From positions 1 through 64,000 of the forward strand of contig CANQDU010000008.1 in the NCBI GenBank assembly GCA_947593925.1: a stretch of 64,000 bases of DNA. Reading direction: 5' to 3'. A program made the translations under genes and the position numbers. Below, piece after piece: positions 1 through 64,000 of this stretch. This DNA comes from an uncultured Clostridia bacterium (GTDB taxonomy: Bacteria > Bacillota > Clostridia > Oscillospirales > JAAYOS01). Within the stretch, counting starts at the first letter, position 1; each line of letters opens with the position of its first letter. The notes under the pieces are model-generated. The model did not search any database and was not told the DNA's origin. It was given only the letters and a program-made list of their open reading frames with translations.

Positions 1-36
1 CTCTCAATCACTGTTGCACTTAACTTGACAATTCAC

Positions 37-269
37 CAATCCGTTTTTTCCGGCGGCGTGTACGTCGGAAAAAACTCCTCTCGCGGAGCGTGCGTCGATT
101 TTCCGCCGAAGGCGGAAAACTCGGCGCGTAGCGGAGCGCCCGCTGTCGGTAGGGCTTTGCCCTATCCGACAGCTTCACTCAGAATTGCGCCTGCGCAATT
201 CCGAGTGAACTTCTCGCAGTAAACGGATAGAGGAGCGCGCTATGCGCGCTCCTCTATCCGTTTACTGCG
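37..269. repeat. Mosaic hairpin array R1 at the 3' end of the U32 peptidase gene
   Basis: No gene is credible in 1-239. The stretch is a chain of hairpins: module a (37-60), module b (92-118), a GTCGGTAGGGC / GCCCTATCCGAC stem (145-170), a TTCACTC / GAGTGAA stem with an inner GAATTGCGC stem (174-209), and a perfect 26-bp stem (215-240 with 244-269, loop TAT). The last stem contains the U32 stop codon (240-242), so one arm is coding sequence. Modules a, b, and the stems at 145 and 174 recur in the arrays at 13.2-13.5 kb and 63.0-63.35 kb. The terminal stem could also act as a transcription terminator. The first 36 bases show nothing I can assign. Confidence 0.85.
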
Positions 270-1478
270 ACGAAGTATTGCCTGCGGCTTCACATCCGGC
301 AGAAGCAGACGGTGCGTGAGCTGGTTCTTCGTCGCGCGCGGGACGCGCATCTCCGCGCCGTCCGCACTGAGCTCGAATATTTCGCGGACGCGCACCTTCT
401 CGGGGCGGCGTCCGGGCGAGAGAAGCTCCAGCTCCTCGTCCTCGCCGAACGGGTTCTTCAGCGAAACGAAAGCGTAATCGCCCTCGACGCGCTCCACCAC
501 CGCCGCGACCTCCCAGTCGCGGATATACCGCGAGTCGCCGGTGTACTGAAGTCCGTGCTTCGGCCGCTCGCGGAAGAACCCGTCGCAGTACGGCCGGTGG
601 CTGACCTTCCCGAGCTCCTCCTCCCACCGCTCGTCGAACGGACGCCCGGCGTACAGGTCGTCGAGCGCGCCGCGATAGGCGTAGGTGACGGCGGCTGCGT
701 AGTATTCGCTCTTGGAGCGTCCCTCTATCTTGAGGCTCGACGCGCCCGCCTCGATTATCCTGTCAAGGAGGCGTATCGCGTTGAGGTCCTTCGAGTTGAG
801 GATGTACGTCCCCTCGGGGTGCTCCTGCATCTCGTAGTATTCGCCGGGGCGGCTCTCCTCGACAAGATGGTAGCGCCAGCGGCAGGGCTGCGCGCACTCG
901 CCTCGGTTCCCGTCCCTACCCGCCATATACTCCGAGAGAAGACAGCGCCCCGAAAAGCTGACGCACATCGCGCCGTGGACGAACGCCTCCAAATCAAGCT
1001 CCTTCGGTGTGTTCGCGCGTATCGACGCTATCTCGTCCAAGGTGAGCTCTCGCGCGAGTATGACGCGCTTCGCGCCGAGGTCGTGCCACATCCGCGCGGA
1101 CGCGCTGTTCGTGATGCCAGCCTGCGTGGACATGTGTACCTCAAGCGACGGCGCGGCGCGCTTCACTAGGCCGAGCACTCCCGCGTCCGCGACTATCGCC
1201 GCGTCAAGCCCGCTCTCCTCCGCCGTGCGCGCGAGGCGCGCCGCGCCCTCGAGCTCGTCCTCGTGCGCGACGGTGTTTATCGTTATATACGCCCGCGCGC
1301 CGGCGGCATGGGCGAGGCGCGCCGCCTCCGCAAGAGTCTCCTCGCGGAAGTTTCCCGCGGCGGCGCGCATACCGTACCTGTCCGCCGCGAGGTAGACCGC
1401 GTCCGCGCCGTAGGCGAGCGCCATCTTCAGCTTGGACATGTCCCCCGCGGGACTCAGAAGCTCGACTTTTCGCATCAT
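240..1478 (-). CDS. Peptidase U32 family protein (YhbU/TrhP-like)
   Basis: A 412-residue protein of the U32 family. Bacterial relatives (TrhP/YegQ type) act in 5-hydroxyuridine modification of tRNA, others are collagenase-like; the sequence does not decide between them. It opens with the typical VELLSPAGD strand, followed by a GADAVYL motif near residue 25 and a VHMSTQAGITN motif near residue 115. The conserved Cys cluster is present (AMCVSFSGRC then GECAQPCRW, about residues 165-200), as expected for the cofactor-binding site in the tRNA-modifying members. Two ATGs are possible (1478 or 1475); the first overlaps the upstream fusion gene's stop as ATGA. It is the last gene of the tagA-thyX operon, and its stop codon lies inside a 26-bp hairpin. 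Confidence 0.9.
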   Translation of the reverse strand: MMRKVELLSPAGDMSKLKMALAYGADAVYLAADRYGMRAAAGNFREETLAEAARLAHAAGARAYITINTVAHEDELEGAARLARTAEESGLDAAIVADAGVLGLVKRAAPSLEVHMSTQAGITNSASARMWHDLGAKRVILARELTLDEIASIRANTPKELDLEAFVHGAMCVSFSGRCLLSEYMAGRDGNRGECAQPCRWRYHLVEESRPGEYYEMQEHPEGTYILNSKDLNAIRLLDRIIEAGASSLKIEGRSKSEYYAAAVTYAYRGALDDLYAGRPFDERWEEELGKVSHRPYCDGFFRERPKHGLQYTGDSRYIRDWEVAAVVERVEGDYAFVSLKNPFGEDEELELLSPGRRPEKVRVREIFELSADGAEMRVPRATKNQLTHRLLLPDVKPQAILRRSKRIEERA

Positions 1479-3250
1479 TCCGTACCGTAAGCGCCGGGGT
1501 TGGCATTGATTATCGCCTGCTGCTCATCCGCCGTGCGGACAAACTCGTGCGTGCCCTCCTCGGTGAGCGCGTAGTAGTAGTTGTCCGTTTCCTCCGGGCG
1601 AAGCGCCGCGCGTATCGCCGCGAGACCCGGATTGCAGATAGGTCCGGGCGGGAGGCCCATGTACTTGTAGGTGTTGTACGGGCTGTCTATTGCCAGATCC
1701 TCGAGCGACAGATACTGCTTGCGCTCCTCGAGGACGTACTGTATCGTCGCATCTATCTGAAGATACGGCTCCGGCCAGTTGTCAAGGCGGTTGTGTATGA
1801 CCGACGAGATGAGCGGCATTTCGCTCGTGCTCGCCGCCTCCTTCTCTATCATCGAGGCAAGGGTGAGCACGTCGTGGACGCTCATGCCCATCTCCTCCGC
1901 CTCCGCGCGCAGATCCTCGTCAAACTTGTTCGAGAAGTCGTTGAGGAAGCGGTTTATCGCGTTTACCGGGTTCTCGTCCACATAGAAGGTGTGGCTGTTC
2001 GGGAACATATAGCCCTCGAGCCGGTTCACGTCTCCGAGCGGCACGTCCTCGAGGAAGGAATACTCGAAGTCGTAGTTCGCGCAGACATCCGCGAGATCCT
2101 CGTAGCTTGCGACGCCGTTCTCCTCGAGCCGCCGCAGTATCTGCTCGACGGTGTAGCCCTCCGGGATGGTTACGTCCACCGTCGCGCGGTAGGACGAGTT
2201 CTCGCGCATGGCGTTTATCAGCGCGCGGTAGTCCATGATGGCGTTCACGTTGTACACGCCGGGGGAGATCTTCTCCTCCGCGTCGAATATTTTTCCGAAT
2301 ATCTCAAAGAGCCACGGGCGCTTGATCATGCCCGCCTCCGCGAGCTTATCCGCGACCGCGCTCACGTCGTCCGTCTCGAGCACGGTTATAGTCGCATCGC
2401 TGTCCTCCGCCGTGAGGCCGAGGAGATCGTCCGCGCACATCCAGCCGAAGCCCGCGAGCGCGGCGCTTATGCCTATGACGCAGAGGAACCAGATAAGCGC
2501 GCCGAAGCATCCGAGCCTGCGCTTTCTCGGGCGCGTCTCGGGCTCCTCGTCCTCCTCGGGGAGCTCCGCCTCCGCGGGAAGCTCCTCCTCGGCATCGTCC
2601 GGCTCCTCCTCGGCGCGCGCGACGCTCCTTGCGATGTTCTGCTCTATTGCCGACTCGATGGTGTTCTGCGCCGTGCTGACGCGGCAGACGCACCTGTCGC
2701 TCACGACGACGTTCATCCACTCGTCCGTGTCCTCCGAGGGCACCGTTTCGAGCAGTGCGTCCTCACGGGCGACGCCGCACTTCGTGCCGTGGTAGCCCGC
2801 AAGCCATCTGTCGTAATATCCCATCCCCCGGCCGAGGCGGCTGCCGTCCGTGCCGAACGCGGCTCCCGGTATGAGCGCGATGTCTATCTCGTCCGGGTCA
2901 GCCGCGGGGAAGGACGCCGGCGGCTCGGGTATCCCGAAGGCGTTCGTCTCGCTCAGGTCGTCCGGAGAGGTTATCTCGACGGCGCTCATCTCCGCGCCGT
3001 CCACGCGCGGCACGAACACCCTCCGCCCGCCGTGCAGCAGCACGGGAATGAGCTTTCGGGTGTCCACCTCGCTTCCGACGGAGACGTAGCAGAAAACCGT
3101 CGCCGCCGAGCGCATCTCGGGAAGGGACGCAAGCTCGCGCAGCACCGCGAGGTCCTTTTCGGACTTCTCCTCGGGGGTGAGGGCGGCGGCGCGCTCCTTC
3201 ATCTTCCGCCGCAGCTGTTCTTTTGCTTCAAAAATGTTGTTCTCTTCCAT
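1475..3250 (-). CDS. Fusion of 5-formyltetrahydrofolate cyclo-ligase and MltG endolytic transglycosylase
   Basis: One 591-residue reading frame joins two normally separate proteins. Residues about 5-195 are a complete 5-FCL/MTHFS domain (folate one-carbon salvage), with the basic N-terminal helix and the GRGMGYYDRW nucleotide motif near residue 140. A long acidic Glu/Asp/Pro linker follows, then an RPRKRR basic stretch and one membrane helix near 250-272. The rest is a YceG/MltG domain, which cuts nascent peptidoglycan outside the membrane, with the catalytic Glu in an SMIEKEA motif near residue 470. The topology fits a cytoplasmic enzyme tethered to a periplasm-facing lytic enzyme. No internal start or stop separates the domains. 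I chose the ATG at 3250, preceded by GAGG, over a TTG at 3262. Confidence 0.9.
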   Translation of the reverse strand: MEENNIFEAKEQLRRKMKERAAALTPEEKSEKDLAVLRELASLPEMRSAATVFCYVSVGSEVDTRKLIPVLLHGGRRVFVPRVDGAEMSAVEITSPDDLSETNAFGIPEPPASFPAADPDEIDIALIPGAAFGTDGSRLGRGMGYYDRWLAGYHGTKCGVAREDALLETVPSEDTDEWMNVVVSDRCVCRVSTAQNTIESAIEQNIARSVARAEEEPDDAEEELPAEAELPEEDEEPETRPRKRRLGCFGALIWFLCVIGISAALAGFGWMCADDLLGLTAEDSDATITVLETDDVSAVADKLAEAGMIKRPWLFEIFGKIFDAEEKISPGVYNVNAIMDYRALINAMRENSSYRATVDVTIPEGYTVEQILRRLEENGVASYEDLADVCANYDFEYSFLEDVPLGDVNRLEGYMFPNSHTFYVDENPVNAINRFLNDFSNKFDEDLRAEAEEMGMSVHDVLTLASMIEKEAASTSEMPLISSVIHNRLDNWPEPYLQIDATIQYVLEERKQYLSLEDLAIDSPYNTYKYMGLPPGPICNPGLAAIRAALRPEETDNYYYALTEEGTHEFVRTADEQQAIINANPGAYGTE

Positions 3251-3258
3251 AGCAGTCC

Positions 3259-4263
3259 TCAAACGATAGGATTAAGGAACGGAGCGGGGCCGCCGCCGAG
3301 CGTCAGCGCCGCGAGGTCGCCGGGGGTGATGCTCACCGTGCCGGTCCTCTCTCCGACGGCAGCGACGCCGTCCCGAACGGAAACACGTCCCGACAGCTCG
3401 GGCAGCTCCGTATCCTCCACCTCTATCTCAAAATCTCCCGGGCGGCGCTTCAGTCCCGCCTCGACCACGGTCTTCGGGTCGAGGGCGCGGATCATTCCGA
3501 ACCGCCTCGCCCCGTGCGGACACGCCGGCGCGCAGAGCGTCGCCGTATCCGTCGCGAACCTGTCCATCACCGCGAGGCGCAGAGCGTTGAACTCCGGCTC
3601 GTCCTCGCAGAAAAGCTCGTCTATCACCGCCGCGCCGCCGTCCTCGCGGCAGAGCGCGTAGCCGATGATCTCTCCCTCGCGCAGGACGGCGAGCATCGCG
3701 CCGCCGCGCGCGTATTCCGCTTCCGCCGCCGCGCGCCACATATCGCGGCTCCGCGCCTGGTGGCTCCTCCACCGCGCGACCTGCGTGAATATCTCCTCGC
3801 ACTCCGGCGCGCGCTCCGGCGGCAGCTCCGCGACCTTCTCGTCCGACGGCGCTATCGCCGCGCGGCGCTCCGCCGAATACTCTATCGAAAACATCTCGGC
3901 AAAGCCGAGGGAGCGGTAGAACGCGAACTCCTCGTCCCCGCGCGGCCGCACCGTCGCGGCGGCGGTGCCGCGGTCCCGCGCCGCCGCAAGCGACGCCGTA
4001 ACGAGCTCGCGAAGCCCGCCCTCGTCCCGCGCCGCCGCGCCGAAGATGTACGCCGCCGCGAGTTCTCCCGCGCCGGGTATTCGGAGCGGCTCGATGGAGC
4101 ACAGTACGACGCCCTCCGTACGTCCGTCACGCTCGAGGACGAGCGTCCTCTCCGGCGCCGCGAGCGCGGCATATACCCCGGCAAGCGCTTCTCCGTCCGG
4201 CAGAAGCTCGCTCCACAGTCCGCGAAGCGCCGCGAGGTCAGCTTTATCGGCTCTTCTTATCAT
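3259..4263 (-). CDS. Eis-like GNAT acetyltransferase
   Basis: A 334-residue protein with a GNAT fold at the N-terminus (LEVE-type strand TLVLERDGRTEGVVLCS near 40-55, then YRSLGFAEMF near 117) and a second GNAT-like half around 150-250. It ends in a beta-rich tail (GRVSVRDGVAAVG...) like the SCP2-type C-terminus of Eis/acetyltransferase-domain proteins. Relatives use acetyl-CoA to modify amines, but the substrate here cannot be read from the sequence. Its start overlaps the thyX stop as ATGA, with GGGAG inside the thyX end as ribosome site, so it is translationally coupled. Confidence 0.8.
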   Translation of the reverse strand: MIRRADKADLAALRGLWSELLPDGEALAGVYAALAAPERTLVLERDGRTEGVVLCSIEPLRIPGAGELAAAYIFGAAARDEGGLRELVTASLAAARDRGTAAATVRPRGDEEFAFYRSLGFAEMFSIEYSAERRAAIAPSDEKVAELPPERAPECEEIFTQVARWRSHQARSRDMWRAAAEAEYARGGAMLAVLREGEIIGYALCREDGGAAVIDELFCEDEPEFNALRLAVMDRFATDTATLCAPACPHGARRFGMIRALDPKTVVEAGLKRRPGDFEIEVEDTELPELSGRVSVRDGVAAVGERTGTVSITPGDLAALTLGGGPAPFLNPIV

Positions 4264-5045
4264 TTCGCACTCCCGTCGTCATTCTTCTTCGGCGCGAGGT
4301 ACTTCGCGCGCATCTCCGCCGCCCTGCCGCAGCTCATCTTCCCCTCGGGGCACGGGCCGCGCAGGCAGGCGGGTCCGCTGTCCCGGAAGAGCTCGGGCGA
4401 GACCTCCATGACGAGCTCGCGCATCCTCGCGGCGAGCTCGCGTATCTCCCACTGGGCGCGGTTGCACATCCTCTGCGAGAAGAAGTTCTTGAGTGACCGC
4501 GCGTTCATCGTCATCACTATCTGCGTCGTGCAGGCGTTCGGCAGGACGTAGCGCGCGTCCTCGCCCGCGCGCTTCCGCGCGGCGGACTTCGACGCCTTGT
4601 CGAGCTTTCCTTCCGCCTCGAGCTCCGAGCAGTATTTCTTGTATAGGATGTTCGAGAGCTTCTTGTAGCTCGCGCGGTCGTCCGCCATGGCGCGCTCGAA
4701 CTCCTCCGCCGCCTCGGGCACCGCCGCTATCGCGGGCGGCGTGACGTACTCAAAGTCCTTCTCGCTCACATACCTCTGGCTCTTGACGCTGTACGACGCG
4801 AGGCGATGCCGCGTTATCTGCGCGAGCAGCGAGCGGCTGACGCCCTCGATGGCAAAGGTGTAGCTTGCGTGCTCTATCGGGCTCTCATGGCCGAGGGACG
4901 CGAGCATCTCAACAAATTCGCGGGCCTTCTCCGGCGTCATGCCGTCCCGAAGCTCGCCCGCCGTGGAGTTCGAGTAGCAGTTCTTTGCCGCGAGCGCGAC
5001 AAGCTCCACCGGGCTCGGGGTGTGTGCAAGCAGAATAACATTCAT
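4260..5045 (-). CDS. thyX: FAD-dependent thymidylate synthase ThyX
   Basis: A 261-residue flavin-dependent thymidylate synthase that makes dTMP from dUMP using methylene-THF and NADPH. The family's signature RHR-x7-S is present as RHRLASYSVKS near residue 80, and the usual HESPIEH motif sits near residue 54. No thyA is visible in the window. The gene starts right after the tagA stop; the ribosome site AAGGAGG is embedded in the last codons of tagA. The co-transcribed 5-FCL domain is also folate-related, which makes a functional link plausible. Confidence 0.96.
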   Translation of the reverse strand: MNVILLAHTPSPVELVALAAKNCYSNSTAGELRDGMTPEKAREFVEMLASLGHESPIEHASYTFAIEGVSRSLLAQITRHRLASYSVKSQRYVSEKDFEYVTPPAIAAVPEAAEEFERAMADDRASYKKLSNILYKKYCSELEAEGKLDKASKSAARKRAGEDARYVLPNACTTQIVMTMNARSLKNFFSQRMCNRAQWEIRELAARMRELVMEVSPELFRDSGPACLRGPCPEGKMSCGRAAEMRAKYLAPKKNDDGSAK

Positions 5046-5780
5046 CTATTTTGCCTCCTTTTTGCGGCGGCGAGCCTCCTTTTTGGCGGCGCGCAGGAAT
5101 TTCGGCAGGCGCATCATGCGCCCTATGCGGCTCGGCTGGCGCAGGAGCCGCCAGAACCACTCGAGGCCGAGCTTTATGAATATCTTCGGCGCGCGCTTCG
5201 TTTCGCCCGCGAACACGTCGAGCGAGCCTCCGAGGCCGATAGCGAGCTTGCAGCCCATCGCGCCGAGGTTTTCCGATATGAATTTTTCCTGACGGGGTGA
5301 GCCGAGGCAGACGTACACCGCGTCCGCGCCGGACGCGCGGACCTCCGCGGCGGCGGCCGCGTCGTCCTTGAAGTATCCGTCGTGCGTACCTGCAATTTTG
5401 AGGCCGGGCGCGGTCTGCGTCATCTTCTCCGCCGCGCGCTCGGCTATGCCGGGCTTCGCGCCGAGGAGATAGAGCGAGTCGCCGCGCCGCGCGAACACCG
5501 GAAGCAGCGCTTCCGCGACCTCCACCCCCGCGACCTTCTCCTTGAGCGGCGTGCCGAGTATCCGGCTCGCCTTCACGACGCCCACGCCGTCCGGCAGGAC
5601 GAGGTCGGCGCGGTTCAGTATGCCGCGCAGCGTGTCGTCGGTCTGCGCGTCGTAGACTATCTCCGAGTTGGGCGTGACGATGTAGTGGGAGCCGCCGTCG
5701 AGCAGCGCTTCCGCGCGCTTGAGCGCCTCCGCCATGTTTACGTTGTCAAATCCGACGCCGAGTATGTCCGTTCTCTGCAA
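5046..5780 (-). CDS. tagA: WecG/TagA-family N-acetylmannosaminyltransferase
   Basis: A 244-residue GT26 enzyme. TagA transfers ManNAc from UDP-ManNAc to undecaprenyl-PP-GlcNAc, the second step of the wall-teichoic-acid linkage unit. Family features are visible: ITPNSEIV near residue 36, the ADLVLPDGVGVV motif near 60 with the catalytic Asp, LYLLGAKPG near 105, and CLGSPRQEKFI near 160. The C-terminus is basic (KKEARRRKKEAK), as in membrane-associated members. The start is a TTG preceded by GGAGG. It is first in its operon, behind a good promoter. TagO and MnaA homologues lie at 31-34 kb and complete the pathway. Confidence 0.92.
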   Translation of the reverse strand: MQRTDILGVGFDNVNMAEALKRAEALLDGGSHYIVTPNSEIVYDAQTDDTLRGILNRADLVLPDGVGVVKASRILGTPLKEKVAGVEVAEALLPVFARRGDSLYLLGAKPGIAERAAEKMTQTAPGLKIAGTHDGYFKDDAAAAAEVRASGADAVYVCLGSPRQEKFISENLGAMGCKLAIGLGGSLDVFAGETKRAPKIFIKLGLEWFWRLLRQPSRIGRMMRLPKFLRAAKKEARRRKKEAK

Positions 5781-5842
5781 GGAAACCCCTCCGTTCCCCT
5801 CGGGGTCTGTCCCCGAAAATGCCTTTTCCGGCAGTTTAAGCT

Positions 5843-5871
5843 ATTGTACCATATCGGGAGGAATATTTCAA
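5843..5871 (-). promoter_or_regulatory. Promoter of the tagA-thyX operon
   Basis: Reading the minus strand, a TTGAAA -35 box (5866-5871) is followed after 17 bases by a TACAAT -10 box (5843-5848). It lies about 60 bases upstream of the tagA start and just after the amidase stop at 5890. Confidence 0.75.
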
Positions 5872-5889
5872 CCTCGCGCGGAAATTCCC

Positions 5890-7218
5890 TCAGAGCGCCG
5901 GGCGCGCGACGCCCGGAACCAGCCTTTCGACCGCGAGCGCCGCCGCGAGCAGACGGCGCTCGTCCGCGCCGTAGAGTATGACGCCGCGCGGCGTGCCGTC
6001 CTCGCCCATGCGGAGCGGGACGCTGAGCGATGGGAATCCCGCGACGTGCATGACGTTCGTGGGGCCGGTCATGACGCACGCATCGACGTCCTTCAGCTCC
6101 TCCGCCATCTCCGCGCGAAGGCGCTTCCGCTCCGCCATCGCCTCAAGGTAGGGCGCGTCGTCGAGCCTCCCGGACGCCTCGAGCGCGCCTTCGAGGTGCG
6201 TAATGCCGTAGGGCATCCGGGACGGGTCCTCCCGGTAGAAGTCCGCTATATCGCGAAGCGTCTTCCGCTTCGTGTTCGACGAAGCGAGGTATTCTTCTAG
6301 GTCATGCATGAACTCGCAGCGCATTATCTCCGTCATCTGCGGACTAAAGGGCCGGTTGACTTCCGTAAGCTCCGCGCCCTCCGCGCGGAGCGCCGCGAGG
6401 AGCGCCTCCGTCCCCTCCTCCGAGCAGGGCGGCGAGATTTTGTCGCGGTTCGCGAGGTTTACCGCTATCCTGAGCCGCCGTGGGGCGGCGGGCGTCACGC
6501 CGGACGCGGCGCCGTCGCCCATGGCGGCGGCGAGCAGCATTGCTCCGTCGAGGTCGCGCGCTATCGCTCCGGCGCTGTCGAGCGTGTGCGATATGGGGAC
6601 TATTCCCCGCCCGGAGAGCGTCCCGGCGGCGGACTTGAGACCCGCGCAGCCGTTCGCCGCGGCGCAGACGACGACCGAAAAGCTCGTGTCGGTGCCGACC
6701 GCCGCCGCGCAGAACCCGGCGGAAACCGCCACGGCAGACCCGGTGCTCGACCCGCTCGGGTCGGCGTCCGCGCGGTACGCGCTCCGCACCTGTCCCCCGC
6801 GCGAGCTGAAACCGTTCGGCATGCCGCGCGAGGTGAAGTTTGCAAACTCGGTCATGTTCGTCTTGCCGAGTATCAACGCTCCCGCGCGGCGGAGGTTTGC
6901 AATGACCGGCGCGTCTGCGTCCGCGACATTGTCCTCGAGCGCGGCGCTCCCCGCCGTGGTGTGCAGCCCCGCGACGTCGATGTTGTCCTTGACGAGCACC
7001 GGCAGTCCGCAGAGCGGCATATCCTCTCCGGCGGGGCGCATATCTAGCTCACGGGCGCGGCGGAGCGCGTCCGGGGCGAGCTCCGCCACAGCGTTCAGCC
7101 TGCCGTCATACCGCTCTATCCGTTCGAGGTAAAAACGCACGAGCTCCTCCGCGCCTACCTTCCGTTCCCTTATCGCGCGCAGAAGCTCGCGCACCGTGAA
7201 GTCAAGTATCCCGTCCAC
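5890..7218 (-). CDS. Amidase signature family hydrolase
   Basis: A 442-residue amidase-signature enzyme, the fold of GatA and of many C-N hydrolases. The Ser-cisSer-Lys triad can be placed: Lys in VLVKDNID near residue 77, the cis-Ser in SGSSTGS near 155, and the nucleophile Ser in GTDTSFS near 176. In most relatives that last motif reads GTDTGGSIR, so the oxyanion-hole residues differ. GlnRS is encoded immediately upstream, so a role as GatA in tRNA-dependent amidation is unlikely; a stand-alone amidase is more probable. The substrate is unknown. It follows glnS with a 75-bp gap that contains a GC-rich hairpin. Confidence 0.85.
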   Translation of the reverse strand: MDGILDFTVRELLRAIRERKVGAEELVRFYLERIERYDGRLNAVAELAPDALRRARELDMRPAGEDMPLCGLPVLVKDNIDVAGLHTTAGSAALEDNVADADAPVIANLRRAGALILGKTNMTEFANFTSRGMPNGFSSRGGQVRSAYRADADPSGSSTGSAVAVSAGFCAAAVGTDTSFSVVVCAAANGCAGLKSAAGTLSGRGIVPISHTLDSAGAIARDLDGAMLLAAAMGDGAASGVTPAAPRRLRIAVNLANRDKISPPCSEEGTEALLAALRAEGAELTEVNRPFSPQMTEIMRCEFMHDLEEYLASSNTKRKTLRDIADFYREDPSRMPYGITHLEGALEASGRLDDAPYLEAMAERKRLRAEMAEELKDVDACVMTGPTNVMHVAGFPSLSVPLRMGEDGTPRGVILYGADERRLLAAALAVERLVPGVARPAL

Positions 7219-7293
7219 GCTTTTCCTCCCGTCAGTATTCTCTTAATAAAGCTCGTCCGGGGCGGCGGGACGCCTCCCCGGACGGAAACCGGC

Positions 7294-8955
7294 TTATTTG
7301 CTCTGTGCCTTTGCCCATGTGTCCCGGAGACCCACGATGCAGTTGTAGGTATCCGGCAGCGGGTCGCGGACAAAGTACCCGTCCCGCACGAACTGGAACC
7401 TCTCGCCCTCCGGCGTGTCCGCAAGGCACGCCTCGAGCTTGGCTTCCGGGTAGACGGTGACGCTGTTCTTATCCACGACGTCGAGGAAGCTCATCCCCTC
7501 CGGCAGGTCGAAGACGTTCGGCTGAGTGAAGAGGTATCCGTACTCGCGGAGCGTCGCCGAAACGGCGGTGAGCGCGTCCACCCAGTGTATCGTGCCCTTT
7601 ATCTTGCGGCCGTCTGACGGATTGCCGCAGCCGCTCTCGAGGTCGGCGGTGCAGCGGAGCTCCGTCACCTCGCCCGCGTCGTTCTTTACCACCTCGTCGC
7701 AGCGGACGATGTACGCTCCCATCAGGCGCACCTCCCCGCCGGGCTTGAGACGGAAGAACTTGGGCGGCGGAGTCTCCGCGAAGTCCTCGCGCTCCACCCA
7801 CAGCTCGCGGGAGAAGGCGACGCGGCGCTTCGTCGGCTCGTCGTTCTGCGGGTCGTTCGCTATCTCGAAATACTCCATTTTGTCCTCGGGGTAGTTGGTA
7901 ATGACGAGCTTTATCGGATCCTTCACCGCCATGCGGCGCGGAGCCGTGCGGTTCAGCTCGTCGCGGATGCAGTGCTCGAGAAGGCCGATGTCCACTATGC
8001 TGTACGCCTTCGAGACGCCGCAGCGCGAGAGGAAGTCCTTAATCGCGGAGGGCGTGTAGCCCCGGCGGCGGAGGCCGCGAAGCGTCGGCATACGCGGGTC
8101 GTCCCACCCATCGACGAGGCCGTTTTCGACGAGCTGACGCAGGTAGCGCTTGCTCATCGAGGTGTAGGTCATGTTGAGGCGCGCGAACTCGTACTGATGC
8201 GGCGCGGGGTCGAAGCCGATGTTCTCCACTACCCAGTCATAGAGCGGACGGTGGTTCTCGAACTCTATCGAGCAGCAGGAGTGCGTGATGCCCTCGAGCG
8301 CGTCCTGAATGGGGTGCGCGAAGTCGTAGAGCGGGTAGATGCACCACTTGTCGCCCTGACGGTGGTGCGTCGCATGCAGGATGCGGTATATCGCCGGGTC
8401 GCGCATGTTCATGTTCGGCGAGGACATGTCTATCTTCGCGCGGAGGGTGTGCGTCCCGTCCGCAAACTCGCCGTTCTTCATCCGCTCGAAGAGGTCGAGG
8501 TTTTCCTCCACGGAGCGGTCGCGCCACGGGCTGTTCTTTCCGGGCTCGGTGAGCGTTCCGCGGTACTCGCGCATCTGCTCGGGCGTAAGGTCGCAGACGT
8601 AGGCCTTACCGTCCTTTATGAGCTTCACGGCATACTCGTAGCACTTGTCAAAGTAGTCCGAGCCGTAGAAGACGCCGCCCGTCGGCTCAAAGCCGAGCCA
8701 GCGGATGTCCTCGAGTATCGCGCGGACGTACTCCTCGTCCTCCTTGGTGGGGTTCGTGTCGTCATAGCGGAGGTTGAACTTCCCGCCGTACTTCTCGGCC
8801 GTCGAAGCGTTTATCCATATAGCCTTCGCCGAGCCGATGTGGATATATGCGTTCGGCTCCGGCGGGAAGCGGGTGTGTATCTCGCGCGTGAAGCCGTTCG
8901 CCTTCTGTTCGTCGATTATATCGTGAATAAAGTTGGAAACATTGCTGTTGTCCAT
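7294..8955 (-). CDS. glnS: Glutamine--tRNA ligase
   Basis: A 553-residue class I aminoacyl-tRNA synthetase. The catalytic domain starts with FPPEPNAYIHIGSAKA (HIGH motif, near residue 34), the KMSKS-equivalent reads TSMSKRYL near 265, and the C-terminal anticodon-binding beta barrels fill the last 200 residues. Its length matches GlnRS rather than GluRS. Bacterial GlnRS implies direct charging of tRNA-Gln, so the transamidation route is not needed for glutamine. The start ATG has AAAGGAGAG upstream. It is 15 bases behind gltX, so the two are co-transcribed. Confidence 0.96.
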   Translation of the reverse strand: MDNSNVSNFIHDIIDEQKANGFTREIHTRFPPEPNAYIHIGSAKAIWINASTAEKYGGKFNLRYDDTNPTKEDEEYVRAILEDIRWLGFEPTGGVFYGSDYFDKCYEYAVKLIKDGKAYVCDLTPEQMREYRGTLTEPGKNSPWRDRSVEENLDLFERMKNGEFADGTHTLRAKIDMSSPNMNMRDPAIYRILHATHHRQGDKWCIYPLYDFAHPIQDALEGITHSCCSIEFENHRPLYDWVVENIGFDPAPHQYEFARLNMTYTSMSKRYLRQLVENGLVDGWDDPRMPTLRGLRRRGYTPSAIKDFLSRCGVSKAYSIVDIGLLEHCIRDELNRTAPRRMAVKDPIKLVITNYPEDKMEYFEIANDPQNDEPTKRRVAFSRELWVEREDFAETPPPKFFRLKPGGEVRLMGAYIVRCDEVVKNDAGEVTELRCTADLESGCGNPSDGRKIKGTIHWVDALTAVSATLREYGYLFTQPNVFDLPEGMSFLDVVDKNSVTVYPEAKLEACLADTPEGERFQFVRDGYFVRDPLPDTYNCIVGLRDTWAKAQSK

Positions 8956-8970
8956 TCGAGGTCTCTCCTT

Positions 8971-10695
8971 TTATCTTGAGTTCCATTCGGAGGTGTCCGC
9001 CCCGAGCGCCGCGCCGGCTCTCTCGAGCCGTCCCATAAAGAAATCGCCGCTCACGTCCGGGTCGTCTCCGTCCATTATCTTCAGGACCGAATACATATCG
9101 GGCGACTGCCGCCTGCCGCATATCGCTATGCGGAGAGCCATCGACACGTCGCCGGCGCTTCCCTTCCACTTCTCCGGCTCCTGCCGGTAGAGCTTGGTGT
9201 CCGGGCAGTAGCCGAGGCTTTCGGCAAGCGCCTTCACGTTCTCAAACCATTCGTTCCCGTCCGGCTCGAGCATCGTGTGCTTTTCGTGCCACATCTGCAT
9301 ACGCTGTCGGTAATACGCCCGGAGGATGTTTGCCATCTCCTCTGGCGTCATGCCCTCGGGCGGGGTGTAGTCCGGCTCGAAGAGCTCCTCGTAGAAGAAG
9401 CTCATGTAGGGCTTCACCTCGCTCCAGACGGCGAAGTCCTTGCGCGGTTTCTTGCCGCCCCTGCCTATTGCGAGTATCGCGCGGGCGTAGTCCGGGCTGC
9501 GCTCGAGGAGCGCGGCAAAGTCCGGGTCGTACTCCTTCGCCCAGTCGAGGACGCCGTCGTAGACCTCGGCGGCCGTCATGCGGCTTATGACCTCTTTCGA
9601 GACGTCGCGGAGCTTGTCCTCGTCAAAGAGCGAGCCCGCCGGGTTCATCTTCTTCGGGGAGAACTTGAAGTCGCCCACCGGCGCCGTGGGATTTGCGCGC
9701 CGCCAGTCCTCGAAGTTGGAGTTCAGTATCGTCATTATATACTCGTACACCGACGGCACGGGGTATCCCTGCTCGCGGTAGAACGAGAGCGCGAGCTCGG
9801 GGTCCTTGCGCTTGGAGAGCTTGCGCTTGGATGCGCCGTCCATCTTCTGGAGCGTTCCGACGTGCAGGTACTTCGGCAGCTTGAAGCCGAGCGCCGAGAA
9901 GAGTTGGATATGCAGCGGCAGGCTCGGCAGCCACTCATCCCCGCGCACGACGTGCGTGGTGCGCATGAGGTGGTCGTCTACGGCGTGGGCGAAGTGGTAG
10001 GTCGGTATCCCGTCCGACTTCAGCAGGACGTGGTCGATGTCGTTTTCGGTGAGCTCGAGCGGTCCCTTGATGAGGTCTGTAAACTTAATTTTGTGCTCTA
10101 TCGAGCCCTCCGAGCGGAAGCGAAGCACCCACTCCTTCCCCTCGGCGAGCGCGGCCTTTATATCCTCCATAGGACGGTCGCGCCAGACGGCGTACTTGCC
10201 GTAGTAGCCGAAGTTCTCCTTTGCCGCCTCCTGCCGGGCGTGAATCTCCTGCAGCTCCTCCTCGGTGCAGAAGCAGGGGTATGCCTTGCCCTCCGCGACG
10301 AGCTTCTTCGCGTAGACGTGGTATATGTGCGCGCGGCGGGACTGCTTGTAGGGGCCGTAAGCTCCCTTCTCGCCGTCTATCGTCGCGCCCTCGTCGAAGT
10401 TTATCCCGTAGTGCGCGAGGCCGCGAATAAGCGACTCTATCGCCCCCGGAACCTCGCGCTTGCTGTCGGTATCCTCGACGCGCAGGAAGAGCGTGCCGCC
10501 CGACTGGTGGCACATCCGCTCGGAGGTTATGCCCTGCACGAGGTTTCCGAGGTGGACAAATCCGGTGGGGCTCGGCCCCATGCGGCTCACGACCGCGCCC
10601 TCCGGCAGGTCGCGCGGCGGGTACTGTTCCTCGAGCGCCTCCGGCGTGTTCGTCACGTCCGGGAAAAGCAGCTCGCTAAGCGCCTTGTAGTCCAT
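8971..10695 (-). CDS. gltX: Glutamate--tRNA ligase
   Basis: A 574-residue class I synthetase. Visible motifs are SRMGPSPTGFVHLGN (HIGH region, near residue 37), LRVEDTD near 75, and the KMSKS-equivalent KRKLSKRKDPE near 290. The protein is longer than the usual 480-500 residue GluRS, with an N-terminal extension of about 35 residues and a long anticodon-binding region, as in one clostridial subgroup. The start ATG follows GGGAGGATG. First gene of the gltX-glnS-amidase operon. I looked for a T-box leader upstream and did not find the conserved T-box sequence. Confidence 0.95.
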   Translation of the reverse strand: MDYKALSELLFPDVTNTPEALEEQYPPRDLPEGAVVSRMGPSPTGFVHLGNLVQGITSERMCHQSGGTLFLRVEDTDSKREVPGAIESLIRGLAHYGINFDEGATIDGEKGAYGPYKQSRRAHIYHVYAKKLVAEGKAYPCFCTEEELQEIHARQEAAKENFGYYGKYAVWRDRPMEDIKAALAEGKEWVLRFRSEGSIEHKIKFTDLIKGPLELTENDIDHVLLKSDGIPTYHFAHAVDDHLMRTTHVVRGDEWLPSLPLHIQLFSALGFKLPKYLHVGTLQKMDGASKRKLSKRKDPELALSFYREQGYPVPSVYEYIMTILNSNFEDWRRANPTAPVGDFKFSPKKMNPAGSLFDEDKLRDVSKEVISRMTAAEVYDGVLDWAKEYDPDFAALLERSPDYARAILAIGRGGKKPRKDFAVWSEVKPYMSFFYEELFEPDYTPPEGMTPEEMANILRAYYRQRMQMWHEKHTMLEPDGNEWFENVKALAESLGYCPDTKLYRQEPEKWKGSAGDVSMALRIAICGRRQSPDMYSVLKIMDGDDPDVSGDFFMGRLERAGAALGADTSEWNSR

Positions 10696-10807
10696 TTATA
10701 CATCCTCCCGCATATATCGTCCCGTGGGACGCTTATTGTCCCCGGGAAATAAATATCCGAATACTCCGCCGCCGGGAAGCTTTCCCGCCCGGCTCACGGA
10801 TACTACA

Positions 10808-10836
10808 AATATAGCACAGCGGAGGCGATTTTTCAA
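10808..10836 (-). promoter_or_regulatory. Promoter of the gltX-glnS operon
   Basis: On the minus strand, TTGAAA (10831-10836), a 17-base spacer and TATATT (10808-10813). The leader of about 105 bases holds a GC-rich hairpin at roughly 10771-10796 (stem GCCGGGCGGGAA / TTCCCGGCGGC). Confidence 0.7.
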
Positions 10837-10962
10837 TATTTTTCTTACGTTGACGCCGCTTCCGAAAAAACAAAAAAATTTTTTGAAAAAGCTGTCCCGA
10901 AATACGAGGGTGCGGACATATACGGATGAAACACGGAAATACCGTTGAAAGGAGCGTTTCAG

Positions 10963-12012
10963 ATGAAGAAGAAAATACTTGCGGTCCTGCTCGTGCTTGC
11001 CGTATTCGCGTCGCTCGCCGCCGCGGAGGTCGCGGTGCTCCGCGCGCGTCCGAACGCCGACTTCGGATTTGTCGAAGAGGAGTACACGCTCGTGCGTGAG
11101 AGTTGGCGGTACGTCCTGAAGGACGGCTGTATCCCGGTGGACAGCTGCGAGGACGGCGGCGGACTCACCGTGCTCGGGATAGGTCAGACGAACTGGGAGC
11201 CGCGCACCCCGACTCTCATATTTACGACAGACCGCGCGATAGCGCTCACCGGCGTCAACTACGGCGGCAAATACTACGAAGAAACAAAGAACATTCCTTT
11301 CGGCACGGTCGAGCGATGGGAGAACGGAGAGTGGACGCCCGCCGGCGATATGGGGCTGGAGTACGCCATTGTGATGCTCGGCGGACTTCCTCCCTTCCGC
11401 TCCACCGACGGACCGACGGAGGCGCCCGGCAGCATCGGCACAAGCCTCCGCCTGTACGAGCCCGCACGGTACCGCGTCACCCTCAACTACCGCACAAAAG
11501 AGGACGAATATACCACGGGGGACGAGCTATACCACACGGTCTTCGAGTTCACCGTCCCGGAGGCGACGGAGAAGCCGTATGACCTCATCGGTTGGCACCT
11601 TTATATGAACGAAAAGAAAAAGGATGGCGTGTCCCTCGGGTATTACAGCGGCATGATGACCCTTGCCGTCCGCTCCAACGACGGCACGCCGCTCTACTGC
11701 GACAAAGCCTGCAACACCGTAGAGATGTTCGAGGACGGCAAGTGGGTCCCGGTGCCGGACACGCCCGACGGAAATGACGCCATAGAGCACTTGGGCGGTG
11801 AGGATCCCGCACTTTTGGAAGATACGAACCGCAGGTACAACACCGGACTTTGGAGCTACACAAACAACACATACGAGACCGAGCAGATCTCTCTGCGTCT
11901 GCCGGATACACAGCACAGGTATCGCGTGAAGCTCACCTTTGTCGAGAATCCCGACGGCACGGGCAAGCGCCATGAGCTGACCTTCGCGTTCCGCTTTGAG
12001 GACGAAAACTGA
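10963..12012 (+). CDS. Secreted protein with two tandem Ig-like domains
   Basis: A 349-residue exported protein of unknown role. Residues 1-20 form a signal peptide (MKKK, then a Leu/Val/Ala core) ending near an AAA-E site. The rest is two copies of one domain, about 35-195 and 200-349. Each has a W.LY or W.Y start, an ENGxWxPxGD or EDGKWVPVPDT turn, a glycine-rich loop, SLRLYEPARYRV or SLRLPDTQHRYRV, and a final VEFTV/AFRF strand. That pattern matches Ig-like domains common in uncharacterised Firmicutes surface proteins (Big_14 type, from memory). I chose the ATG at 10963, which has GAAAGGAG upstream, over an in-frame TTG at 10945. A strong terminator follows, so it is monocistronic. Confidence 0.75.
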   Translation: MKKKILAVLLVLAVFASLAAAEVAVLRARPNADFGFVEEEYTLVRESWRYVLKDGCIPVDSCEDGGGLTVLGIGQTNWEPRTPTLIFTTDRAIALTGVNYGGKYYEETKNIPFGTVERWENGEWTPAGDMGLEYAIVMLGGLPPFRSTDGPTEAPGSIGTSLRLYEPARYRVTLNYRTKEDEYTTGDELYHTVFEFTVPEATEKPYDLIGWHLYMNEKKKDGVSLGYYSGMMTLAVRSNDGTPLYCDKACNTVEMFEDGKWVPVPDTPDGNDAIEHLGGEDPALLEDTNRRYNTGLWSYTNNTYETEQISLRLPDTQHRYRVKLTFVENPDGTGKRHELTFAFRFEDEN

Positions 12013-12026
12013 ATGTTTCGGGCGGC

Positions 12027-12064
12027 GTCCGCGCGGAGCGTACCTCCGCGCGGACAGGTTTTTT
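12027..12064 (+). terminator. Rho-independent terminator
   Basis: Twelve-bp stem GTCCGCGCGGAG / CTCCGCGCGGAC with loop CGTAC, followed by AGG and six T. It ends the secreted-protein transcript. Confidence 0.9.
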
Positions 12065-12188
12065 CGACTTTTTACGCAAATTTAAGATTTCGGGCATTGC
12101 ATTTTACGTTTATATCTGATAAAATTATTTTATAAAGATACATACATACAAAAATTTACAATTTTATACGGAAAAAGGAGTGGAACCG

Positions 12189-13160
12189 ATGCCCGACACA
12201 AAGAAAAAGCGCCGTTGGCGTCCCGGCGACAGGAAGGACGGCTGGCTCCTGCGCGGCACGTCCCCGATGGAGCGCGTCTCGCCGTTCATCATGAAGAAAC
12301 GCTCGGACGCGCAGAACTACTTCCGCGACAGCCTCGAAATAACCGAAATAGAGAAGTACATAAAGCGCAAGCGCGAGGAGGGGCTGAAGGGCTTCGGACT
12401 GATGCACGTCCTGCTTACCTGCTACCTCCGCGCGGTGGCGGCGATGCCGGCGGTCAACCGCTTCTGCGTCGGCCATCGCGTGTACGCGAGAAAGGACATA
12501 CAGGTCTCGCTCGTCATCAAGCGCGAGATGGCTTTGAGCTCGCCGGACACCGCCCTGAAGCTGCACTTCCGGCCGGACTTCACGGCGGAGGACGTATACG
12601 CCACGGTCACGAAGGCCATAGACGACTACCGAAACGACCCCGGCGGCGGCTTCGACTCGGCGGCAAAGATACTCAACTTCATGCCGCGCTTCCTGCTGAA
12701 GTTTGCGGTGTGGTTTCTCAGTCTGCTCGACTACTTCGGCCTCCTGCCGAAGGTGCTCACCGACCTCAGCCCGTTCCATGCGTCCTTCTTCATCACCTCG
12801 ATGGGCTCGCTCGGCATACCGCCGATATTCCACCACGTCTACGACTTCGGCAACGTCCCGCTGTTCATGAGCTTCGGGGCGAAGCGTCAGCGCTACGAGC
12901 TGAACCGGGACGGCTCGGTCCGCACCGTGCGGTATATTGACTACACCTTCGTCATGGACGAGCGGGTCTGCGACGGGTACTACTTCGCCTCCGCCGCAAA
13001 GCTGATGCAGCGCACGCTCAAGCGCCCGGACGATCTAGACCGCCCCCCGAAGCGCGTGCTCGAAGACCCGAAGATAGACAAGCCGAAGAAGCATGGAAAG
13101 GACGGCGGCCGCACGGACGCGCCGGATACCGAGGCAGAAGTTTCCGCAGTCCTCGACTGA
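12189..13160 (+). CDS. Lipoyl-less E2/CAT-like acyltransferase with Glu in place of the catalytic His
   Basis: A 323-residue protein resembling the catalytic domain of 2-oxoacid dehydrogenase E2 / chloramphenicol acetyltransferase. There is no lipoyl domain and no E1/E3 gene nearby. Family-like features are FGLMHVLLTCYLRAVAAMPAVNRF near residue 75, and the active-site loop near residue 255. That loop normally reads HxxxDG; here it is DERVCDG, so the catalytic His is Glu. A hydrophobic stretch (FLLKFAVWFLSLLDYFGLL, near 170) may touch the membrane. The last 50 residues are charged and probably disordered. Activity is therefore uncertain: it may be a pseudoenzyme or a diverged acyltransferase. 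The ATG at 12189 has AAAAGGAG upstream; an in-frame GTG at 12180 is less likely. Confidence 0.75.
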   Translation: MPDTKKKRRWRPGDRKDGWLLRGTSPMERVSPFIMKKRSDAQNYFRDSLEITEIEKYIKRKREEGLKGFGLMHVLLTCYLRAVAAMPAVNRFCVGHRVYARKDIQVSLVIKREMALSSPDTALKLHFRPDFTAEDVYATVTKAIDDYRNDPGGGFDSAAKILNFMPRFLLKFAVWFLSLLDYFGLLPKVLTDLSPFHASFFITSMGSLGIPPIFHHVYDFGNVPLFMSFGAKRQRYELNRDGSVRTVRYIDYTFVMDERVCDGYYFASAAKLMQRTLKRPDDLDRPPKRVLEDPKIDKPKKHGKDGGRTDAPDTEAEVSAVLD

Positions 13161-13177
13161 CAATATCCGACCATATC

Positions 13178-13213
13178 AAAAGGCGGACGGTACAACAGTA
13201 CCGTCCGCCTTTT
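13178..13213 (+). terminator. Terminator hairpin after the E2-like gene
   Basis: A perfect 16-bp stem, AAAAGGCGGACGGTAC / GTACCGTCCGCCTTTT, with loop AACA. The A-tract and T-tract on the two sides let it work in both directions. It abuts array R2. Confidence 0.85.
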
Positions 13214-13506
13214 GCGAGCCTCGCAGAGTTTCGCGCCGTTAGGCGCGAAATAGATTTCAATCCGTTTTTTCCGGCGGCGTGAATGCACCTGCAAACCAAC
13301 ACCGCATCCGGTTCGCTACGCAGCCTACGGCTGCGCCGCGCCGGTTCGCGCGGTTAAAGTTGCTTGCCACGGGCAAGCAACTTTGCGGAGCCGGAATTCA
13401 TTTCCGGCGAGCATTTCCATCGGAAGGGCTCCCACGCGGTCGCCGACCGCGTGGGAATGCGAAGCGGAGTGCATTCCGCCGGGCAAGGCTACGCCTTGTC
13501 CGGCGG
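13214..13506. repeat. Mosaic hairpin array R2 at the 3' end of the brkB-like gene
   Basis: No gene lies in 13161-13488. The stretch contains module g (13217-13234), module a (13258-13281), module c from 13338 with the stem AAAGTTGCTTGCC / GGCAAGCAACTTT (13356-13368 and 13372-13384), module d with the stem CCCACGCGGTC / GACCGCGTGGG (13431-13455), and a closing stem CCGCCGGGCAAGGC / GCCTTGTCCGGCGG (13476-13506). The closing stem contains the stop codon of the neighbouring gene (13489-13491). Modules g, a, c, d and the closing stem all recur at 1-269 or 63002-63347. Confidence 0.85.
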
Positions 13507-14430
13507 TCTGAGTTCGGTCGTGAGCGCCGCGCGGAGTGCGGCGGTCTCCGCGATATATGCGTTCACTTCCGCGCCGAACATTATCACGAAGCAGACGACG
13601 AGCAGCCACACCGCAAGTCCGAGGAACGCGCCGACGCCGCCGTACAGCGCGGAGTAGCGCGAAAACGTGCTCATATACGCCTCGAAGCCCCGGCTGACGA
13701 GCGTCCAGCTCACGGCGGCTATCGCCGCGCCTATCGCCGTCTGGCGCATCTCGAGGCGGAAGCCCGGCGTCGCGGCGTACATCACGAGCACAAAGAGGAA
13801 CAGCAGCGGGAGCGTGAAGGCGTACCGCGCCACCGTGACCACGACGTCTCCGCTCTGCCAGTTCTCTCCCGCGATGTAGCTCACGATGTCGCGGCCGAAC
13901 ACCCAGACGACGAGGCTCAGCGCTATCATCGCGACGAAGCCCACCATCAGCAGCACCGAAATTATCCGTCCCTTGAAGTAGTTCGGCGTCCTGCCGGTGT
14001 GGGATATGCAGATACCGCGCATCAGCGCCCATATTCCCGCCGACGCCGACCAGACCGACAGCACTATCTGCACGACGGTGTAGCCCGTCGAGCTCGGAGC
14101 GTGCTCCATGACCTCCCGCAGGGTAGACGCAACCGACTCGGGGAATATCGCCGAGAGCAGGCCCGTATCGAACGCGAACGGCATCCTCGAGAGCCACCCC
14201 GCCACGAGCATGAGTATCGGGAAGATGGCGAGCAGCAGAAAGAACGCCGTCTGCGCGGCGGTGCCTATCAGGTTGTCTCTCAGCACCCGGAACACGAAGC
14301 CGAACACTTCTCTCGCCCTTCTGTGACCCAAGAGCCACGTGTCAAGGCGCTCTATGCCGGTCGTGTGCTCGCGGCTCGCCGGAACGTCCGGGAAGCGCCG
14401 CAGTCCGAGCTTATTCGGTTTTTCCGACAC
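13489..14430 (-). CDS. YihY/BrkB family integral membrane protein
   Basis: A 313-residue polytopic membrane protein of the YihY/virulence-factor-BrkB family, whose molecular function is unsettled (not RNase BN, as once thought). Six hydrophobic segments can be seen, for example LIGTAAQTAFFLLLAIFPILML near 45-65, ISVLLMVGFVAMIALSLVVWVF near 150, and GGVGAFLGLAVWLLVVCFVIMFGAEVNAYI near 270. The last one carries the family's typical GAEVN motif. I chose the GTG at 14430, preceded at good distance by GGGAGGTGA; the upstream ATG at 14448 has no ribosome site. The stop codon is inside the terminal hairpin of array R2. Confidence 0.88.
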   Translation of the reverse strand: MSEKPNKLGLRRFPDVPASREHTTGIERLDTWLLGHRRAREVFGFVFRVLRDNLIGTAAQTAFFLLLAIFPILMLVAGWLSRMPFAFDTGLLSAIFPESVASTLREVMEHAPSSTGYTVVQIVLSVWSASAGIWALMRGICISHTGRTPNYFKGRIISVLLMVGFVAMIALSLVVWVFGRDIVSYIAGENWQSGDVVVTVARYAFTLPLLFLFVLVMYAATPGFRLEMRQTAIGAAIAAVSWTLVSRGFEAYMSTFSRYSALYGGVGAFLGLAVWLLVVCFVIMFGAEVNAYIAETAALRAALTTELRPPDKA

Positions 14431-14496
14431 GCCGCTCACCTCCCGCATTCGTCCGCCGAATGCTCGGCGGACTTATCAGAGTTGTTTCCATAGCCG

Positions 14497-15378
14497 TCAG
14501 TTCGTCGCCTTCTTCAGAAGCTCCGTGAGGTTTTCCGTGGTGAAGCGGTACACCCTGTCGCAGAACTGGCAGGAGACCTCCGCGCCGTGTCCCTCGGCTA
14601 TCATCTCCTCGAGCGCCTTCTTCCCGCTCGAGATGAGCGCGCGCTCGACGCGCTCGAGGCTGCACCCGCAGCGGTATACCGCGTCGTACTCCTCGAGCTT
14701 TCTCGGCTCGAAGCCCTCGAGCAGCTTTTCAAGTATCTCCTCCGGGCCGCTGCCCGCGCCGAGGAGCTGTGTTACGGTCCCCGCGCGCATGACCGCGCCC
14801 TCGAGCTTTTCCGCGAACTCCTCCGGCGCGCCGGGGAGCAGCTGGACGAGGTATGCGCCGGCGGAGACTATCGACCCGTCCCCCGCGACGAGCACTCCCG
14901 CCGCGCAGGCGGTGGGTATCTGCTCGCTCTCTACAAAGTACGCCGCGACGTCCTCCGCGACCTCGCCGCCGACTATCTCGACCATGCCGACGTAGGGGTC
15001 GCGCATACGCAGATCCTTCACGACGGTGAGCGAGCCCTCGTGACCTATGAAGCCTCCGACGTCGAGCTTGCCGTCCGGACGGCGCGGCAGATCGACGTGC
15101 GGGTTATCCACGCATCCGCGCACCGAGCCGTCGCACTCGGCGACGGCGATGATCCTTCCGCCCGCGCCGTTTCCGTTGAAGCGGACGGTCACCGAGCCGC
15201 CGTCCACCTTTATCCCGCCGCCGATGAGCGACGTGACGGCGAGCACTCTGCCGAGCGCGGCGGAAGCCGTCGCGCTCGTGCCGTGTATCTCGTGGGCGCG
15301 CGCGACGATGTCGGTCGCGTCCACGGCGCAGGCGGAGATAAATCCGTCCGACGAAATCATTCTTACTGTCTTGCCCAT
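14497..15378 (-). CDS. hslO: Hsp33 redox-regulated chaperone
   Basis: A 293-residue Hsp33, a holdase switched on by oxidative unfolding. The four zinc-binding cysteines are present near the C-terminus: RCGCS near 235 and SCQFCD near 270 (CxC and CxxC). The N-terminal domain is complete (GHEGSLTVVKDL near 110). I chose the ATG at 15378 with GAGGAAATAAG upstream over longer in-frame starts. The methyltransferase gene ends 2 bases upstream, so the two are co-transcribed from a promoter at about 16.2 kb. Confidence 0.95.
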   Translation of the reverse strand: MGKTVRMISSDGFISACAVDATDIVARAHEIHGTSATASAALGRVLAVTSLIGGGIKVDGGSVTVRFNGNGAGGRIIAVAECDGSVRGCVDNPHVDLPRRPDGKLDVGGFIGHEGSLTVVKDLRMRDPYVGMVEIVGGEVAEDVAAYFVESEQIPTACAAGVLVAGDGSIVSAGAYLVQLLPGAPEEFAEKLEGAVMRAGTVTQLLGAGSGPEEILEKLLEGFEPRKLEEYDAVYRCGCSLERVERALISSGKKALEEMIAEGHGAEVSCQFCDRVYRFTTENLTELLKKATN

Positions 15379-15379
15379 C

Positions 15380-16123
15380 TTATTTCCTCGCCACAAAAAA
15401 TATTCTTTTCTCGTCCGGCGCGGGCGCACCGAAGCTCCGCTCCCCGAACGTCTCCGCCGACGAAAATCCGGCGTCCTTCAGCATATCGAGCACCGCGCGC
15501 GGCTCGTAGGCGCGCTCGAAAAATACCTCGCTTTCGCGCCGCCAGAGCCGTTTTTCCCGCAGGAAGACGTCCACCGTGTATTCGTAGAGACCGCCGCCGT
15601 CTCCCGCCACTCTCCAGATGCAGAGCGCGTTTTCGTCCTCGTCCACGTAGGCTTCGCCGTCCATGGCGGCAAAGTGCGCGGGCGTGTTCATGTCGAACAC
15701 GAACACGCCTCCCGGCTCGGTGAAGAGGCTGACACGGCGGAAGACCTCCGAAAGCTCCTCCGGCTCGGTCACGTGGTTCATCGAATCCTGCGTGGATACG
15801 CAGGCTCTTACCGTTCCGAAGAGGTCGAGCCGCCGCATATCCTGACATATGAACTGCGGCGGCGGGTCGGGCGGACTTTCCATGCTCCACAGCTTGTTCC
15901 ACGCCTCGGAGAGCATTTCCTCCGAGCTGTCCGCGCCGATAACGTCAAAGCCCATGCCCGCAAGCTCGAGCGAGAGCGTGCCCGTACCGCAGGCAAGGTC
16001 GAGAAGGATACCGTCCGCGACGCCGCGACGCCGCAGAAGCTCCGCGACGTAGCGCGCGAGCGCCGGATAGTCCACGTCGCGCGTGAACCTGTCGTATACC
16101 GCAGATAGCGCGGTGTAGCCCAT
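15380..16123 (-). CDS. Class I SAM-dependent methyltransferase
   Basis: A 247-residue Rossmann methyltransferase. Motif I reads LLDLACGTGTLSLELA near residue 42 and the acidic end of strand 2 is DVIGADSSEEML near 62. A CVSTQDSMNHV motif sits near 105, and FVFDMNTPAHF near 140. Proteins of this size and motif set are usually annotated only as generic methyltransferases; the substrate is unknown. The ATG at 16123 follows GGGAGGGGAG. First of two genes with hslO. Confidence 0.85.
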   Translation of the reverse strand: MGYTALSAVYDRFTRDVDYPALARYVAELLRRRGVADGILLDLACGTGTLSLELAGMGFDVIGADSSEEMLSEAWNKLWSMESPPDPPPQFICQDMRRLDLFGTVRACVSTQDSMNHVTEPEELSEVFRRVSLFTEPGGVFVFDMNTPAHFAAMDGEAYVDEDENALCIWRVAGDGGGLYEYTVDVFLREKRLWRRESEVFFERAYEPRAVLDMLKDAGFSSAETFGERSFGAPAPDEKRIFFVARK

Positions 16124-16178
16124 TCTTCTCCCCTCCCGCAGTCTTCGGCGGTAATCTGCCCGTCCGTACAGTATCGGT

Positions 16179-16207
16179 ATTATAACATAGTCCGCGGGAA
16201 AAAACAA
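16179..16207 (-). promoter_or_regulatory. Promoter of the methyltransferase-hslO pair
   Basis: On the minus strand, TTGTTT (16202-16207), a 17-base spacer and a perfect TATAAT (16179-16184). Confidence 0.7.
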
Positions 16208-16301
16208 CCCGCAGGACTTCGATGTGCTTTTCCCGCGCCATGCACCGCGCGGCGGCGCGCGGCATATACTCTATCGGAACAAAAACAAGCGGAGGTGCAG
16301 C

Positions 16302-16577
16302 ATGGATAGATCCGAAAATCTCTTACGCGCGCTTCTCTCCACGCCTCAGGGCGCACGAGTGGCCGGGAACATGGATAAGCTGAAAAATTTCGCCGCGAGC
16401 GCGGAGGGTCAGGCGCTCCTCAGCCAGCTCGGCGGCGCGGGCGGCGACGCTCTCAAGGCGGCGGCGCGCGCCGCCGCCGGAGGCGACCGCGACAGCGCCG
16501 CAAAGCTCGTCAGTACGCTCATGAGCACCCCCGAGGGGGCAAAGCTTGCAATGACGCTCGTCGGTCTGCTCGGCTGA
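16302..16577 (+). CDS. Small protein of unknown function, first of a three-gene cluster
   Basis: A 91-residue protein that I do not recognise. It contains two similar motifs, LLSTPQGARVAGNM near residue 11 and LMSTPEGAKLAMTL near 74, separated by an Ala/Gly-rich helix region (GGAGGDALKAAARAAAGG). No signal peptide or membrane helix. The ATG has GGAGGTG upstream. It is followed after 13 bases by the next gene of the cluster, so the three are almost certainly one transcript. Confidence 0.7.
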   Translation: MDRSENLLRALLSTPQGARVAGNMDKLKNFAASAEGQALLSQLGGAGGDALKAAARAAAGGDRDSAAKLVSTLMSTPEGAKLAMTLVGLLG

Positions 16578-16590
16578 AGGGAGGCACGGG

Positions 16591-17217
16591 ATGGATCCCA
16601 ACATACTCGACGGGATACTCTCCTCGCCGGAGCTGCTCGCGGCGGCGGCCAAGCTCGCCGGTGAGCTTCTTTCCCGCGCCCCGTCGCCGGAGACCGCGCC
16701 CGCTCCGTCCGACGTTGAGTCCGGCACGGCAGCGCCGGATGGCGCCGCACCGGCGGTGGCTTCGTCCGGCGGCGAAAGCGTCCCCGCGTCGGCGCCCGCG
16801 GGACTGTCCGGCGGCTCCGGCGACGCGCCTCGTGGCGGCTCCGCCGACACGCTCTCGGCGCTGATGGGTCTTCTCGGCGGAGCCGCGCCGCCGTCCACCG
16901 CAAGGTCCGGTGAGAGCGCGAATGTCTCCGGCGCTCTGTCGGCTCTTCTAGGCGCGGCGGGCGGAGGACGCCGCGAAGCGCCGTCCTCCCCGCCCGCGCT
17001 CGACCCGAAGCTGCTCGCGGCGGCGGCGCAGGTCCTCGGCGCGGTCGGCACGGACGACGACCGCACGCGGCTGCTCCTCGCGCTGAAGCCGCTTCTTCGC
17101 CGCGAGAAGGCGGAGCGCGTAGACCGCGCCGTTCGAATACTTAAAGTGAGCACCGCCGTACGCGCGGCGATAAATTCCCTTGCCGGAGGTGACAAAGGCG
17201 ATGTACTCAAGATATGA
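16591..17217 (+). CDS. Low-complexity protein of unknown function, second of three
   Basis: A 208-residue protein with ordered ends and a disordered middle. The N-terminus (DGILSSPELLAAAAKLAGELLS) and a later stretch (LDPKLLAAAAQVLGAVG near 130) repeat the same helical pattern, and resemble the STPxGAKLA motifs of the preceding small protein. Residues 30-110 are Ala/Pro/Ser/Gly-rich. The C-terminal part (RTRLLLALKPLLRREKAERVDRAVRI) is helical and basic. The gene overlaps the next one by 17 bases. Function unknown. Confidence 0.65.
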   Translation: MDPNILDGILSSPELLAAAAKLAGELLSRAPSPETAPAPSDVESGTAAPDGAAPAVASSGGESVPASAPAGLSGGSGDAPRGGSADTLSALMGLLGGAAPPSTARSGESANVSGALSALLGAAGGGRREAPSSPPALDPKLLAAAAQVLGAVGTDDDRTRLLLALKPLLRREKAERVDRAVRILKVSTAVRAAINSLAGGDKGDVLKI

Positions 17218-17710
17218 CCCCACGGGGCGCTCCGTCTTCCGCCCGCTCGACGACGCGGAGGGCGGCGGGCAGGACGTTCCCGGCGACGGCTTCGTTTCCG
17301 TCCCGGACGGCTACTCCGGCACGGCGCTTGTACGCGACGCCGCCTTCCCGGACTTTGCGGAGGCGCGCGGCTCCGGGAATGGCGGCCTTCCCCGCGAGAC
17401 GTCCGTCGCCGGGGAGTTTTCCAGCGGCGGGGACGCCTACGGCGCGCCGCACAGCGGGGATGGCGGCGTTGGTGCGTTCGAAACAGTCAGCACGAGCGTG
17501 GGCGCCGCCTCGTCTCCTGCGCGGGACGGCGGCATACTCGCCGCGCTTCGCGGCATCCCCGGCAAGCTGTTCGGCGACGGCGGCATACTCGGCGGGCTCG
17601 ACCTCGGCGACGTCATCCTGCTTCTCATCGTCGCTCTGCTCTTTTTGGAGGACGGTAAGCCCGGCGACCTCGTCATTCTCGCCGCCGTCGCGCTCTTTAT
17701 CGGGCTGTGA
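17201..17710 (+). CDS. Small C-tail-anchored protein of unknown function, third of three
   Basis: A 169-residue protein with a Gly/Ser-rich, probably disordered body and a hydrophobic end of about 35 residues (LDLGDVILLLIVALLFLEDG, then a second hydrophobic run to FIGL). The tail would insert in the membrane as a hairpin. I recall similar LLFLEDG-type tails in uncharacterised small proteins of spore-forming Clostridia, which is a weak hint and not proof of a sporulation role. The ATG at 17201 follows GGAGGTGACAAAG inside the preceding gene, so the start overlaps it. Confidence 0.65.
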   Translation: MYSRYDPTGRSVFRPLDDAEGGGQDVPGDGFVSVPDGYSGTALVRDAAFPDFAEARGSGNGGLPRETSVAGEFSSGGDAYGAPHSGDGGVGAFETVSTSVGAASSPARDGGILAALRGIPGKLFGDGGILGGLDLGDVILLLIVALLFLEDGKPGDLVILAAVALFIGL

Positions 17711-17743
17711 CCCGGTTCTGCGGCGGATTTAATACTCTTTTAA

Positions 17744-17773
17744 TTGACATCCCCTCTCCGCACCGTGTATGAT
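17744..17773 (+). promoter_or_regulatory. Promoter of the vanZ-like gene
   Basis: Perfect -35 TTGACA (17744-17749), an 18-base spacer and TATGAT (17768-17773), 35 bases upstream of the start codon. Confidence 0.75.
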
Positions 17774-17807
17774 TGTCCTACACACGGCACTCGGAGAGGG
17801 GACGGAT

Positions 17808-18434
17808 ATGTACGAGCTTATGACCTCCGGCACGTTCGGCAGATTTTTGCAGGCCGTGCCTATAGCGCTTCTGGCGGGACTCATATACGCGGTCTGCCGC
17901 GCCGCCGCGCTTCATCGGAAGCGCCCGCCCGCGTGGGGACGTGAGGTCGTGCGGCTGCTCTTTGTGTGCTACCTCGCGGGGCTTGCGGCGCTCGTTCTCG
18001 CGCCGCAGAACCTCTGGGGCGACATACTGTACTTCCTGCGCACCGGCAGCTTTGAATACGGCTCGCCGCCGCCTTTCTCCGGCGGGATAAACCTTGTTCC
18101 GACGCTTGTGCGCCTCCTCACGGGAGAGCTTTCGGGTCTCGGCGGCTGGGTGACGGAGATGCTTGTCGGGAACTTCCTGATGTTCCTGCCCCTCGGCGCA
18201 TTTCTGCCGTTCGTGACGGACAGGGTGACGGGCAGAAGCATCTTCGCCGTCGCCGTGCTCGTGCCGCTCGCGGTCGAGACGGTGCAGCTCGCCGTCGGAC
18301 GGAGCGCCGACATCGACGACCTCATATTGAACTTCGCGGGCATCGTCTGCGGCTTCTTTGCCTCCTTTTGGGTGCGCGGACTCATCCGCAGAGCGCGCAG
18401 CCGCTTTACGGGGCAGGCTCCGCGTCCTTGGTAG
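17808..18434 (+). CDS. VanZ family membrane protein
   Basis: A 208-residue membrane protein with the VanZ-like domain. Hydrophobic segments lie near 12-35, 50-70 and 115-135, and a pair near 145-195. The family motif NFLMFLPLGAFLP is at about residue 120 and the polar SADIDDLILNFAG motif at about 168. VanZ of enterococci gives low-level teicoplanin resistance; most homologues have no known role and resistance cannot be inferred here. No other van gene is present. The ATG at 17808 follows GGAGAGGGG. Single gene between its own promoter and a shared terminator. Confidence 0.85.
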   Translation: MYELMTSGTFGRFLQAVPIALLAGLIYAVCRAAALHRKRPPAWGREVVRLLFVCYLAGLAALVLAPQNLWGDILYFLRTGSFEYGSPPPFSGGINLVPTLVRLLTGELSGLGGWVTEMLVGNFLMFLPLGAFLPFVTDRVTGRSIFAVAVLVPLAVETVQLAVGRSADIDDLILNFAGIVCGFFASFWVRGLIRRARSRFTGQAPRPW

Positions 18435-18438
18435 AGCA

Positions 18439-18483
18439 AAGCCCGCCGTCTCCCGGAACAACGTTCCGGGAGACGGCGGGCTT
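18439..18483. terminator. Bidirectional terminator between vanZ-like and acyltransferase genes
   Basis: A perfect 20-bp stem, arms 18439-18458 and 18464-18483, loop CAACG. It lies between two converging genes, 4 bases after one stop and 13 before the other. Confidence 0.9.
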
Positions 18484-18496
18484 CCCCGCAAAAGTT

Positions 18497-19588
18497 TTAG
18501 ATTATCCATCTCCTCACTATCGGTATCTTCGACAGCACGAAGTAGACCGCAAGCGAGACGGCGAGGTTCCCGAGCGCGATGAGAGGTATTGAGAGCGCGG
18601 GCGTGAAGGAATATGCGTACACCCCGAAGTGTATGACCGCGTATATGACGAAAACGTGGACAAGGTACACACAGAAGGATGCCTTTGACAGCCATGTCAC
18701 GGCGGATGCCGCCCTCCCCCTCAGCTTTTTCCCCGCGGCGAGGAACAGTCCGAACACCCCCGCACTCAGCATGGCGGGTCCGAGGCTCATGCCCTCTCCG
18801 AAGTTCTGGAAGAGCTCCCCGCGCCGGAGGCTCATTATCACCGTCCCTCCGAAGATGAACGCGAAGCCTCCGACCGTCAGAGCCGTCGAGAGCTTCACCG
18901 ATATGCCGTAACGGTGGATGTACCATCCGAGAAGGGCGTACCCCTGCGCCGCCCAGCACTGATTTATCAGCCACTGCGCCGCGCTGCCGGAGACGAGAGA
19001 GACCGGCCTGAACGGTCTCAGCGTCGGATAGAGTATGCCGAGGACAAACCAGAGCGCGAGCGCATATCTGAGCGTCTTCCTGTCCGCGTTCCGTACAAAG
19101 ACGCGCATCACCGGCGACGCCGCATAGAACAGCAATATGATGTGCAGGAAGTACAGATGGAACTCCTGCTTGAATACGAGCACTTCCTTTACCGCCTGCC
19201 AGAGCGACGCGGGCGTCAGGTTCCCGTCCGCGAGCAGATGGTAGGTCTTGTACGCCATCGCCCAGAACAGCATGGCGGCGGCTATCCTCAGCAGGTACCT
19301 GCCGTAGAGCTTTCGGAGCGGCAGCTCCCTCTCCGGGTCGAGAAAAAGCACCCCGCTGCACATGAAGAATATCGGCACGCTCCCGCGCACGACGCTCCCC
19401 CAGAACACCGCCGCGCTCCAGTTGAACGAGCCGAGCGGGAAGTTGTACCCCTGCGAGCTGATGTGTACCATTATTACGCCGAGTATCGACACCGCCTTCG
19501 CAAGATCGACGCCGAGGTCCCTTTTTCGCGGCGCGCGCACCTCCGCGCCCGCCGGACGTTCGACCGTCCGGACCGCTTCCTTTGTCAT
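18497..19588 (-). CDS. Membrane acyltransferase (Acyl_transf_3 family)
   Basis: A 363-residue integral membrane O-acyltransferase of the OafA/WecH type, which acetylates sugars or cell-wall polymers. The first transmembrane unit carries the typical DLAKAVSILGVIMVHIS motif near residue 27, with the conserved His. The next segment is RGSVPIFFMCSGVLFL near 70, and about ten hydrophobic helices follow. The likely substrate is a cell-surface glycan, but which one is not visible. The ATG at 19588 has AAGGAGG upstream; the frame stays open further up without a plausible start. Confidence 0.88.
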   Translation of the reverse strand: MTKEAVRTVERPAGAEVRAPRKRDLGVDLAKAVSILGVIMVHISSQGYNFPLGSFNWSAAVFWGSVVRGSVPIFFMCSGVLFLDPERELPLRKLYGRYLLRIAAAMLFWAMAYKTYHLLADGNLTPASLWQAVKEVLVFKQEFHLYFLHIILLFYAASPVMRVFVRNADRKTLRYALALWFVLGILYPTLRPFRPVSLVSGSAAQWLINQCWAAQGYALLGWYIHRYGISVKLSTALTVGGFAFIFGGTVIMSLRRGELFQNFGEGMSLGPAMLSAGVFGLFLAAGKKLRGRAASAVTWLSKASFCVYLVHVFVIYAVIHFGVYAYSFTPALSIPLIALGNLAVSLAVYFVLSKIPIVRRWII

Positions 19589-19626
19589 ATGTGCCTCCTT
19601 CGCCGCGCCGGACCCGGCGCACGGCA

Positions 19627-19658
19627 AACGTCCCCGGACATCTGCGTCCGGGGACGTT
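19627..19658. terminator. Terminator-like hairpin
   Basis: Thirteen-bp stem AACGTCCCCGGAC / GTCCGGGGACGTT with loop ATCTGC, between the minus-strand membrane-anchored protein gene and the acyltransferase gene. The T-run is on the plus-strand side. Confidence 0.75.
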
Positions 19659-19662
19659 CTTT

Positions 19663-20322
19663 TTACTGTATCGTATACGATCCCTTTATCAGCACCTTGC
19701 AGTTCGAGGTGGCCTGGAAGCCGCGCTCCGCGACGGTCACGACGTAGACGTGATTCTGCTGGAGTTGTCCGCCGGCGGCGAGATCCGCGCCGGAGGATAT
19801 GTCGATAAGTCCGGGCGAGCCGGGCGAGACGCAGCTTGCGGTGCCTATGCGCCACAGTATCTCGGTGCCGACCGCACCTATGAGCTTCTGCCCGGCGCTC
19901 ACGTCCACGACGGTGAAGGAGTCGGTCGTACCGGTGGACGGCACGGACGGCGTCTCTCCGCCCGGAGTGGTCGTTCCGCCGGAGACTCCGCGCGACGCTA
20001 TCGCGTCCGCGACGCGGTTGATGAAGTCCTCATCGGCAAAGCCCGCGGCGTACTGCTCCTCAAAGCGGCTTATCTTGTCGTTTATCGACTGATCGACCTG
20101 GGCTATCTTCTCGTCGATAGACTTGTCGAAGTCGTCTACCTTCTGGCCTATTATCTTCTCGATGTTGCTGTTGAGCTGCGGGATGAGCTGCTCTATGTAG
20201 CTCAGCGAAACGAGAGGGTCGTCCGCGCCGCCGAGCTCCGCCGCTATCGCCGCGCCGCCGGCAAGCAGAAGCACCACGAGCAGCACCGTGCAGGCGCAGG
20301 TTATCCACTTTTTCGAGACCAT
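19663..20322 (-). CDS. Membrane-anchored coiled-coil protein of unknown function
   Basis: A 219-residue protein with an N-terminal membrane anchor (residues 8-28), then a helical region with heptad spacing (IEQLIPQLNSNIEKIIGQ, through DEKIAQVDQSINDKISRFEE, about 42-90). A Gly/Thr/Pro linker follows (SGGTTTPGGETP near 115), then a C-terminal beta domain with GQKLIGAVGTEILWRIG, LQQNHVYVVTVAERG and CKVLIKGSYT motifs. The same C-terminal pattern is familiar in extracellular Firmicutes proteins of unknown function. Topology predicts the coiled coil and beta domain outside. It follows the toxin gene after 18 bases and is probably co-transcribed. Confidence 0.75.
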   Translation of the reverse strand: MVSKKWITCACTVLLVVLLLAGGAAIAAELGGADDPLVSLSYIEQLIPQLNSNIEKIIGQKVDDFDKSIDEKIAQVDQSINDKISRFEEQYAAGFADEDFINRVADAIASRGVSGGTTTPGGETPSVPSTGTTDSFTVVDVSAGQKLIGAVGTEILWRIGTASCVSPGSPGLIDISSGADLAAGGQLQQNHVYVVTVAERGFQATSNCKVLIKGSYTIQ

Positions 20323-20340
20323 TTCAATGCACTCCTTTTC

Positions 20341-20715
20341 TTAAACCTTCTCCCGCCCGCCGATGCCGAAGCTGACGGCTATCGCGTCGTCTATCCGGTG
20401 CATGAGCACCCCGTCGATGCGGCCCATCCGCTCGCGCAGACGTCTCTTGTCGAGCGTGCGTATCTGTTCGAGCAGGACCACCGAGTCCTTCGACAGGCCG
20501 AAGGAGCCGGCGCTGAGCTCTATGTGCGTCGGCAGTCTCGCCTTGTTTATCTGCGAGGTTATGGCCGCCGCGATAACGGTCGGGCTGAACTTGTTCCCTA
20601 CGTCGTTCTGGACTATGAGCACCGGGCGCATACCGCCTTGCTCACTGCCTACCACCGGACTCAGGTCCGCGTAGTATATCTCTCCTCTTTTGACATTGAT
20701 TTCCACCGTATTCAC
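20341..20715 (-). CDS. ndoA: EndoA/NdoA (MazF) type mRNA interferase
   Basis: A 124-residue MazF-family RNase, very close in pattern to B. subtilis EndoA, which cuts mRNA at UACAU. The N-terminal strand motif RGEIYYADLSPVVGSEQGG and RPVLIVQND (residues 10-38) hold the family's catalytic Arg, and KLPTH is represented by ARLPTHIEL. Its place after alr matches B. subtilis, but there the antitoxin ndoAI lies between. Here the 220-base gap has no ORF longer than 17 codons, so no antitoxin is visible. Starts are GTG at 20715 or, with better spacing from CCGGAG, GTG at 20706. The gene has its own promoter and a leader of about 185 bases. Confidence 0.93.
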   Translation of the reverse strand: MNTVEINVKRGEIYYADLSPVVGSEQGGMRPVLIVQNDVGNKFSPTVIAAAITSQINKARLPTHIELSAGSFGLSKDSVVLLEQIRTLDKRRLRERMGRIDGVLMHRIDDAIAVSFGIGGREKV

Positions 20716-20903
20716 GCTCCGGAGTCGGATTACGGCCGCCGCGCCGAGGGTCGATTATGTAGCGGCCGCAACATAATTCTGCCCCGAGGACGCGCGCCCT
20801 AAACACCGGCGCGGGGTCCAATATTTACCTCGCCGCGCGGCCTCCGCTCCATAGTATGCGGAGCAGGCCTCGAGGGTCAGCGTGGAAATACAACGTATAT
20901 CTT

Positions 20904-20932
20904 ATTATAGCAAATGCGCGAGGCTTTGGCAA
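20904..20932 (-). promoter_or_regulatory. Promoter of the ndoA-like gene
   Basis: On the minus strand, TTGCCA (20927-20932), 17 bases, and a perfect TATAAT (20904-20909), just beyond the alr stop. The resulting leader (about 20716-20895) is GC-rich and includes an ATTATGT / ACATAAT stem around NotI-like GCGGCCGC. Confidence 0.75.
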
Positions 20933-20935
20933 GCG

Positions 20936-22090
20936 CTATTTGCTCTCCCATATTTTTCCTCGATAATGCCACACCTTCGCTACGCGCGGGGAGGGCGCGC
21001 ACATTATCTCGTAGGGTATCGTCCCCGCGGCGGCGGCGACCTCCTCTATAGGTATCGAGGCGTCTCCGTCGCTTCCGAAGACGGTGACTGCGTCGCCCAC
21101 CCTCGCCTCCGGGATATCCGTGAGGTCTATCATCGACATATCCATACAGATATTTCCTATCTGACGCGCGCGCTTTCCGCAAACGAGCATGTCTATCTTC
21201 CCGGAGAGCGCGCGGTGCAGTCCGTCCGCATAGCCTATCGCCACCGTGCCGGTGCGTATCGGCCCCTCCGAGCGGAAGCGCCGCCCGTAGCTCACCGACA
21301 CCGGCTCCGTGTACTCGTGTATCTGAACTATCCGCGTCCTCAGGCTCATGGCGGGGCGAAGTCCCTCGCAGGGGAGCACCTCGCCGTCCGGCGACACTCC
21401 GTACAGGACTATTCCGGGACGCACCATATCGAACCTCGCGCCCGGGATGTTGAATATCGCGCCGCTGTTCGATATATGCACCGTGCGAAGCGCGACCCCG
21501 CGCTCGCGGAGCAGTCCGAGCAGGTGCGTAAATCTTTCGAGCTGCTCCCGCTGGAACGGCTCGCCCGGTATCTCGCTTGTAGCGAAGTGGGTGAATATCC
21601 CCTCCGCTTCGAGGTGCGGAAGCCGCGCGGCGCGCGCTATTTCGTCCGCCGAGCGGACGGCGGACGCGGCTCCGGTCTCAAATCCGAGGCGGCTCATGCC
21701 GGTGTCCGCCGCGAAGTGGATAAGGAGCTTTTTCCCGCCGCCGGAAAGCGCCGAATCAAGCGTCTCCGCGTACTCGAGCGACCCGACGGTCTGTATCACT
21801 TGAAGCTCCGCAAGCTCCGGCGCGCGCGCGGAATCGCTCACGCCGAGCACCATCACCGGGCGGGTTATCCCCGCCGCGCGAAGCTCCGCCGCTTCGTCCG
21901 CCGTCGCGACGGCGAAGCGATCCGCGCCGCAGTCCTCGAGCACCCGTGCGACCTCCGCCGCGCCGTGGCCGTAGGCGTCCGCCTTGACGACCGCCATCAC
22001 CGCCGCGCTTCCGGCGCGCTCGCGTATCAGCCTGAAATTGTGCTCTATGTTGTCAAGAGAGATCTCCAGATATGTCCGCAAGGCTTTCAC
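20936..22090 (-). CDS. alr: Alanine racemase
   Basis: A PLP enzyme of about 384 residues that makes D-alanine for peptidoglycan. The PLP lysine is in AVVKADAYGHGAAEV near residue 38. The catalytic-Tyr-bearing C-terminal domain is complete (ARQIGNICMDMSMIDL near 310, then YEIMCAPSPRV). The start is uncertain: GTG at 22090 or TTG at 22081, the latter better spaced from the GGGGG ribosome site. Both overlap the end of the upstream lipoprotein gene by about 30-40 bases. Part of the DUF6106-acpS-nnr-lipoprotein-alr run. Confidence 0.95.
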   Translation of the reverse strand: MKALRTYLEISLDNIEHNFRLIRERAGSAAVMAVVKADAYGHGAAEVARVLEDCGADRFAVATADEAAELRAAGITRPVMVLGVSDSARAPELAELQVIQTVGSLEYAETLDSALSGGGKKLLIHFAADTGMSRLGFETGAASAVRSADEIARAARLPHLEAEGIFTHFATSEIPGEPFQREQLERFTHLLGLLRERGVALRTVHISNSGAIFNIPGARFDMVRPGIVLYGVSPDGEVLPCEGLRPAMSLRTRIVQIHEYTEPVSVSYGRRFRSEGPIRTGTVAIGYADGLHRALSGKIDMLVCGKRARQIGNICMDMSMIDLTDIPEARVGDAVTVFGSDGDASIPIEEVAAAAGTIPYEIMCAPSPRVAKVWHYRGKIWESK

Positions 22091-22649
22091 TTCCCCCTGT
22101 ATCAAACGTGTCAAACTCGCACGTGAGGCGTCTTTCGCCGTCCCGCAGGAACTCCGCCGCCGCAGGCGCGAGCGTGTCGAGCGCGACCCACACGCGGGTC
22201 TCGTCCGAGCCGGACGCATAGACGAGGAGCACGCAGTCGGTGCCCGCGCGCTTCTCCGCGCCCACCTCGCGCGGCGAGGCGCTTCTGAACAGCCGTGCCA
22301 CCTCCGCCGCCGCCGTCACCGGCGCCATGCCGAGCGCGGACGGGTCGCCCGCCTCGAAGCTCGCGCCGTCGTACTCCACCGTGCACTCCCCCGCGCCTAT
22401 CGTTATGTCGATGCCCTCGAGCTCGGCGGGCTCGAGGACGCGAACCTTGCATTCGTCGCCCGCGACCGACGCCGCGAGCCGGAAGGAGACGGTGCGCGAG
22501 GGATATTCCGCCGTCACCGTCATCTCGGTATCGAAGTTGCCGAGCGCCGCGAGGCGGTTCAATATGTCCTCGCTCTCCTCCTCGCTCGGGGCGCAGGAGG
22601 TGAGCAGGGCAAGCGTCAACGCTATAAGAAAAACAGATATTTTACGCAA
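22053..22649 (-). CDS. Lipoprotein of unknown function
   Basis: A 198-residue lipoprotein: MRKISVFLIALTLALLTSC, with the lipobox LTSC and Cys19 as the modified residue. The mature part alternates short beta strands (DTEMTVTAEYPSRTVSFRLA, then ECTVEYDGASFEAG), which resembles the LolA-like fold of Firmicutes outer-surface lipoproteins. Substrate or partner unknown. It lies between nnr and alr and overlaps the alr start. Confidence 0.75.
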   Translation of the reverse strand: MRKISVFLIALTLALLTSCAPSEEESEDILNRLAALGNFDTEMTVTAEYPSRTVSFRLAASVAGDECKVRVLEPAELEGIDITIGAGECTVEYDGASFEAGDPSALGMAPVTAAAEVARLFRSASPREVGAEKRAGTDCVLLVYASGSDETRVWVALDTLAPAAAEFLRDGERRLTCEFDTFDTGGSESLADISGDLS

Positions 22650-22681
22650 GGCAGGTCCTCCCGACGGAGGCCGCGCCTCCG

Positions 22682-24208
22682 CTATTTGCGCGGGACTATG
22701 CCCTTCAGCGTGAGCGGGAGCTTTCGGAGCAGGTCGCTCGGCAGCATGCCGAACTCGCCAAGCTCCTCCGCCGCGAGGCTCCCGGCGCGCCCGTGGATGT
22801 ACGCGCCCGCCGCAGCCGCGTCCGCGGGGAAAAGTCCTCCCGCCGCAAGACCGGCGATGACGCCCGCGAGCACGTCGCCCGAGCCGCCCTTCGCCATGCC
22901 GGGGTTCCCGGAGGCGGCGACGAACGTCTCTCCGTTCGGCGCGGCGACGACCGTCGTGCCGCCCTTCAGCACCGTCACGGCGCGCATCGCCTCCGCGAGA
23001 CCTCTCGCTCCGGCGAGACGTCCCGCCTCGAGCGAGCCTCCGAGCCGCGCGAACTCAATATCGTGCGGCGTCACTATCGTAGGCGCTTTGCGCCCGCGCA
23101 GTATATTTATATTCGAGGCGGCGAGGTTTATGCCGTCCGCGTCGAGCACGAGAGTGCACTTCAGCCCAAGTATGAGCTCCGCCGCGAAGCGGTCGCTCTC
23201 CTTCGAGCGGCCGAGGCCGGGCCCGAGAACGACAACGTCCGCCTTCTTTGCCCGTTCGAGCACCTCCTCCGCGGCCTTCGCGGCGTATCCGCCGCCCGCC
23301 GACGGGACCGGGAAGCATATCGTCTCCCGCAGGCCGGACGCCATTATCGGATACACGCACTCCGGCGCCGCCATGTATACAAGTCCCGCGCCGGCGCGGA
23401 GCGCGCCCTCCGCCGCGAGCTGCGGCGCGCCGGTGAGCCCCATGCTTCCGCCGACTATGAGCACGCTGCCGTAGTCGCCCTTGTGCGAATCGCGGCGGCG
23501 CGGCGCTATCTTCTCACAAAGGAAGTCGTCCCCGACGAGGCGGACGTCTCCCCCCGCCGCTTTCTCCGCTTCCGGGGAGAGGCCGATCTCCGCCGTCACG
23601 ACGCGCCCGGAGAGGCTGCGTCCGGGTTCTATGAAGTGCGCGGGCTTCGCGCGTCCGAACGCAACCGTAAGGTCGGCGCGCACCGCGTGCTCGCTTGCCG
23701 CGCCGTCCGCCGCCACGCCGGAGGGCAGGTCGGCGGACACCACCGGCGCGCGGGAGATGTTCATCACCCGCGCCGCCTCGAGCGCCGCGCCGCGAAGGCT
23801 TCCGTGAAAGCCGATGCCGTACACCGCGTCGATTATGACTCCGGCGGCGGCGCAGTATTCCATCGATTCACGCGAGGAGCGCTCGAACGGCTCCTCCTCG
23901 CCGCCGTCGGCAAGGTATCCGTCTCTCATGACGGAGGTGAGCGCGGCGAGCTCTCCGCCCGCGACGGCGTAGACCTTCACCTCCGCGCCGGCGGCGCGGA
24001 GCAGACGTGCGGCTCCGTAGCCGTCCCCGCCGTTTTTTCCTCTGCCGCAGAACACGGCGGCGCGCCCACCTTCCGCGCCGCCCATGAGCGCCGCCGCTTC
24101 CGCGGCGAGCGCCTCCGCCGCGCGCTCCATCAGGACGCGCTCGGGCGTGCCCCGGCGGATCTCCTCCGCCTCGAGCGCCGCCATCTTCTCTTTAGAATAG
24201 AGCCACAT
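22682..24208 (-). CDS. nnr: Bifunctional NAD(P)H-hydrate epimerase / ADP-dependent dehydratase
   Basis: A 508-residue repair enzyme for damaged nicotinamide cofactors. Residues 1-210 are the YjeF_N epimerase domain (VFCGRGKNGGDGYGAARLL near 48, IIDAVYGIGFHG near 125, VVSADLPSGV near 157). Residues 230-505 are the ribokinase-like dehydratase (KGDYGSVLIVGGSMGLTGAP near 243, VVLGPGLG near 325, and GNPGMAKGGSGDVLAGVI near 430, where the GSGD carries the catalytic Asp). In E. coli and B. subtilis the domains are fused or separate. Sits 4 bases behind acpS, a common pairing. Confidence 0.95.
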   Translation of the reverse strand: MWLYSKEKMAALEAEEIRRGTPERVLMERAAEALAAEAAALMGGAEGGRAAVFCGRGKNGGDGYGAARLLRAAGAEVKVYAVAGGELAALTSVMRDGYLADGGEEEPFERSSRESMEYCAAAGVIIDAVYGIGFHGSLRGAALEAARVMNISRAPVVSADLPSGVAADGAASEHAVRADLTVAFGRAKPAHFIEPGRSLSGRVVTAEIGLSPEAEKAAGGDVRLVGDDFLCEKIAPRRRDSHKGDYGSVLIVGGSMGLTGAPQLAAEGALRAGAGLVYMAAPECVYPIMASGLRETICFPVPSAGGGYAAKAAEEVLERAKKADVVVLGPGLGRSKESDRFAAELILGLKCTLVLDADGINLAASNINILRGRKAPTIVTPHDIEFARLGGSLEAGRLAGARGLAEAMRAVTVLKGGTTVVAAPNGETFVAASGNPGMAKGGSGDVLAGVIAGLAAGGLFPADAAAAGAYIHGRAGSLAAEELGEFGMLPSDLLRKLPLTLKGIVPRK

Positions 24209-24211
24209 ACG

Positions 24212-24565
24212 CTATCCCCTTTCGACCGTGACCACAGCCGCCGCCGTGGACGCCGTGTGAGTTATCGAGACCCGGATGTTCGCGCCTGCGTAGCGCTCCG
24301 CCGTCCCGCCGTGCAGGACGATGAGCGGCTCGCCGCGCTCTCCGTGGCGCACCTCGACCTCTCCGAGCGGAATACGGAGTCCCTCGCCCACGGCCTTCAC
24401 GAACGCCTCCTTGGCACAGAAGATACCGGCGGCGCTCCGCGCGCCGTTTTGCGCGACGTAGTCCCGCTCGGCCGCGGTGTAGACGCGCTCCATGAAGCGT
24501 GCGTTTTGCATGGGACGCTCCATACGCGCGATGTCGAGCATGTCTATACCGACCCCCGCTATCAA
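24212..24565 (-). CDS. acpS: Holo-[acyl-carrier-protein] synthase
   Basis: A 117-residue phosphopantetheinyl transferase that activates ACP for fatty-acid synthesis. The two magnesium-binding motifs are visible: GIDMLDIARME at residues 6-16 and FCAKEAFVKAVGEG at about 50-63. The C-terminal strand reads IRVSITHTASTAAAVV. The start overlaps the upstream stop as ATGA. Confidence 0.95.
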   Translation of the reverse strand: MIAGVGIDMLDIARMERPMQNARFMERVYTAAERDYVAQNGARSAAGIFCAKEAFVKAVGEGLRIPLGEVEVRHGERGEPLIVLHGGTAERYAGANIRVSITHTASTAAAVVTVERG

Positions 24566-25110
24566 GCCTCGTCACCTCTGCGGAGCAGCTCGGGAGGAAC
24601 TTCCTTCGCCTTGCCCGGTATCACCCGCGCCATCGCGCCGAGGAGCTTTTCGTTGGGGTTGAAGAAGAGCACGGTGTCCACCCCGGCGTCGTCCTCGTAG
24701 CGCGCGAACCACAGACCGTCCGTGCGGTCGGAGATGCTCGCGTGGATGAAATTGCGTATCGACTGACTCTCGTACTCCGCGCGGTACTCCGCCTTCACCG
24801 GCGCGAGTATCGAGAACCGGCGGACAGACACCGAGAGCATCTTCTTGCGCTTGCGCCGTCCCGCGATGCAGTCCACGTCGAGCTCGCCGTTCATGACCGA
24901 GTACTCGTACTCGATGGACATATTCCGTATAAAGTTGTAAGCAAGATAAACGCTTATCGCGAACACCGCCGGGAACACCGTCCTGAGCACTCCTATGACA
25001 AGGAACACGGAGTCTACGACAAACGCGGCAAGAATTATCAAAACGATCTTGATAACGTCGGTAAAATCGCGCTTTTTCTTTACAATTTGTTCGTTAAATA
25101 CGTCCGCCAT
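24562..25110 (-). CDS. DUF6106-like membrane protein
   Basis: A 182-residue protein with two membrane helices in its first 60 residues (VIKIVLIILAAFVVDSVFLV and an AVFAISVYLAYNFI segment). A cytoplasmic domain follows, with YEYSVMNGELDVDCI and a basic KRKKMLSVSV motif that recall the DUF6106 family, as far as I remember it. Function unknown. The ATG at 25110 has GGAAAG upstream and is preferred to an earlier in-frame start. It is the first gene of a six-gene run down to ndoA. Confidence 0.7.
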   Translation of the reverse strand: MADVFNEQIVKKKRDFTDVIKIVLIILAAFVVDSVFLVIGVLRTVFPAVFAISVYLAYNFIRNMSIEYEYSVMNGELDVDCIAGRRKRKKMLSVSVRRFSILAPVKAEYRAEYESQSIRNFIHASISDRTDGLWFARYEDDAGVDTVLFFNPNEKLLGAMARVIPGKAKEVPPELLRRGDEA

Positions 25111-25154
25111 GCTTTCCCGCTCCCTTTCGCCGCAGTAAAAATCCATACGGATAT

Positions 25155-25183
25155 AGTATATCGCAAAGCATACGATTAGTCAA
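25155..25183 (-). promoter_or_regulatory. Promoter of the DUF6106-acpS-nnr-alr run
   Basis: On the minus strand, TTGACT (25178-25183), 17 bases, TATACT (25155-25160), about 40 bases upstream of the start at 25110. Confidence 0.8.
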
Positions 25184-25223
25184 ATCTTTTGCTTTGGCGG
25201 GCTGTGCCGCTCCACTCCCAGCC

Positions 25224-25360
25224 AGCGGGGAAGCCCCGCGAGCATTCGCGGGGGTGACCCCGCGTCCCTAAGTGAGGCAGAGCCTCACCGGTACCTTGCG
25301 GGGCTTTGCAGCCCCACACCCCGCGTTACTTTTTGTTTGTGCAAAAAATAACCAAAAAGC
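25224..25360 (-). repeat. Hairpin array R4, inverted partner of R5
   Basis: A 137-base chain of hairpins (GCGGGG/CCCCGC stems, GGTGAGGC / GCCTCAC, and a TTTTTTG / CAAAAAG stem). In reverse complement it aligns end to end with 25754-25891, at about four-fifths identity by eye. It is followed at 25370-25400 by a further hairpin (GGGGAGAAAACC / GGTTTTCTCCCC). Confidence 0.85.
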
Positions 25361-25753
25361 ACACAAAGGGGAGAAAACCAACGGTTTTCTCCCCTTTGTA
25401 CCCCTCTTTCCTTAATCGGAAGGTCTCTGCCACGCGGGGCGTCCGTACGTAGCTTAGTACAAGTGTCCACGCTCAAACTTTCCACTAGAACCGAAAGCTC
25501 CGTTTTCTCGGGAAAGTATCTGCATTACGCTTATAGCGTGAGCGTAGGACCGGATTTTTATTTCTACTACGCAGGAACTGTTCGATGTCGTCGAATACGG
25601 TGGGAAAGTTTGATGGTCTCCCCGGAAACTCACCCGCTCGGGTGATAGATTTGTTGGATACAGAGTGTCGTCCTGTTATGTGGGTTGCGGTGTTGTGTCT
25701 GTGTTGGGAGAGGGATTATTAAGGGAGAGGGCGGAGCCCTCTCCCTTAAGCGC
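25361..25753 (+). other. Non-coding segment between R4 and R5; candidate structured RNA at 25473-25645
   Basis: No convincing gene lies here. The middle has lower GC than its surroundings and is rich in pairing potential. TCAAACTTTCC (25473-25483) can pair with GGAAAGTTTGA (25603-25613). Inside and just after this long stem are smaller stems: ACGCT/AGCGT near 25533, GCGTAG/CTACGC near 25549-25571, TTCGA/TCGAA (25581-25595), and TCACCCG/CGGGTGA near 25627-25642. This could be a folded RNA of about 170 bases, but I recognise no known class. Confidence 0.35.
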
Positions 25754-25891
25754 GCTTTTTGATTACTTTTTGCGCGAGCAAAAAGTAATGCAGGGGTGCG
25801 GGGCGGCACAGCCCCGCCAGGTGTCGGTAGAGCTCCGTTCTACCAAGGACGCGGGGTCTCGCCCCGCGAATGCTCGCGGGGCTTCCCCGCT
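25754..25891 (+). repeat. Hairpin array R5, inverted partner of R4
   Basis: A 138-base chain: an imperfect TTACTTTTTGC / GCAAAAAGTAA stem, GCGGGGC / GCCCCGC, GGTAGA / TCTACC, and GCGGGG / CCCCGC stems. It is flanked by a GGGAGAGGGC / GCCCTCTCCC hairpin (25723-25746) and by further GC-rich hairpins up to 25965. Confidence 0.85.
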
Positions 25892-25971
25892 AGATGGGTG
25901 TGGGCTCTGCCCGCTTGCTCGCGGGGGCTTTGCCCCCCGCAATGTCGCGGGCTCCGCCCGCAGATAAGGTG

Positions 25972-26000
25972 TTGCAATAAACGATATATTGTGGTATCAT
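25972..26000 (+). promoter_or_regulatory. Promoter of the serine hydrolase gene
   Basis: TTGCAA (25972-25977), 17 bases, TATCAT (25995-26000), 40 bases upstream of the start. Confidence 0.65.
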
Positions 26001-26039
26001 AAAATTATACAAATCAGACAAATCAAAGGAGGTTTTACT

Positions 26040-27161
26040 ATGGATTTCAGCAAACTCACCCGCTATCTGGCGTCTCTTGAGGCGGCGGACATTCCCGCGG
26101 CGGACGTTGAGGTCCGCAGGAACCACGAGGTCGTCTACCGCGGGTACGTCGGTCACCCTGACGCGGAGCGGAAGGCTCCCATGACCGGAAACGAACTCTA
26201 CCTCATCTTCTCCTGCTCGAAGGTGTCGCTCTGCCTCGGCGCGCTGAAGCTTGTGGAGGAAGGCCGCCTCGCGATAGACGACCCGGTGTCCAAGTACCTC
26301 CCCGAGTTCTCGTCGCTTTCGGTGCGCGACGGCGACGCCGTCCGTCCCGCAAGGACCGAGCTGCTCGTCCGCCACTGCTTTCTGATGGAGGGCGGCTGGA
26401 GTTACGGGGTGATCGGAGAGTTCCCGGAGCCGGAGACCGTCCATGACAACGTCACCATGGCGGCGCAGATGGCGAAGGTCCCGCTCCACTTCGACCCCGG
26501 CACGCGCTACGAGTACGGCACGAGTCAGGACGTCCTCGGCGCGATAATCGAGAAGATAACCGGCAAGAGCCTCGGCGCGTATCTCGACGAGGTGTTCTTC
26601 ACGCCGCTCGGCATGACCGACACCGGCTTCCACCCCGACGCGGAGCAGCAGAAGCGCCTCGCCGCCGCGTGGGTCTATGACAACGAGCGGAACAAGGTGT
26701 CTCCCCTCGAGGGCGGCGGTGCCATCGACAGCCGGGGCGTCGAGCTCGGCAGCGGCGGTCTTTACAGCACCGTGCACGACTACTCGCTCTTCATGGATAT
26801 GATAGCGAACGGCGGCGTCGGCGCAAACGGCGTCCGCGTGCTGAAGGAGGAGACGCTTGCGCTCTGCCGCGATAATCTTCTCGAGGATGTACCGCTCAGC
26901 GACTTTCGCCGCTGGCAGGCCCCGCTCTACGGCTACGGCTGGGGCCTCTGCGGCCGCGTCCACATGAATAAGAAGCTGTCCCTCTCGCCGACGCCGGAGG
27001 GAGAGTTCGGCTGGAACGGCGCGGCGGCCGCGTACTGCATGGCGGATACCGAAAACAAGGTCTCAATTTACACCGGCATGCAGGTCATGAACTGCAACTA
27101 CGCCTACAACATCATTCATCACAGAATACGGGATCTCGCCTACGAGGCGATGGGGCTGTAA
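26040..27161 (+). CDS. Serine hydrolase, beta-lactamase/esterase class C fold
   Basis: A 373-residue protein of the beta-lactamase-related family (PF00144). The nucleophile motif SxxK is SCSK near residue 60 (IFSCSKVSL) and the Tyr motif is YEYGTSQD near 160. There is no signal peptide, so it is probably a cytoplasmic esterase/peptidase-like enzyme and not a secreted beta-lactamase. The HxG-type third motif near the end is not clear by eye. Start ATG with AAAGGAGG upstream. It stands alone, 35 bases before yhaO, and may read through into it. Confidence 0.85.
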   Translation: MDFSKLTRYLASLEAADIPAADVEVRRNHEVVYRGYVGHPDAERKAPMTGNELYLIFSCSKVSLCLGALKLVEEGRLAIDDPVSKYLPEFSSLSVRDGDAVRPARTELLVRHCFLMEGGWSYGVIGEFPEPETVHDNVTMAAQMAKVPLHFDPGTRYEYGTSQDVLGAIIEKITGKSLGAYLDEVFFTPLGMTDTGFHPDAEQQKRLAAAWVYDNERNKVSPLEGGGAIDSRGVELGSGGLYSTVHDYSLFMDMIANGGVGANGVRVLKEETLALCRDNLLEDVPLSDFRRWQAPLYGYGWGLCGRVHMNKKLSLSPTPEGEFGWNGAAAAYCMADTENKVSIYTGMQVMNCNYAYNIIHHRIRDLAYEAMGL

Positions 27162-27196
27162 CGTTTTCGCCCGATACCCGCAAGCGGAGTACGACT

Positions 27197-28255
27197 ATGA
27201 TAAAGCTTATACATACCGCAGACCTGCACCTCGGCTCGCCGATAGCGGGTCTTCCCGAGGACGTCTCGTCCGAGCTCCGCGAGGAGCTTTTCACCACGCT
27301 TGCAAAGATTTGCGAGCTCGCGGAAAGCGAGCGCGCGGACGCCATACTCATCTCCGGCGACCTCTTTGACGAGCCGTCCCCCTCCCGCTCGGTGGCGGAC
27401 AGGACCTTCGCTCTGTTGGGACGCGCCGGCGTGCCGGTATTCATCTCCCCCGGAAACCACGACTACATGTCGGTCCACTCGGTCTACCGCAGGCAGGACC
27501 TGCCCGAGAACGTCCGTATTTTCCGCTCCGAGCGGATAGAAAAGATACCCTGCGGCGAGTTTGACGTCTACGGCGCGGGCTTCGCCGCGCCCGTGGTCGA
27601 GCGCGAGCTGCTGCAGGGCTTCCGTGCGGAGCAGGGACGACACTCGGTGATGGTCCTGCACGGCGAGGCGGACGTCTCCTCCGCGTACTACCACGCGGTC
27701 TCGCCGCGCGACATCGCCGCGAGCGGACTCAGCTACCTCGCGCTCGGACACATACACGCGCGGAGCGAGGCCGTCCGCGCGGGCGACACGCTCTTTGCCT
27801 ACCCGGGCTGCCCCATGGGGCGCGGCTTTGACGAGACCGGCGAGAAGGGCGTGTACATCGTAGAAATAGAGGAGCGCGCACGAGCGAGGTTTGTCCCGCT
27901 CGGCGCGCGGAAATTCGTGACGATAGAGAGCGGCGAGCGCGCCGTCCCGGACGGTTTCGAGCGCGACCTCGTGAAGCTCGTTCTCACCGGCGAGAGCGAG
28001 CCTATCGACACCGAGGCGCTCGCGCGCGAGCTCGCGCCGCGTGCGTTCTATGTGAAAGTTGTGGACAGGACGCGCCTGCCGAAGCGCGTGCGCGAGCTTG
28101 CCGCCGAGGACTCCCTTGCGGGGGCGTTCCTCCGCGCGCTCGACGCCGTCCGTGCCGAGTCCGGCGACTCCGGGAACGCGGAGTCCGAGGCGCTCGCGGA
28201 GCTTGCGGCAAGGTACGGCCTCGCCGCGCTCGACGGAGAGGAGGCGCCGCTGTGA
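27197..28255 (+). CDS. yhaO: YhaO-like DNA repair metallophosphoesterase
   Basis: A 352-residue SbcD/Mre11-type calcineurin-like phosphoesterase. Metal-binding motifs are visible in order: HTADLHLGSP (residues 5-14), ISGDLFDEP near 52, SPGNHD near 85, VLHGEAD near 153 and LALGHIHAR near 180. The family cleaves DNA ends with an SMC-like ATPase partner. That partner is the next gene, which starts inside this one (ATG within GTGA overlap). Confidence 0.92.
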   Translation: MIKLIHTADLHLGSPIAGLPEDVSSELREELFTTLAKICELAESERADAILISGDLFDEPSPSRSVADRTFALLGRAGVPVFISPGNHDYMSVHSVYRRQDLPENVRIFRSERIEKIPCGEFDVYGAGFAAPVVERELLQGFRAEQGRHSVMVLHGEADVSSAYYHAVSPRDIAASGLSYLALGHIHARSEAVRAGDTLFAYPGCPMGRGFDETGEKGVYIVEIEERARARFVPLGARKFVTIESGERAVPDGFERDLVKLVLTGESEPIDTEALARELAPRAFYVKVVDRTRLPKRVRELAAEDSLAGAFLRALDAVRAESGDSGNAESEALAELAARYGLAALDGEEAPL

Positions 28256-30471
28256 AGATAAGACGGATGTTTGCGACGTTCGCGGGGCTCAACGAGTCAC
28301 GGCTCGAGCTCGAGCCCGGCCTCAACATCATCGAGGGCGCAAACGAGAGCGGAAAGTCCACCTGGTGCGCGTTTCTCCGCGCGATGCTCTACGGTATACC
28401 CACGCGGGAGCGCGACACGAAGGAGCGTCCCGCCGAAAAGAACCTCTACCGCCCGTGGTCGGGCGCGCCGATAAGCGGCAGGCTCGAGCTCGAGGCGGAC
28501 GGCCGCGAAATAACCGTTGAACGGAGCGGCACAGACTCCGCGCCGCTCCGCAGTCTCCGCGCCTACACCTCCGGCGGCGGGGACGCGGGTCTCACCGCCG
28601 AGAACATCGGCGAAAAGCTGACCGGCGCGAGCCGCGAGGTGTTCGAGCGGAGCGCTTTCGTCTCCTCGCCGCCGCTTCCCTCCGGCTCCGCGGAGCTCGA
28701 GGCGCGGATACTCGCGACCGTCTCCTCCGGCGACGAGAGCGCGAACGCCTCGGCGGCGGAAGCGCGCCTGCGCGAGTGGCAGCGCCGCCTCCGCTATAAC
28801 CGGCGCGGAGAGATCCCCGAGCTTGAGGGCGAGATAAACGCCCTGCGCCGCGAGGCGGACGAGTGCCGCGAGACCGCCGACCTGATAGATTCGTTCGAGG
28901 CGGAGCTCCGCGAGGCGTCCGCCCGCGAGAAGGAGCTTGAAGACCTTCTGAAGCGGATGGGCTCCGCCGAGAGTGCCGCCGCGCGGAAGGAGCTCGCCGC
29001 TGCAAAGGAACGGCTTGAAAATATCGAGCGCGAGCTTCGGAACATCGAAGAAAACGTCCTGCCCGAGGGTTGCCCCTCCACGGGCGAGCTGCGGAGCCTC
29101 GAAGGCCGCGTCACGGCCGAGCGGGACGCGGCCGCCGCGCGCCTCGGGGGTCTCGACGCGGAGCTTTCCGAGCTCGACCGGCGGATATTCGCCGCCGTAG
29201 ACAGAGCGCAGCACGCGCACGGCGCGCTTCCGAACGCGGAGACGCTCGCGGGTCGGGCAACCGCCGCCGAGCGGGATCTCGCCGAGGCGCGGCGGCTCGA
29301 AGCGTCCGCGTCTGACAGGACGCCGCGCCGCTTTGCCATACTTGCGGCGCTCCTCGGGCTTGCCGCGGTCTGCTGTTTTGTGTCCGTGCTGTTTGTCCGC
29401 TCCAACGCACCGATATTCTGCGGCGCCGCCGCGGCGGTCTGCTGCCTTGTGTTTGCAGTTCTCGCGCGAGAGAGCACGCGGAAGCGCAAGCTCTCGCGCG
29501 CGTCGCTTGAAGAACTGCTTCGGGGCTGGGGTGCGGACTCCCCCGATGCGCTCCGTGAGTTTGTCGAGGATACGAGGTCGGCGGAGATCCGCCGCGCCGA
29601 GTGCGCCGGACGCGCGGCGGGTCTTGAGGGCGAGCCGTCCCCCGCCGAGGACGAGCTCGAGGCGCTCACGGGCGAGCGCGGGCAGCCGCTCGACGCTCTG
29701 AGAACGCTCATCTCGTGGAGCGAGAAGCGCGATGCGCTGCAAGTCGGCGCCCGCGAGGCGCGCGCCGCCATCGACGCGCTGAAAAGCTCCGTCCTCGCGA
29801 AAAGCGCGGGCGAAAGCGAGGAGGACGTTCCGGAAGCCGAAGTTTTCTCCGGCGTGACGCGCGAAGATGCGGATGCGGAGCTCAAGAGCCTCCGGCTCGG
29901 GATAAGCGGGCTCAGAAGCGACATCGCCCGCGCCGAAGGGCATCTCGGCGGGCGCGACGCGGCGATCATCGACGAGAAGCGCGGACGGCTCGAGGAACGC
30001 CTTGCCGAACTCGAACGCCGCTTCCGCGCCATCGACACGGCGCTCGAAGCGCTCCGGCGCGCGGGCGATGAGCTTCGCAGCCGGTTCTCCCCCGCCCTCG
30101 GCAAGGAGACCGCGCGGATACTCGGCGAGCTCACCGGCGGACGCTACGACCGCGTCGCGGTGAGCCGTGAGTTCAAGCCGGAGGCGGGACGCGAGGCGTC
30201 TCCGCTCCGCTCGGGCGCACAGCTCAGCCGCGGGACATCCGACCAGCTCTGGTTTGCGCTTCGGCTCGCCGTGGCGCACACCGTCCTCCCCGACGACACG
30301 CCGCTCATCCTCGACGATGCGTTCGTCACCTTCGACGACGGCCGCCTCGAGGAGGCGCTCCGCCTCCTCGAACGCGAAGCCGAGACGCGGCAAATACTCC
30401 TCTTCACCTGCCACAGCCGCGAGGCAGGGATGTGCGCGGGACGCGAAAAGGTCAATATTATTAGGCTTTGA
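28252..30471 (+). CDS. yhaN: YhaN-like SMC/SbcC-type ATPase with central membrane helices
   Basis: A 739-residue AAA ATPase. Walker A is GANESGKST near residue 30 (the SbcC/RecF type), and the C-terminal part carries QLSRGTSDQLWFALRLAV as signature and LILDDAFVTFDD as Walker B near 685-695. Long Glu/Arg-rich coiled coils lie between. Two hydrophobic helices (RFAILAALLGLAAVCCFVSV and the following FCGAAAAVCCLVFAVL, near 360-405) replace the zinc hook of SbcC, as is usual for YhaN, and should anchor it to the membrane. Operates with YhaO as a nuclease complex. Confidence 0.92.
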   Translation: MKIRRMFATFAGLNESRLELEPGLNIIEGANESGKSTWCAFLRAMLYGIPTRERDTKERPAEKNLYRPWSGAPISGRLELEADGREITVERSGTDSAPLRSLRAYTSGGGDAGLTAENIGEKLTGASREVFERSAFVSSPPLPSGSAELEARILATVSSGDESANASAAEARLREWQRRLRYNRRGEIPELEGEINALRREADECRETADLIDSFEAELREASAREKELEDLLKRMGSAESAAARKELAAAKERLENIERELRNIEENVLPEGCPSTGELRSLEGRVTAERDAAAARLGGLDAELSELDRRIFAAVDRAQHAHGALPNAETLAGRATAAERDLAEARRLEASASDRTPRRFAILAALLGLAAVCCFVSVLFVRSNAPIFCGAAAAVCCLVFAVLARESTRKRKLSRASLEELLRGWGADSPDALREFVEDTRSAEIRRAECAGRAAGLEGEPSPAEDELEALTGERGQPLDALRTLISWSEKRDALQVGAREARAAIDALKSSVLAKSAGESEEDVPEAEVFSGVTREDADAELKSLRLGISGLRSDIARAEGHLGGRDAAIIDEKRGRLEERLAELERRFRAIDTALEALRRAGDELRSRFSPALGKETARILGELTGGRYDRVAVSREFKPEAGREASPLRSGAQLSRGTSDQLWFALRLAVAHTVLPDDTPLILDDAFVTFDDGRLEEALRLLEREAETRQILLFTCHSREAGMCAGREKVNIIRL

Positions 30472-30519
30472 GCATTTTGCTCTGCATTTTCAGGCAGAGC
30501 AGAGCTCTATAAAAAATAG

Positions 30520-30546
30520 TTTGCGGGGGGCATTGCCCCCCGCAAA
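30520..30546. terminator. Bidirectional terminator between yhaN and a converging gene
   Basis: A 12-bp stem, TTTGCGGGGGGC / GCCCCCCGCAAA, loop ATT. A second small hairpin (GCTCTGC / GCAGAGC) lies just before it at about 30478-30500. Confidence 0.8.
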
Positions 30547-30550
30547 ACTT

Positions 30551-31306
30551 TTACTCCGCAAAGACGTTGTTCCCGTCCGGCAGGACGAACTCTCCCCTGT
30601 CCACCGCGTCGGTGGAAAGCGATAGCGTCTGCATCGAGTATGCGAGCTCGCCGCCGTCCCACGTCTCGAACTTCCACAGAAGTCCGCTCGAGAGTGACAC
30701 CCACCAGCGGTTCGTCTGACCCATGTCGTCCACGGTCTCTGCGTAGAGACAGGGAATGTCGCCGCTCGCCTCGTACCGGCAGAGCGCCACGCTTTCCGGC
30801 GGCACCGCCGCAAGGTCCTCGTAGGTAGGTATCTGCGCCTCGTCGTCGGTGCTGAACGCCGCCGTCGCGCCGACGTAATACTGCGTCTCGTTCTCGTACC
30901 AGATGTAGGTATCCTCACCCGCGACGATGCAGTTCCGCTCGGGCGAGCCGGACTCGTCATAGCTGCGTATCAGCTCATATCCGCCGGTAGACCACACCTC
31001 GCGGCGAGTCTCTGACGAGCCGCCGTCCCAGTACAAACCGACCTTCACCGTGGCGTAATACTCCTCCGGCCGCTCGAGCGACAGCACGAGCGCCGCGAGC
31101 GTCTCCGCGCTCACGTCCCCCGCGTCCGGCGCACGGTCCGAGCCGTCAAAGCTCCATCCGGGCTGAAGCCCCTCGGGGAGATCCTGCGGCAGAACTATCT
31201 CCGGCCGCTCGCCCGTCGCGCCGGTCGCGAATATGCTCATCAGCACCGCTATAACTATCGTCGCCGCAGCGAGCATTGCAAAGAGCATTATCCGCCCCTT
31301 GTTCAT
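30551..31306 (-). CDS. Membrane-anchored protein of unknown function
   Basis: A 251-residue protein with one N-terminal membrane helix (LFAMLAAATIVIAVLMSIFA, residues 8-27) and an extracellular beta-rich domain (EYYATVKVGLYWDGG, YELIRSYDESGSPERNCIV, TYIWYENETQYYVG, then RWWVSLSSGLLWKFETWDG). The strand pattern suggests a LolA-like fold. It is the last gene of the aminotransferase-trpS-tagO-mnaA run, starting 4 bases beyond the mnaA stop, so an envelope role is plausible but unproven. Confidence 0.7.
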   Translation of the reverse strand: MNKGRIMLFAMLAAATIVIAVLMSIFATGATGERPEIVLPQDLPEGLQPGWSFDGSDRAPDAGDVSAETLAALVLSLERPEEYYATVKVGLYWDGGSSETRREVWSTGGYELIRSYDESGSPERNCIVAGEDTYIWYENETQYYVGATAAFSTDDEAQIPTYEDLAAVPPESVALCRYEASGDIPCLYAETVDDMGQTNRWWVSLSSGLLWKFETWDGGELAYSMQTLSLSTDAVDRGEFVLPDGNNVFAE

Positions 31307-31310
31307 TTTC

Positions 31311-32456
31311 TCAGCCTCCGAAGGAGTCCGGCTTTTCGCCGCGCCCGAAGTGCCAGAGTATCGCGTCGGTTATCCTGCGCGAGGCCTCTCCGTCCCCGTA
31401 GGGGTTGACGGCGTTCGCCATGGCGTCATACGCCGCGCCGCCGTCGAGAAGCTCGCACGCCATCGAAACTATATCCTCCCGCTCGACGCCGCAAAGCTTC
31501 ACCGTCCCGGCCTCGACCGCCTCCGGGCGCTCTGTCTCGTGGCGCATGACAAGCACCGGCTTGCCGAGCGCGGGAGCTTCCTCCTGTATCCCGCCCGAGT
31601 CGGTCATGACCATATAAGCGCGCGCCATGAGATTGTGCATCTCGTCGAGGTCAAGCGGCTTTATCAGATGGATGTTCCGCACGCCGCCGAGCACGCGGTG
31701 CGCGTTCTCGGTGACGTACTCGGAGAGGTGGACCGGGTACACGAATTCGACCTCCGGGTACCGCGCGGCGGTCTCCCGTATGGCCGAGAGGATGTTTTCA
31801 AAGGGTCTTCCGTAGTTCTCGCGGCGGTGCGCCGTGATTATGACTATCCTGTGGCCGAGACCGTCCAGCTCGCGCAGGACCGGGTCGCGGAAGCGGTAGT
31901 CGCTCCGCACGGTGGTCTTGAGCGCGTCGATGACGGTGTTGCCGGTGACAAATGTCTCGCCGAGGACGTGCTCGAGCGCGAGGTTTTCCGCGTTGCGGCG
32001 CGTCGGCGCGAAGTTCAGCGACGATATCTGACCCACGAGCCGGCGGTTCATCTCCTCCGGGAAGGGCGAGTAGATGTTGTAGGTGCGAAGCCCCGCCTCG
32101 ACGTGGCCCACCGGTATCTGGCGGTAGAAGGCGGCGAGCGCCCCGGCAAACGTCGTGGACGTGTCGCCGTGGACGAGAACGATGTCCGGCGCGGCGTCCT
32201 TCAATACGCCGTCCATTCCCTCGAGTATCCTGCCGGTTATCTCGTAGAGCGTCTGCCCCGGCTTCATGATGTTGAGGTCGTAGCGCGGGACTATGCCGAA
32301 TATCTCAAGTATCTGGTCAAGCATCTCGCGGTGCTGAGCCGTCACGCAGACGATGCTCTCTATCTCCTCGCGCGAGGCGAGCTCGAGCGCGAGAGGAGCC
32401 ATTTTGACCGCCTCCGGACGGGTGCCGAACACCGTCATGACCTTAATCTTTTCCAC
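31311..32456 (-). CDS. mnaA: Non-hydrolysing UDP-GlcNAc 2-epimerase
   Basis: A 381-residue WecB/MnaA enzyme that interconverts UDP-GlcNAc and UDP-ManNAc. The opening KVMTVFGTRPEAVKM, the VLVHGDTSTTFAGALAAFY motif near 90, HVEAGLRTYNIYSPFPEEMNRR near 118, TAHRRENYG near 205 and SGGIQEEAPALGKPVL near 285 are all diagnostic. I chose GTG at 32456 with GGGGGA upstream; the frame continues further up only within tagO. It supplies ManNAc donor for TagA. Confidence 0.95.
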   Translation of the reverse strand: MEKIKVMTVFGTRPEAVKMAPLALELASREEIESIVCVTAQHREMLDQILEIFGIVPRYDLNIMKPGQTLYEITGRILEGMDGVLKDAAPDIVLVHGDTSTTFAGALAAFYRQIPVGHVEAGLRTYNIYSPFPEEMNRRLVGQISSLNFAPTRRNAENLALEHVLGETFVTGNTVIDALKTTVRSDYRFRDPVLRELDGLGHRIVIITAHRRENYGRPFENILSAIRETAARYPEVEFVYPVHLSEYVTENAHRVLGGVRNIHLIKPLDLDEMHNLMARAYMVMTDSGGIQEEAPALGKPVLVMRHETERPEAVEAGTVKLCGVEREDIVSMACELLDGGAAYDAMANAVNPYGDGEASRRITDAILWHFGRGEKPDSFGG

Positions 32457-33636
32457 TTTCGCTGTCCCCCTTGTCTTCTTTTGCGGATGCTCCGTCGGAC
32501 GTCTCCGCTTCACTCGCTCTGTCGGAAGGTTCGCCGTCCGGCTCGTCCTGCGCGGACGGCTCCGCGCTGTCCGCCGTTTCGTCCGGCGGCGCGGTCTTTC
32601 TCCCGAAGCCTATCAGCCGCCACGCGACAAATCCGACGAGCAGGAACGCGAGCAGAAGGAACATCGCGCGTATCTCTCCGGAAGCGGTGAGCACCACCGC
32701 CGTGAGGCCGAGTATGCCGCTCATCGTGTACATTATCGCGACCGCCTGCTTCTGGTTGAAGCCCATGTCTATGAGGCGGTGGTGGACGTGTCCCCTGTCC
32801 GGGCTCATCGGGTTCTGACCCTTGAGCAGCCGCCGCACGACGGCAAACACCTCGTCAAATATCGGCAGTGCGAGTATCAGGAAGGGCACGGCGAAGCTTA
32901 TCACGGCGTAGAACTTGAAAAGTCCCTGTATGGATATCGTCGCGAGGATGAAGCCTATCGACATCGCGCCGACGTCGCCCATGAATATCTTTGCCGGGTT
33001 GAGGTTGTAGGGCATAAAGCCCGCGCATGCGCCGACGAGCGCCGCCATCACGAGGGCGACGTTCGGCTCGCTCACAAGCAGCGCGATTATCAGCATACAG
33101 AGCGAGGATATCGTGCTCACGCCGACGGCGAGCCCGTCCAGCCCGTCTATGAAGTTGACGGAGTTGGTTATCGCGACTATCCATATCACCGTGACGATGT
33201 TGGAGATCCACTCGCCGAGGTGAAGGTACGCCTGGTCGCTGAAGATGTTGATGTTGGACAGGAACTCTATCCGGACTCCGTGCGCCACGACGATTATCGC
33301 GGCGGCTGTCTGCACCGCGAAGCGGAGCAGCGCCGGCAGCGGCGATATGTCGTCTATGAGGCTTATGACGACTATCAGCACAAGGCCGATGAGTATTCCC
33401 CTAAGGCCGCTGTCCACCTCGCAGAACACGAGCACCGAAATCATGAACCCGAGGAATATCGCAAGTCCGCCTATGCGCGGTATCGGGACCTTGTGCATAC
33501 GGCGGTTGTCCTTAGGCACGTCCACGCCTATGCCGGAGCGGTTAGCGAACTGCCGCACCACCGGCGTGCAGACAAACGAGACGATGAACGCCGTCACAAG
33601 CGAGGCTATCACCCAGATTATGAGCTCACTCGGCAT
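32443..33636 (-). CDS. tagO: Undecaprenyl-phosphate GlcNAc-1-phosphate transferase (TagO/WecA type)
   Basis: A 397-residue polytopic membrane protein of the MraY/WecA family with about eleven helices. The conserved cytoplasmic motifs are DNRRMHKVPIPRIGG near residue 42, ISLIDDISPLP near 87, NFIDGLDGLAVG near 148, FMGDVGAM near 205 and the WecA-type HVHHRLIDMG near 285, which distinguishes it from MraY. A charged tail of about 60 residues follows (Asp/Glu/Ser-rich). It starts the linkage unit that MnaA and TagA extend. Gap to trpS is 14 bases. Confidence 0.93.
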   Translation of the reverse strand: MPSELIIWVIASLVTAFIVSFVCTPVVRQFANRSGIGVDVPKDNRRMHKVPIPRIGGLAIFLGFMISVLVFCEVDSGLRGILIGLVLIVVISLIDDISPLPALLRFAVQTAAAIIVVAHGVRIEFLSNINIFSDQAYLHLGEWISNIVTVIWIVAITNSVNFIDGLDGLAVGVSTISSLCMLIIALLVSEPNVALVMAALVGACAGFMPYNLNPAKIFMGDVGAMSIGFILATISIQGLFKFYAVISFAVPFLILALPIFDEVFAVVRRLLKGQNPMSPDRGHVHHRLIDMGFNQKQAVAIMYTMSGILGLTAVVLTASGEIRAMFLLLAFLLVGFVAWRLIGFGRKTAPPDETADSAEPSAQDEPDGEPSDRASEAETSDGASAKEDKGDSESGKD

Positions 33637-33650
33637 GGCTCTCCCTCCGT

Positions 33651-34655
33651 TCAGCGCTCGACGAAGCCTATGACGCGGCGCACTCTGTTGAGCACGGGCT
33701 CACTCAGCGCCCTTGCGCGCTCCGCGCCCTCGCGGTATATGCGTTCGAGCTCGTCCGCGCCGTCCGAGAGGTAGTGCTCCGCGCCCTCGCGTATCGGGCG
33801 CAGCACGTCGGTGACGACCTCGGCGACGGCGGGCTTGAACACGCCGTAGCCCTTGCCGTCAAACTCCCGCTCTATCTCGTCGTAGCTCCTGCCGGTGACG
33901 GCGGAGTATATCGTCATGAGGTTCGCTATGCCCGGCTGGTTCTCCGGGTCGAAGCGTACGACGCCGAGGCTGTCGGTCTTGGCGCGCTTGAACTTCTTCA
34001 TTATGGCGTCCGGGCTGTCCATGATGTAGACGCTGCCCTGCGGATCGTCGTCCGACTTGCTCATCTTCGCCGTGGGGTCGGTGAGGCTCTTGATCCTCGC
34101 GCCGACCTTCGGCACGAACGGCTCGGGGAGCTTGAACACGTCGCCGTACACGCCGTTGAAGCGGACGGCGATGTTCCGCGCAAGCTCGACGTGCTGCTTC
34201 TGGTCCTCGCCCACCGGGACAAGCTCGGTGTCAAACAGCAGGATGTCCGCCGCCATCAGCACGGGATAGGTGAAGATGCCGCTGTTGAGGTTGTTTGCCT
34301 GCTTCTTCTGCATCTCCTTGTACTGGGTCATGCGGTTGAGCTCGCCTATCATCGAGTAGCAGCCGAGTATCCAGCCGAGCTCCGCGTGGGCGGAGACGTG
34401 GCTCTGGAGGTATATCACGCTCTTCTTCGGGTCGAGCCCCGCCGTGATGTACTGCGCGAGCTGCTCGCGGGCGCGGCGGCGAAGCGTCTCCGGGTCGTTG
34501 CGTATGGTTATCGCGTGCAGGTCCACGATGCAGTAGAGGCACTCGTACTCGTCCTGGAACCCGACCCAGTTCTTTATCGCGCCGAGGTAGCTGCCGAGCG
34601 TGAGGTCGCCCGTCGGTTTGATGCCGCTAAATATCCTTTTCTTTGCGTTTTCCAT
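33651..34655 (-). CDS. trpS: Tryptophan--tRNA ligase
   Basis: A 334-residue class I synthetase. The HIGH region is KPTGDLTLGSYLGA near residue 12, and the KMSKS motif is AKMSKSDDDPQG near 195. SGIFTYPVLMAADILLF near 125 is the usual TrpRS stretch. Full length. Placed between an aminotransferase gene (31 bases) and tagO (14 bases), so it is part of one transcript with cell-wall genes. Confidence 0.96.
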   Translation of the reverse strand: MENAKKRIFSGIKPTGDLTLGSYLGAIKNWVGFQDEYECLYCIVDLHAITIRNDPETLRRRAREQLAQYITAGLDPKKSVIYLQSHVSAHAELGWILGCYSMIGELNRMTQYKEMQKKQANNLNSGIFTYPVLMAADILLFDTELVPVGEDQKQHVELARNIAVRFNGVYGDVFKLPEPFVPKVGARIKSLTDPTAKMSKSDDDPQGSVYIMDSPDAIMKKFKRAKTDSLGVVRFDPENQPGIANLMTIYSAVTGRSYDEIEREFDGKGYGVFKPAVAEVVTDVLRPIREGAEHYLSDGADELERIYREGAERARALSEPVLNRVRRVIGFVER

Positions 34656-34686
34656 ATATATTACACCTTTCGGAATGATTTCGTTT

Positions 34687-35886
34687 TTACTTCACGTAGC
34701 CGTCTATCTCGCGGCCGAGTATCTCGCAGCCGCGCACGAGCTGGTCGTCGGTCGGAAGCGAGAAGTTGAGGCGTATCGAGGGGCTCGCCGCATGCTCGTC
34801 CACGTTGAACGCGGAGCCGGGGACGCACGCGAGCTTGTGCGCCTTTGCGCGGCGGCAGAGCTCCGCGCCGTCGTACCCCTCCGGGAGAGTGAGCCAGATA
34901 AACAGCCCGCCGTCCGGCACAGTCCACTCCGCCTTGCCGGCGGGGACATACTTCGCGAGCGCGTCGAGCATGATGTCGCGGCGGCGGCGGTAGACCTTCC
35001 GGCACTCCTCGATGTGCCGCTCGAAGCCGCCGCCCGTGACGAGACGTTCTACTATCATCTGGAAGAACAGGTTCGTGTGTACGTCGCTCACCTGCTTTGC
35101 GACGGCCATCTTCGCCGTGACGTCGCGGTGCGCGACGACGTACCCGATGCGGATACCGGGCGCTATCACCTTCGAGTAGGAGCCGCAGAATATGACGCGC
35201 CCCTCCTCGTCCATGCTCTTGATGGTGGGGACGGTCTCGCCCGAGTAGCGGAGCTCGAAGTAGGGGCTGTCCTCTATGATACAGACGTCGTAGCGGCGCG
35301 CAAGTTCCATGAGCTTTTCGCGGCGGCGGAGCGACATCGTGGACCCTCCGGGGTTCTGGAAGGTCGGAATGGTGTACACCGCGCGGATGCCCGGGTCGGC
35401 CTTGAGCCGCTCCTCGAGCTCATCCACGCACATCCCCTCCCCGTCGCACGGTATGCCGACGAGGCGGAGCCGCTGCGCGCGGAAGCAGTTGAGCGCGCCG
35501 ATGAAGCTCGGCGCTTCGCAGGCTATCGCGTCCCCCTCGTTGAGGAGCACCTTCGTCGCGAGCTCTATCCCCTGCTGTCCGCCGGAGACTATTATGCAGT
35601 CGTCAAAGTCGCGCCCCACGTCGTGGAGCAGCTTCACGCGCTCCGCCGTGGCGCGGCGGAGCGGCGTATAGCCCTCGGTTATGCCGTACTGGAACGCCGC
35701 TCCGGACGCGTCTCTGAATATCTCGGCGGCGGCGGACGCCATCTCCTCCGTGGGAAAAGTGTCCGGCGAGGGATTGCCCGCGGCGAAGCTTATCGCCTCC
35801 GGGTCGGGGTCTGCCTTTAGTATCTCGCGTATCGCGGACGGCTTCAGCGTGTCGATACGCTCGGAAAATCTGAAATTCATCGCCAT
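34687..35886 (-). CDS. PLP-dependent aminotransferase, class I/II (2-aminoadipate type)
   Basis: A 399-residue fold-type I aminotransferase resembling LysN/ARO8-type enzymes. Motifs include ISFAAGNPSPDTFP near residue 33, the PLP-ring stretch IVSGGQQGIELATKVL near 99, TIPTFQNPGGSTM near 170, DSPYFELRY near 208 and the PLP lysine in GSYSKVIAPGIRIGYV near 240. The exact substrate (2-aminoadipate, aromatic or branched-chain) cannot be read. First gene of the trpS-tagO-mnaA run, behind a promoter at 35956-35984. Confidence 0.9.
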   Translation of the reverse strand: MAMNFRFSERIDTLKPSAIREILKADPDPEAISFAAGNPSPDTFPTEEMASAAAEIFRDASGAAFQYGITEGYTPLRRATAERVKLLHDVGRDFDDCIIVSGGQQGIELATKVLLNEGDAIACEAPSFIGALNCFRAQRLRLVGIPCDGEGMCVDELEERLKADPGIRAVYTIPTFQNPGGSTMSLRRREKLMELARRYDVCIIEDSPYFELRYSGETVPTIKSMDEEGRVIFCGSYSKVIAPGIRIGYVVAHRDVTAKMAVAKQVSDVHTNLFFQMIVERLVTGGGFERHIEECRKVYRRRRDIMLDALAKYVPAGKAEWTVPDGGLFIWLTLPEGYDGAELCRRAKAHKLACVPGSAFNVDEHAASPSIRLNFSLPTDDQLVRGCEILGREIDGYVK

Positions 35887-35955
35887 GCCTCCAAACGGTA
35901 CGGGCGTGCGGCGCGGGCTTTTCCGCCGCCGCGATTTTAGCCTATACTTATTGAT

Positions 35956-35984
35956 ATTTTAGCATATCCTTCCCGCACTGGCAA
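35956..35984 (-). promoter_or_regulatory. Promoter of the aminotransferase-trpS-tagO-mnaA run
   Basis: On the minus strand, TTGCCA (35979-35984), 17 bases, TAAAAT (35956-35961), 70 bases before the start. Confidence 0.7.
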
Positions 35985-36079
35985 GAGTTTGTTTCGGGCG
36001 CGGCGGTGTTTGCCGCGCGGCGCGGAACTTTTACCGACGGTTCTCTGCGGAAGCAGCACGGTCGTTCCCTCGCAAAGAC

Positions 36080-36111
36080 ACGGCAGGGCTCAAAGAGCCC
36101 TGCCGTTTTTT
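36080..36111 (+). terminator. Terminator hairpin
   Basis: Twelve-bp stem ACGGCAGGGCTC / GAGCCCTGCCGT, loop AAA, then a run of six T on the plus strand. It lies after the minus-strand esterase stop; the T-run points the other way, so it may act in both directions. Confidence 0.75.
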
Positions 36112-36135
36112 CGTCTCAGTATATGTCGAACCGCG

Positions 36136-37077
36136 CTACTTCGCGGAAAAGCACTTTTTGCAGAACACGTCCACAATGTCGAGCACCTCGTCCGTCCAGA
36201 ACTCCGGGCCGCCGTGGTCCGCGCCCTTGATGAGGTACAGGTCGGCGGGGTGGCCGGTCTTTTTCAGCTGTTCGTAGATGACGGCGCTGCACGTGCAGTT
36301 GACGACGCGGTCCTTCGTGCCGTGGAACATCAGCACCGGCGGCATCACGGTGTCCCCGTCGATGTTGCACTCGACCGAGAGCGCCCGCGCAAGCTCCGGG
36401 TGCTCGATCAGGTTCTTCCCGCCCATGACGCGCCCCTCCGGGCTGTCCGGCAGGCAGTGCAGGATCTGGATGGGGTTGGAGTCGGGCGCCATGACCGAGG
36501 ACGAGCCGTAGTAGCTCACTACGCCGCAGGGCTCCGCGCTGACGCCGGGGAACAGGTTGTCCTCCGAGTCGTCGTCATGGAGCATGCCGCCCCACATCGC
36601 GGTGTGTCCGCCGGACGAGTCGCCCGCGAGGACGACCTTCGCCGGGTCTATGCCGAACTTGTCGGCGTTGCCGCGGAGGAAGCGGATGGCGTTGCGCGCG
36701 TCCTTTATCTGCGCGGGGAACGCCGCGAGCCCGGAATGGCGGTACTCCACGATGGCGCAGACGTATCCGCGCAGGGCGAGCTTTGCAAGCGACGCGACGT
36801 TGCCGTAGACGTACTGCGGCATCCACGCGGAGCCCTGTACAAAGACGTAGCAGGGCAGCGGCTCTGCGGATATCTTCTTCTCCGCCGCGACGCGCTTGTT
36901 GCGGCACTCGGGGATAAGTATCTGGAGATGCAGCGGGTGGCCGTCCGGCTTCGCGTACTCGACGTCGTGCAGGTACATGACGCCCGGCTCGTCGCCGGTA
37001 GTTTTGATGATGTGCGCGCCCTCCGGGCAGCCCTCGAACTCTGGCAGTTCTTCGTAGGTCCATGCTTTTACTTCCAT
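36136..37077 (-). CDS. Alpha/beta-hydrolase esterase
   Basis: A 313-residue hydrolase of the HSL/acetyl-esterase group. The nucleophile elbow is GDSSGGH near residue 174 and the catalytic His is in GADHGGPEFW near 288. The Asp is probably in MFHGTKDRVV near 257. The oxyanion loop usually written HGGG reads FVQGSAW here (near 100). No signal peptide, so cytoplasmic. Divergently transcribed from a GH106-like glycosidase with a shared palindromic promoter, which suggests joint breakdown of an acylated glycan. The substrate is inferred, not seen. Confidence 0.85.
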   Translation of the reverse strand: MEVKAWTYEELPEFEGCPEGAHIIKTTGDEPGVMYLHDVEYAKPDGHPLHLQILIPECRNKRVAAEKKISAEPLPCYVFVQGSAWMPQYVYGNVASLAKLALRGYVCAIVEYRHSGLAAFPAQIKDARNAIRFLRGNADKFGIDPAKVVLAGDSSGGHTAMWGGMLHDDDSEDNLFPGVSAEPCGVVSYYGSSSVMAPDSNPIQILHCLPDSPEGRVMGGKNLIEHPELARALSVECNIDGDTVMPPVLMFHGTKDRVVNCTCSAVIYEQLKKTGHPADLYLIKGADHGGPEFWTDEVLDIVDVFCKKCFSAK

Positions 37078-37129
37078 GACATTTCCTCCCTGATGATTTT
37101 TGCGCGCCTCGGCGCTCGGGGTTTTGAGA

Positions 37130-37166
37130 TTATTATACCATATTGTGGAGCGATATGGTATAATAA
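37130..37166. promoter_or_regulatory. Palindromic divergent promoter/operator
   Basis: A perfect inverted repeat: TTATTATACCATAT (37130-37143), 9-base spacer, ATATGGTATAATAA (37153-37166). Each arm contains TATAAT in outward orientation, so both -10 boxes (for the esterase and the glycosidase) lie within the palindrome. Good -35 boxes are not evident, which fits activator or repressor control. Confidence 0.6.
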
Positions 37167-37252
37167 ACTTAAAAACAAAGCCGCGTGAACAGCCACGCCG
37201 GCGCGGGCGTTATTCGGCGGCTTGTTATACCGATACGAAAAGAGGCGGAAAA

Positions 37253-39910
37253 ATGAAAAGGATAGACGAACTGCTCGCCGGAAAGGGCGGAAGCTACATC
37301 CTGCCCTTCTTCTGGCAGCACGGCGAGGACGAGGCGACGCTCCGGGACTACGTCCGCGCCATCTATGAGGCGAACATCCGGGCGATGTGCGTAGAGTGCA
37401 GGCCGCACCCGGATTTCTGCGGCCCAAAGTGGTGGGAGGATCTGGACGTCATTCTCGACGAGGCCAAAAAGCGGGGCATGACGGTCTGGATACTCGACGA
37501 TGACCACTTCCCCACCGGCCACGCGAACGGCGGCATAGAGAACGCGGACATCTCCCTGCGCCCGTGGTATGTGGAGAGCGTGGCGGCGGACTGCTACGGT
37601 CCCTCCCCGGCAAATCGCTTTGACATAGCGGGCGCGATAGAGAAGGCCACCGCGCCCTCAAGCGACCCGCGCGCGGCGATGATGCTCCGCGGCGGACAGA
37701 AGCTGCATTTCGAGAACGACGTCGAGATACTGAGCGTCGCCGCGTGGGAACTGGACAAAAACGGACGGATGGTCGGCTATACGGACGTGAGTCCCTTCGC
37801 TCGGGACGGCGTGCTCGTGTGGGACGTTCCGAACGGCTCCTACCGCATATACGTCACCTTCCTCACCCACAACGGCGAGGGCCGCACCGACTACATAAAC
37901 ATTCTGGACGGAGACAGCGTGCGGGTGCTCATCGACCATGTATACGAGCCGCACTATGCCCGTTACGGCGCGGACTTCGGCGGAACGATAAAGGGCTTCT
38001 TTTCCGACGAGCCGATGGTCGGCAATATCGCGGGGATGTACGCGACGGGTCGTCTCGGCGGCGAACACAGGCTCACTAACCCGTGGCAGAAGGACCTGCC
38101 CGCGATGCTCGAAAAGAGGCTCGGCGGCGAGTGGAAGATGCTCCTCGGCCTCCTCTGGGGCGACGGCACGGACGAAATGACCGTCGCCGTGCGGCAGGCG
38201 TATATGGACGCCGTCACCCGGCTCATCGAGAAAAACTTTGCGGGTCAGCTTAGCCGCTGGTGCGAGGAGCACGGGGTAGAGTACATCGGCCATATCTGGG
38301 AGGACGCGCACCTCTCGACAGCGCTCGGCGGCGGCCTCGGCCACTACTTCCGCGCCATGCACGGCAACCACATGGGCGGCGTGGACATAGTTTTCAACAA
38401 TCAGATGAAGCCGTGGTCGGATCGCCGCGCCGCAGACAGTCACGGCGGGGCGGACTTCTACTACTACGTCCTCGGAAAGTTTGCCTCCAGCCACGCCTCC
38501 TTCGACCCGCATAAGCGCGGCCGCGCCATGTGCGAGATATTCGGCGCGACCGGCTGGGACTTCGGCGTGGACAAGATGAAGTACCTCGCCGACAACTTCC
38601 TTGTAAACGGCGTCAACTACTTTGTCCCGCACGCGTTTTCCCCCAAGGCGTTCCCCGACCCCGACTGCCCGCCGCACTTCTACGCCCACGGCGAGAACGC
38701 GCAGTACCGCCACTTCGCAAGGCTGATGCGGTACATGCAGCGGGTCTGCCACCTGCTGAACGGCGGAAAGCACTCTGTCGAGGCCGCCGTGCTCTACAAC
38801 GCCGAGAGCGACTGGGTAAGCGAACACTCCGGCATTACCCACAAGATGTTCTGCGAGACGCCCGCAAAAGAGCTCGGGCAGAACCAGATAGACTACGACA
38901 TCATCCCCATTGACCTGCTCGAAAGCGGCTCCGAGCTCGGGGACGGCGTACTTACGGCAAACGGCGTCACATACAAGGCGCTCGTCGTTCCCGCGACCGA
39001 CTACACCTCCCCCGCGCTCGCGGACTTCTCCGAAAGGGCGAAGGCGGCAGGCTTCCCGGTGCTCTTTATAGACGTACTGCCGCAGGCCGTAAAGGACGGA
39101 CGGAAGGTCACGGCCGCGGGAGAGGTCGTGGCGCTCGGGGATTTGGTGACAGTACTGCGCGGCAAGGGGCTGGGCGATATAGCGATAAGCCCCGCCTCCC
39201 GCTCCGTGAAGTATTACCACTACCGCCACGAGGACGACCTGTATATGCTCGTGAATAACGACCTCGGCAAGCCTTACGAGGGCGTCGTGACCTTCCCCAA
39301 CACCGGGAAAGCGTACATCTACGATGCGTACCGCAATGAGGTGCGCGCCGCCGAGCAGACGGTGCGCGGCGGCATGAGCGAACTCCGCGTGACTATACGC
39401 GCATACGAGCCGCTCATCGTGTTCTTCGGCGAGTACACCGGCGCTCTTGCCCCGGAGGTACGTCCCGAAGGGAAGGAAATCGAGCTCACCGGCTTCCGGC
39501 TGTCCTCCTGCCCCGCGACCGAGTATCCGAACTTCGGCAAGGCCGTGGAGCTCGCGCGGTGCGTGGACGTCGCCGCAAACTACCCCGAGTTCATGGACTT
39601 CTACCGCTATGAGACGGAGTTCGAGCTGGACGCCGCACGTCAGGTCGTGCTGAAGCTCGACTATGTCTCGGACGGCACGGAGGTGTGGCTGAACGGCGTG
39701 CCCTGCGGCGCGCGCATCGCGCCGGAGTGGGTCTTCGACCTCACAGCGGCGGCAAAGCCCGGAAAGAACAACCTGCGCATAGAAGTCGCCGCCACGCCGA
39801 ACCGCAAGGTGCTTGCCATGCATCTGCCGGAGGGCTTCTCGATGGGCGGCGTGCCCGACGCGGTGCGCCCGGAGGGCATCGTCGGGGCGGTGAAGCTCTT
39901 TATAAAGTGA
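37253..39910 (+). CDS. GH106-like glycoside hydrolase
   Basis: An 885-residue, probably cytoplasmic glycosidase (no signal peptide). The N-terminal barrel pattern resembles GH106 alpha-L-rhamnosidases: PFFWQHG near residue 16, EANIRAMCVECRPHPDFCG near 37, and WILDDDHFPTGHANGG near 75, equivalent to the YDEDxWPSGxAGG of that family. GFFSDEP near 243 and YIGHIWEDAH near 340 offer candidate acidic residues. The last 140 residues form a beta-sandwich (YETEFELDAARQVVLKLDYV, then VWLNGVPCG) as in carbohydrate-binding jelly rolls. The ATG at 37253 has AGAGGCGG upstream. Family assignment is by pattern only. Confidence 0.8.
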   Translation: MKRIDELLAGKGGSYILPFFWQHGEDEATLRDYVRAIYEANIRAMCVECRPHPDFCGPKWWEDLDVILDEAKKRGMTVWILDDDHFPTGHANGGIENADISLRPWYVESVAADCYGPSPANRFDIAGAIEKATAPSSDPRAAMMLRGGQKLHFENDVEILSVAAWELDKNGRMVGYTDVSPFARDGVLVWDVPNGSYRIYVTFLTHNGEGRTDYINILDGDSVRVLIDHVYEPHYARYGADFGGTIKGFFSDEPMVGNIAGMYATGRLGGEHRLTNPWQKDLPAMLEKRLGGEWKMLLGLLWGDGTDEMTVAVRQAYMDAVTRLIEKNFAGQLSRWCEEHGVEYIGHIWEDAHLSTALGGGLGHYFRAMHGNHMGGVDIVFNNQMKPWSDRRAADSHGGADFYYYVLGKFASSHASFDPHKRGRAMCEIFGATGWDFGVDKMKYLADNFLVNGVNYFVPHAFSPKAFPDPDCPPHFYAHGENAQYRHFARLMRYMQRVCHLLNGGKHSVEAAVLYNAESDWVSEHSGITHKMFCETPAKELGQNQIDYDIIPIDLLESGSELGDGVLTANGVTYKALVVPATDYTSPALADFSERAKAAGFPVLFIDVLPQAVKDGRKVTAAGEVVALGDLVTVLRGKGLGDIAISPASRSVKYYHYRHEDDLYMLVNNDLGKPYEGVVTFPNTGKAYIYDAYRNEVRAAEQTVRGGMSELRVTIRAYEPLIVFFGEYTGALAPEVRPEGKEIELTGFRLSSCPATEYPNFGKAVELARCVDVAANYPEFMDFYRYETEFELDAARQVVLKLDYVSDGTEVWLNGVPCGARIAPEWVFDLTAAAKPGKNNLRIEVAATPNRKVLAMHLPEGFSMGGVPDAVRPEGIVGAVKLFIK

Positions 39911-39966
39911 CCCGTCGCAAAACGGCAGAGTGAAACAGGTAAACTAAAACTGTAGGAGGTTTTGTT

Positions 39967-40869
39967 ATGTCAAACGTACCTTATTTCAAAGCAAAGGAAA
40001 TAGCCCGCCGCGCCTGGCAGATAGAATACAATTTCACCGACCGGGAGCACGTCTACTGCTATCTGGTGGAGGGAAGCGGGGCGGCGCTCGTCATTGACAC
40101 GATGTACGGCTACGGCAACCTTAAAGCATTTTGCGAGACTCTCACCGACAAGCCGCTGAGGCTCGTGAATACGCACTTCCACTTCGACCACACCGCCGGA
40201 AACTTCGACTTCGACCGCTGCTATATGCACCACGCGGACATCGCCGCCTTCTACGATTCCCGCGTGAGCACGCCGGAGCAGATGCTCGAGCGTGCCCGCG
40301 AGGAAGCGAAGGACGAGTACAAGGCCGCCATGGAGGTCTCCGACTTCTGCGCGGCGCGGGATATGAATGTCTACCCGCTCTACGACGGCGACCTGCTCGA
40401 CCTCGGCGACCGCCGCATCGAGGTGGTGGACGTGGGCAGACACTCGCCCGGAAGCGTCGTCTTCATAGACCGCGCGCTGCGCATCGCCTTCACCGGCGAC
40501 GCCTGCAACGGCAACACGCTTCTCGACTTTGGAAACGCTCTCCCCGTGGACACATACCTCAAAAATCTGCTGCATCTCAAGAGCTTCCAGTCCGAATTTG
40601 ATATGTGCTACGGCGGCCATCAGGTGTTCACGTCCGATATAATCGACGAGGGCATCGAGCTTGCGGCGAGGGTGCTTGCCGGGAGCGACGACCGCGAGGA
40701 GAGCGTCGGCCTCTTCGGGCAGAAGGTCATATACGCCGCGCGTCACGGCGCGAGCCCGATAGAGCGCGCCGACGGCAAGAGCTTCAACATGAGCTACGAC
40801 CCCGACCGCCGCTTCGCCGGGGAGCAGCAGCCCCGAGTGATAGATTTCAAGCCTACCACGCCGTTTTAA
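39967..40869 (+). CDS. MBL-fold metallohydrolase
   Basis: A 300-residue metallo-beta-lactamase-fold protein. The zinc motif HxHxDH is THFHFDHTAGNF near residue 72. FTGDACNG near 175 supplies the bridging Asp, and GGHQ near 217 the last His. There is no signal peptide. Similar proteins cleave thioesters, lactones or phosphoesters; the substrate here is unknown. Located 56 bases after the glycosidase with its own GGAGG ribosome site, so it is probably part of the same sugar-related locus. Confidence 0.88.
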   Translation: MSNVPYFKAKEIARRAWQIEYNFTDREHVYCYLVEGSGAALVIDTMYGYGNLKAFCETLTDKPLRLVNTHFHFDHTAGNFDFDRCYMHHADIAAFYDSRVSTPEQMLERAREEAKDEYKAAMEVSDFCAARDMNVYPLYDGDLLDLGDRRIEVVDVGRHSPGSVVFIDRALRIAFTGDACNGNTLLDFGNALPVDTYLKNLLHLKSFQSEFDMCYGGHQVFTSDIIDEGIELAARVLAGSDDREESVGLFGQKVIYAARHGASPIERADGKSFNMSYDPDRRFAGEQQPRVIDFKPTTPF

Positions 40870-40926
40870 GAAGCAAAGGCGGCGGGACGCAGAGCGGTTC
40901 CGCCGCGAGACCCGCGGCAGACCGAG

Positions 40927-41040
40927 CATAATTCGTGTGCTTTTTGTACCCGAAGCGGCTGTAAATGCCTCCGTCATTTCAAACGTCCTTTTGCAACGGC
41001 GGAGGCCTAATGTGCAAAAGAGCAGTGAAGAGTGAAGAGT
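40927..41040 (+). repeat. 115-bp intergenic repeat, copy R6
   Basis: Matches 59905-60019 in the same orientation at nearly 90 % by eye, from CATAATTCGTGTGC through GCAACGGCGGAGGCCTAATG to AGTGAAGAGT. An internal stem GCCTCCG / CGGAGGC surrounds ACGTCCTTTTGCAA (40983-40996). Each copy lies 3' of a plus-strand gene and runs directly into a strong hairpin. No terminal inverted repeats are seen. Confidence 0.85.
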
Positions 41041-41071
41041 CAAAACCTCCGGCTAAGCCGGAGGTTTTGAC
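41039..41071. terminator. Terminator hairpin downstream of the sortase gene
   Basis: A perfect 15-bp stem, GTCAAAACCTCCGGC / GCCGGAGGTTTTGAC, loop TAA. Lies between converging genes (MBL and sortase). Confidence 0.8.
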
Positions 41072-41116
41072 TTATGCGCGGCAAATCCTGCGATCCTATC
41101 CCCCGCTGCGCAGGCG

Positions 41117-41995
41117 TCACGCTTCCTTTTTCCTCGCAACCACTACAAACCTGCCGTCCGCGCCGCGGTTGCTGCATGTAGTGAGCGTGAGAAGCTGGTC
41201 GCCGTACCGCGCCGCGACTCCCGTATCGTAAAGGTCCGCGTCGTAAACACATTCCAGGTATTCGTCAAAGACCGCCTCATCCGTCAAATCGGTATAGTCG
41301 TAGTATCGGAACGCGTTATCGTCGTCCTTCTTACAGACTTTCGCGTAAAATGCCGCAAGCACTTCATACTCGCCCATCTCGTCCACCGTGTCGAAACAAA
41401 TGACGGGGTGTTCCTTCCAAAATTCCTCGTCGGCGTAGTCTGTGATCTCGGCAAACATGGCGCCGTTTTTCATGTTGTGGCCGTAGACGATATAGTTGCC
41501 GCAGCCCTCATAGCAGCTCCCGTCCAAGAACGGCACGCCGCCGGTTGATTTGTTTCCGTCAAAGTCCCGGCTCAGATAATACTCAGGATCGTCCGGCGTG
41601 TGCATGACAGGGTAATTGATCCGAGTCCCCTCAATACAGATCCACCCAAACAGGTCGCTGTTCCGGGAATAAAGGTCGTCATACTTGTGAAAGCCGGGGT
41701 CGGGCTGAGGTTCACTGTCGGAAAAAACACCGGCAGTATCCGTCGTCACCCGGTAAATATCGGCGCCCGTCGGTAACGTCTCCGGCTGAGTCGTAGAGAC
41801 AGCTGCACTGCATGTCGGTTCCTCCAGCCTGATTTGGGCGGCCAACGCCGCGAAGGATTCCGCGTTCCTTTTTTCCTCGACAAGCCGAGATATGACCATA
41901 TATGCGGAGACGCAGAAAACCACAAGGCAGACGGCAAGCGCCGCCGCCATGAGTTTCCGGCTTCCCCGCTTTTTCTTTTGTTTCGCTTTTTCCAT
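41117..41995 (-). CDS. srtB: Class B sortase
   Basis: A 292-residue sortase. An N-terminal anchor (residues 14-35, basic KQKKKRGSRK before it) is followed by a stalk and the sortase domain. The catalytic His is in YGHNMKNGAMF near 170, the Cys in TLTTCSNRG near 275, and the Arg in DGRFVVV just after. The class B type is supported by the long segment between His and Cys. Its likely substrate is the giant adhesin encoded directly upstream, whose anchor reads TPKTG. A terminator at 42031-42063 separates the two, so the sortase is expressed by read-through or an unseen promoter. Confidence 0.92.
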   Translation of the reverse strand: MEKAKQKKKRGSRKLMAAALAVCLVVFCVSAYMVISRLVEEKRNAESFAALAAQIRLEEPTCSAAVSTTQPETLPTGADIYRVTTDTAGVFSDSEPQPDPGFHKYDDLYSRNSDLFGWICIEGTRINYPVMHTPDDPEYYLSRDFDGNKSTGGVPFLDGSCYEGCGNYIVYGHNMKNGAMFAEITDYADEEFWKEHPVICFDTVDEMGEYEVLAAFYAKVCKKDDDNAFRYYDYTDLTDEAVFDEYLECVYDADLYDTGVAARYGDQLLTLTTCSNRGADGRFVVVARKKEA

Positions 41996-42030
41996 GTTCT
42001 GTCCCGCTTTACTCCGCTTTTGCCATCCGT

Positions 42031-42063
42031 AAAAAGCGGCGGACAGGCTGTCCTATCCGCCGC
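42031..42063 (-). terminator. Terminator after the giant adhesin gene
   Basis: On the minus strand, stem GCGGCGGA / TCCGCCGC with inner AGG/CCT pairs, followed by five T (42031-42035). It ends 15 bases after the adhesin stop. Confidence 0.75.
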
Positions 42064-42078
42064 CTTCTTTATGGACGG

Positions 42079-45000
42079 TCATCTCCTCTTGTGTCTTCCC
42101 CTAAGGCTGACGCCTCGCCACTTGCCGGAGCAGGCAATGCTCCGCTTGCCAAAGAGGGAGAACGACGTCACAACTGCGCCGGTCAAGGAGAGAAGCATCA
42201 GTGCGACCCACAGCCACGGGTGACTGTTATCGCCGGTTTTGGGTGTTTCGTCCGACGTTTTGTCGTGATCCCGCGGCGGATCGCCGGGATCCGGCGGCGG
42301 ATCGCCGGGATCCGGCGGCGGGTCGCCGGGATCCGGAGACGGGTCGCCGAGATTCGGAGACGGGTCGCCGGGATTCGGCGACGGGTCGCCGGGATCCGGA
42401 GACGGGTCGCCGGGATCCGGCGGCGGGGCGTTGGGGTCGGGGATAGTGTTGAAGAACCGCACGGTTCCGTCCACACTCAAATCGCCGGTCTCCGCGCCGT
42501 AGACATACGTCCGATAACCGTCCCGATCGGCCTCGGCCTCGGTGACCTTGTATCCTATCCACGCGGGCAGATTTTCCACGGTGACGAGCTGACCGTGCTT
42601 CAGAGCAAATTCCAGCGTGACCGCACCGGTCTCCGCGTCCACGCTCCAAGTAAACCCATCGGGGGCGTCTGCTATCCTCGCTATCCCGGCAAGGTCGCGG
42701 TCGAAGCCCTCGGGCAGGGTGAACTCCACCTTGAAGTTGAAAGCCATCTCCTTGTCGCCCAGGCCGCCCACGGTCTTTTGCACCGTGAGCTTCACCGGCT
42801 CGTAGGAAAGGTTCTCAAAGAGCGCTCCCTGGTCAGAGCTTCGGACGACCCCGTCCTTTTCGTAGATGATCTCGGCGGCAAGCTTTCCATCGGAGCTTTG
42901 TGTCACCGCGACCGTAACATGCCAGACAGACCCGTCGCAGACAAAGCCGTCGGCCTCCTTCGGCTCCTCCCGCATCTCGTACTCGTATGTTTTCCCCACA
43001 TCTTCGGCGGTAAAGGTGATTCCTTCAAAGACCGCCCAGCCGTTGGATGAGACGGTCGCCTCCGCCGCGCGCGGCATTGGCGCACCGTTCAAGGGGTTCA
43101 GGACAAAGGTGAACGCGCCGTTCTCAAAAACCACGGGCTCTCCGGCAAGGTTCGTCAGAGTCTTTTGGGCTCTCAGCGCCACGCTGATTCCCGGATCGTC
43201 GGAGCTTGGAGCCGTGCCGTAGATATTCGTAAAGTCAAGGACGCCGTCCCCAAGGGCAACGGCCTCGCCGTCCTTCTCCGCCGTGATCGCGGCCTCAAGC
43301 TTGGTGTTTCCGGCAACATCCACCGTGACGGTATAGATGGAGGCGTCGTAGTTCATGCGGGGATCCGTCACCACCGGGATATACTCGACCACGGTGTAGA
43401 CATATTTCCCGGCCACCTCAAAAAGGGTGTCCTCAAAGATACCCGCCGGCGCCGTATTCCCGGCGGGCTCTCCGTTACGGACGGTGAGAGTCCCGGTTCC
43501 GAGATCCCAACCCGCCAGCTCGCCGATGGGGTCGCCGGCCGGGTTGCTGACGGAGGGCATCACCGTAAAGGCAAAGTCTCCGGCATTCAGATCGTAACTG
43601 CCCGAAACGGTCTTTCGGATGCCGAGGGTGACCGGCGCCGGGTCGGGGGTGGCGCCCCGGGTGTTGTGGAACACGATCTGGTCGGCGCTCTCGCCGTCCG
43701 CGGTGTACTTCACGTCCGCCAAAAGCTGCCCGTCGTAGTTGTCGGTGACGGTCACGGTGACGGTGTATACCCTCTCGTCATAGGTCACGCCCGGGAGTTC
43801 CTCATTGAGCTCCCGAACCTTGTAGACATATGTGCCTGTGGCGGTATACTCCACGGAGCCGAAATCCACGTTGCCGTGGACGTCGTTCCGAATGGTGAGC
43901 ATGTTCCCGACTATCCCCGCCGGCATGGGAGCGCCGGCCGTGGCCTCCAATGTGAAGCCGAACTGCTCGGCTTTAAGTCCCCGGTCGCTGACGAAAATCT
44001 TCTCCGCGGTCAGCTCCACGGCGGCGGGCGAGGTCATGTAGATGTTGACGAGTTTCACGGTGCTCTCGGAAACCTTCGCCGTGAGATGTCCCGCTCCGTC
44101 GTCTGTGACGGTGACGGTCATGGTGTAGACATTGTCGTCATAGCTGACGCCGCCAAAGGTCCCCACATTCTCCCGGACCTCAAAGGCATACTCCCCCGGA
44201 GCCAGGAACACATAGGAGAGGGTCTCCGCCGGGTTGGTCTTTGTAAAGGTCAGGGTCTCGCCGCCCTCGGGGAGGACGGTCATATCCTTATGGCGCACGT
44301 TGTCCCCGTTGCCGCTTGTAAGCGTCACCTCGGCGGAGAACTCCTTGCCCTCAGGCCAGTTGTTGTCCCGGAAGGTCTTCTCGACGGAGAACTCCGCCTC
44401 GGTGTAGGCGTAATTCTCAAAGGGCAGGTAGACCGTTGTTCTATTCACCGGCAGCGTGCTGTCGTCGGGCAGGATGTAGGCGTAGGTCATCTCAATGCCG
44501 CCTGTGGGAAGGCCGGTGGTTTCGTCGATCGTCTCCGACATGGTCATCTGAACGTGCAGCTCAGCCTGGACCGGGCGGGTGTTTTCGGGAAGTCCGACCT
44601 CCTTAATGACGAAGCCGTAGGTTATTTTCTCCCCTATATACGTGTTCCTCTTGACGCTCAATTCTCCCAGCTCGCTCATTGCGTAGCCGGAGCCGGCGTC
44701 TTTTCCCGTGACGGTGACGGTATAAGTCCCGTCGTCGGTCGGGTCCTTGACGAAGCCTGTGGGGACTGTGACGATACCGGAATCAATGGCTTCCTTGGTG
44801 TCCGGGTCCGGGGTAACGGTGAAGGTAAATACATCGCTCGCCGTCAAGGCTCTTCCGTTGAGGAACTTGATGAGCGTGATGTCGAATTTGCCTTGCTCAC
44901 TGTAGACGTTACGGAACATGATACCGGGGTGCGCGAGGTTCACATTGGGGTCGGTCTCGGAGGAGATGCTGTCCACCACCAGCTTGCCGCTCTCCTGGTC

Positions 45001-48000
45001 GTCCCGGACCCTAACCTCAAGTCTGAATTTGTATCCCACCTTTATGCCGTACTCCTCGTCGCTGTCCTCGGTGATGGTCAGGTAGTACGTGCCGGGCTTA
45101 TTAAAGGTCACAAGCCCCGGGGTGACCGTGTGCCGCCCTGCGGCGTCCACGTCGGTATCGGTGATGGAGAACTTGCCGCCGTCCGCGATCTCAAGTCCCT
45201 CAGGGTTGACTTTTTCCTCGGTCTTGGTCAGGGTGAACTTGAACTCGTCGGCCTCCATCCAGTCTCTGCCCGTGAGTTCCTTGATGACGGTGGGTCCCCA
45301 TTTCGCCGGGTCGGGGGCGTACTCGTTCGTAAATGTGACTGTGCCGCCGCTGACCGTTGTGCCATCCTGCTTCTCAATGGTGCGGGTGACGGTAAGGTGG
45401 TTGTCGTCGCCTGTTTTGGCGACGTCAAAGGTCACGGTGTAGGTGTTGTCGTCATACGTGACGCCGTTGATGCGACTGCCTCCGTACTCCTCGGTGAGCG
45501 TGAAGGTATACGTCCCCGCCTTATAGAAGCGGAAGATCGGGGAGTTGACGGCTCCACTACCGGTCAGGGTGAAGTCAAAGGTCTTGCCATCCGTCATGGG
45601 CAGGTATGTATTGCCGCCGTCCTCACTGTATTCCATCTGGGATGCATCGCCGGAGAGGACGGCATTCACCTTGTAGCTCTCCCCCGTCGTCAGCCACTCG
45701 CGGCCAGTGATCTCCTTGGCCACCGCGAACCAGCTGTTCACGGCATCGGGATCGGCGTCGGGGCCCTGTGGCTCGCCGCCGGCGTAGCAGCGGTTGGTGA
45801 AGGATGGGTTGGAATCGCTCTCACTCGTCACCTCAACCTTGAACTCAAACTTACCGGTGTATTTACCGCCCTCTGTTTTGCGCGTCGCGGTGACGGTGAC
45901 TGTCTTTACAGCCGTGTCATAGGTGAGGTTCTCAATCTTGCCGGTCTCTTCGGACACGGTGAAGGTGTAGACCCGCGGCGTCGCGACGGACTCCTTGCTG
46001 TCCGCCTTGTTGGTAACGGTGAGCTCGCCCAGTTCGATTTCTCGGGTCCCGGAGCCGGTATATTTTTCACTGCTTGTCACGGTGTAGTAATTGTTGACGC
46101 GCGTCCATGAAGCGGGCACGCTGAGCTCCCCGTTTTCAATGGCGGACAGGGTGGTGTCGTCGGGCTCCAGCTTAAAGGTAAAGGCGTCCGTCTCTATCCA
46201 GTCCCGACCATCCAGCGTCTTGTCAACGGCCAGAGAGAAGCTCCCGCTCTCCTCATATGTGTTAGTAAAGTCAAATGTGTAACTTGCGCTGGTGGCGGGT
46301 CTGGTGAGGATAGTCCCCGCCCCGTTCTTAACGGCAACATTCAGCGTGCCGTCGTCTTGGTCCGTGACCTCCACTGTGACGGTGACAGGTGCAGGCGCTG
46401 TGCCCGTGCCAAGGCCCTTGCCCGTGTTGGTCTCGGTGATGGTGAAGGTATAATTGCCCTCTTTGGTAAACGTGACCTCGCCGAAGCTGCCGTTGCCGGT
46501 GTTGTCGCCGGTCTCGGAGACTTCGACATTCTTTGAAGTGAACGTAGGAGCAGCGCCGCCGGTATAACCGGTGCACTCGATTTTAAACGCGAACTTCTCC
46601 CCGATCTCCCAGTCACGGCCCTTAAGGGTCTTGTTGACGGAGGGTGTCCATTTGCCCTCGGCCTCGTAGATGTTCTTGAACGTGATTGCGCCGGTGCCGT
46701 CCCCCGTCGCTCTGACCGCCACGGTCCCTGTGACGCTTGTTATGGTGCGTGTGACGGTGAGGCTATGATCGTCGGTCTCCTTCTTCGTGACATTAAAGGT
46801 CACGGTGTATTCGCTTTCATCATACGTGACGCCGTCAATATCGCCCTTGGTTTCGGTGACGGCAAACTCGTACTCTCCCGCCTCTAAGAAGCGGAAGTCG
46901 AATGTCTTGCTGACAGTGTAGTCCGTTGATGTAAACTTGGCCGACCGGCTGAACTTATCGTCGGTGATTTCGTTGTAGTCTTCATCACCCGGGGCTTTGG
47001 CAAGCATATTCGCAAGGTTGTCCTTGTCGCCGGTGTAGCTCACGTTGACGGTGAAGGTGTCAGTTGGAAGCCACTTCTCCTCCGGCCTGCCGGTAAGTTC
47101 CGAGATCACGCTGAATCCGTGTTCGCCGGTGACGGTTCCGGGACTTGCCGTGTCCACATAGCAGCGGTTGGTGAAGGGCAGGACAAGGCTTGTCGCGGAC
47201 GTTCCCCCGTCCGTGCCCGTGTCGCTGTCATCCACGATATAGGCATAGGTGGCCGAGAACTTCAATTTACCGTCGAGAGCCGAGCCGTCTACGTTGACCG
47301 TCAGCTTGATTTTCGGCTGGGCACAGTAGAGGGACTGCTCCGCGAAGTCCGCGGTGTTTTCCTCGATGATGAACGTGTAAGCTGCGGTTTTGCCGCCCAG
47401 ATTGCCCACTTGTAGGTCACCCAGATCCAGCTTTCTTGTCTCCCAACCTGTCGTTTCGTTCGTTTCCCCCGGAGTCTCTCCGACAGTAACGTTGAAAGAC
47501 GTCGCCGTTTTGTCCGTTATCCAACTTGCCGTAATCAGTTCGTCATTGATTGCCGTTGTGGTGACAGAGTCAAACGGGGTAATGGTGAAGCTGAACGTCT
47601 CGTTGCTCTCGTCGCCCTCGTCGTCCTTCCAATCCCGCCCGGTGAGCAGCTTGGACAGGGACAGAGGGAAGTCGCCGCTCTCATTGTAGGTGTTGACGAA
47701 GTTGACAGTGGTGGCGACATTATCGCTGGCAGTACCCGGTGTTGTTGTGCCGTCCTCGCCGGTGACGGTGAGGTTCATCTTGCCGTCGCCATTGTCTTTA
47801 GCGTTCACTTTGATGGTGATGCTGCCGGCGGACGTTGTGCTGCCGCCGCCAATACCCTTGCCCGTGCCGGTCTCGCTGATGGTGAAGGTATACTCGCCCT
47901 CTTGGGTAAACTCGATCGCGCCGAAGCTGACACCTGATGTGGCATTGTCCTCAACGATGCTGATTGTTTGTCCGCCCGGAATCGGATTTTCCACGCCGTC

Positions 48001-51000
48001 AGGCATCTCGGTGCACGTCAGCGTAAACTCAAACTTTTCCTCATCAGTTCCCCCGGCCGTTTCCCACTTCTGCCACTCGCGACCCTTGAGTTTCTTGGTC
48101 ACCGTGGGCGTCCATGTACCCTCGGCCTTGTAGGTGTTCACGAACGTGATGTTGCCGCCGGTGACCGGCGTGCCGTCTTGCTTCTCAATGGTGCGGGTGA
48201 CGGTGAGGCGGTTGTCGTCGTCGGTGTCCGGCGTGACGTTAAAGGTCACGGTGTAGGTGTTTTCATCGTACGTGACGCCGGGGATTTTTTCGCCGTCCTC
48301 GGGGACAGTCTCTTTGACGGTAAACTTGTACTCTCCCTCTTCAAAGAAGCGGAAGTCGAAGGTTTTGGATTTTTCCGATTCGGTAAATGTCACGTTGCCG
48401 TGTTTGGCTTCCCACTTGACATATTCGCCCTCATCATTCTTGAACTGGAAGTCGTCGAGCAGGTCAGCGTCGCCAGAGAACGTCACCGTGGCGCTGAACG
48501 TATCATCCGTGGTGCCATTTGTCCACTTGTTGTCCGGTCGACCGGTGAACTCCTTCTCCACGGTGAAGCCATGTTCGCCGACGCTCGCGCTGGGGCCCTC
48601 CGTGTCCACATAGTACTTGTTGGTGAAGGGGACGGTATAGGGTGCTTTAAGATTGTCGGGGTCATCCTTGCCCGTCGAGCTCCCAAAGTACGCATACGTC
48701 AGGATCGTGCCGTTGTAACCGCCCTCATTATACTCGTCTGAGTACGCCGTCACGGTGAGCTTGACCGTCGGCTGGCGGCATTCAAGGGTCTTTTCCGCAA
48801 AATCATCTGTTTTCTCCGTCACGGTGAACACGTACTCTCCGCCCTTGGCCTCAAGGTTAGACAGGTTCAACGTCCCCGGCACCCGCCGCGCGGCGTCGCC
48901 GGATCCTTTCGCACTGCTGTCTGTTATGGTGACGGTGTACGTTACGTCTTTGTTATCTGTCCATTCGGTGGGTACGGTAAGCTTTCCTGCCTTCACCGCG
49001 TTCTGCGCCGCTTCGTTGAGCTCCACCGTGAAGATAAAGCTGTCCCCGCTCTCGTCGCCCTCACCGCTCACCCAGTCGCGGCCCGTCAGGGTCTTCTCGA
49101 TGGCGATTTCAAAGCTGCCGCTCTCGCTGTACACGTTGACGAAGTTGATGGTGGACGTCACGGCGTTAGTCTTGTTGTTATCCGTTTCGTCCGGGTGTTC
49201 AGCGCTTCCGCCAAGGCCGGTGACTTCGAGGTTCAGCGTGCCGTCGTTATTATCCGTGGCAACCACTTTGATGGTGATAGCGTCACGAATATCCAGCTTT
49301 CCGTTGATATGATTTAATGTCTCAGAAAGGGTAAACGTGTACTCTCCCGGGGCTTTGAAGGTGACCGCATCGAAAGTCCCGGAGTTGTCGTTCTTGCTGG
49401 TGGCCTTACTGATGGTAAGACTCTGATCTCCGTTATCAGGCTTATAAGTTCCCGGATATTTCGTGCAAGTCAGGGTGAAATCAAACTCTTCATACTCCCC
49501 CCAGTCGCGGCCTTCGACAAACTTATGGATCGTCGGCGTCCATCTGCCGGTGGCCTGATAGGTATTGGAGAAGGTCATTACGTGATCGCCGGTGTGGCCC
49601 TCGCGCTTGGCGATGAAGGTGATGTCCAACTTCGCAGCTGCTATCTCTTTAAAAGTATAATAATCAGCTGCGTCCGCATTAGGATCGTCGTCAGCAACAA
49701 TATAAATTGTTCTGGCCGCTCCCGATCCTTCAGCCGGAATATCCACACTGAATTTCGTCGGGATGCCTGTCGTGGAATCACCTTGCCGCTCCACCACCGT
49801 TGCCTCTCGGATGACCGGGTGGTCTTCGGTGGTGCTATTATTGACGTAGTACCACTTTGTCTCCCAGTCGGTCTCTGTTGTGTCAAACCCTTCAAACTTG
49901 GGATTTGCCCAATCGTTAAAGCTGTTTACCACTACCTGATCCGTCGTGCAGGTTGCCTCAGGCTTGCTCGTCTCCGTGATCGCAGCGGCCGCGCAGTCGT
50001 ACAGGTCGAAGTCCAGCTCGTCGATGATGCCGTCCGTGACCGCCGCTGCCAGATTGCCTTCACCGGTGGTTATACTAACGGCGTTTTTCAGGGTGATGAC
50101 CAGGGTGTAGACCTGCTCGGAATAGGTGATGCCTTTGGTATCAGCAGGCTTGTACTCCCTGATTTCCAGCTTGTAGACGATATCCTCGGTGCGGGACACG
50201 ACCACCGGGTCACCTTCGTGATTGCCCGTCCTAGCATGGGCCTCAAGGTCTGAGCAGAACACATACTTTGCGTCTTCGCCCTCAGGCGCGTAATAGACCA
50301 CCTTTGCGGTATCGGTCTCTTCGACCGGCTCGCCTGCCTTGTATGCGGTGCCGTCCGCTCCGGCGCCGTCCTCGGCGTATACCCACGCCGTGGGGAACTT
50401 CAAATTCTGGAAGTCGATCTCGTCAAAGGTAAAGGTATGGCCGACATTGACCTCATCACCTTCGCCAATATCACTGGTAGTGCCTCGGGGATTGGTCACG
50501 TTTTTCTGATTGAAACAGACCACCTTTTGGGTGTCAAACGTTCCGTGAACCTCGTCCCGTTTCCCGTGCAGACCGCCGATGTAGATGTTGCCGGCATTGA
50601 GGGCTTCCTTGGTCGTATCGTCAGCGCCCTCGATGGTCACATAGAAGTGGTCGCCCTCCAGCCAGCCGTCGTCATATTTGCTTTTCTCGCTTGTGTCTTC
50701 ATTGCTGCTGTTGAGGGGCTGCCCGTTCTCGTTCAGCCGGCCGGTGAAGTTCTTGGTGATGGCATAGCCGGTGGTCTGGACGGCGGGCTGAACCTGATAG
50801 TTGTTGGTGAACAGCGGGGAGGCGCCCATATACTTCTGGGGAGTTTTATAACCATCCGGATATTTAGCGGAGCTGGTCGCAGAATCATCATCATCATTTT
50901 CCTGATAGGTGATATTTGTTACCTCTGCCTCCAGATGGGAGTTTGCGGTGGTTGGGTTACTCTCGTCCGCTTCACTGTCCGGATTCATCACGCGCTTCAC

Positions 51001-54000
51001 CTTTACCACGACCGTATAGACGACGGAGTCGCCGGACAGCGTCCCGCCTACCACGTCGTTCTCGCTGATCGTAAAGGTATAGGTGCCCGCGGCGGGGAAT
51101 TTCTCGCCCTTACCGGCGAACTTTGTTGCGTCATCTGACAACGTGTTATTATGGGCCAGCGTCGCGTCTGTGAGTGTATACTTTGTTTCTCCGCCCGGTA
51201 CAGTTTCTTCGACCGGCTTGCCGTCGGTGAGGAGCAGGAACGACTGGTGGATGTCCGGATAGGCGGTCTCGACGGTCTGGTTCGTCGAGCCGGGGATGGT
51301 GAAAGACTCCACGTAGTTGTCGCTGGAGTAGTTCACGGTGACGTCGGTATGCTCTTTGAACGCATTTGCAAAATTCTTCAAAGCCGTGACAAGCGTCGTG
51401 TCGTCGCCGACGATACCAGCCTCGCCTTCGTCAATGTTGATACCATAGTCCGCAAAGCCTGCGACATTTTGAACATCCGCGAAAGCTGTAACTTCGCCGC
51501 CGTCTTTATCCCGGAACGCGATGTTGAACTCAAAGCTGTCCTCCGTGTTCCAGGCGCGGCCGGCGATGCGCTTGCGCACCATCAGGTTGCCGCTGGCGGG
51601 GATATTGCCCACCGGGAACTCGATGAAGTTCTCGTCGTCGTTGTCAGTGCCGCCAGGATTGGCCGCGCCGAAACGCCCGTTCTGGGATATCCAGGTCTGG
51701 TATGCCTCATATTTCGGATCCCCGGGCTCAACCGGGTCAAATTTCTCGTCGTGATCACACTTCGCCGGGTGGATCAGGTACAGCTCCTCCATGACGCGGT
51801 AGCCCGCCGGGGCGTACATCTCGCGCAGGACATAGTGCTTCCCGGAATCCAGGCCGGCGAAGGCCACCTTGCCGTTGGTGCGGGTGGTGGCGCTGCCCAC
51901 CTGGTGGAGGGTCAGCCATTGCAGGTCACCGGCTTCGCCACCTGCAATATGCTTTCGCACCTCTTCAAGGGAAATATCTTCCGAACCGCTTTCAATTTGC
52001 GTATACAACCGGAAGGTGGCTCCCTGTAGGAAGTTCTTGTCGGTGAGGGCGCCGGTGTACTTCAGAATCTGGATGACGCCGGGGGCGTCGGAGTTGGTGA
52101 TGGTGATGGTGGTCTCGGCGGTGCCGGGGTTGCGGTCCAAAACGGCGGTGTAGGGGGCCTTTTCAGCTTCCGTCCATTCCGCCTCGCCGGGGTTGAGGGA
52201 GTCGTAGCTGCCGTATTTCAGCGCCGCGACCTCGTCCGAGTTCAGCGTCCGGCAGGACGCCTCTCCGACAAAGCTGCTGTATGTAAGCTCGGAGGCCGCC
52301 GTGTCCAGCTCAAAGGTGTGCCTGTAGAGCGTACCGCCGCCCTCGCCGGATGAATTTTTTACCAGATAATACTCGGCGGAGATGTAATACTCTACCTTGT
52401 TGCCGTCAATGGTGTCGGGCAGATAGTTCCAGACGTTCTCCCAGCTCATGATGGAGGACAGGGAGCGCTCCTCATAGACCTTGTGGTTCTTGCTGGTCTT
52501 ATCGTAATAGCTCAGCTCATAGACCACGTTCGGCGGAGTCGTCGTGTCCGTGCCCGTCGTCTTCCAGGACTTCACCGCCCTCAGCGACTGCACGGGCGTA
52601 TAGTGATACCCCACGTCGATGGCGGTGGCGGTGTGGTTTTCGTAGTCGGCGAGGTTATCATCTGGGTCGATTGCGCCGGAAACAGAACTATCCTTATCTG
52701 CCAGCGTGAAGACCTGAACCTCGGTGCCCTTTTCGTTCTTGTCATAGGCGTAAAGGGCATAGTTGCCGTATTGATTTGGATCTTTTCCCAACGGGGTGCC
52801 TGGCGTGTTATACGACGTCAGCTCCCAGTTGGGATAGGTCTTTATGACCTCATAGGCAAACTTCGTGCCTTTGGTCGCGTCGTAGAGCTGGTTTTCAAAG
52901 ATGACGTGTCCTGTCAGATCCGTGGTGTCCGGGGTATCCCGTTTGACAAGCTCGAAAACCGTTTTGTCCGAAGGGAAGACCCCGCCAGAAAGCTCCGCTA
53001 TCGCCCAATTGCCGTGAGTGCCCTCAACGGTGTAGTATGTTTTCCCTGATACGGGAGCGGTGTCATCGGTTTGCCGGTACAGATTCACCCTCACGCCGCT
53101 GAGCGGCACGTCCATGTCGGTCTGCTTGGCATTATATTTGCCGTCGAAGCCACTCGTTTTACCGGCGTCGTTGTCGTAGAACACAAGCCCGGTGATATTG
53201 GCCGGCGTCTTGTCCTCGGGGATTCCTTTAATGACGATCTGCTCTTCTGTAGTGCCTTTAGCCGTGACGGGCTGCCCGGGCACAAAGGTCCAGAAATTCT
53301 GGATGCTGAAGTCGGAGACGACAGAGCCACTACCGCCACTGATTTTGGCGACCGGGTGCTTCTCGCTGTCCAGCCAGTCGATCATATCCTGCTGCTTTGC
53401 AATTACGTCTGTACCTACCAGCTCGCCGGTTTCTGTATTATAAAAGGTGATGTCATTACTGATGTGGCTGTGGTCGCCGGCGCGGAGACCTTTCCCAATC
53501 CGATAGTCATCCGTCCACGCCACGTATTCTGTGGAGGTACTCTCTGAAATGTCCCTCCAAACGAAGAACTGATTCGTTCTCGTCGAATCATAATCTTGCC
53601 TGGCCTTACTTTTTCCATCCCACGAGTTGTCCACCCAGTTTTGTAGTGCCGTTATTTTAGGCTTGCCACTATCCAAGATGATATCACTTTCAGGCGTGCC
53701 GGCGCGCGCCACCCGTTCCCCGTAGTAGATGGCGGAGTTGTCGTAGTAGATGACGCTCTTTGTGGCGGTGTAGATGTTGGTCGGGGTCCCATCAGTCTTG
53801 TCATCCGCGTCCAGGCGCTCGCCGTCCTTGTTGTAGACAGGGCTCAACCGGGTAAAGGTGAAGCCTCCGCCGGTATCCTCCACGTCCACAATGGGGAAGT
53901 GGATCTCACCGGCCTTGGTGGTGATGGTCCAGGAGATGTCCACCAGGGTATAATCGCCCGCAGGGATGATCTCGCCGTTGCCGTCCCGCCCATCCCAGAA

Positions 54001-55425
54001 GAAGCGGTTGGTGGAGTAGGGCGTCACCACCTGGGAGATTTCCACAGGGGCATACTGTTTGCCAAATTTGTTATTGGTATCCACAAACTCGATCCGCAAA
54101 GTGGCGGTGGTGGCGTTCTCCACATCGAACTGGAACCAGCCGCCCCGGCCCACATAGGTGCCGGGGATATAACTGCCTTTCTCCTCATCCCAAACTTCGG
54201 TCACAAATTTCAGGTTGGAGGCGGGATCCGGGGCCACGGCCTTGTCATAGAGCTGCCCCATCAGGTCCTCGTCCGGCATCTCAAAGAAGATCTTGTAGCT
54301 CTTTGTAAGCTCCGTGTCCGGGGTGCCGGGGTAGGTGTAGGTGATGCCGAATTCATCGTACGTATTCCCGTTGTCCACGTCCTTGACCGACTTGTAGAGG
54401 ATGTGATCCGTGCCCTTCTCCAGAAGTCCCTGGTTGTTGGCGAAGAAGTTGTAGGTGTAGGGGTGGGCCTTTTTAAAGTCCCACCGGTAGATATAGTTGT
54501 CCGAGGTGAGGACGTAGTAGGTTTCGTTCACATCGCCTTTTTCCTGAAAGTCCAGGTAGTCGGCGTAGACGCGGCCCGTCTCCTTGTAGCCCTGCTCGTT
54601 GAACACGCTGATATCCCAGGCGTCTACCATTCCGCCGCAGTCCTTGGACTTAATCAACCCCGTATCATCAGCAAACACGCCGTTTTTTGTTTGCCGTGAA
54701 TCAGTATCAGTACCACTGCCGTCCTGAGAGTGGAACTCAAAGGTATACACGCCGGTCTCGCGGACTTCGTAGGTCAGGGGGGTGTAGGTGTATTTTTGTA
54801 TGCCAACGGTTCCCTCATTTCCGGTGACCTTCTCCATGGTCTTGGCCAGCACTTCGGTCTGATAATTGGGGATGTGGCCCTTGCCGTCCTTCATCACATC
54901 GTAGAGGATGCGGTTGCCGTGCAGGTCGATGAGGACGATGTCCACCGTGGCGCCCTCGCCCAGGCGATCCGCAATTTCCTGCTTTTGTTTAGCGTTTGCT
55001 ACGGCAGTCCCCTCCGCAGTCAGCGTGGAGTCACAGATGTTGGAGCCGAAGGTGATCGTCTCACCTTCAAAGGCGTAAACGTGTATGTAGTTTCTGTGTA
55101 CGATCCCGCCAAATGTGCCATCACTTTTTGCCCAGCACATATACGTCCGGGCGGAGTTACCGTGATCGACTGTATTGCCGCCGGCATCCTTGCCGCTCGT
55201 TGCCCACTTCAGGTTGGCTGTGTCGAATCTATCTGCATACGCCTCTATGCGATCCGCCTTTTCCTGCTCATAGTTCTTTGCGTCCGCGGCTTTGGCCTCG
55301 GGCAGGACAAAGTTCACCAGCCCCAGCGTCATCACCAGGGCCATCAGACCCGCCAGCGTCCGCCTTCCCGCGTCCGCGCGCCGCGCTGCCCGGCAGACCT
55401 TCCGCGCCCATTTTGTGATCCTCAT
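42079..55425 (-). CDS. Giant LPXTG-type adhesin, 4,448 residues, about 18 isopeptide/FctA-like domains
   Basis: A cell-wall-anchored surface protein. Order: signal peptide (1-47, ending PEAKAADA); an N-terminal adhesin region to about 740; a SdrD-like B domain (ITGLVFYDNDAG, about 750); CnaB-like and SpaA-like domains (to about 1270); then about 18 FctA/Spy0128-like domains. Most of these carry the isopeptide Lys in KxLxGRxW, Glu in YTFTISE and Asn in FxNxY. Domains 3-14 form four copies of an A-B-C triplet (49.56 to 44.04 kb). A Pro/Asp/Gly 7-residue repeat, a TPKTGD sorting signal, a membrane helix and a long basic tail end the protein. The region is visibly lower in GC than its neighbours, suggesting transfer. 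The ATG at 55425 follows GGGGGAG. Sortase B is downstream. Confidence 0.93.
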   Translation of the reverse strand: MRITKWARKVCRAARRADAGRRTLAGLMALVMTLGLVNFVLPEAKAADAKNYEQEKADRIEAYADRFDTANLKWATSGKDAGGNTVDHGNSARTYMCWAKSDGTFGGIVHRNYIHVYAFEGETITFGSNICDSTLTAEGTAVANAKQKQEIADRLGEGATVDIVLIDLHGNRILYDVMKDGKGHIPNYQTEVLAKTMEKVTGNEGTVGIQKYTYTPLTYEVRETGVYTFEFHSQDGSGTDTDSRQTKNGVFADDTGLIKSKDCGGMVDAWDISVFNEQGYKETGRVYADYLDFQEKGDVNETYYVLTSDNYIYRWDFKKAHPYTYNFFANNQGLLEKGTDHILYKSVKDVDNGNTYDEFGITYTYPGTPDTELTKSYKIFFEMPDEDLMGQLYDKAVAPDPASNLKFVTEVWDEEKGSYIPGTYVGRGGWFQFDVENATTATLRIEFVDTNNKFGKQYAPVEISQVVTPYSTNRFFWDGRDGNGEIIPAGDYTLVDISWTITTKAGEIHFPIVDVEDTGGGFTFTRLSPVYNKDGERLDADDKTDGTPTNIYTATKSVIYYDNSAIYYGERVARAGTPESDIILDSGKPKITALQNWVDNSWDGKSKARQDYDSTRTNQFFVWRDISESTSTEYVAWTDDYRIGKGLRAGDHSHISNDITFYNTETGELVGTDVIAKQQDMIDWLDSEKHPVAKISGGSGSVVSDFSIQNFWTFVPGQPVTAKGTTEEQIVIKGIPEDKTPANITGLVFYDNDAGKTSGFDGKYNAKQTDMDVPLSGVRVNLYRQTDDTAPVSGKTYYTVEGTHGNWAIAELSGGVFPSDKTVFELVKRDTPDTTDLTGHVIFENQLYDATKGTKFAYEVIKTYPNWELTSYNTPGTPLGKDPNQYGNYALYAYDKNEKGTEVQVFTLADKDSSVSGAIDPDDNLADYENHTATAIDVGYHYTPVQSLRAVKSWKTTGTDTTTPPNVVYELSYYDKTSKNHKVYEERSLSSIMSWENVWNYLPDTIDGNKVEYYISAEYYLVKNSSGEGGGTLYRHTFELDTAASELTYSSFVGEASCRTLNSDEVAALKYGSYDSLNPGEAEWTEAEKAPYTAVLDRNPGTAETTITITNSDAPGVIQILKYTGALTDKNFLQGATFRLYTQIESGSEDISLEEVRKHIAGGEAGDLQWLTLHQVGSATTRTNGKVAFAGLDSGKHYVLREMYAPAGYRVMEELYLIHPAKCDHDEKFDPVEPGDPKYEAYQTWISQNGRFGAANPGGTDNDDENFIEFPVGNIPASGNLMVRKRIAGRAWNTEDSFEFNIAFRDKDGGEVTAFADVQNVAGFADYGINIDEGEAGIVGDDTTLVTALKNFANAFKEHTDVTVNYSSDNYVESFTIPGSTNQTVETAYPDIHQSFLLLTDGKPVEETVPGGETKYTLTDATLAHNNTLSDDATKFAGKGEKFPAAGTYTFTISENDVVGGTLSGDSVVYTVVVKVKRVMNPDSEADESNPTTANSHLEAEVTNITYQENDDDDSATSSAKYPDGYKTPQKYMGASPLFTNNYQVQPAVQTTGYAITKNFTGRLNENGQPLNSSNEDTSEKSKYDDGWLEGDHFYVTIEGADDTTKEALNAGNIYIGGLHGKRDEVHGTFDTQKVVCFNQKNVTNPRGTTSDIGEGDEVNVGHTFTFDEIDFQNLKFPTAWVYAEDGAGADGTAYKAGEPVEETDTAKVVYYAPEGEDAKYVFCSDLEAHARTGNHEGDPVVVSRTEDIVYKLEIREYKPADTKGITYSEQVYTLVITLKNAVSITTGEGNLAAAVTDGIIDELDFDLYDCAAAAITETSKPEATCTTDQVVVNSFNDWANPKFEGFDTTETDWETKWYYVNNSTTEDHPVIREATVVERQGDSTTGIPTKFSVDIPAEGSGAARTIYIVADDDPNADAADYYTFKEIAAAKLDITFIAKREGHTGDHVMTFSNTYQATGRWTPTIHKFVEGRDWGEYEEFDFTLTCTKYPGTYKPDNGDQSLTISKATSKNDNSGTFDAVTFKAPGEYTFTLSETLNHINGKLDIRDAITIKVVATDNNDGTLNLEVTGLGGSAEHPDETDNNKTNAVTSTINFVNVYSESGSFEIAIEKTLTGRDWVSGEGDESGDSFIFTVELNEAAQNAVKAGKLTVPTEWTDNKDVTYTVTITDSSAKGSGDAARRVPGTLNLSNLEAKGGEYVFTVTEKTDDFAEKTLECRQPTVKLTVTAYSDEYNEGGYNGTILTYAYFGSSTGKDDPDNLKAPYTVPFTNKYYVDTEGPSASVGEHGFTVEKEFTGRPDNKWTNGTTDDTFSATVTFSGDADLLDDFQFKNDEGEYVKWEAKHGNVTFTESEKSKTFDFRFFEEGEYKFTVKETVPEDGEKIPGVTYDENTYTVTFNVTPDTDDDNRLTVTRTIEKQDGTPVTGGNITFVNTYKAEGTWTPTVTKKLKGREWQKWETAGGTDEEKFEFTLTCTEMPDGVENPIPGGQTISIVEDNATSGVSFGAIEFTQEGEYTFTISETGTGKGIGGGSTTSAGSITIKVNAKDNGDGKMNLTVTGEDGTTTPGTASDNVATTVNFVNTYNESGDFPLSLSKLLTGRDWKDDEGDESNETFSFTITPFDSVTTTAINDELITASWITDKTATSFNVTVGETPGETNETTGWETRKLDLGDLQVGNLGGKTAAYTFIIEENTADFAEQSLYCAQPKIKLTVNVDGSALDGKLKFSATYAYIVDDSDTGTDGGTSATSLVLPFTNRCYVDTASPGTVTGEHGFSVISELTGRPEEKWLPTDTFTVNVSYTGDKDNLANMLAKAPGDEDYNEITDDKFSRSAKFTSTDYTVSKTFDFRFLEAGEYEFAVTETKGDIDGVTYDESEYTVTFNVTKKETDDHSLTVTRTITSVTGTVAVRATGDGTGAITFKNIYEAEGKWTPSVNKTLKGRDWEIGEKFAFKIECTGYTGGAAPTFTSKNVEVSETGDNTGNGSFGEVTFTKEGNYTFTITETNTGKGLGTGTAPAPVTVTVEVTDQDDGTLNVAVKNGAGTILTRPATSASYTFDFTNTYEESGSFSLAVDKTLDGRDWIETDAFTFKLEPDDTTLSAIENGELSVPASWTRVNNYYTVTSSEKYTGSGTREIELGELTVTNKADSKESVATPRVYTFTVSEETGKIENLTYDTAVKTVTVTATRKTEGGKYTGKFEFKVEVTSESDSNPSFTNRCYAGGEPQGPDADPDAVNSWFAVAKEITGREWLTTGESYKVNAVLSGDASQMEYSEDGGNTYLPMTDGKTFDFTLTGSGAVNSPIFRFYKAGTYTFTLTEEYGGSRINGVTYDDNTYTVTFDVAKTGDDNHLTVTRTIEKQDGTTVSGGTVTFTNEYAPDPAKWGPTVIKELTGRDWMEADEFKFTLTKTEEKVNPEGLEIADGGKFSITDTDVDAAGRHTVTPGLVTFNKPGTYYLTITEDSDEEYGIKVGYKFRLEVRVRDDQESGKLVVDSISSETDPNVNLAHPGIMFRNVYSEQGKFDITLIKFLNGRALTASDVFTFTVTPDPDTKEAIDSGIVTVPTGFVKDPTDDGTYTVTVTGKDAGSGYAMSELGELSVKRNTYIGEKITYGFVIKEVGLPENTRPVQAELHVQMTMSETIDETTGLPTGGIEMTYAYILPDDSTLPVNRTTVYLPFENYAYTEAEFSVEKTFRDNNWPEGKEFSAEVTLTSGNGDNVRHKDMTVLPEGGETLTFTKTNPAETLSYVFLAPGEYAFEVRENVGTFGGVSYDDNVYTMTVTVTDDGAGHLTAKVSESTVKLVNIYMTSPAAVELTAEKIFVSDRGLKAEQFGFTLEATAGAPMPAGIVGNMLTIRNDVHGNVDFGSVEYTATGTYVYKVRELNEELPGVTYDERVYTVTVTVTDNYDGQLLADVKYTADGESADQIVFHNTRGATPDPAPVTLGIRKTVSGSYDLNAGDFAFTVMPSVSNPAGDPIGELAGWDLGTGTLTVRNGEPAGNTAPAGIFEDTLFEVAGKYVYTVVEYIPVVTDPRMNYDASIYTVTVDVAGNTKLEAAITAEKDGEAVALGDGVLDFTNIYGTAPSSDDPGISVALRAQKTLTNLAGEPVVFENGAFTFVLNPLNGAPMPRAAEATVSSNGWAVFEGITFTAEDVGKTYEYEMREEPKEADGFVCDGSVWHVTVAVTQSSDGKLAAEIIYEKDGVVRSSDQGALFENLSYEPVKLTVQKTVGGLGDKEMAFNFKVEFTLPEGFDRDLAGIARIADAPDGFTWSVDAETGAVTLEFALKHGQLVTVENLPAWIGYKVTEAEADRDGYRTYVYGAETGDLSVDGTVRFFNTIPDPNAPPPDPGDPSPDPGDPSPNPGDPSPNLGDPSPDPGDPPPDPGDPPPDPGDPPRDHDKTSDETPKTGDNSHPWLWVALMLLSLTGAVVTSFSLFGKRSIACSGKWRGVSLRGRHKRR
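42274..42430 (-). repeat. 21-bp minisatellite encoding the Pro-rich stalk of the adhesin
   Basis: About seven tandem 21-base units (for example GTCGCCGGGATCCGGCGGCG per unit on the plus strand). They encode the 7-residue repeat PDPGDPS with S/P and D/N variants, just before the sorting signal. It forms the wall-spanning stalk. Confidence 0.9.
44041..45312 (-). repeat. Adhesin super-repeat unit 4 (domains A4-B4-C4)
   Basis: A4 begins at KWGPTVIKELTGRDW (about 45.30 kb), B4 at GKFDITLIKFLNGRAL (44.89 kb), and C4 at EFSVEKTFRDNNW (44.40 kb). It is the most diverged of the four units; three further degenerate domains follow it. Confidence 0.7.
45313..46660 (-). repeat. Adhesin super-repeat unit 3 (domains A3-B3-C3)
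   Basis: A3 begins at KWTPSVNKTLKGRDW (about 46.65 kb), B3 at ESGSFSLAVDKTLDGRDW (46.25 kb), and C3 at WFAVAKEITGREW (45.74 kb). Confidence 0.75.
46661..48127 (-). repeat. Adhesin super-repeat unit 2 (domains A2-B2-C2)
   Basis: A2 begins at TWTPTVTKKLKGREW (about 48.12 kb), B2 at ESGDFPLSLSKLLTGRDW (47.68 kb), and C2 at GEHGFSVISELTGRPEEKW (47.13 kb). It is closest to unit 1. Confidence 0.8.
48128..49560 (-). repeat. Adhesin super-repeat unit 1 (domains A1-B1-C1)
   Basis: A1 begins at RWTPTIHKFVEGRDW (about 49.55 kb), B1 at ESGSFEIAIEKTLTGRDW (49.13 kb), and C1 at GEHGFTVEKEFTGRPDNKW (48.58 kb). B1 and B2 share the insert GEGDESGD / DEGDESNE, and C1 and C2 share GEHGF and GRPxxKW. Confidence 0.8.
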
Positions 55426-55516
55426 ATCGCTCTCCCCCTGTAATATAGAGATCATTATGGTTTGTGCCGGTCAGCTTCGGGTTGTTCTCTCGCCGAAGCG
55501 TCCTCCGGACTTGGTT

Positions 55517-55561
55517 TTCTGTCCGCGGGTTCCCCGCGGACAGAACCGGGCCGGCCCGGTT
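55517..55561. repeat. Double-palindrome module, copy 1, in the adhesin leader
   Basis: A 13-bp stem TTCTGTCCGCGGG / CCCGCGGACAGAA (loop TTC), overlapping by two bases the perfect 18-base palindrome AACCGGGCCGGCCCGGTT (55544-55561). It lies in the transcribed leader of the adhesin. Confidence 0.9.
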
Positions 55562-55639
55562 CCGATATTTTCATCGCGCGCTGACGCCGTATCCATGCAA
55601 GTTTGTCTTTACTGTCAGCGGCAATAATGAAGATTTGCA

Positions 55640-55658
55640 GTTTACAATAGTTTACAAT
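55640..55658 (-). promoter_or_regulatory. Tandem 9-bp repeat at the adhesin start site, possible operator
   Basis: On the minus strand, ATTGTAAAC occurs twice, 10 bases apart (55640-55648 and 55650-55658), directly after the -10 box. The one-helical-turn spacing suggests a protein-binding site overlapping the transcription start. Confidence 0.5.
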
Positions 55659-55659
55659 T

Positions 55660-55688
55660 TATATATTACTGCTCCGGGTCGTTGTCAA
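55660..55688 (-). promoter_or_regulatory. Promoter of the giant adhesin
   Basis: On the minus strand, perfect TTGACA (55683-55688), 17 bases, TATATA (55660-55665), AT-rich around. It gives a leader of about 230 bases before the start at 55425. Confidence 0.8.
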
Positions 55689-55774
55689 CCGCTTTGTCCC
55701 GAATCGACAAAATCACGACTCGAATTGCACTCTACCGACGTACGAACGACTCGTTGGTGAGTAGTTAGAGCTCA

Positions 55775-55818
55775 TTCTGTCCGTGGGTTCCCACGGACAG
55801 AACCGGGGTACCCCGGTT
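55775..55818. repeat. Double-palindrome module, copy 2, upstream of the adhesin promoter
   Basis: Stem TTCTGTCCGTGG / CCACGGACAGAA (loop GTTC), overlapping the palindrome AACCGGGGTACCCCGGTT (55801-55818). Same layout as 55517-55561, with changed but still paired bases. Confidence 0.9.
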
Positions 55819-56275
55819 CAAATCACTCTTTTGTTGTTCGCTTGACAAGCGCGCTTGCCAAATCAAATTTTCCCGCTTATTATAATATCATGTTCACCCG
55901 TGAACAAGTCAACAGAAATATCGAAAAAATATGAAGAAATTTTCCCCGACCGCATGGACCGCCGCGCAGCGGGAAGCAAGCTATACAATAGTATACATAC
56001 AGATATTACCACAAGCGAAGTAAAATTACAAGGGTTTTTGGAAAACAGCATGAAAATCAGAATTGCAAAAGGACGTACTTCAACTACGGAGCCCTTTCTC
56101 TCGGCGCCGCACGCGCTATGAGTGGCGGCTTCGCCGGGGAGGTGCTCGCCCCGGCGGGGATCGAGTACCGAACCAAACGCACCGGGACAAGCCGTCTTAT
56201 CTGCCTCAAACGGAACGACGGCTGTGACGGTAATGACGGCAGAAACGCGGTACACGAAAAAGCCGAAATGTCCTA
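55819..56275. other. Intergenic stretch without a credible gene
   Basis: AT-rich up to about 56060, then GC-richer. Short frames exist (for example 53 codons from ATG 56118 to 56279), but they lack a ribosome site and a recognisable product. The 14-mer TTGCAAAAGGACGT (56063-56076) also occurs, in reverse complement, in the repeats at 40.98 and 59.96 kb, so this may be a remnant of the same element. Confidence 0.5.
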
Positions 56276-56304
56276 TTGACAGTCAAGTCTAATCGTGGTA
56301 AACT
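56276..56304 (+). promoter_or_regulatory. Promoter of the lipoprotein-ABC transporter operon
   Basis: Perfect TTGACA (56276-56281), 17 bases, TAAACT (56299-56304), 57 bases before the lipoprotein start. Confidence 0.7.
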
Positions 56305-56360
56305 CAAAATGTAGCAGGTCTATACCGATTAAACTAAACTGTCGAAAGGAGCACCGCAAA

Positions 56361-57563
56361 ATGAAAAGGACGGTTTCGATATTGCTCGCGCTCGCGCTTC
56401 TGCTGTCGCTTGCCGCGGGCTGCGTGGGCGGGACGGAAGACGGCGCTTCCGGAGAACCGACGACCCTCCCGGAGCATTTCCATATATCTTTTGACGGCAC
56501 GCAGCTGTCTGTCCCGAAAACCGCGCCCGTAATAACCGCGCGGCGGATCATACCGGACGAGGAAAAGGTGCATTCCGCCCTCATGCAGGGCGACAATACG
56601 CGCGCTGTCGAAGCCGTTGGCCCTATTTATCGCGGCACAGACCCCGATACGATGGAGATACTTGATTTTAACTCTTACGATTATATGACGACCGGGAAGC
56701 TGTCGGGGGCTGTGAACTATCGCCGTTATCCTGCCAAGGTGCTGTCCGAGGGTATTAAGAGGTTTCCGGAGAGCATATTGGATTGGCTGTCGCCTTATAC
56801 TGAGCCCAGCAGAAGGCTCAAATTTGATAGGTTTACGGGGCGTGATGAATTCGAGACCTTCCCCGTCACTGAGGCGCGAGAGTATGCGGAAACGGCGTTT
56901 GAAAACATCGGCGTCGATATGACCGACATAGTGAACACAAGGACAGCTCAGATGAGTAAGGATGAGCAGATAGAGACGGCTTCGCATATGGCGGAGGGAG
57001 ACATGCTGTATATGTCCCCGTACACGGAGGAGGAAAAGACGTTTCTGTCAAGCGCATACGTCTTTGAGTTCAGGCAGTTTTTCCACGACATTCCCGTAAA
57101 TATATCCGATTGGCATACCTCCGTAGAGCATCGCGCACAGGTTTTTTTCAATACATCTGCTGAGGCTCAGGAGCTTGCCGCGGCCGTGTACGAGGACGGC
57201 AGTTTTTCCCTTAGGGCAGCAAACCTGCTTGAGGTAATGAACGAGTCGGAGGATAGGGAGATCGTCCCATACGAAGAAGTCCTGTCAAAACTGGCAGACC
57301 TCTTTTCGGGCGGCATCGCAATTTCGGACACGTCTCTCCTGAACGCCGAGCTGTGCTACGCCATATTCGATTCCGGGGAAGAAAATATATGCACTCTGTA
57401 CCCGATCTGGGTGTTTTATGTGAGGGACGACCTGTATGCGTATCAGCTCCCCAAAAATGAAGCGGTTGCGGACTTCATAGCGTCCGACAATCTGACGACC
57501 GTTTACGCCTTTGACGCGTTCAGCGGGGAACGGATAGTAAGTATCGAAAACCCCGCAAAATGA
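56361..57563 (+). CDS. Lipoprotein linked to an ABC-2 exporter
   Basis: A 400-residue lipoprotein: MKRTVSILLALALLLSLAAGC with lipobox LAAGC (Cys21). The mature protein is acidic, with no family I can name; the end (YAFDAFSGERIVSIENP) resembles a PepSY-type strand pair. ATG at 56361 with GAAAGGAG upstream. Its stop overlaps a possible permease start (ATGA at 57560), so it is the first gene of a four-gene operon with two permeases and an ATPase. It may be an accessory or regulatory subunit, as in two-gene lipoprotein/ABC-2 systems. Confidence 0.75.
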   Translation: MKRTVSILLALALLLSLAAGCVGGTEDGASGEPTTLPEHFHISFDGTQLSVPKTAPVITARRIIPDEEKVHSALMQGDNTRAVEAVGPIYRGTDPDTMEILDFNSYDYMTTGKLSGAVNYRRYPAKVLSEGIKRFPESILDWLSPYTEPSRRLKFDRFTGRDEFETFPVTEAREYAETAFENIGVDMTDIVNTRTAQMSKDEQIETASHMAEGDMLYMSPYTEEEKTFLSSAYVFEFRQFFHDIPVNISDWHTSVEHRAQVFFNTSAEAQELAAAVYEDGSFSLRAANLLEVMNESEDREIVPYEEVLSKLADLFSGGIAISDTSLLNAELCYAIFDSGEENICTLYPIWVFYVRDDLYAYQLPKNEAVADFIASDNLTTVYAFDAFSGERIVSIENPAK

Positions 57564-57598
57564 AGGTAAAATCAAAACAAATCGAGGTGAAAATTTTT

Positions 57599-58363
57599 AT
57601 GCCGGAAATAAGGCTGTTTTTCATGCAGATGAGGCGGGTGTTCGTAAACCCGAGCTTCTGGGTGGCGACGATGATTTTTGTGGCCGCGCTGTTTGTCAAC
57701 AGCATGGTTGAGCTCAACGAATACGCTACGGTAACGATCATTGTGGAGAAAGCCGAACTCACGGCGCAAGTGCTCGTCATTGGAGTGCTTCCGTGCGCGG
57801 CGTTTGCCCTCAGCTTCAGCCGGGAGAGAGAGGAGGGCGCTCTGCAGTTCTACTATATGCGTGTCGGCGTACCGGGGTATGTTTTTATAAAGTACGTCGC
57901 CGTCATACTCTCCGGATTTTTCGTCGTGTTTACCGGGTATTTCGTCTTTACCTGCCTGCTTGCGCTTGTCTACCCGTTTTCCGGCGGACTCGCGACGCGC
58001 GTCACCTGCTACTCCTCTCTGCTGGACGGCGGACACTATATCGGGTATGTTCTTTGCTTTGCGATAAACTACAGCCTCTCGGGCTCGATTTTTGCGGGGC
58101 TTGCCATGTGGATGTCCATGTATCTGAAAGAAAAGTACGCGCCGATCGTCCTTCCGTATGTTATCTATATGATGCTCCAGTTTGTGTCTCAGATAGCGGG
58201 AGTCCCGCCCGGATTGCTGCCTTCGTCGTGGATGTTGACCTTTTTTAACCTCGGTACGCCGATGTTCTCAATGGCAATGAAGCTCGCCGTGACCTGCGCC
58301 ATACACACGGCGGGAGTGCTTGCATCCATATCTCAGGCGGAAAGGAGCGTCCGAAATGCGTAA
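57599..58363 (+). CDS. ABC-2 type permease, first subunit
   Basis: A 254-residue membrane protein with six hydrophobic segments (for example PSFWVATMIFVAALFVNSMV near 18-37, VLVIGVLPCAAFALSFSRERE near 58-78, and VAVILSGFFVVFTGYFVFTCLLALVYP near 98-124). The SFSREREEGALQFYY stretch is the cytoplasmic loop usual for ABC-2 permeases. Two starts are possible: ATG 57599 (GAGGTG upstream) or ATG 57560 overlapping the lipoprotein stop. Partner of the next permease and the ATPase. Confidence 0.8.
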   Translation: MPEIRLFFMQMRRVFVNPSFWVATMIFVAALFVNSMVELNEYATVTIIVEKAELTAQVLVIGVLPCAAFALSFSREREEGALQFYYMRVGVPGYVFIKYVAVILSGFFVVFTGYFVFTCLLALVYPFSGGLATRVTCYSSLLDGGHYIGYVLCFAINYSLSGSIFAGLAMWMSMYLKEKYAPIVLPYVIYMMLQFVSQIAGVPPGLLPSSWMLTFFNLGTPMFSMAMKLAVTCAIHTAGVLASISQAERSVRNA

Positions 58364-59231
58364 TATCCGCAGCGCCTGTCTGTACGCAGCGCACAACATC
58401 GCCCGATGGCGGCATGACTGGCGAATCATTGTGTTTGCGGCGGTCATAGCGATTTTTTCCTACTATGACATGCACGACCTCGGAAGACTCGCCGGCAGAT
58501 ACGGCGCCACCGTATCAATATGGGCGGTCACGACCTGCTTCACGCCGGGATACATGGTAGAGATGTACGTCCTTATGCTCGGACTTATCTTTTCAAATGC
58601 GCCGTTCTACCGCAGCTCGTCGCAGTTCGAAATAGTCCGCTCCGGGAGGCTTGCGTGGATACTCGGTCAGATAATTTACATAATGGCGGCGTCTCTTATC
58701 GCCGTACTGTTTGTCTGGGTCACATCGTGGGCGGCGATGCTGCCGAATCTGAGCTTTTCCGCCGACTGGGGACAGGTGGAAAGAACACTGGCTGTCGGTG
58801 CGTCGCTCCCGGCGGATTTTATCCTGCATGTATACTTCCCCAGCGCCGTAATCGAGTTCAGCCCCATAGCGGTCGCCGGATACAGCCTGTTGCTCGCGTG
58901 GCTCGTAGGCGTCTTTGTCGGAACAATGTTTATGTTTTTCAACAAGCTTATCGGAAAGACGGCGTCGCTCAGTGTATTCGGGTTCCTGATGTTTATGCGG
59001 TTTACGTCGATGTCCTCCGGCATCCTGACCTTCGGAATGTATGTGAGTTATTTCAGCCCGCTGAACTTTTGCAACATATTTGCTTCTTCGTTCTTCTCGG
59101 GCAATCCCTTGCTTCCGTCAATGGGATACTGTATCGCCGTTCCGGCAGTTCTTTCGGTGCTCTTCTGTGTTCTTTCGGTAATTCTGTTTTGCAGACAAGA
59201 CTTAAATAACGGGGAGGATGAAGGCTTATGA
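58356..59231 (+). CDS. ABC-2 type permease, second subunit
   Basis: A 291-residue membrane protein with six to seven helices (WRIIVFAAVIAIFSYYDM near 25-42, VEMYVLMLGLIFSNAPFY near 68, IIYIMAASLIAVLFVWVTSW near 105, LLAWLVGVFVGTMFMFFNKL near 190, and a last pair near 250-285). SSQFEIVRSGRLAW near 90 is the cytoplasmic coupling-loop candidate. Overlaps the first permease by 8 bases; ATG 58356 with AAAGGAG upstream. The two permeases probably form a heterodimer. Confidence 0.8.
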   Translation: MRNIRSACLYAAHNIARWRHDWRIIVFAAVIAIFSYYDMHDLGRLAGRYGATVSIWAVTTCFTPGYMVEMYVLMLGLIFSNAPFYRSSSQFEIVRSGRLAWILGQIIYIMAASLIAVLFVWVTSWAAMLPNLSFSADWGQVERTLAVGASLPADFILHVYFPSAVIEFSPIAVAGYSLLLAWLVGVFVGTMFMFFNKLIGKTASLSVFGFLMFMRFTSMSSGILTFGMYVSYFSPLNFCNIFASSFFSGNPLLPSMGYCIAVPAVLSVLFCVLSVILFCRQDLNNGEDEGL

Positions 59232-59866
59232 ACGACATCGCTGTTTCGGTAAAAGACGCGGTAAAGCGGTTCCGCGAGGTCGCGGCGCTCGACGGCGTCA
59301 CGGTCGGCTTCGAGCGCGGGAAGATACACGGCATCGTTGGCAGGAACGGCTCGGGAAAGTCGGTGCTTTTCAAGTGCATCGTCGGGTTCATGGAGCTCGA
59401 CGATGGCGAGATCACCGTGTTCGGCGAGCGCGTCCGTCCCGCAAAGCCGCAGGATATCGGGATTATCATCGAGCAGCCCGGTTTTGTCGGCTCGGAGTCC
59501 GGGTTCCGAAATCTCAAGATGCTCGCGGGGATAAACCGGAAGATAGACGACGAGCGGATACGCGAGACGATGCGGCTCGTCGGCCTCGACCCGGACGAGC
59601 GCAAGCACGTCCGCAAGTACTCGATGGGCATGCGTCAGCGCCTCGGGATAGCTCAGGCGATAATGGAGTCGCCGCCGCTGCTAGTCATAGACGAGCCGAT
59701 GAACGGGCTGGACTCCGGCGGCGTCGCCGAGATCCGCGAGCTGCTGAAGCGGCTCCGCGAGGGCGGCACGACGGTGCTGATAACCTCCCATCACGCGGAG
59801 GACATCGACGAGCTCTGCGACACCGTCTGCGAGATGGAGCAGGGACGGCTCAGCGTCCTGCGATAG
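59228..59866 (+). CDS. ABC transporter ATP-binding protein
   Basis: A 212-residue ATPase. Walker A is GRNGSGKSVLF near residue 39, the signature is KYSMGMRQRLGIAQA near 138 (variant of LSGGQ, as usual for this exporter class), and Walker B is LLVIDEPMNGLD near 160. The switch His is in ITSHHAEDI near 193. Overlaps the second permease by 4 bases (ATGA). Full length. It is the last gene of the operon; the 115-bp repeat R7 follows after 38 bases. Confidence 0.95.
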   Translation: MNDIAVSVKDAVKRFREVAALDGVTVGFERGKIHGIVGRNGSGKSVLFKCIVGFMELDDGEITVFGERVRPAKPQDIGIIIEQPGFVGSESGFRNLKMLAGINRKIDDERIRETMRLVGLDPDERKHVRKYSMGMRQRLGIAQAIMESPPLLVIDEPMNGLDSGGVAEIRELLKRLREGGTTVLITSHHAEDIDELCDTVCEMEQGRLSVLR

Positions 59867-59904
59867 TAAGCGGAGCCTCTCCGCGACTCCTGCCGCCGGC
59901 CGAA

Positions 59905-60019
59905 CATAATTCGTGTGCATTTTGCGCCGCGAAACGGCTGTAAATGCCTTCGCAATTTCAAACGTCCTTTTGCAACGGCGGAGGCCTAATGTGCAAAAGA
60001 GCAGTGAATAGTGAAGAGT
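59905..60019 (+). repeat. 115-bp intergenic repeat, copy R7
   Basis: Same sequence type and orientation as 40927-41040. It contains ACGTCCTTTTGCAA at 59962-59975 and GCCTTCG / CGGAGGC as the internal stem (one G-T pair in place of the G-C seen in R6). Confidence 0.85.
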
Positions 60020-60033
60020 GGAAGAGTAAAAAA

Positions 60034-60065
60034 GTCGGCAGGCGCAAAGCGCCTGCCGACTTTTT
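60034..60065 (-). terminator. Terminator of the tRNA-Ser gene
   Basis: On the minus strand, GTCGGCAGGCGC / GCGCCTGCCGAC (loop TTT) then a T-run, directly after the CCA end of the tRNA. Confidence 0.9.
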
Positions 60066-60153
60066 GGCGGAGAGGGTGGGATTCGAACCCACGTGCAGTT
60101 TCCTGCAAACTGATTTCGAGTCAGCCCCGTTATGACCACTTCGATACCTCTCC
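60065..60153 (-). tRNA. tRNA-Ser (anticodon CGA)
   Basis: An 89-base gene with the encoded CCA. The acceptor stem pairs GGAGAGG with CCTCTCC, discriminator G. The anticodon loop is CTCGAAA (anticodon CGA, reads UCG), and there is a long variable arm (GCAGGAAACTGC), as in all serine tRNAs. The T-arm reads GTGGGTTCGAATCCCAC. Single tRNA, followed by its own terminator. Confidence 0.97.
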
Positions 60154-60246
60154 GTATTTGCGCGCGGCAGAGCCGCGCAACAATTATTATACCACCTTTT
60201 TCCGCACTGTCAAGCCCCGAAAAGCGGTTTTTGCCGCGCAGACGCG

Positions 60247-60630
60247 CTAGTTCATGCTCTCTATGCGGCGCAGGATGTCCTCATCCGCCGGGCAGAACTC
60301 ATAGTCCTTTATCTCCGCCGGGGTGATCCAGCGGAGGTCGCAGTGCTCGAGCAGCTTCGGTTCACCCTCGAGTATCCGCGCGTTAAAGAGGGTCAGGTGT
60401 ACCGTGATGTCCGGGTACTCGTGCGTCACCTCCATAAAGACGTCGTCCACGCCCACGAGGACGTCCAGCTCCTCGCGGCACTCGCGCACGAGCGCCTCCG
60501 GAAGCGTCTCGCCCGCCTCCCGCTTTCCTCCGACGAACTCCCACAGCAGTCCGCGCGCCTTGTGCGCCGGCCGTCTGCATATCATGAAGCGGTCTCCGTC
60601 CCAAATGAGTGCCGCCGCGACTTCTACCAT
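60247..60630 (-). CDS. NUDIX hydrolase, MutT-like
   Basis: A 127-residue protein with the complete Nudix box near residues 36-58 (GGKREAGETLPEALVRE followed by CREELDV; Gx5Ex7REUxEExGU). The short length, VAAALIWDGDRFMICRRP start and EFVGGK stretch match 8-oxo-dGTP diphosphatases (MutT), which clean oxidised nucleotides. The ATG at 60630 follows GGTGGAGAT; the longer frame upstream lacks a good start. Monocistronic. Confidence 0.9.
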   Translation of the reverse strand: MVEVAAALIWDGDRFMICRRPAHKARGLLWEFVGGKREAGETLPEALVRECREELDVLVGVDDVFMEVTHEYPDITVHLTLFNARILEGEPKLLEHCDLRWITPAEIKDYEFCPADEDILRRIESMN

Positions 60631-60787
60631 ATCTCCACCCCCGTAGTCTCTCCGGCTGCGGAACGCCGCGCCCGGCGGCGCTCCGCACATCTTCAAATCA
60701 TAAACCAATTATAAAGAGCCGGCGCGGGTTTGTCAATCCCCGTCGGACGCCGGGACGGGTTCGCCGAAGACGCGCCCGACGCCCCGC

Positions 60788-61429
60788 CTACTTCAGCTTG
60801 TCCGCAAGGGCGAGGAGCTGACCCACCGTCAGCTCTGCGGCGCTTGCGTCAAAGCGCCGCCAGACCTCGGATGTCGCGCCGCCGTCTATGACGCCGCGCG
60901 CGACGAGCGAGTCATAATGCCGCTCCGCCCAGTGGCTCTGCGGAGCCGTCGTACCGCCGGAGGCTCCCGCGCCGCTTTCGCCGCCGGACTCATCCGCGCC
61001 GCCCTCGTCCGGGCTGTACACGCCGCGCGCGTTCGGTATGCCGAGAAACGGCGTCGGATCCTGCGGCGTGCCGCTCATGTCGTTTATCTGATAGTGGAGA
61101 TGGACGCCGGTGACGTTGCCCGTCGCCCCCATCGTGCCGAGCTGTACGTCCGGCGTGACGGCCTCCCCGGGGCTCACGAGCACGCTCCCGCGCACGAGGT
61201 GCGCGTAGAGGTGTATCCTCCCCTCCCCGTCTCCGACGGTGACATACTGTCCCCAACCGTTCGCATCAAACGCGACGACGCGGACGCGCCCCGTACATGC
61301 GGAGAAGATGCGGCGGTCGCCCGCCGCTATGTCCACCCCCGCGTGCTTCTTCGCTCCCCAGAGCGTGGGATTTGTCTCCCCGTAGGCGGCGGTCACGGTG
61401 AACGCGCCGCGCACAGGTATATTATTCAT
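60788..61429 (-). CDS. M23-family peptidoglycan endopeptidase, phage-lysin-like
   Basis: A 213-residue protein. The N-terminal domain is an M23/LytM fold with HAGVDIAAG near residue 29 and GVHLHYQIND near 108; the zinc ligands of M23 (HxxxD, HxH) are matched by H29-D33 and HLH. There is no signal peptide. A Gly/Ser/Ala linker (ESGGESGAGASGG) leads to a short C-terminal helical domain (HYDSLVARGVIDGG, RFDASAAELTVGQLLALADKL), which is of the kind used as a wall-binding or SLH-like repeat in prophage endolysins. It lies directly downstream of a holin-like gene, so it is best read as an endolysin of a prophage remnant. Confidence 0.85.
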   Translation of the reverse strand: MNNIPVRGAFTVTAAYGETNPTLWGAKKHAGVDIAAGDRRIFSACTGRVRVVAFDANGWGQYVTVGDGEGRIHLYAHLVRGSVLVSPGEAVTPDVQLGTMGATGNVTGVHLHYQINDMSGTPQDPTPFLGIPNARGVYSPDEGGADESGGESGAGASGGTTAPQSHWAERHYDSLVARGVIDGGATSEVWRRFDASAAELTVGQLLALADKLK

Positions 61430-61480
61430 AGCTTTCTCCTTTCCCGCCCGCATTTTTGCGGGCGCCGTTTTAAACCTCTC

Positions 61481-61678
61481 TTATGCCTCGTCCGAGCCGC
61501 TCTTTCTCGTGAAGAAGTAGGTCACGACCGAGCCGTATGCCGTGCTGAAGAGCGTCAGCATCTCTCTCGGGACCTCCTCGCCGCGGAAGAGCAGCGCGAC
61601 CATCGCGACGGTGAGCGCCAGCGTCACGAGGCTTTTGACCTCGAGCAGCTTGCAGAGCCTTACGAGCAGTTCCTTCAT
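61481..61678 (-). CDS. Holin-like small membrane protein
   Basis: A 65-residue protein with two hydrophobic segments (VKSLVTLALTVAMVALLF near 14-31 and LTLFSTAYGSVVTYFFT near 41-57) and a charged tail (RKSGSDEA). It matches the small phage-holin type common in Clostridia, with the MKELLxRLxKLxxVKSLVTL start. The ATG at 61678 has AAAGGAGGG upstream. Followed after 51 bases by the M23 endopeptidase, the standard holin-lysin order. Confidence 0.8.
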   Translation of the reverse strand: MKELLVRLCKLLEVKSLVTLALTVAMVALLFRGEEVPREMLTLFSTAYGSVVTYFFTRKSGSDEA

Positions 61679-62036
61679 CCGAACCCTCCTTTCCAGATAT
61701 TGCGGACAACCTCCGCCGCGCGCGGTGCGGCGGAGCGTCGCTCCGCTTATACGCTTCACGGACGGGAGACGCGCCGCCGGACGGTACGCCGCGTCCTCCC
61801 CTCCGCTCTCACCCATCCGGACGGAGGCGGACGCCTCCTCATCCGCCTCTCCGGCTGCGGATAGCCCGTTCGGAGCGCCCGCAGTATCTCCGGACGCTCC
61901 GGCGCGTCCTTTATTCTCAAAAACACGCCCCCTTGTCTCATTTATGCGACTAGCAGGGCAATAATTACAGCATATCGCTTCTATGCCGTAAGTTCCCGCT
62001 CTGCTGTCGCGTGACTGCGATTTTTGTTCCGCAAAT
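61679..62036 (-). other. Leader upstream of the holin gene without a convincing gene
   Basis: About 360 bases separate the strong promoter at 62037-62065 from the holin. The frame continuous with the holin has coding-like codons (Ala/Glu/Gly-rich) back to about 61960, but no start codon with a ribosome site. A 61-codon frame (61756-61941) also lacks one. It may be a decayed phage gene or a long leader. Confidence 0.4.
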
Positions 62037-62065
62037 ATTGTACATCTGTTCGAGTGAAATGTCAA
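62037..62065 (-). promoter_or_regulatory. Leftward promoter of the holin-lysin pair
   Basis: On the minus strand, perfect TTGACA (62060-62065), 17 bases, TACAAT (62037-62042). A 14-base palindrome GAGAAAAATTTCTC (62066-62079) abuts the -35 box and is a candidate repressor operator. Confidence 0.75.
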
Positions 62066-62098
62066 GAGAAAAATTTCTCATTTTTGCGAATTTATTTG

Positions 62099-62127
62099 TT
62101 GCATATCCGCGCCGCCTGTGCTATACT
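62099..62127 (+). promoter_or_regulatory. Rightward promoter of the repressor-ImmA pair
   Basis: TTGCAT (62099-62104), 17 bases, TATACT (62122-62127), 19 bases before the repressor start. It is back-to-back with the leftward promoter, 34 bases away. Confidence 0.75.
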
Positions 62128-62145
62128 CAAACCGAGGTGATTTGT

Positions 62146-62538
62146 ATGACGACTGGCGAGCGCATCCGTGAACGCAGAAAGGCGCTTGACATGACCGCCG
62201 ACGAGCTTGCGCGGCTGCTCGGCATCTCGCGCGCGACCGTGTACCGCTACGAGAACGGCGAGATAAGCAAGATACCCATTTCACAGCTCTCCCCCATCGC
62301 GGCCGCCTTGCACACGTCCGCAGACTACCTGATGGGCTGGAGCGACGACCCCTACGCCGCGTCCCGCCCGGACGGCAAAGTCTCCCCCGACCGCCGAGGC
62401 TTTGACGCGGAAGCCGAGCTCCGGTTCGCGCTTTTCGGAGGAGACGCGGCCGAGATCACCGACGAGATGTTTGCGGAAGTAAAGCGCTTCGCGCGGTACA
62501 TCGCGGAGCGGGAGAAGGAGAACCGAAGGAATAAATGA
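62146..62538 (+). CDS. Xre/Cro-type HTH repressor
   Basis: A 130-residue phage-type regulator. The N-terminal HTH_3 domain is clear (TTGERIRERRKALDM, then ADELARLLGISRATVYRYENG at about 20-40). A short C-terminal region (about 70-128) is acidic/aromatic and ends in a basic helix (FARYIAEREKENRRNK). The ATG at 62146 follows GAGGTG. The next gene starts inside its stop (ATGA) and encodes its probable inactivating protease, the ImmR-ImmA arrangement of ICEBs1-like elements. Confidence 0.9.
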   Translation: MTTGERIRERRKALDMTADELARLLGISRATVYRYENGEISKIPISQLSPIAAALHTSADYLMGWSDDPYAASRPDGKVSPDRRGFDAEAELRFALFGGDAAEITDEMFAEVKRFARYIAEREKENRRNK

Positions 62539-62954
62539 CGGAAAAGACGCTGGAACGGTACGCCGAGGCACGGAAGATCGCGATATACCGGCTGCCGCTT
62601 GCCGAGTGCGGGTCGCTCGCGATAGACTGCGGGCACGAGCGGAGCGCGGTCGGGTTGGACAACTCGCGGAGAATAAGCTCCGCCGAGTCGGTGACGCGCC
62701 TCGCGCACGAGCTCGGGCACTGCTGCACCGGGAGCTTCTACACAAAGAGCAGCGCGGCGGACAGCGTGGAACGGAACGAGGCGCGCGCGTGGGCGTGGGC
62801 ATACGAGCACATACTCTCCCCCTCGCGCCTGCGGAGCGCCGCGCGTCAGGGCGTCACCGAGCCTTGGGAGCTCGCGGAGCTCTTCGGCGTGACCGAGGAC
62901 ATGGTGCGCCGCGCCCTTGCGTACTACGCCGCGAAGGGCACGGAGATAGTCTGA
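62535..62954 (+). CDS. ImmA/IrrE-family metallo-endopeptidase
   Basis: A 139-residue zinc protease with HELGHC near residue 58 (HExxH). The upstream stretch SSAESVTRLAHELGH and the downstream NEARAWAWAYEHILSP, holding the third ligand region, are typical. ImmA cleaves its partner repressor to trigger induction of mobile elements. It is translationally coupled to the repressor. No integrase, portal, terminase or structural gene is present nearby, so the element is incomplete. Confidence 0.93.
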   Translation: MTEKTLERYAEARKIAIYRLPLAECGSLAIDCGHERSAVGLDNSRRISSAESVTRLAHELGHCCTGSFYTKSSAADSVERNEARAWAWAYEHILSPSRLRSAARQGVTEPWELAELFGVTEDMVRRALAYYAAKGTEIV

Positions 62955-63001
62955 CAAGTCGGAGAAAACCGAGGGTTTGTAACCCTCGGTTTTTTACCGC
63001 C

Positions 63002-63347
63002 AGCCTCGCAGAGTTTCGCAATTCCCAAACGGCGCGCCGCGCCGTTTGGGAATTGCGTCGATTTTCCGCCGAAGGCGGAAACCGCGCCGGTTCGCGCGGT
63101 TAAAGTTGCTTGCCATAGGCAAGCAACTTTGCGCAGCCCCGATTTATTCGGGGCGAGCATTTCAATCAAAAGGGCTCCCACGCGGTCGCCGACCGCGTGG
63201 GAATTGCGTAGCGGAGCGCTTGCCGTCGGCAAGGCTACGCCTTGTCCGACAGCTTCACTTGAAATGGCGCCTGCGCAATTTCAAGTGAAAGTCTCGTCGC
63301 GAAAGGGTGCGCAGGGCAATTTATTGCCCTAGCACATTTCGCGACGA
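63002..63347. repeat. Mosaic hairpin array R3 at the 3' end of the class V aminotransferase gene
   Basis: Contains module g (63002-63019), a CAATTCCCAAACGGCGCG palindrome (63019-63055), module b (63055-63081), module c from 63084 (stem AAAGTTGCTTGCC / GGCAAGCAACTTT, 63102-63130), module d (63177-63201), the GTCGGCAAGGC / GCCTTGTCCGAC stem (63225-63250), the TTCACTT / AAGTGAA stem (63254-63289), and a closing nested stem TCGTCGCGAAA / TTTCGCGACGA (63294-63347). The closing stem surrounds the stop codon of the aminotransferase gene (63329-63331). No gene lies in 62955-63328. Confidence 0.85.
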
Positions 63348-64000
63348 CGCGCAGCGGAGCGGAGCGCGTCTACTAGCGTGTCCGCGTCCCGCAGCCGTGT
63401 AAAGTCGGACGGGCTTATCCGCACCGTCCCGCGCTCCGACGTGCCCGCCGACTCGTGCGCGAGCGGCGCGCAGTGCAGTCCCCCGCGCGTCGCTATCCCG
63501 CGAAGCATCAGCTCGTGCGCGAGCGTCTCGCTGTCCCCGCCGCGCAGTTCGAGCGAAAGCATGCCGGTCTGGCAGAACAGTCCCCGCGCCGAGTAGGTCT
63601 TTATCTCGGGATGCACCCGCAGTCCGTCGAGCACTCTTTCGGTGAACGCGCGCTCGTGCGCGAGTATCGCCTCCGGCGTGCGCCGCCGGACGTACCTTAT
63701 TCCCTCGAGCAGCCCCGCTATACCGTGCAGGTTCTGCGTGCCCGCCTCGAGCCGCTCGGGCAGATAGTCCGGCATACCGTCCGCGCGCGAGTCCTGACCG
63801 GTCCCGCCGTAGAGCAGCGGTTCCGCGTCCCCGAGGCAGATTAAGAGCCCCGTCCCCTGCGGCCCGTAGAGCGACTTGTGGCCCGGCATACATATAAACC
63901 GCGCGGCACGGAGACCTCCGGCGTCGAGCGGAAGCACGCCCGCGGATTGGCTCGCATCCACTATGAGCGGCACGCCGTACCGCTCGCAGAGCGCGTCCAC
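63329..64000 (-). CDS. Class V aminotransferase (cysteine-desulfurase fold), N-terminus outside the window
   Basis: The last 223 or more residues of a fold-type I PLP enzyme. VPLIVDASQSAGVLPLD holds the PLP Asp, and the PLP lysine is in PGHKSLYGPQGTG. A GGTGQDS motif and the C-terminal TRGGLHCAPLAHESAGT and GTVRISPSDF follow. This matches the SufS/CsdB-like aminotransferases often annotated as cysteine desulfurase; the CAPLAHE motif holds a Cys where group II enzymes have their catalytic loop, but the role is not proven. It is cut by the window edge, so the start cannot be given. Confidence 0.88.
   Translation of the reverse strand: MDALCERYGVPLIVDASQSAGVLPLDAGGLRAARFICMPGHKSLYGPQGTGLLICLGDAEPLLYGGTGQDSRADGMPDYLPERLEAGTQNLHGIAGLLEGIRYVRRRTPEAILAHERAFTERVLDGLRVHPEIKTYSARGLFCQTGMLSLELRGGDSETLAHELMLRGIATRGGLHCAPLAHESAGTSERGTVRISPSDFTRLRDADTLVDALRSAARRREMC

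Follow-up and report, generated by a model that had tools for sequence, protein, structure and literature searches.

The window is a stretch of 64,000 nucleotides from contig C8 of a 1.87-Mb, 19-contig genome (G000) from gut Clostridia, and it contains three hairpin arrays, R1 at positions 37–270, R2 at 13218–13506 and R3 at 63003–63347, all described here on the plus strand. R1 is a copy of an element that we call E (43–270), without the nested element F, and comprises hairpins h2 (43–75), h3 (99–119), h4 (142–173), h5 (174–209) and h6 (214–270); the left end of E and h1 are missing, and the contig starts at base 1. R2 opens with the left end of E, GCCTCGCAGAG (13218–13228), followed by hairpin h1 (13229–13250). 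In the adjoining segment (13264–13335) the left arm of h2 (13264–13281) is broken by a degraded H unit whose conserved core lies near 13293. A nested F follows at 13336–13456, scoring 132.5 bits with the covariance model labelled R1, and the array ends in h4 of E (13476–13506), which overlaps the 3' end of a minus-strand ORF (13489–14448). Just 5' of R3 lies the terminator-like hairpin (62964–62992) of an upstream ORF with its stop near 62954. Within R3, the left end of E (63003–63013) is followed by an F-type M4 palindrome (63017–63057) in place of h1 and h2, the two together filling 63003–63057, and then by the left part of h3 (63058–63081), which is the usual insertion site of F within E. 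The nested F spans 63082–63202 (135.5 bits with the same model), and the remainder of the array (63219–63347) consists of h4 (about 63219–63252), h5 (63253–63289) and h6 (63294–63347), the right end entering the 3' end of a minus-strand ORF (63321 or 63329 onwards).

The first-pass annotation had described these arrays as drawing on one set of modules, and the alignments bear this out. Positions 13336–13458 of R2 and 63082–63204 of R3 are identical at 110 of 123 bases, with a longest identical run of 35, and positions 126–216 of R1 and 63206–63296 of R3 at 74 of 91. The longest shared words are 24 bases for R1 and R2, 28 for R1 and R3 and 35 for R2 and R3, compared with a median of 9 and a maximum of 14 among 293 random pairs of 300-bp windows. 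Hairpin h2 is common to R1 and R2 (truncated in R2), h3 to R1 and R3 (with the left part alone in R3), the F modules to R2 and R3, h5 with its TTCACT stem to R1 and R3, and h4 with its GTCGG stem to all three. The annotation's view that the arrays are built of palindromic units, and are not a single repeat of fixed length, also holds. R1, R2 and R3 represent one small palindromic element of fixed order in three states, with other hairpin elements nested in it or not. R1 consists of E alone; in R2, E contains an F and a degraded H; in R3 it contains an F, and an M4-type palindrome has taken the place of h1 and h2. The differences between the arrays come from the presence or absence of nested F and H in E, and from deletions and stem swaps.

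E measures about 200–260 bp and has the order left end, h1, h2, h3, h4, optional h5 and h6, where the outer stem of h6 surrounds a second, variable hairpin. F, of about 122 bp, features four hairpins joined by conserved linkers, in the order CCGCGC hairpin, M2, GCGCA, M3, GAGCATTTNAAT linker and M4, and is found solo, in tandem or nested in E at one recurrent site in the h3 region. The H unit has the core GAACCAATACCGCATCCGAC; its copies, numbering about 25, are found in the middle of h2 and in the loops of F. R3 has 106 matches elsewhere in the genome, partial and antisense ones included, and the left-end motif CCTCGCAGAGTT occurs 73 times as against once for a reversed control. The stretches examined around known copies amount to 0.82 Mb, a sample biased toward arrays, and contain 82 clusters with at least two module seeds and about 60 copies of F scoring above 45 bits; there are about 75 arrays in the genome. 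The count of 112 F matches returned by the covariance model is inflated by weak antisense matches (22–40 bits) overlapping strong ones, and a loose regular expression for F was dropped because its matches were mostly false. In several contigs of this assembly, copies of E lie within about 115 bases of the contig end. E and F are two composite elements that explain most of the array structure, and their architecture and module order are well supported.

The window also contains repeats of other kinds. One minus-strand ORF of 4458 codons (42079–55455) is internally repetitive and includes a 21-bp tandem repeat at about 42254–42463; from its translation it looks like a giant repetitive surface protein, the identities of ORFs being assigned here and below by translation and by eye. 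A 90-bp repeat that is not part of E, F or H is present at 40951–41040 and 59930–60019 with 94% identity, the second copy lying just before a minus-strand tRNA gene (60068–60153). Another dispersed repeat is centred around GACACACAACCGCAACCCAC with the hairpin GGGAGAGGGC before it, and is found near 25699 on the minus strand of the window and at C1:196314 and C11:61760 of G000. Inverted repeats of 42 nt at 25212–25253 and 25862–25903 are 93% complementary and enclose 608 bp.

When 84,980 species were scanned with one genome per species, a set that may leave out the window's own genome, an exact F linker turned up in just three assemblies, all of uncultured Clostridia from samples labelled Lapin, French for rabbit. 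Copies are numerous in four of the five species sampled from the home genus, and F is absent from the fifth genome (G002), which has a median protein identity of 74%. A covariance model of F detected diverged relatives in 21 of 245 genomes, four of them from the home genus and the others from several other families of the order, and the 391 genomes of the class that were covered yielded none in other orders. The best of these relatives retain the linkers GCGCAG, ATTCA, GAGCA and GGG-CCC. A plasmid of Pusillibacter faecalis (Oscillospiraceae) carries one relative, a copy without a flanking repeat whose match covers 62% of the query. Comparison of orthologous gaps between species reveals gains and losses of E, F and H, and at many orthologous positions an array is present in both species. 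The conserved core pattern of F was also seen in five contigs of the IMG/VR viral collection (L248–L252). At L226, L227 and L228, from at least two genera, F lies at the 3' end of the same gene, infB-like by eye, with differing repeat boundaries and with other hairpin repeats adjoining F.

Searches of the five genomes of the genus for a partner enzyme gave no match to Y1_Tnp (PF01797), for which control genomes did give matches, none to RVT_1 (PF00078), and none to DDE_Tnp_1, Transposase_mut or rve, so that no partner of the RAYT/HUH, IS4, IS256, rve or RT type was found in them. The home genomes appear to be metagenome-assembled, and enzyme genes may therefore be missing. Derivation from a group IIC intron or retroelement would call for a reverse transcriptase in the genome, and PF00078 was found in none of the five. 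The first-pass annotation knew of no named element with this architecture, in agreement with what we find: Rfam 15 at gathering scores gave only tRNA matches over the whole window and, with E values up to 1, no match assignable to E, F or H at three array-bearing loci, and the literature searched held no description of such an element.

Among the 23 best-scoring F relatives from other families, some of which are orthologous between species of one genus and hence not all independent, 17 are flanked by direct repeats of 28–109 bp, compared with 7 of 506 mismatched-flank controls, under a threshold for calling repeats that was chosen after the first cases had been seen. In these 17 copies the right-hand repeat begins 0–7 nt, and usually 1–3 nt, past F. 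For 16 of the 17 copies, a same-strand upstream ORF was identified that terminates within the upstream repeat or beyond it, and for 15 its stop codon is inside that repeat or no more than 13 nt past it; the repeats around F relatives are mostly a duplicated 3' end of the upstream gene. At L247, units of gene end and F are arranged in tandem, where repeat and F abut directly on the left (0 nt) and are 2 nt apart on the right.

The home genus offers comparable sites. At C10:59985, a 66-bp gene end, stop codon included, is present on both sides of F; the orthologous site in G001 has one copy of the gene end and no F, while G003 has F at the same junction. In the vicinity of 239.9 kb on C3, a gene end occurs three times with an F between successive copies, in the pattern X-F-X-F-X. 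At C5:129030, E is flanked on either side by the 3' end of an ORF that resembles rpsI by eye from its translation; G001 has a single copy of this 3' end and no E. Nested copies of F have repeats of 18–28 bp, some of which are E sequence. Under a strict rule, flanking repeats were called at 8 of 100 F copies in the loci of relatives within the home genus, as against 7 of 494 controls, several of the 8 being E sequence at the nested site. None of R1, R2 and R3 has a clear flanking repeat, and no duplication is visible at C3:164250, a polymorphic site with E in G001 and without it in G000. Repeats beside tRNA genes at L040 and L095 may be tandem tRNA genes and were not counted as evidence.

We conclude that the arrays are probably copies of palindromic DNA elements that are mobile but non-autonomous and make long target duplications at gene ends, the manner of insertion being read from these footprints. 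Weighing against this reading are the rarity of clear flanking repeats in the home genus and their absence from all three window arrays, the lack of a visible duplication at C3:164250, and the failure to find any of the five enzyme families in the genomes of the genus. Insertion would duplicate a long and variable stretch of target, measured at about 18–110 bp and longer if diverged spacer is counted. The cut would span the stop codon, for which reason the neighbouring gene would stay intact, and gene ends would thus tolerate insertion and become hot spots. Arrays could grow as new copies nest in old ones, and also by recombination between duplicated gene ends, which would yield the X-F-X-F-X pattern. 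No benefit to the host would be needed to explain the elements. A wider proposal, put forward tentatively as a possibility that falls short of being probable, is that they form an undescribed class of mobile palindromic elements in Oscillospiraceae and related families, inserting in the sense orientation at gene 3' ends and sparing the gene by duplicating its last tens of bases together with the stop codon, and that the enzyme moving them belongs to none of the transposase and reverse transcriptase families searched for.

The duplications might instead have been made by replication slippage or template switching at the hairpins, with F copied in as a side product and no transposase involved. 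Hairpins do provoke template switching, the repeats vary widely in length (18–109 bp) and none of the five enzyme families was found, all of which would suit such an origin. However, F is sharply bounded, as the 0–7 nt to the right-hand repeat in 17 copies indicates, and it has been dispersed to unrelated sites and is common to several families, and we regard this origin as unlikely, though deserving of some weight.

The position of the elements and the conservation of their stems could also reflect a function for the host, if E and F were RNA modules of 3'-UTRs or terminators, serving as mRNA end stabilisers or transcription barriers, whose structure is selected and which are spread by recombination. 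With a crude gene caller, 49 of 71 right ends of E face the 3' end of a gene, compared with an expectation of about 47%, and in 12 of 71 cases E is bordered by gene 5' ends on both sides; this bias to gene ends, raised in the first-pass annotation, is graded as moderate because spurious ORFs overlap some of the arrays. Arrays often follow terminator hairpins, and the many orthologous positions with an array in both species would likewise be in keeping with a function. So would the strong covariation of F, since in 24 diverse copies 99.0% of the stem cells are paired, 20 of 38 pairs are changed on both sides, and the covariation score is 0.413 compared with 0.145 in shuffles. On the other hand, the same copies have 145 two-sided cells against only 4 one-sided ones, a ratio not raised by picking copies for diversity (which does raise the number of changes), whereas stepwise RNA compensation should leave G-U intermediates. 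Mismatches in 62 copies are balanced between G.T (15) and A.C (12), so that no strand is favoured, and orthologous h4 hairpins of sister species can differ in both arms and yet pair. The near-perfect stems thus change as blocks, a pattern more easily explained if whole hairpins are replaced or copied in DNA than if RNA pairing is restored step by step; stems would stay perfect through such block exchange and not through single compensatory steps. With the absence of F from G002 in the same genus and target duplications that point to insertion, a role as RNA modules appears quite improbable.

Assembly of the arrays by random shuffling of independent palindromic modules, as the first-pass annotation had proposed, would account for the different subsets held by R1, R2 and R3 and for a few recombinant forms such as the M4-type palindrome that replaces h1 and h2 in R3. 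In G000, however, 225 of 235 neighbouring pairs of modules follow one order on one strand (about 96%, with 10 discordant), and at loci from three sister species the same order is found in 286 of 321 neighbouring pairs (35 discordant), the exceptions being mostly junctions between successive copies. Shuffling is therefore refuted as the main process, and we consider it very improbable as an account of the arrays. The annotation had set against its own proposal a single family with fixed module order; such a family is largely what we observe, although it is not one named in the literature searched.

REP/BIME repeats are associated with a Y1 (HUH) RAYT transposase and consist of 20–40 nt units of alternating orientation with a GTAG or CGTC foot tag. 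That our arrays are repeats of this type moved by a RAYT, as their small, clustered, high-copy intergenic palindromic units might suggest, is scarcely credible and already contradicted, unless the RAYT is divergent or unassembled, by the lack of Y1_Tnp in all five genomes when controls matched, by the long flanking repeats, and by the composite make-up of E and F, which have a single orientation and a fixed order and not alternating units. MITEs are recognised by terminal inverted repeats, usually a short target-site duplication, and a transposase partner whose ends match theirs; in alignment A1, judged by inspection, CCGCGC and GTGGGA at the two ends of F do not form an inverted repeat.

The mobile-element reading matters because the usual account of small palindromic repeats invokes RAYT or IS partners and target duplications that are short or absent, and here no such partner was found. 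A family that is often accompanied by a duplicate of the gene tail into which it inserted provides oriented insertion footprints in common gut bacteria, and these offer a way to search for the missing enzyme. Variable 3' ends and assembly breaks are also likely to arise from the elements.

Several known systems share features with E and F. Members of the IS1634/IS1549 group of IS4 have unusually long and variable target duplications, as E and F appear to, but no DDE_Tnp_1 (IS4-type) protein was found in the genus and F is only about 122 bp long. Bacterial MITEs, ERIC/RU and Correia elements are described as short, non-coding, dispersed and structured sequences without an enzyme gene (PMC10969869), a description that also suits E and F; the differences are that the ends of F are not inverted repeats, the duplications are tens of bases long and no partner IS was identified. 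REP/BIME repeats and REPINs with their RAYTs are high-copy extragenic palindromes in composite clusters (PMC2817692, PMC3116915), as are E and F, which are however much longer, lie in one orientation with long flanking repeats, and occur in a genus without a Y1 transposase. A likeness in architecture is also seen to the BOX elements of Streptococcus pneumoniae, modular ordered stem-loops of the scheme boxA-boxB(n)-boxC with many intergenic copies and variable inner modules, which insert into one another and have been judged mostly parasitic with slow turnover (PMC3049150). Compared by architecture, E and F resemble BOX in their ordered modular stem-loops, their variable inner modules, their many intergenic copies and their nesting, and differ in the long target duplications of gene ends, the nesting of F in E, the block-swapped stems and the lack of an enzyme candidate. 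The E/F family works like modular repeats such as BOX, and is filed under neither REP/BIME nor MITE, nor under BOX.
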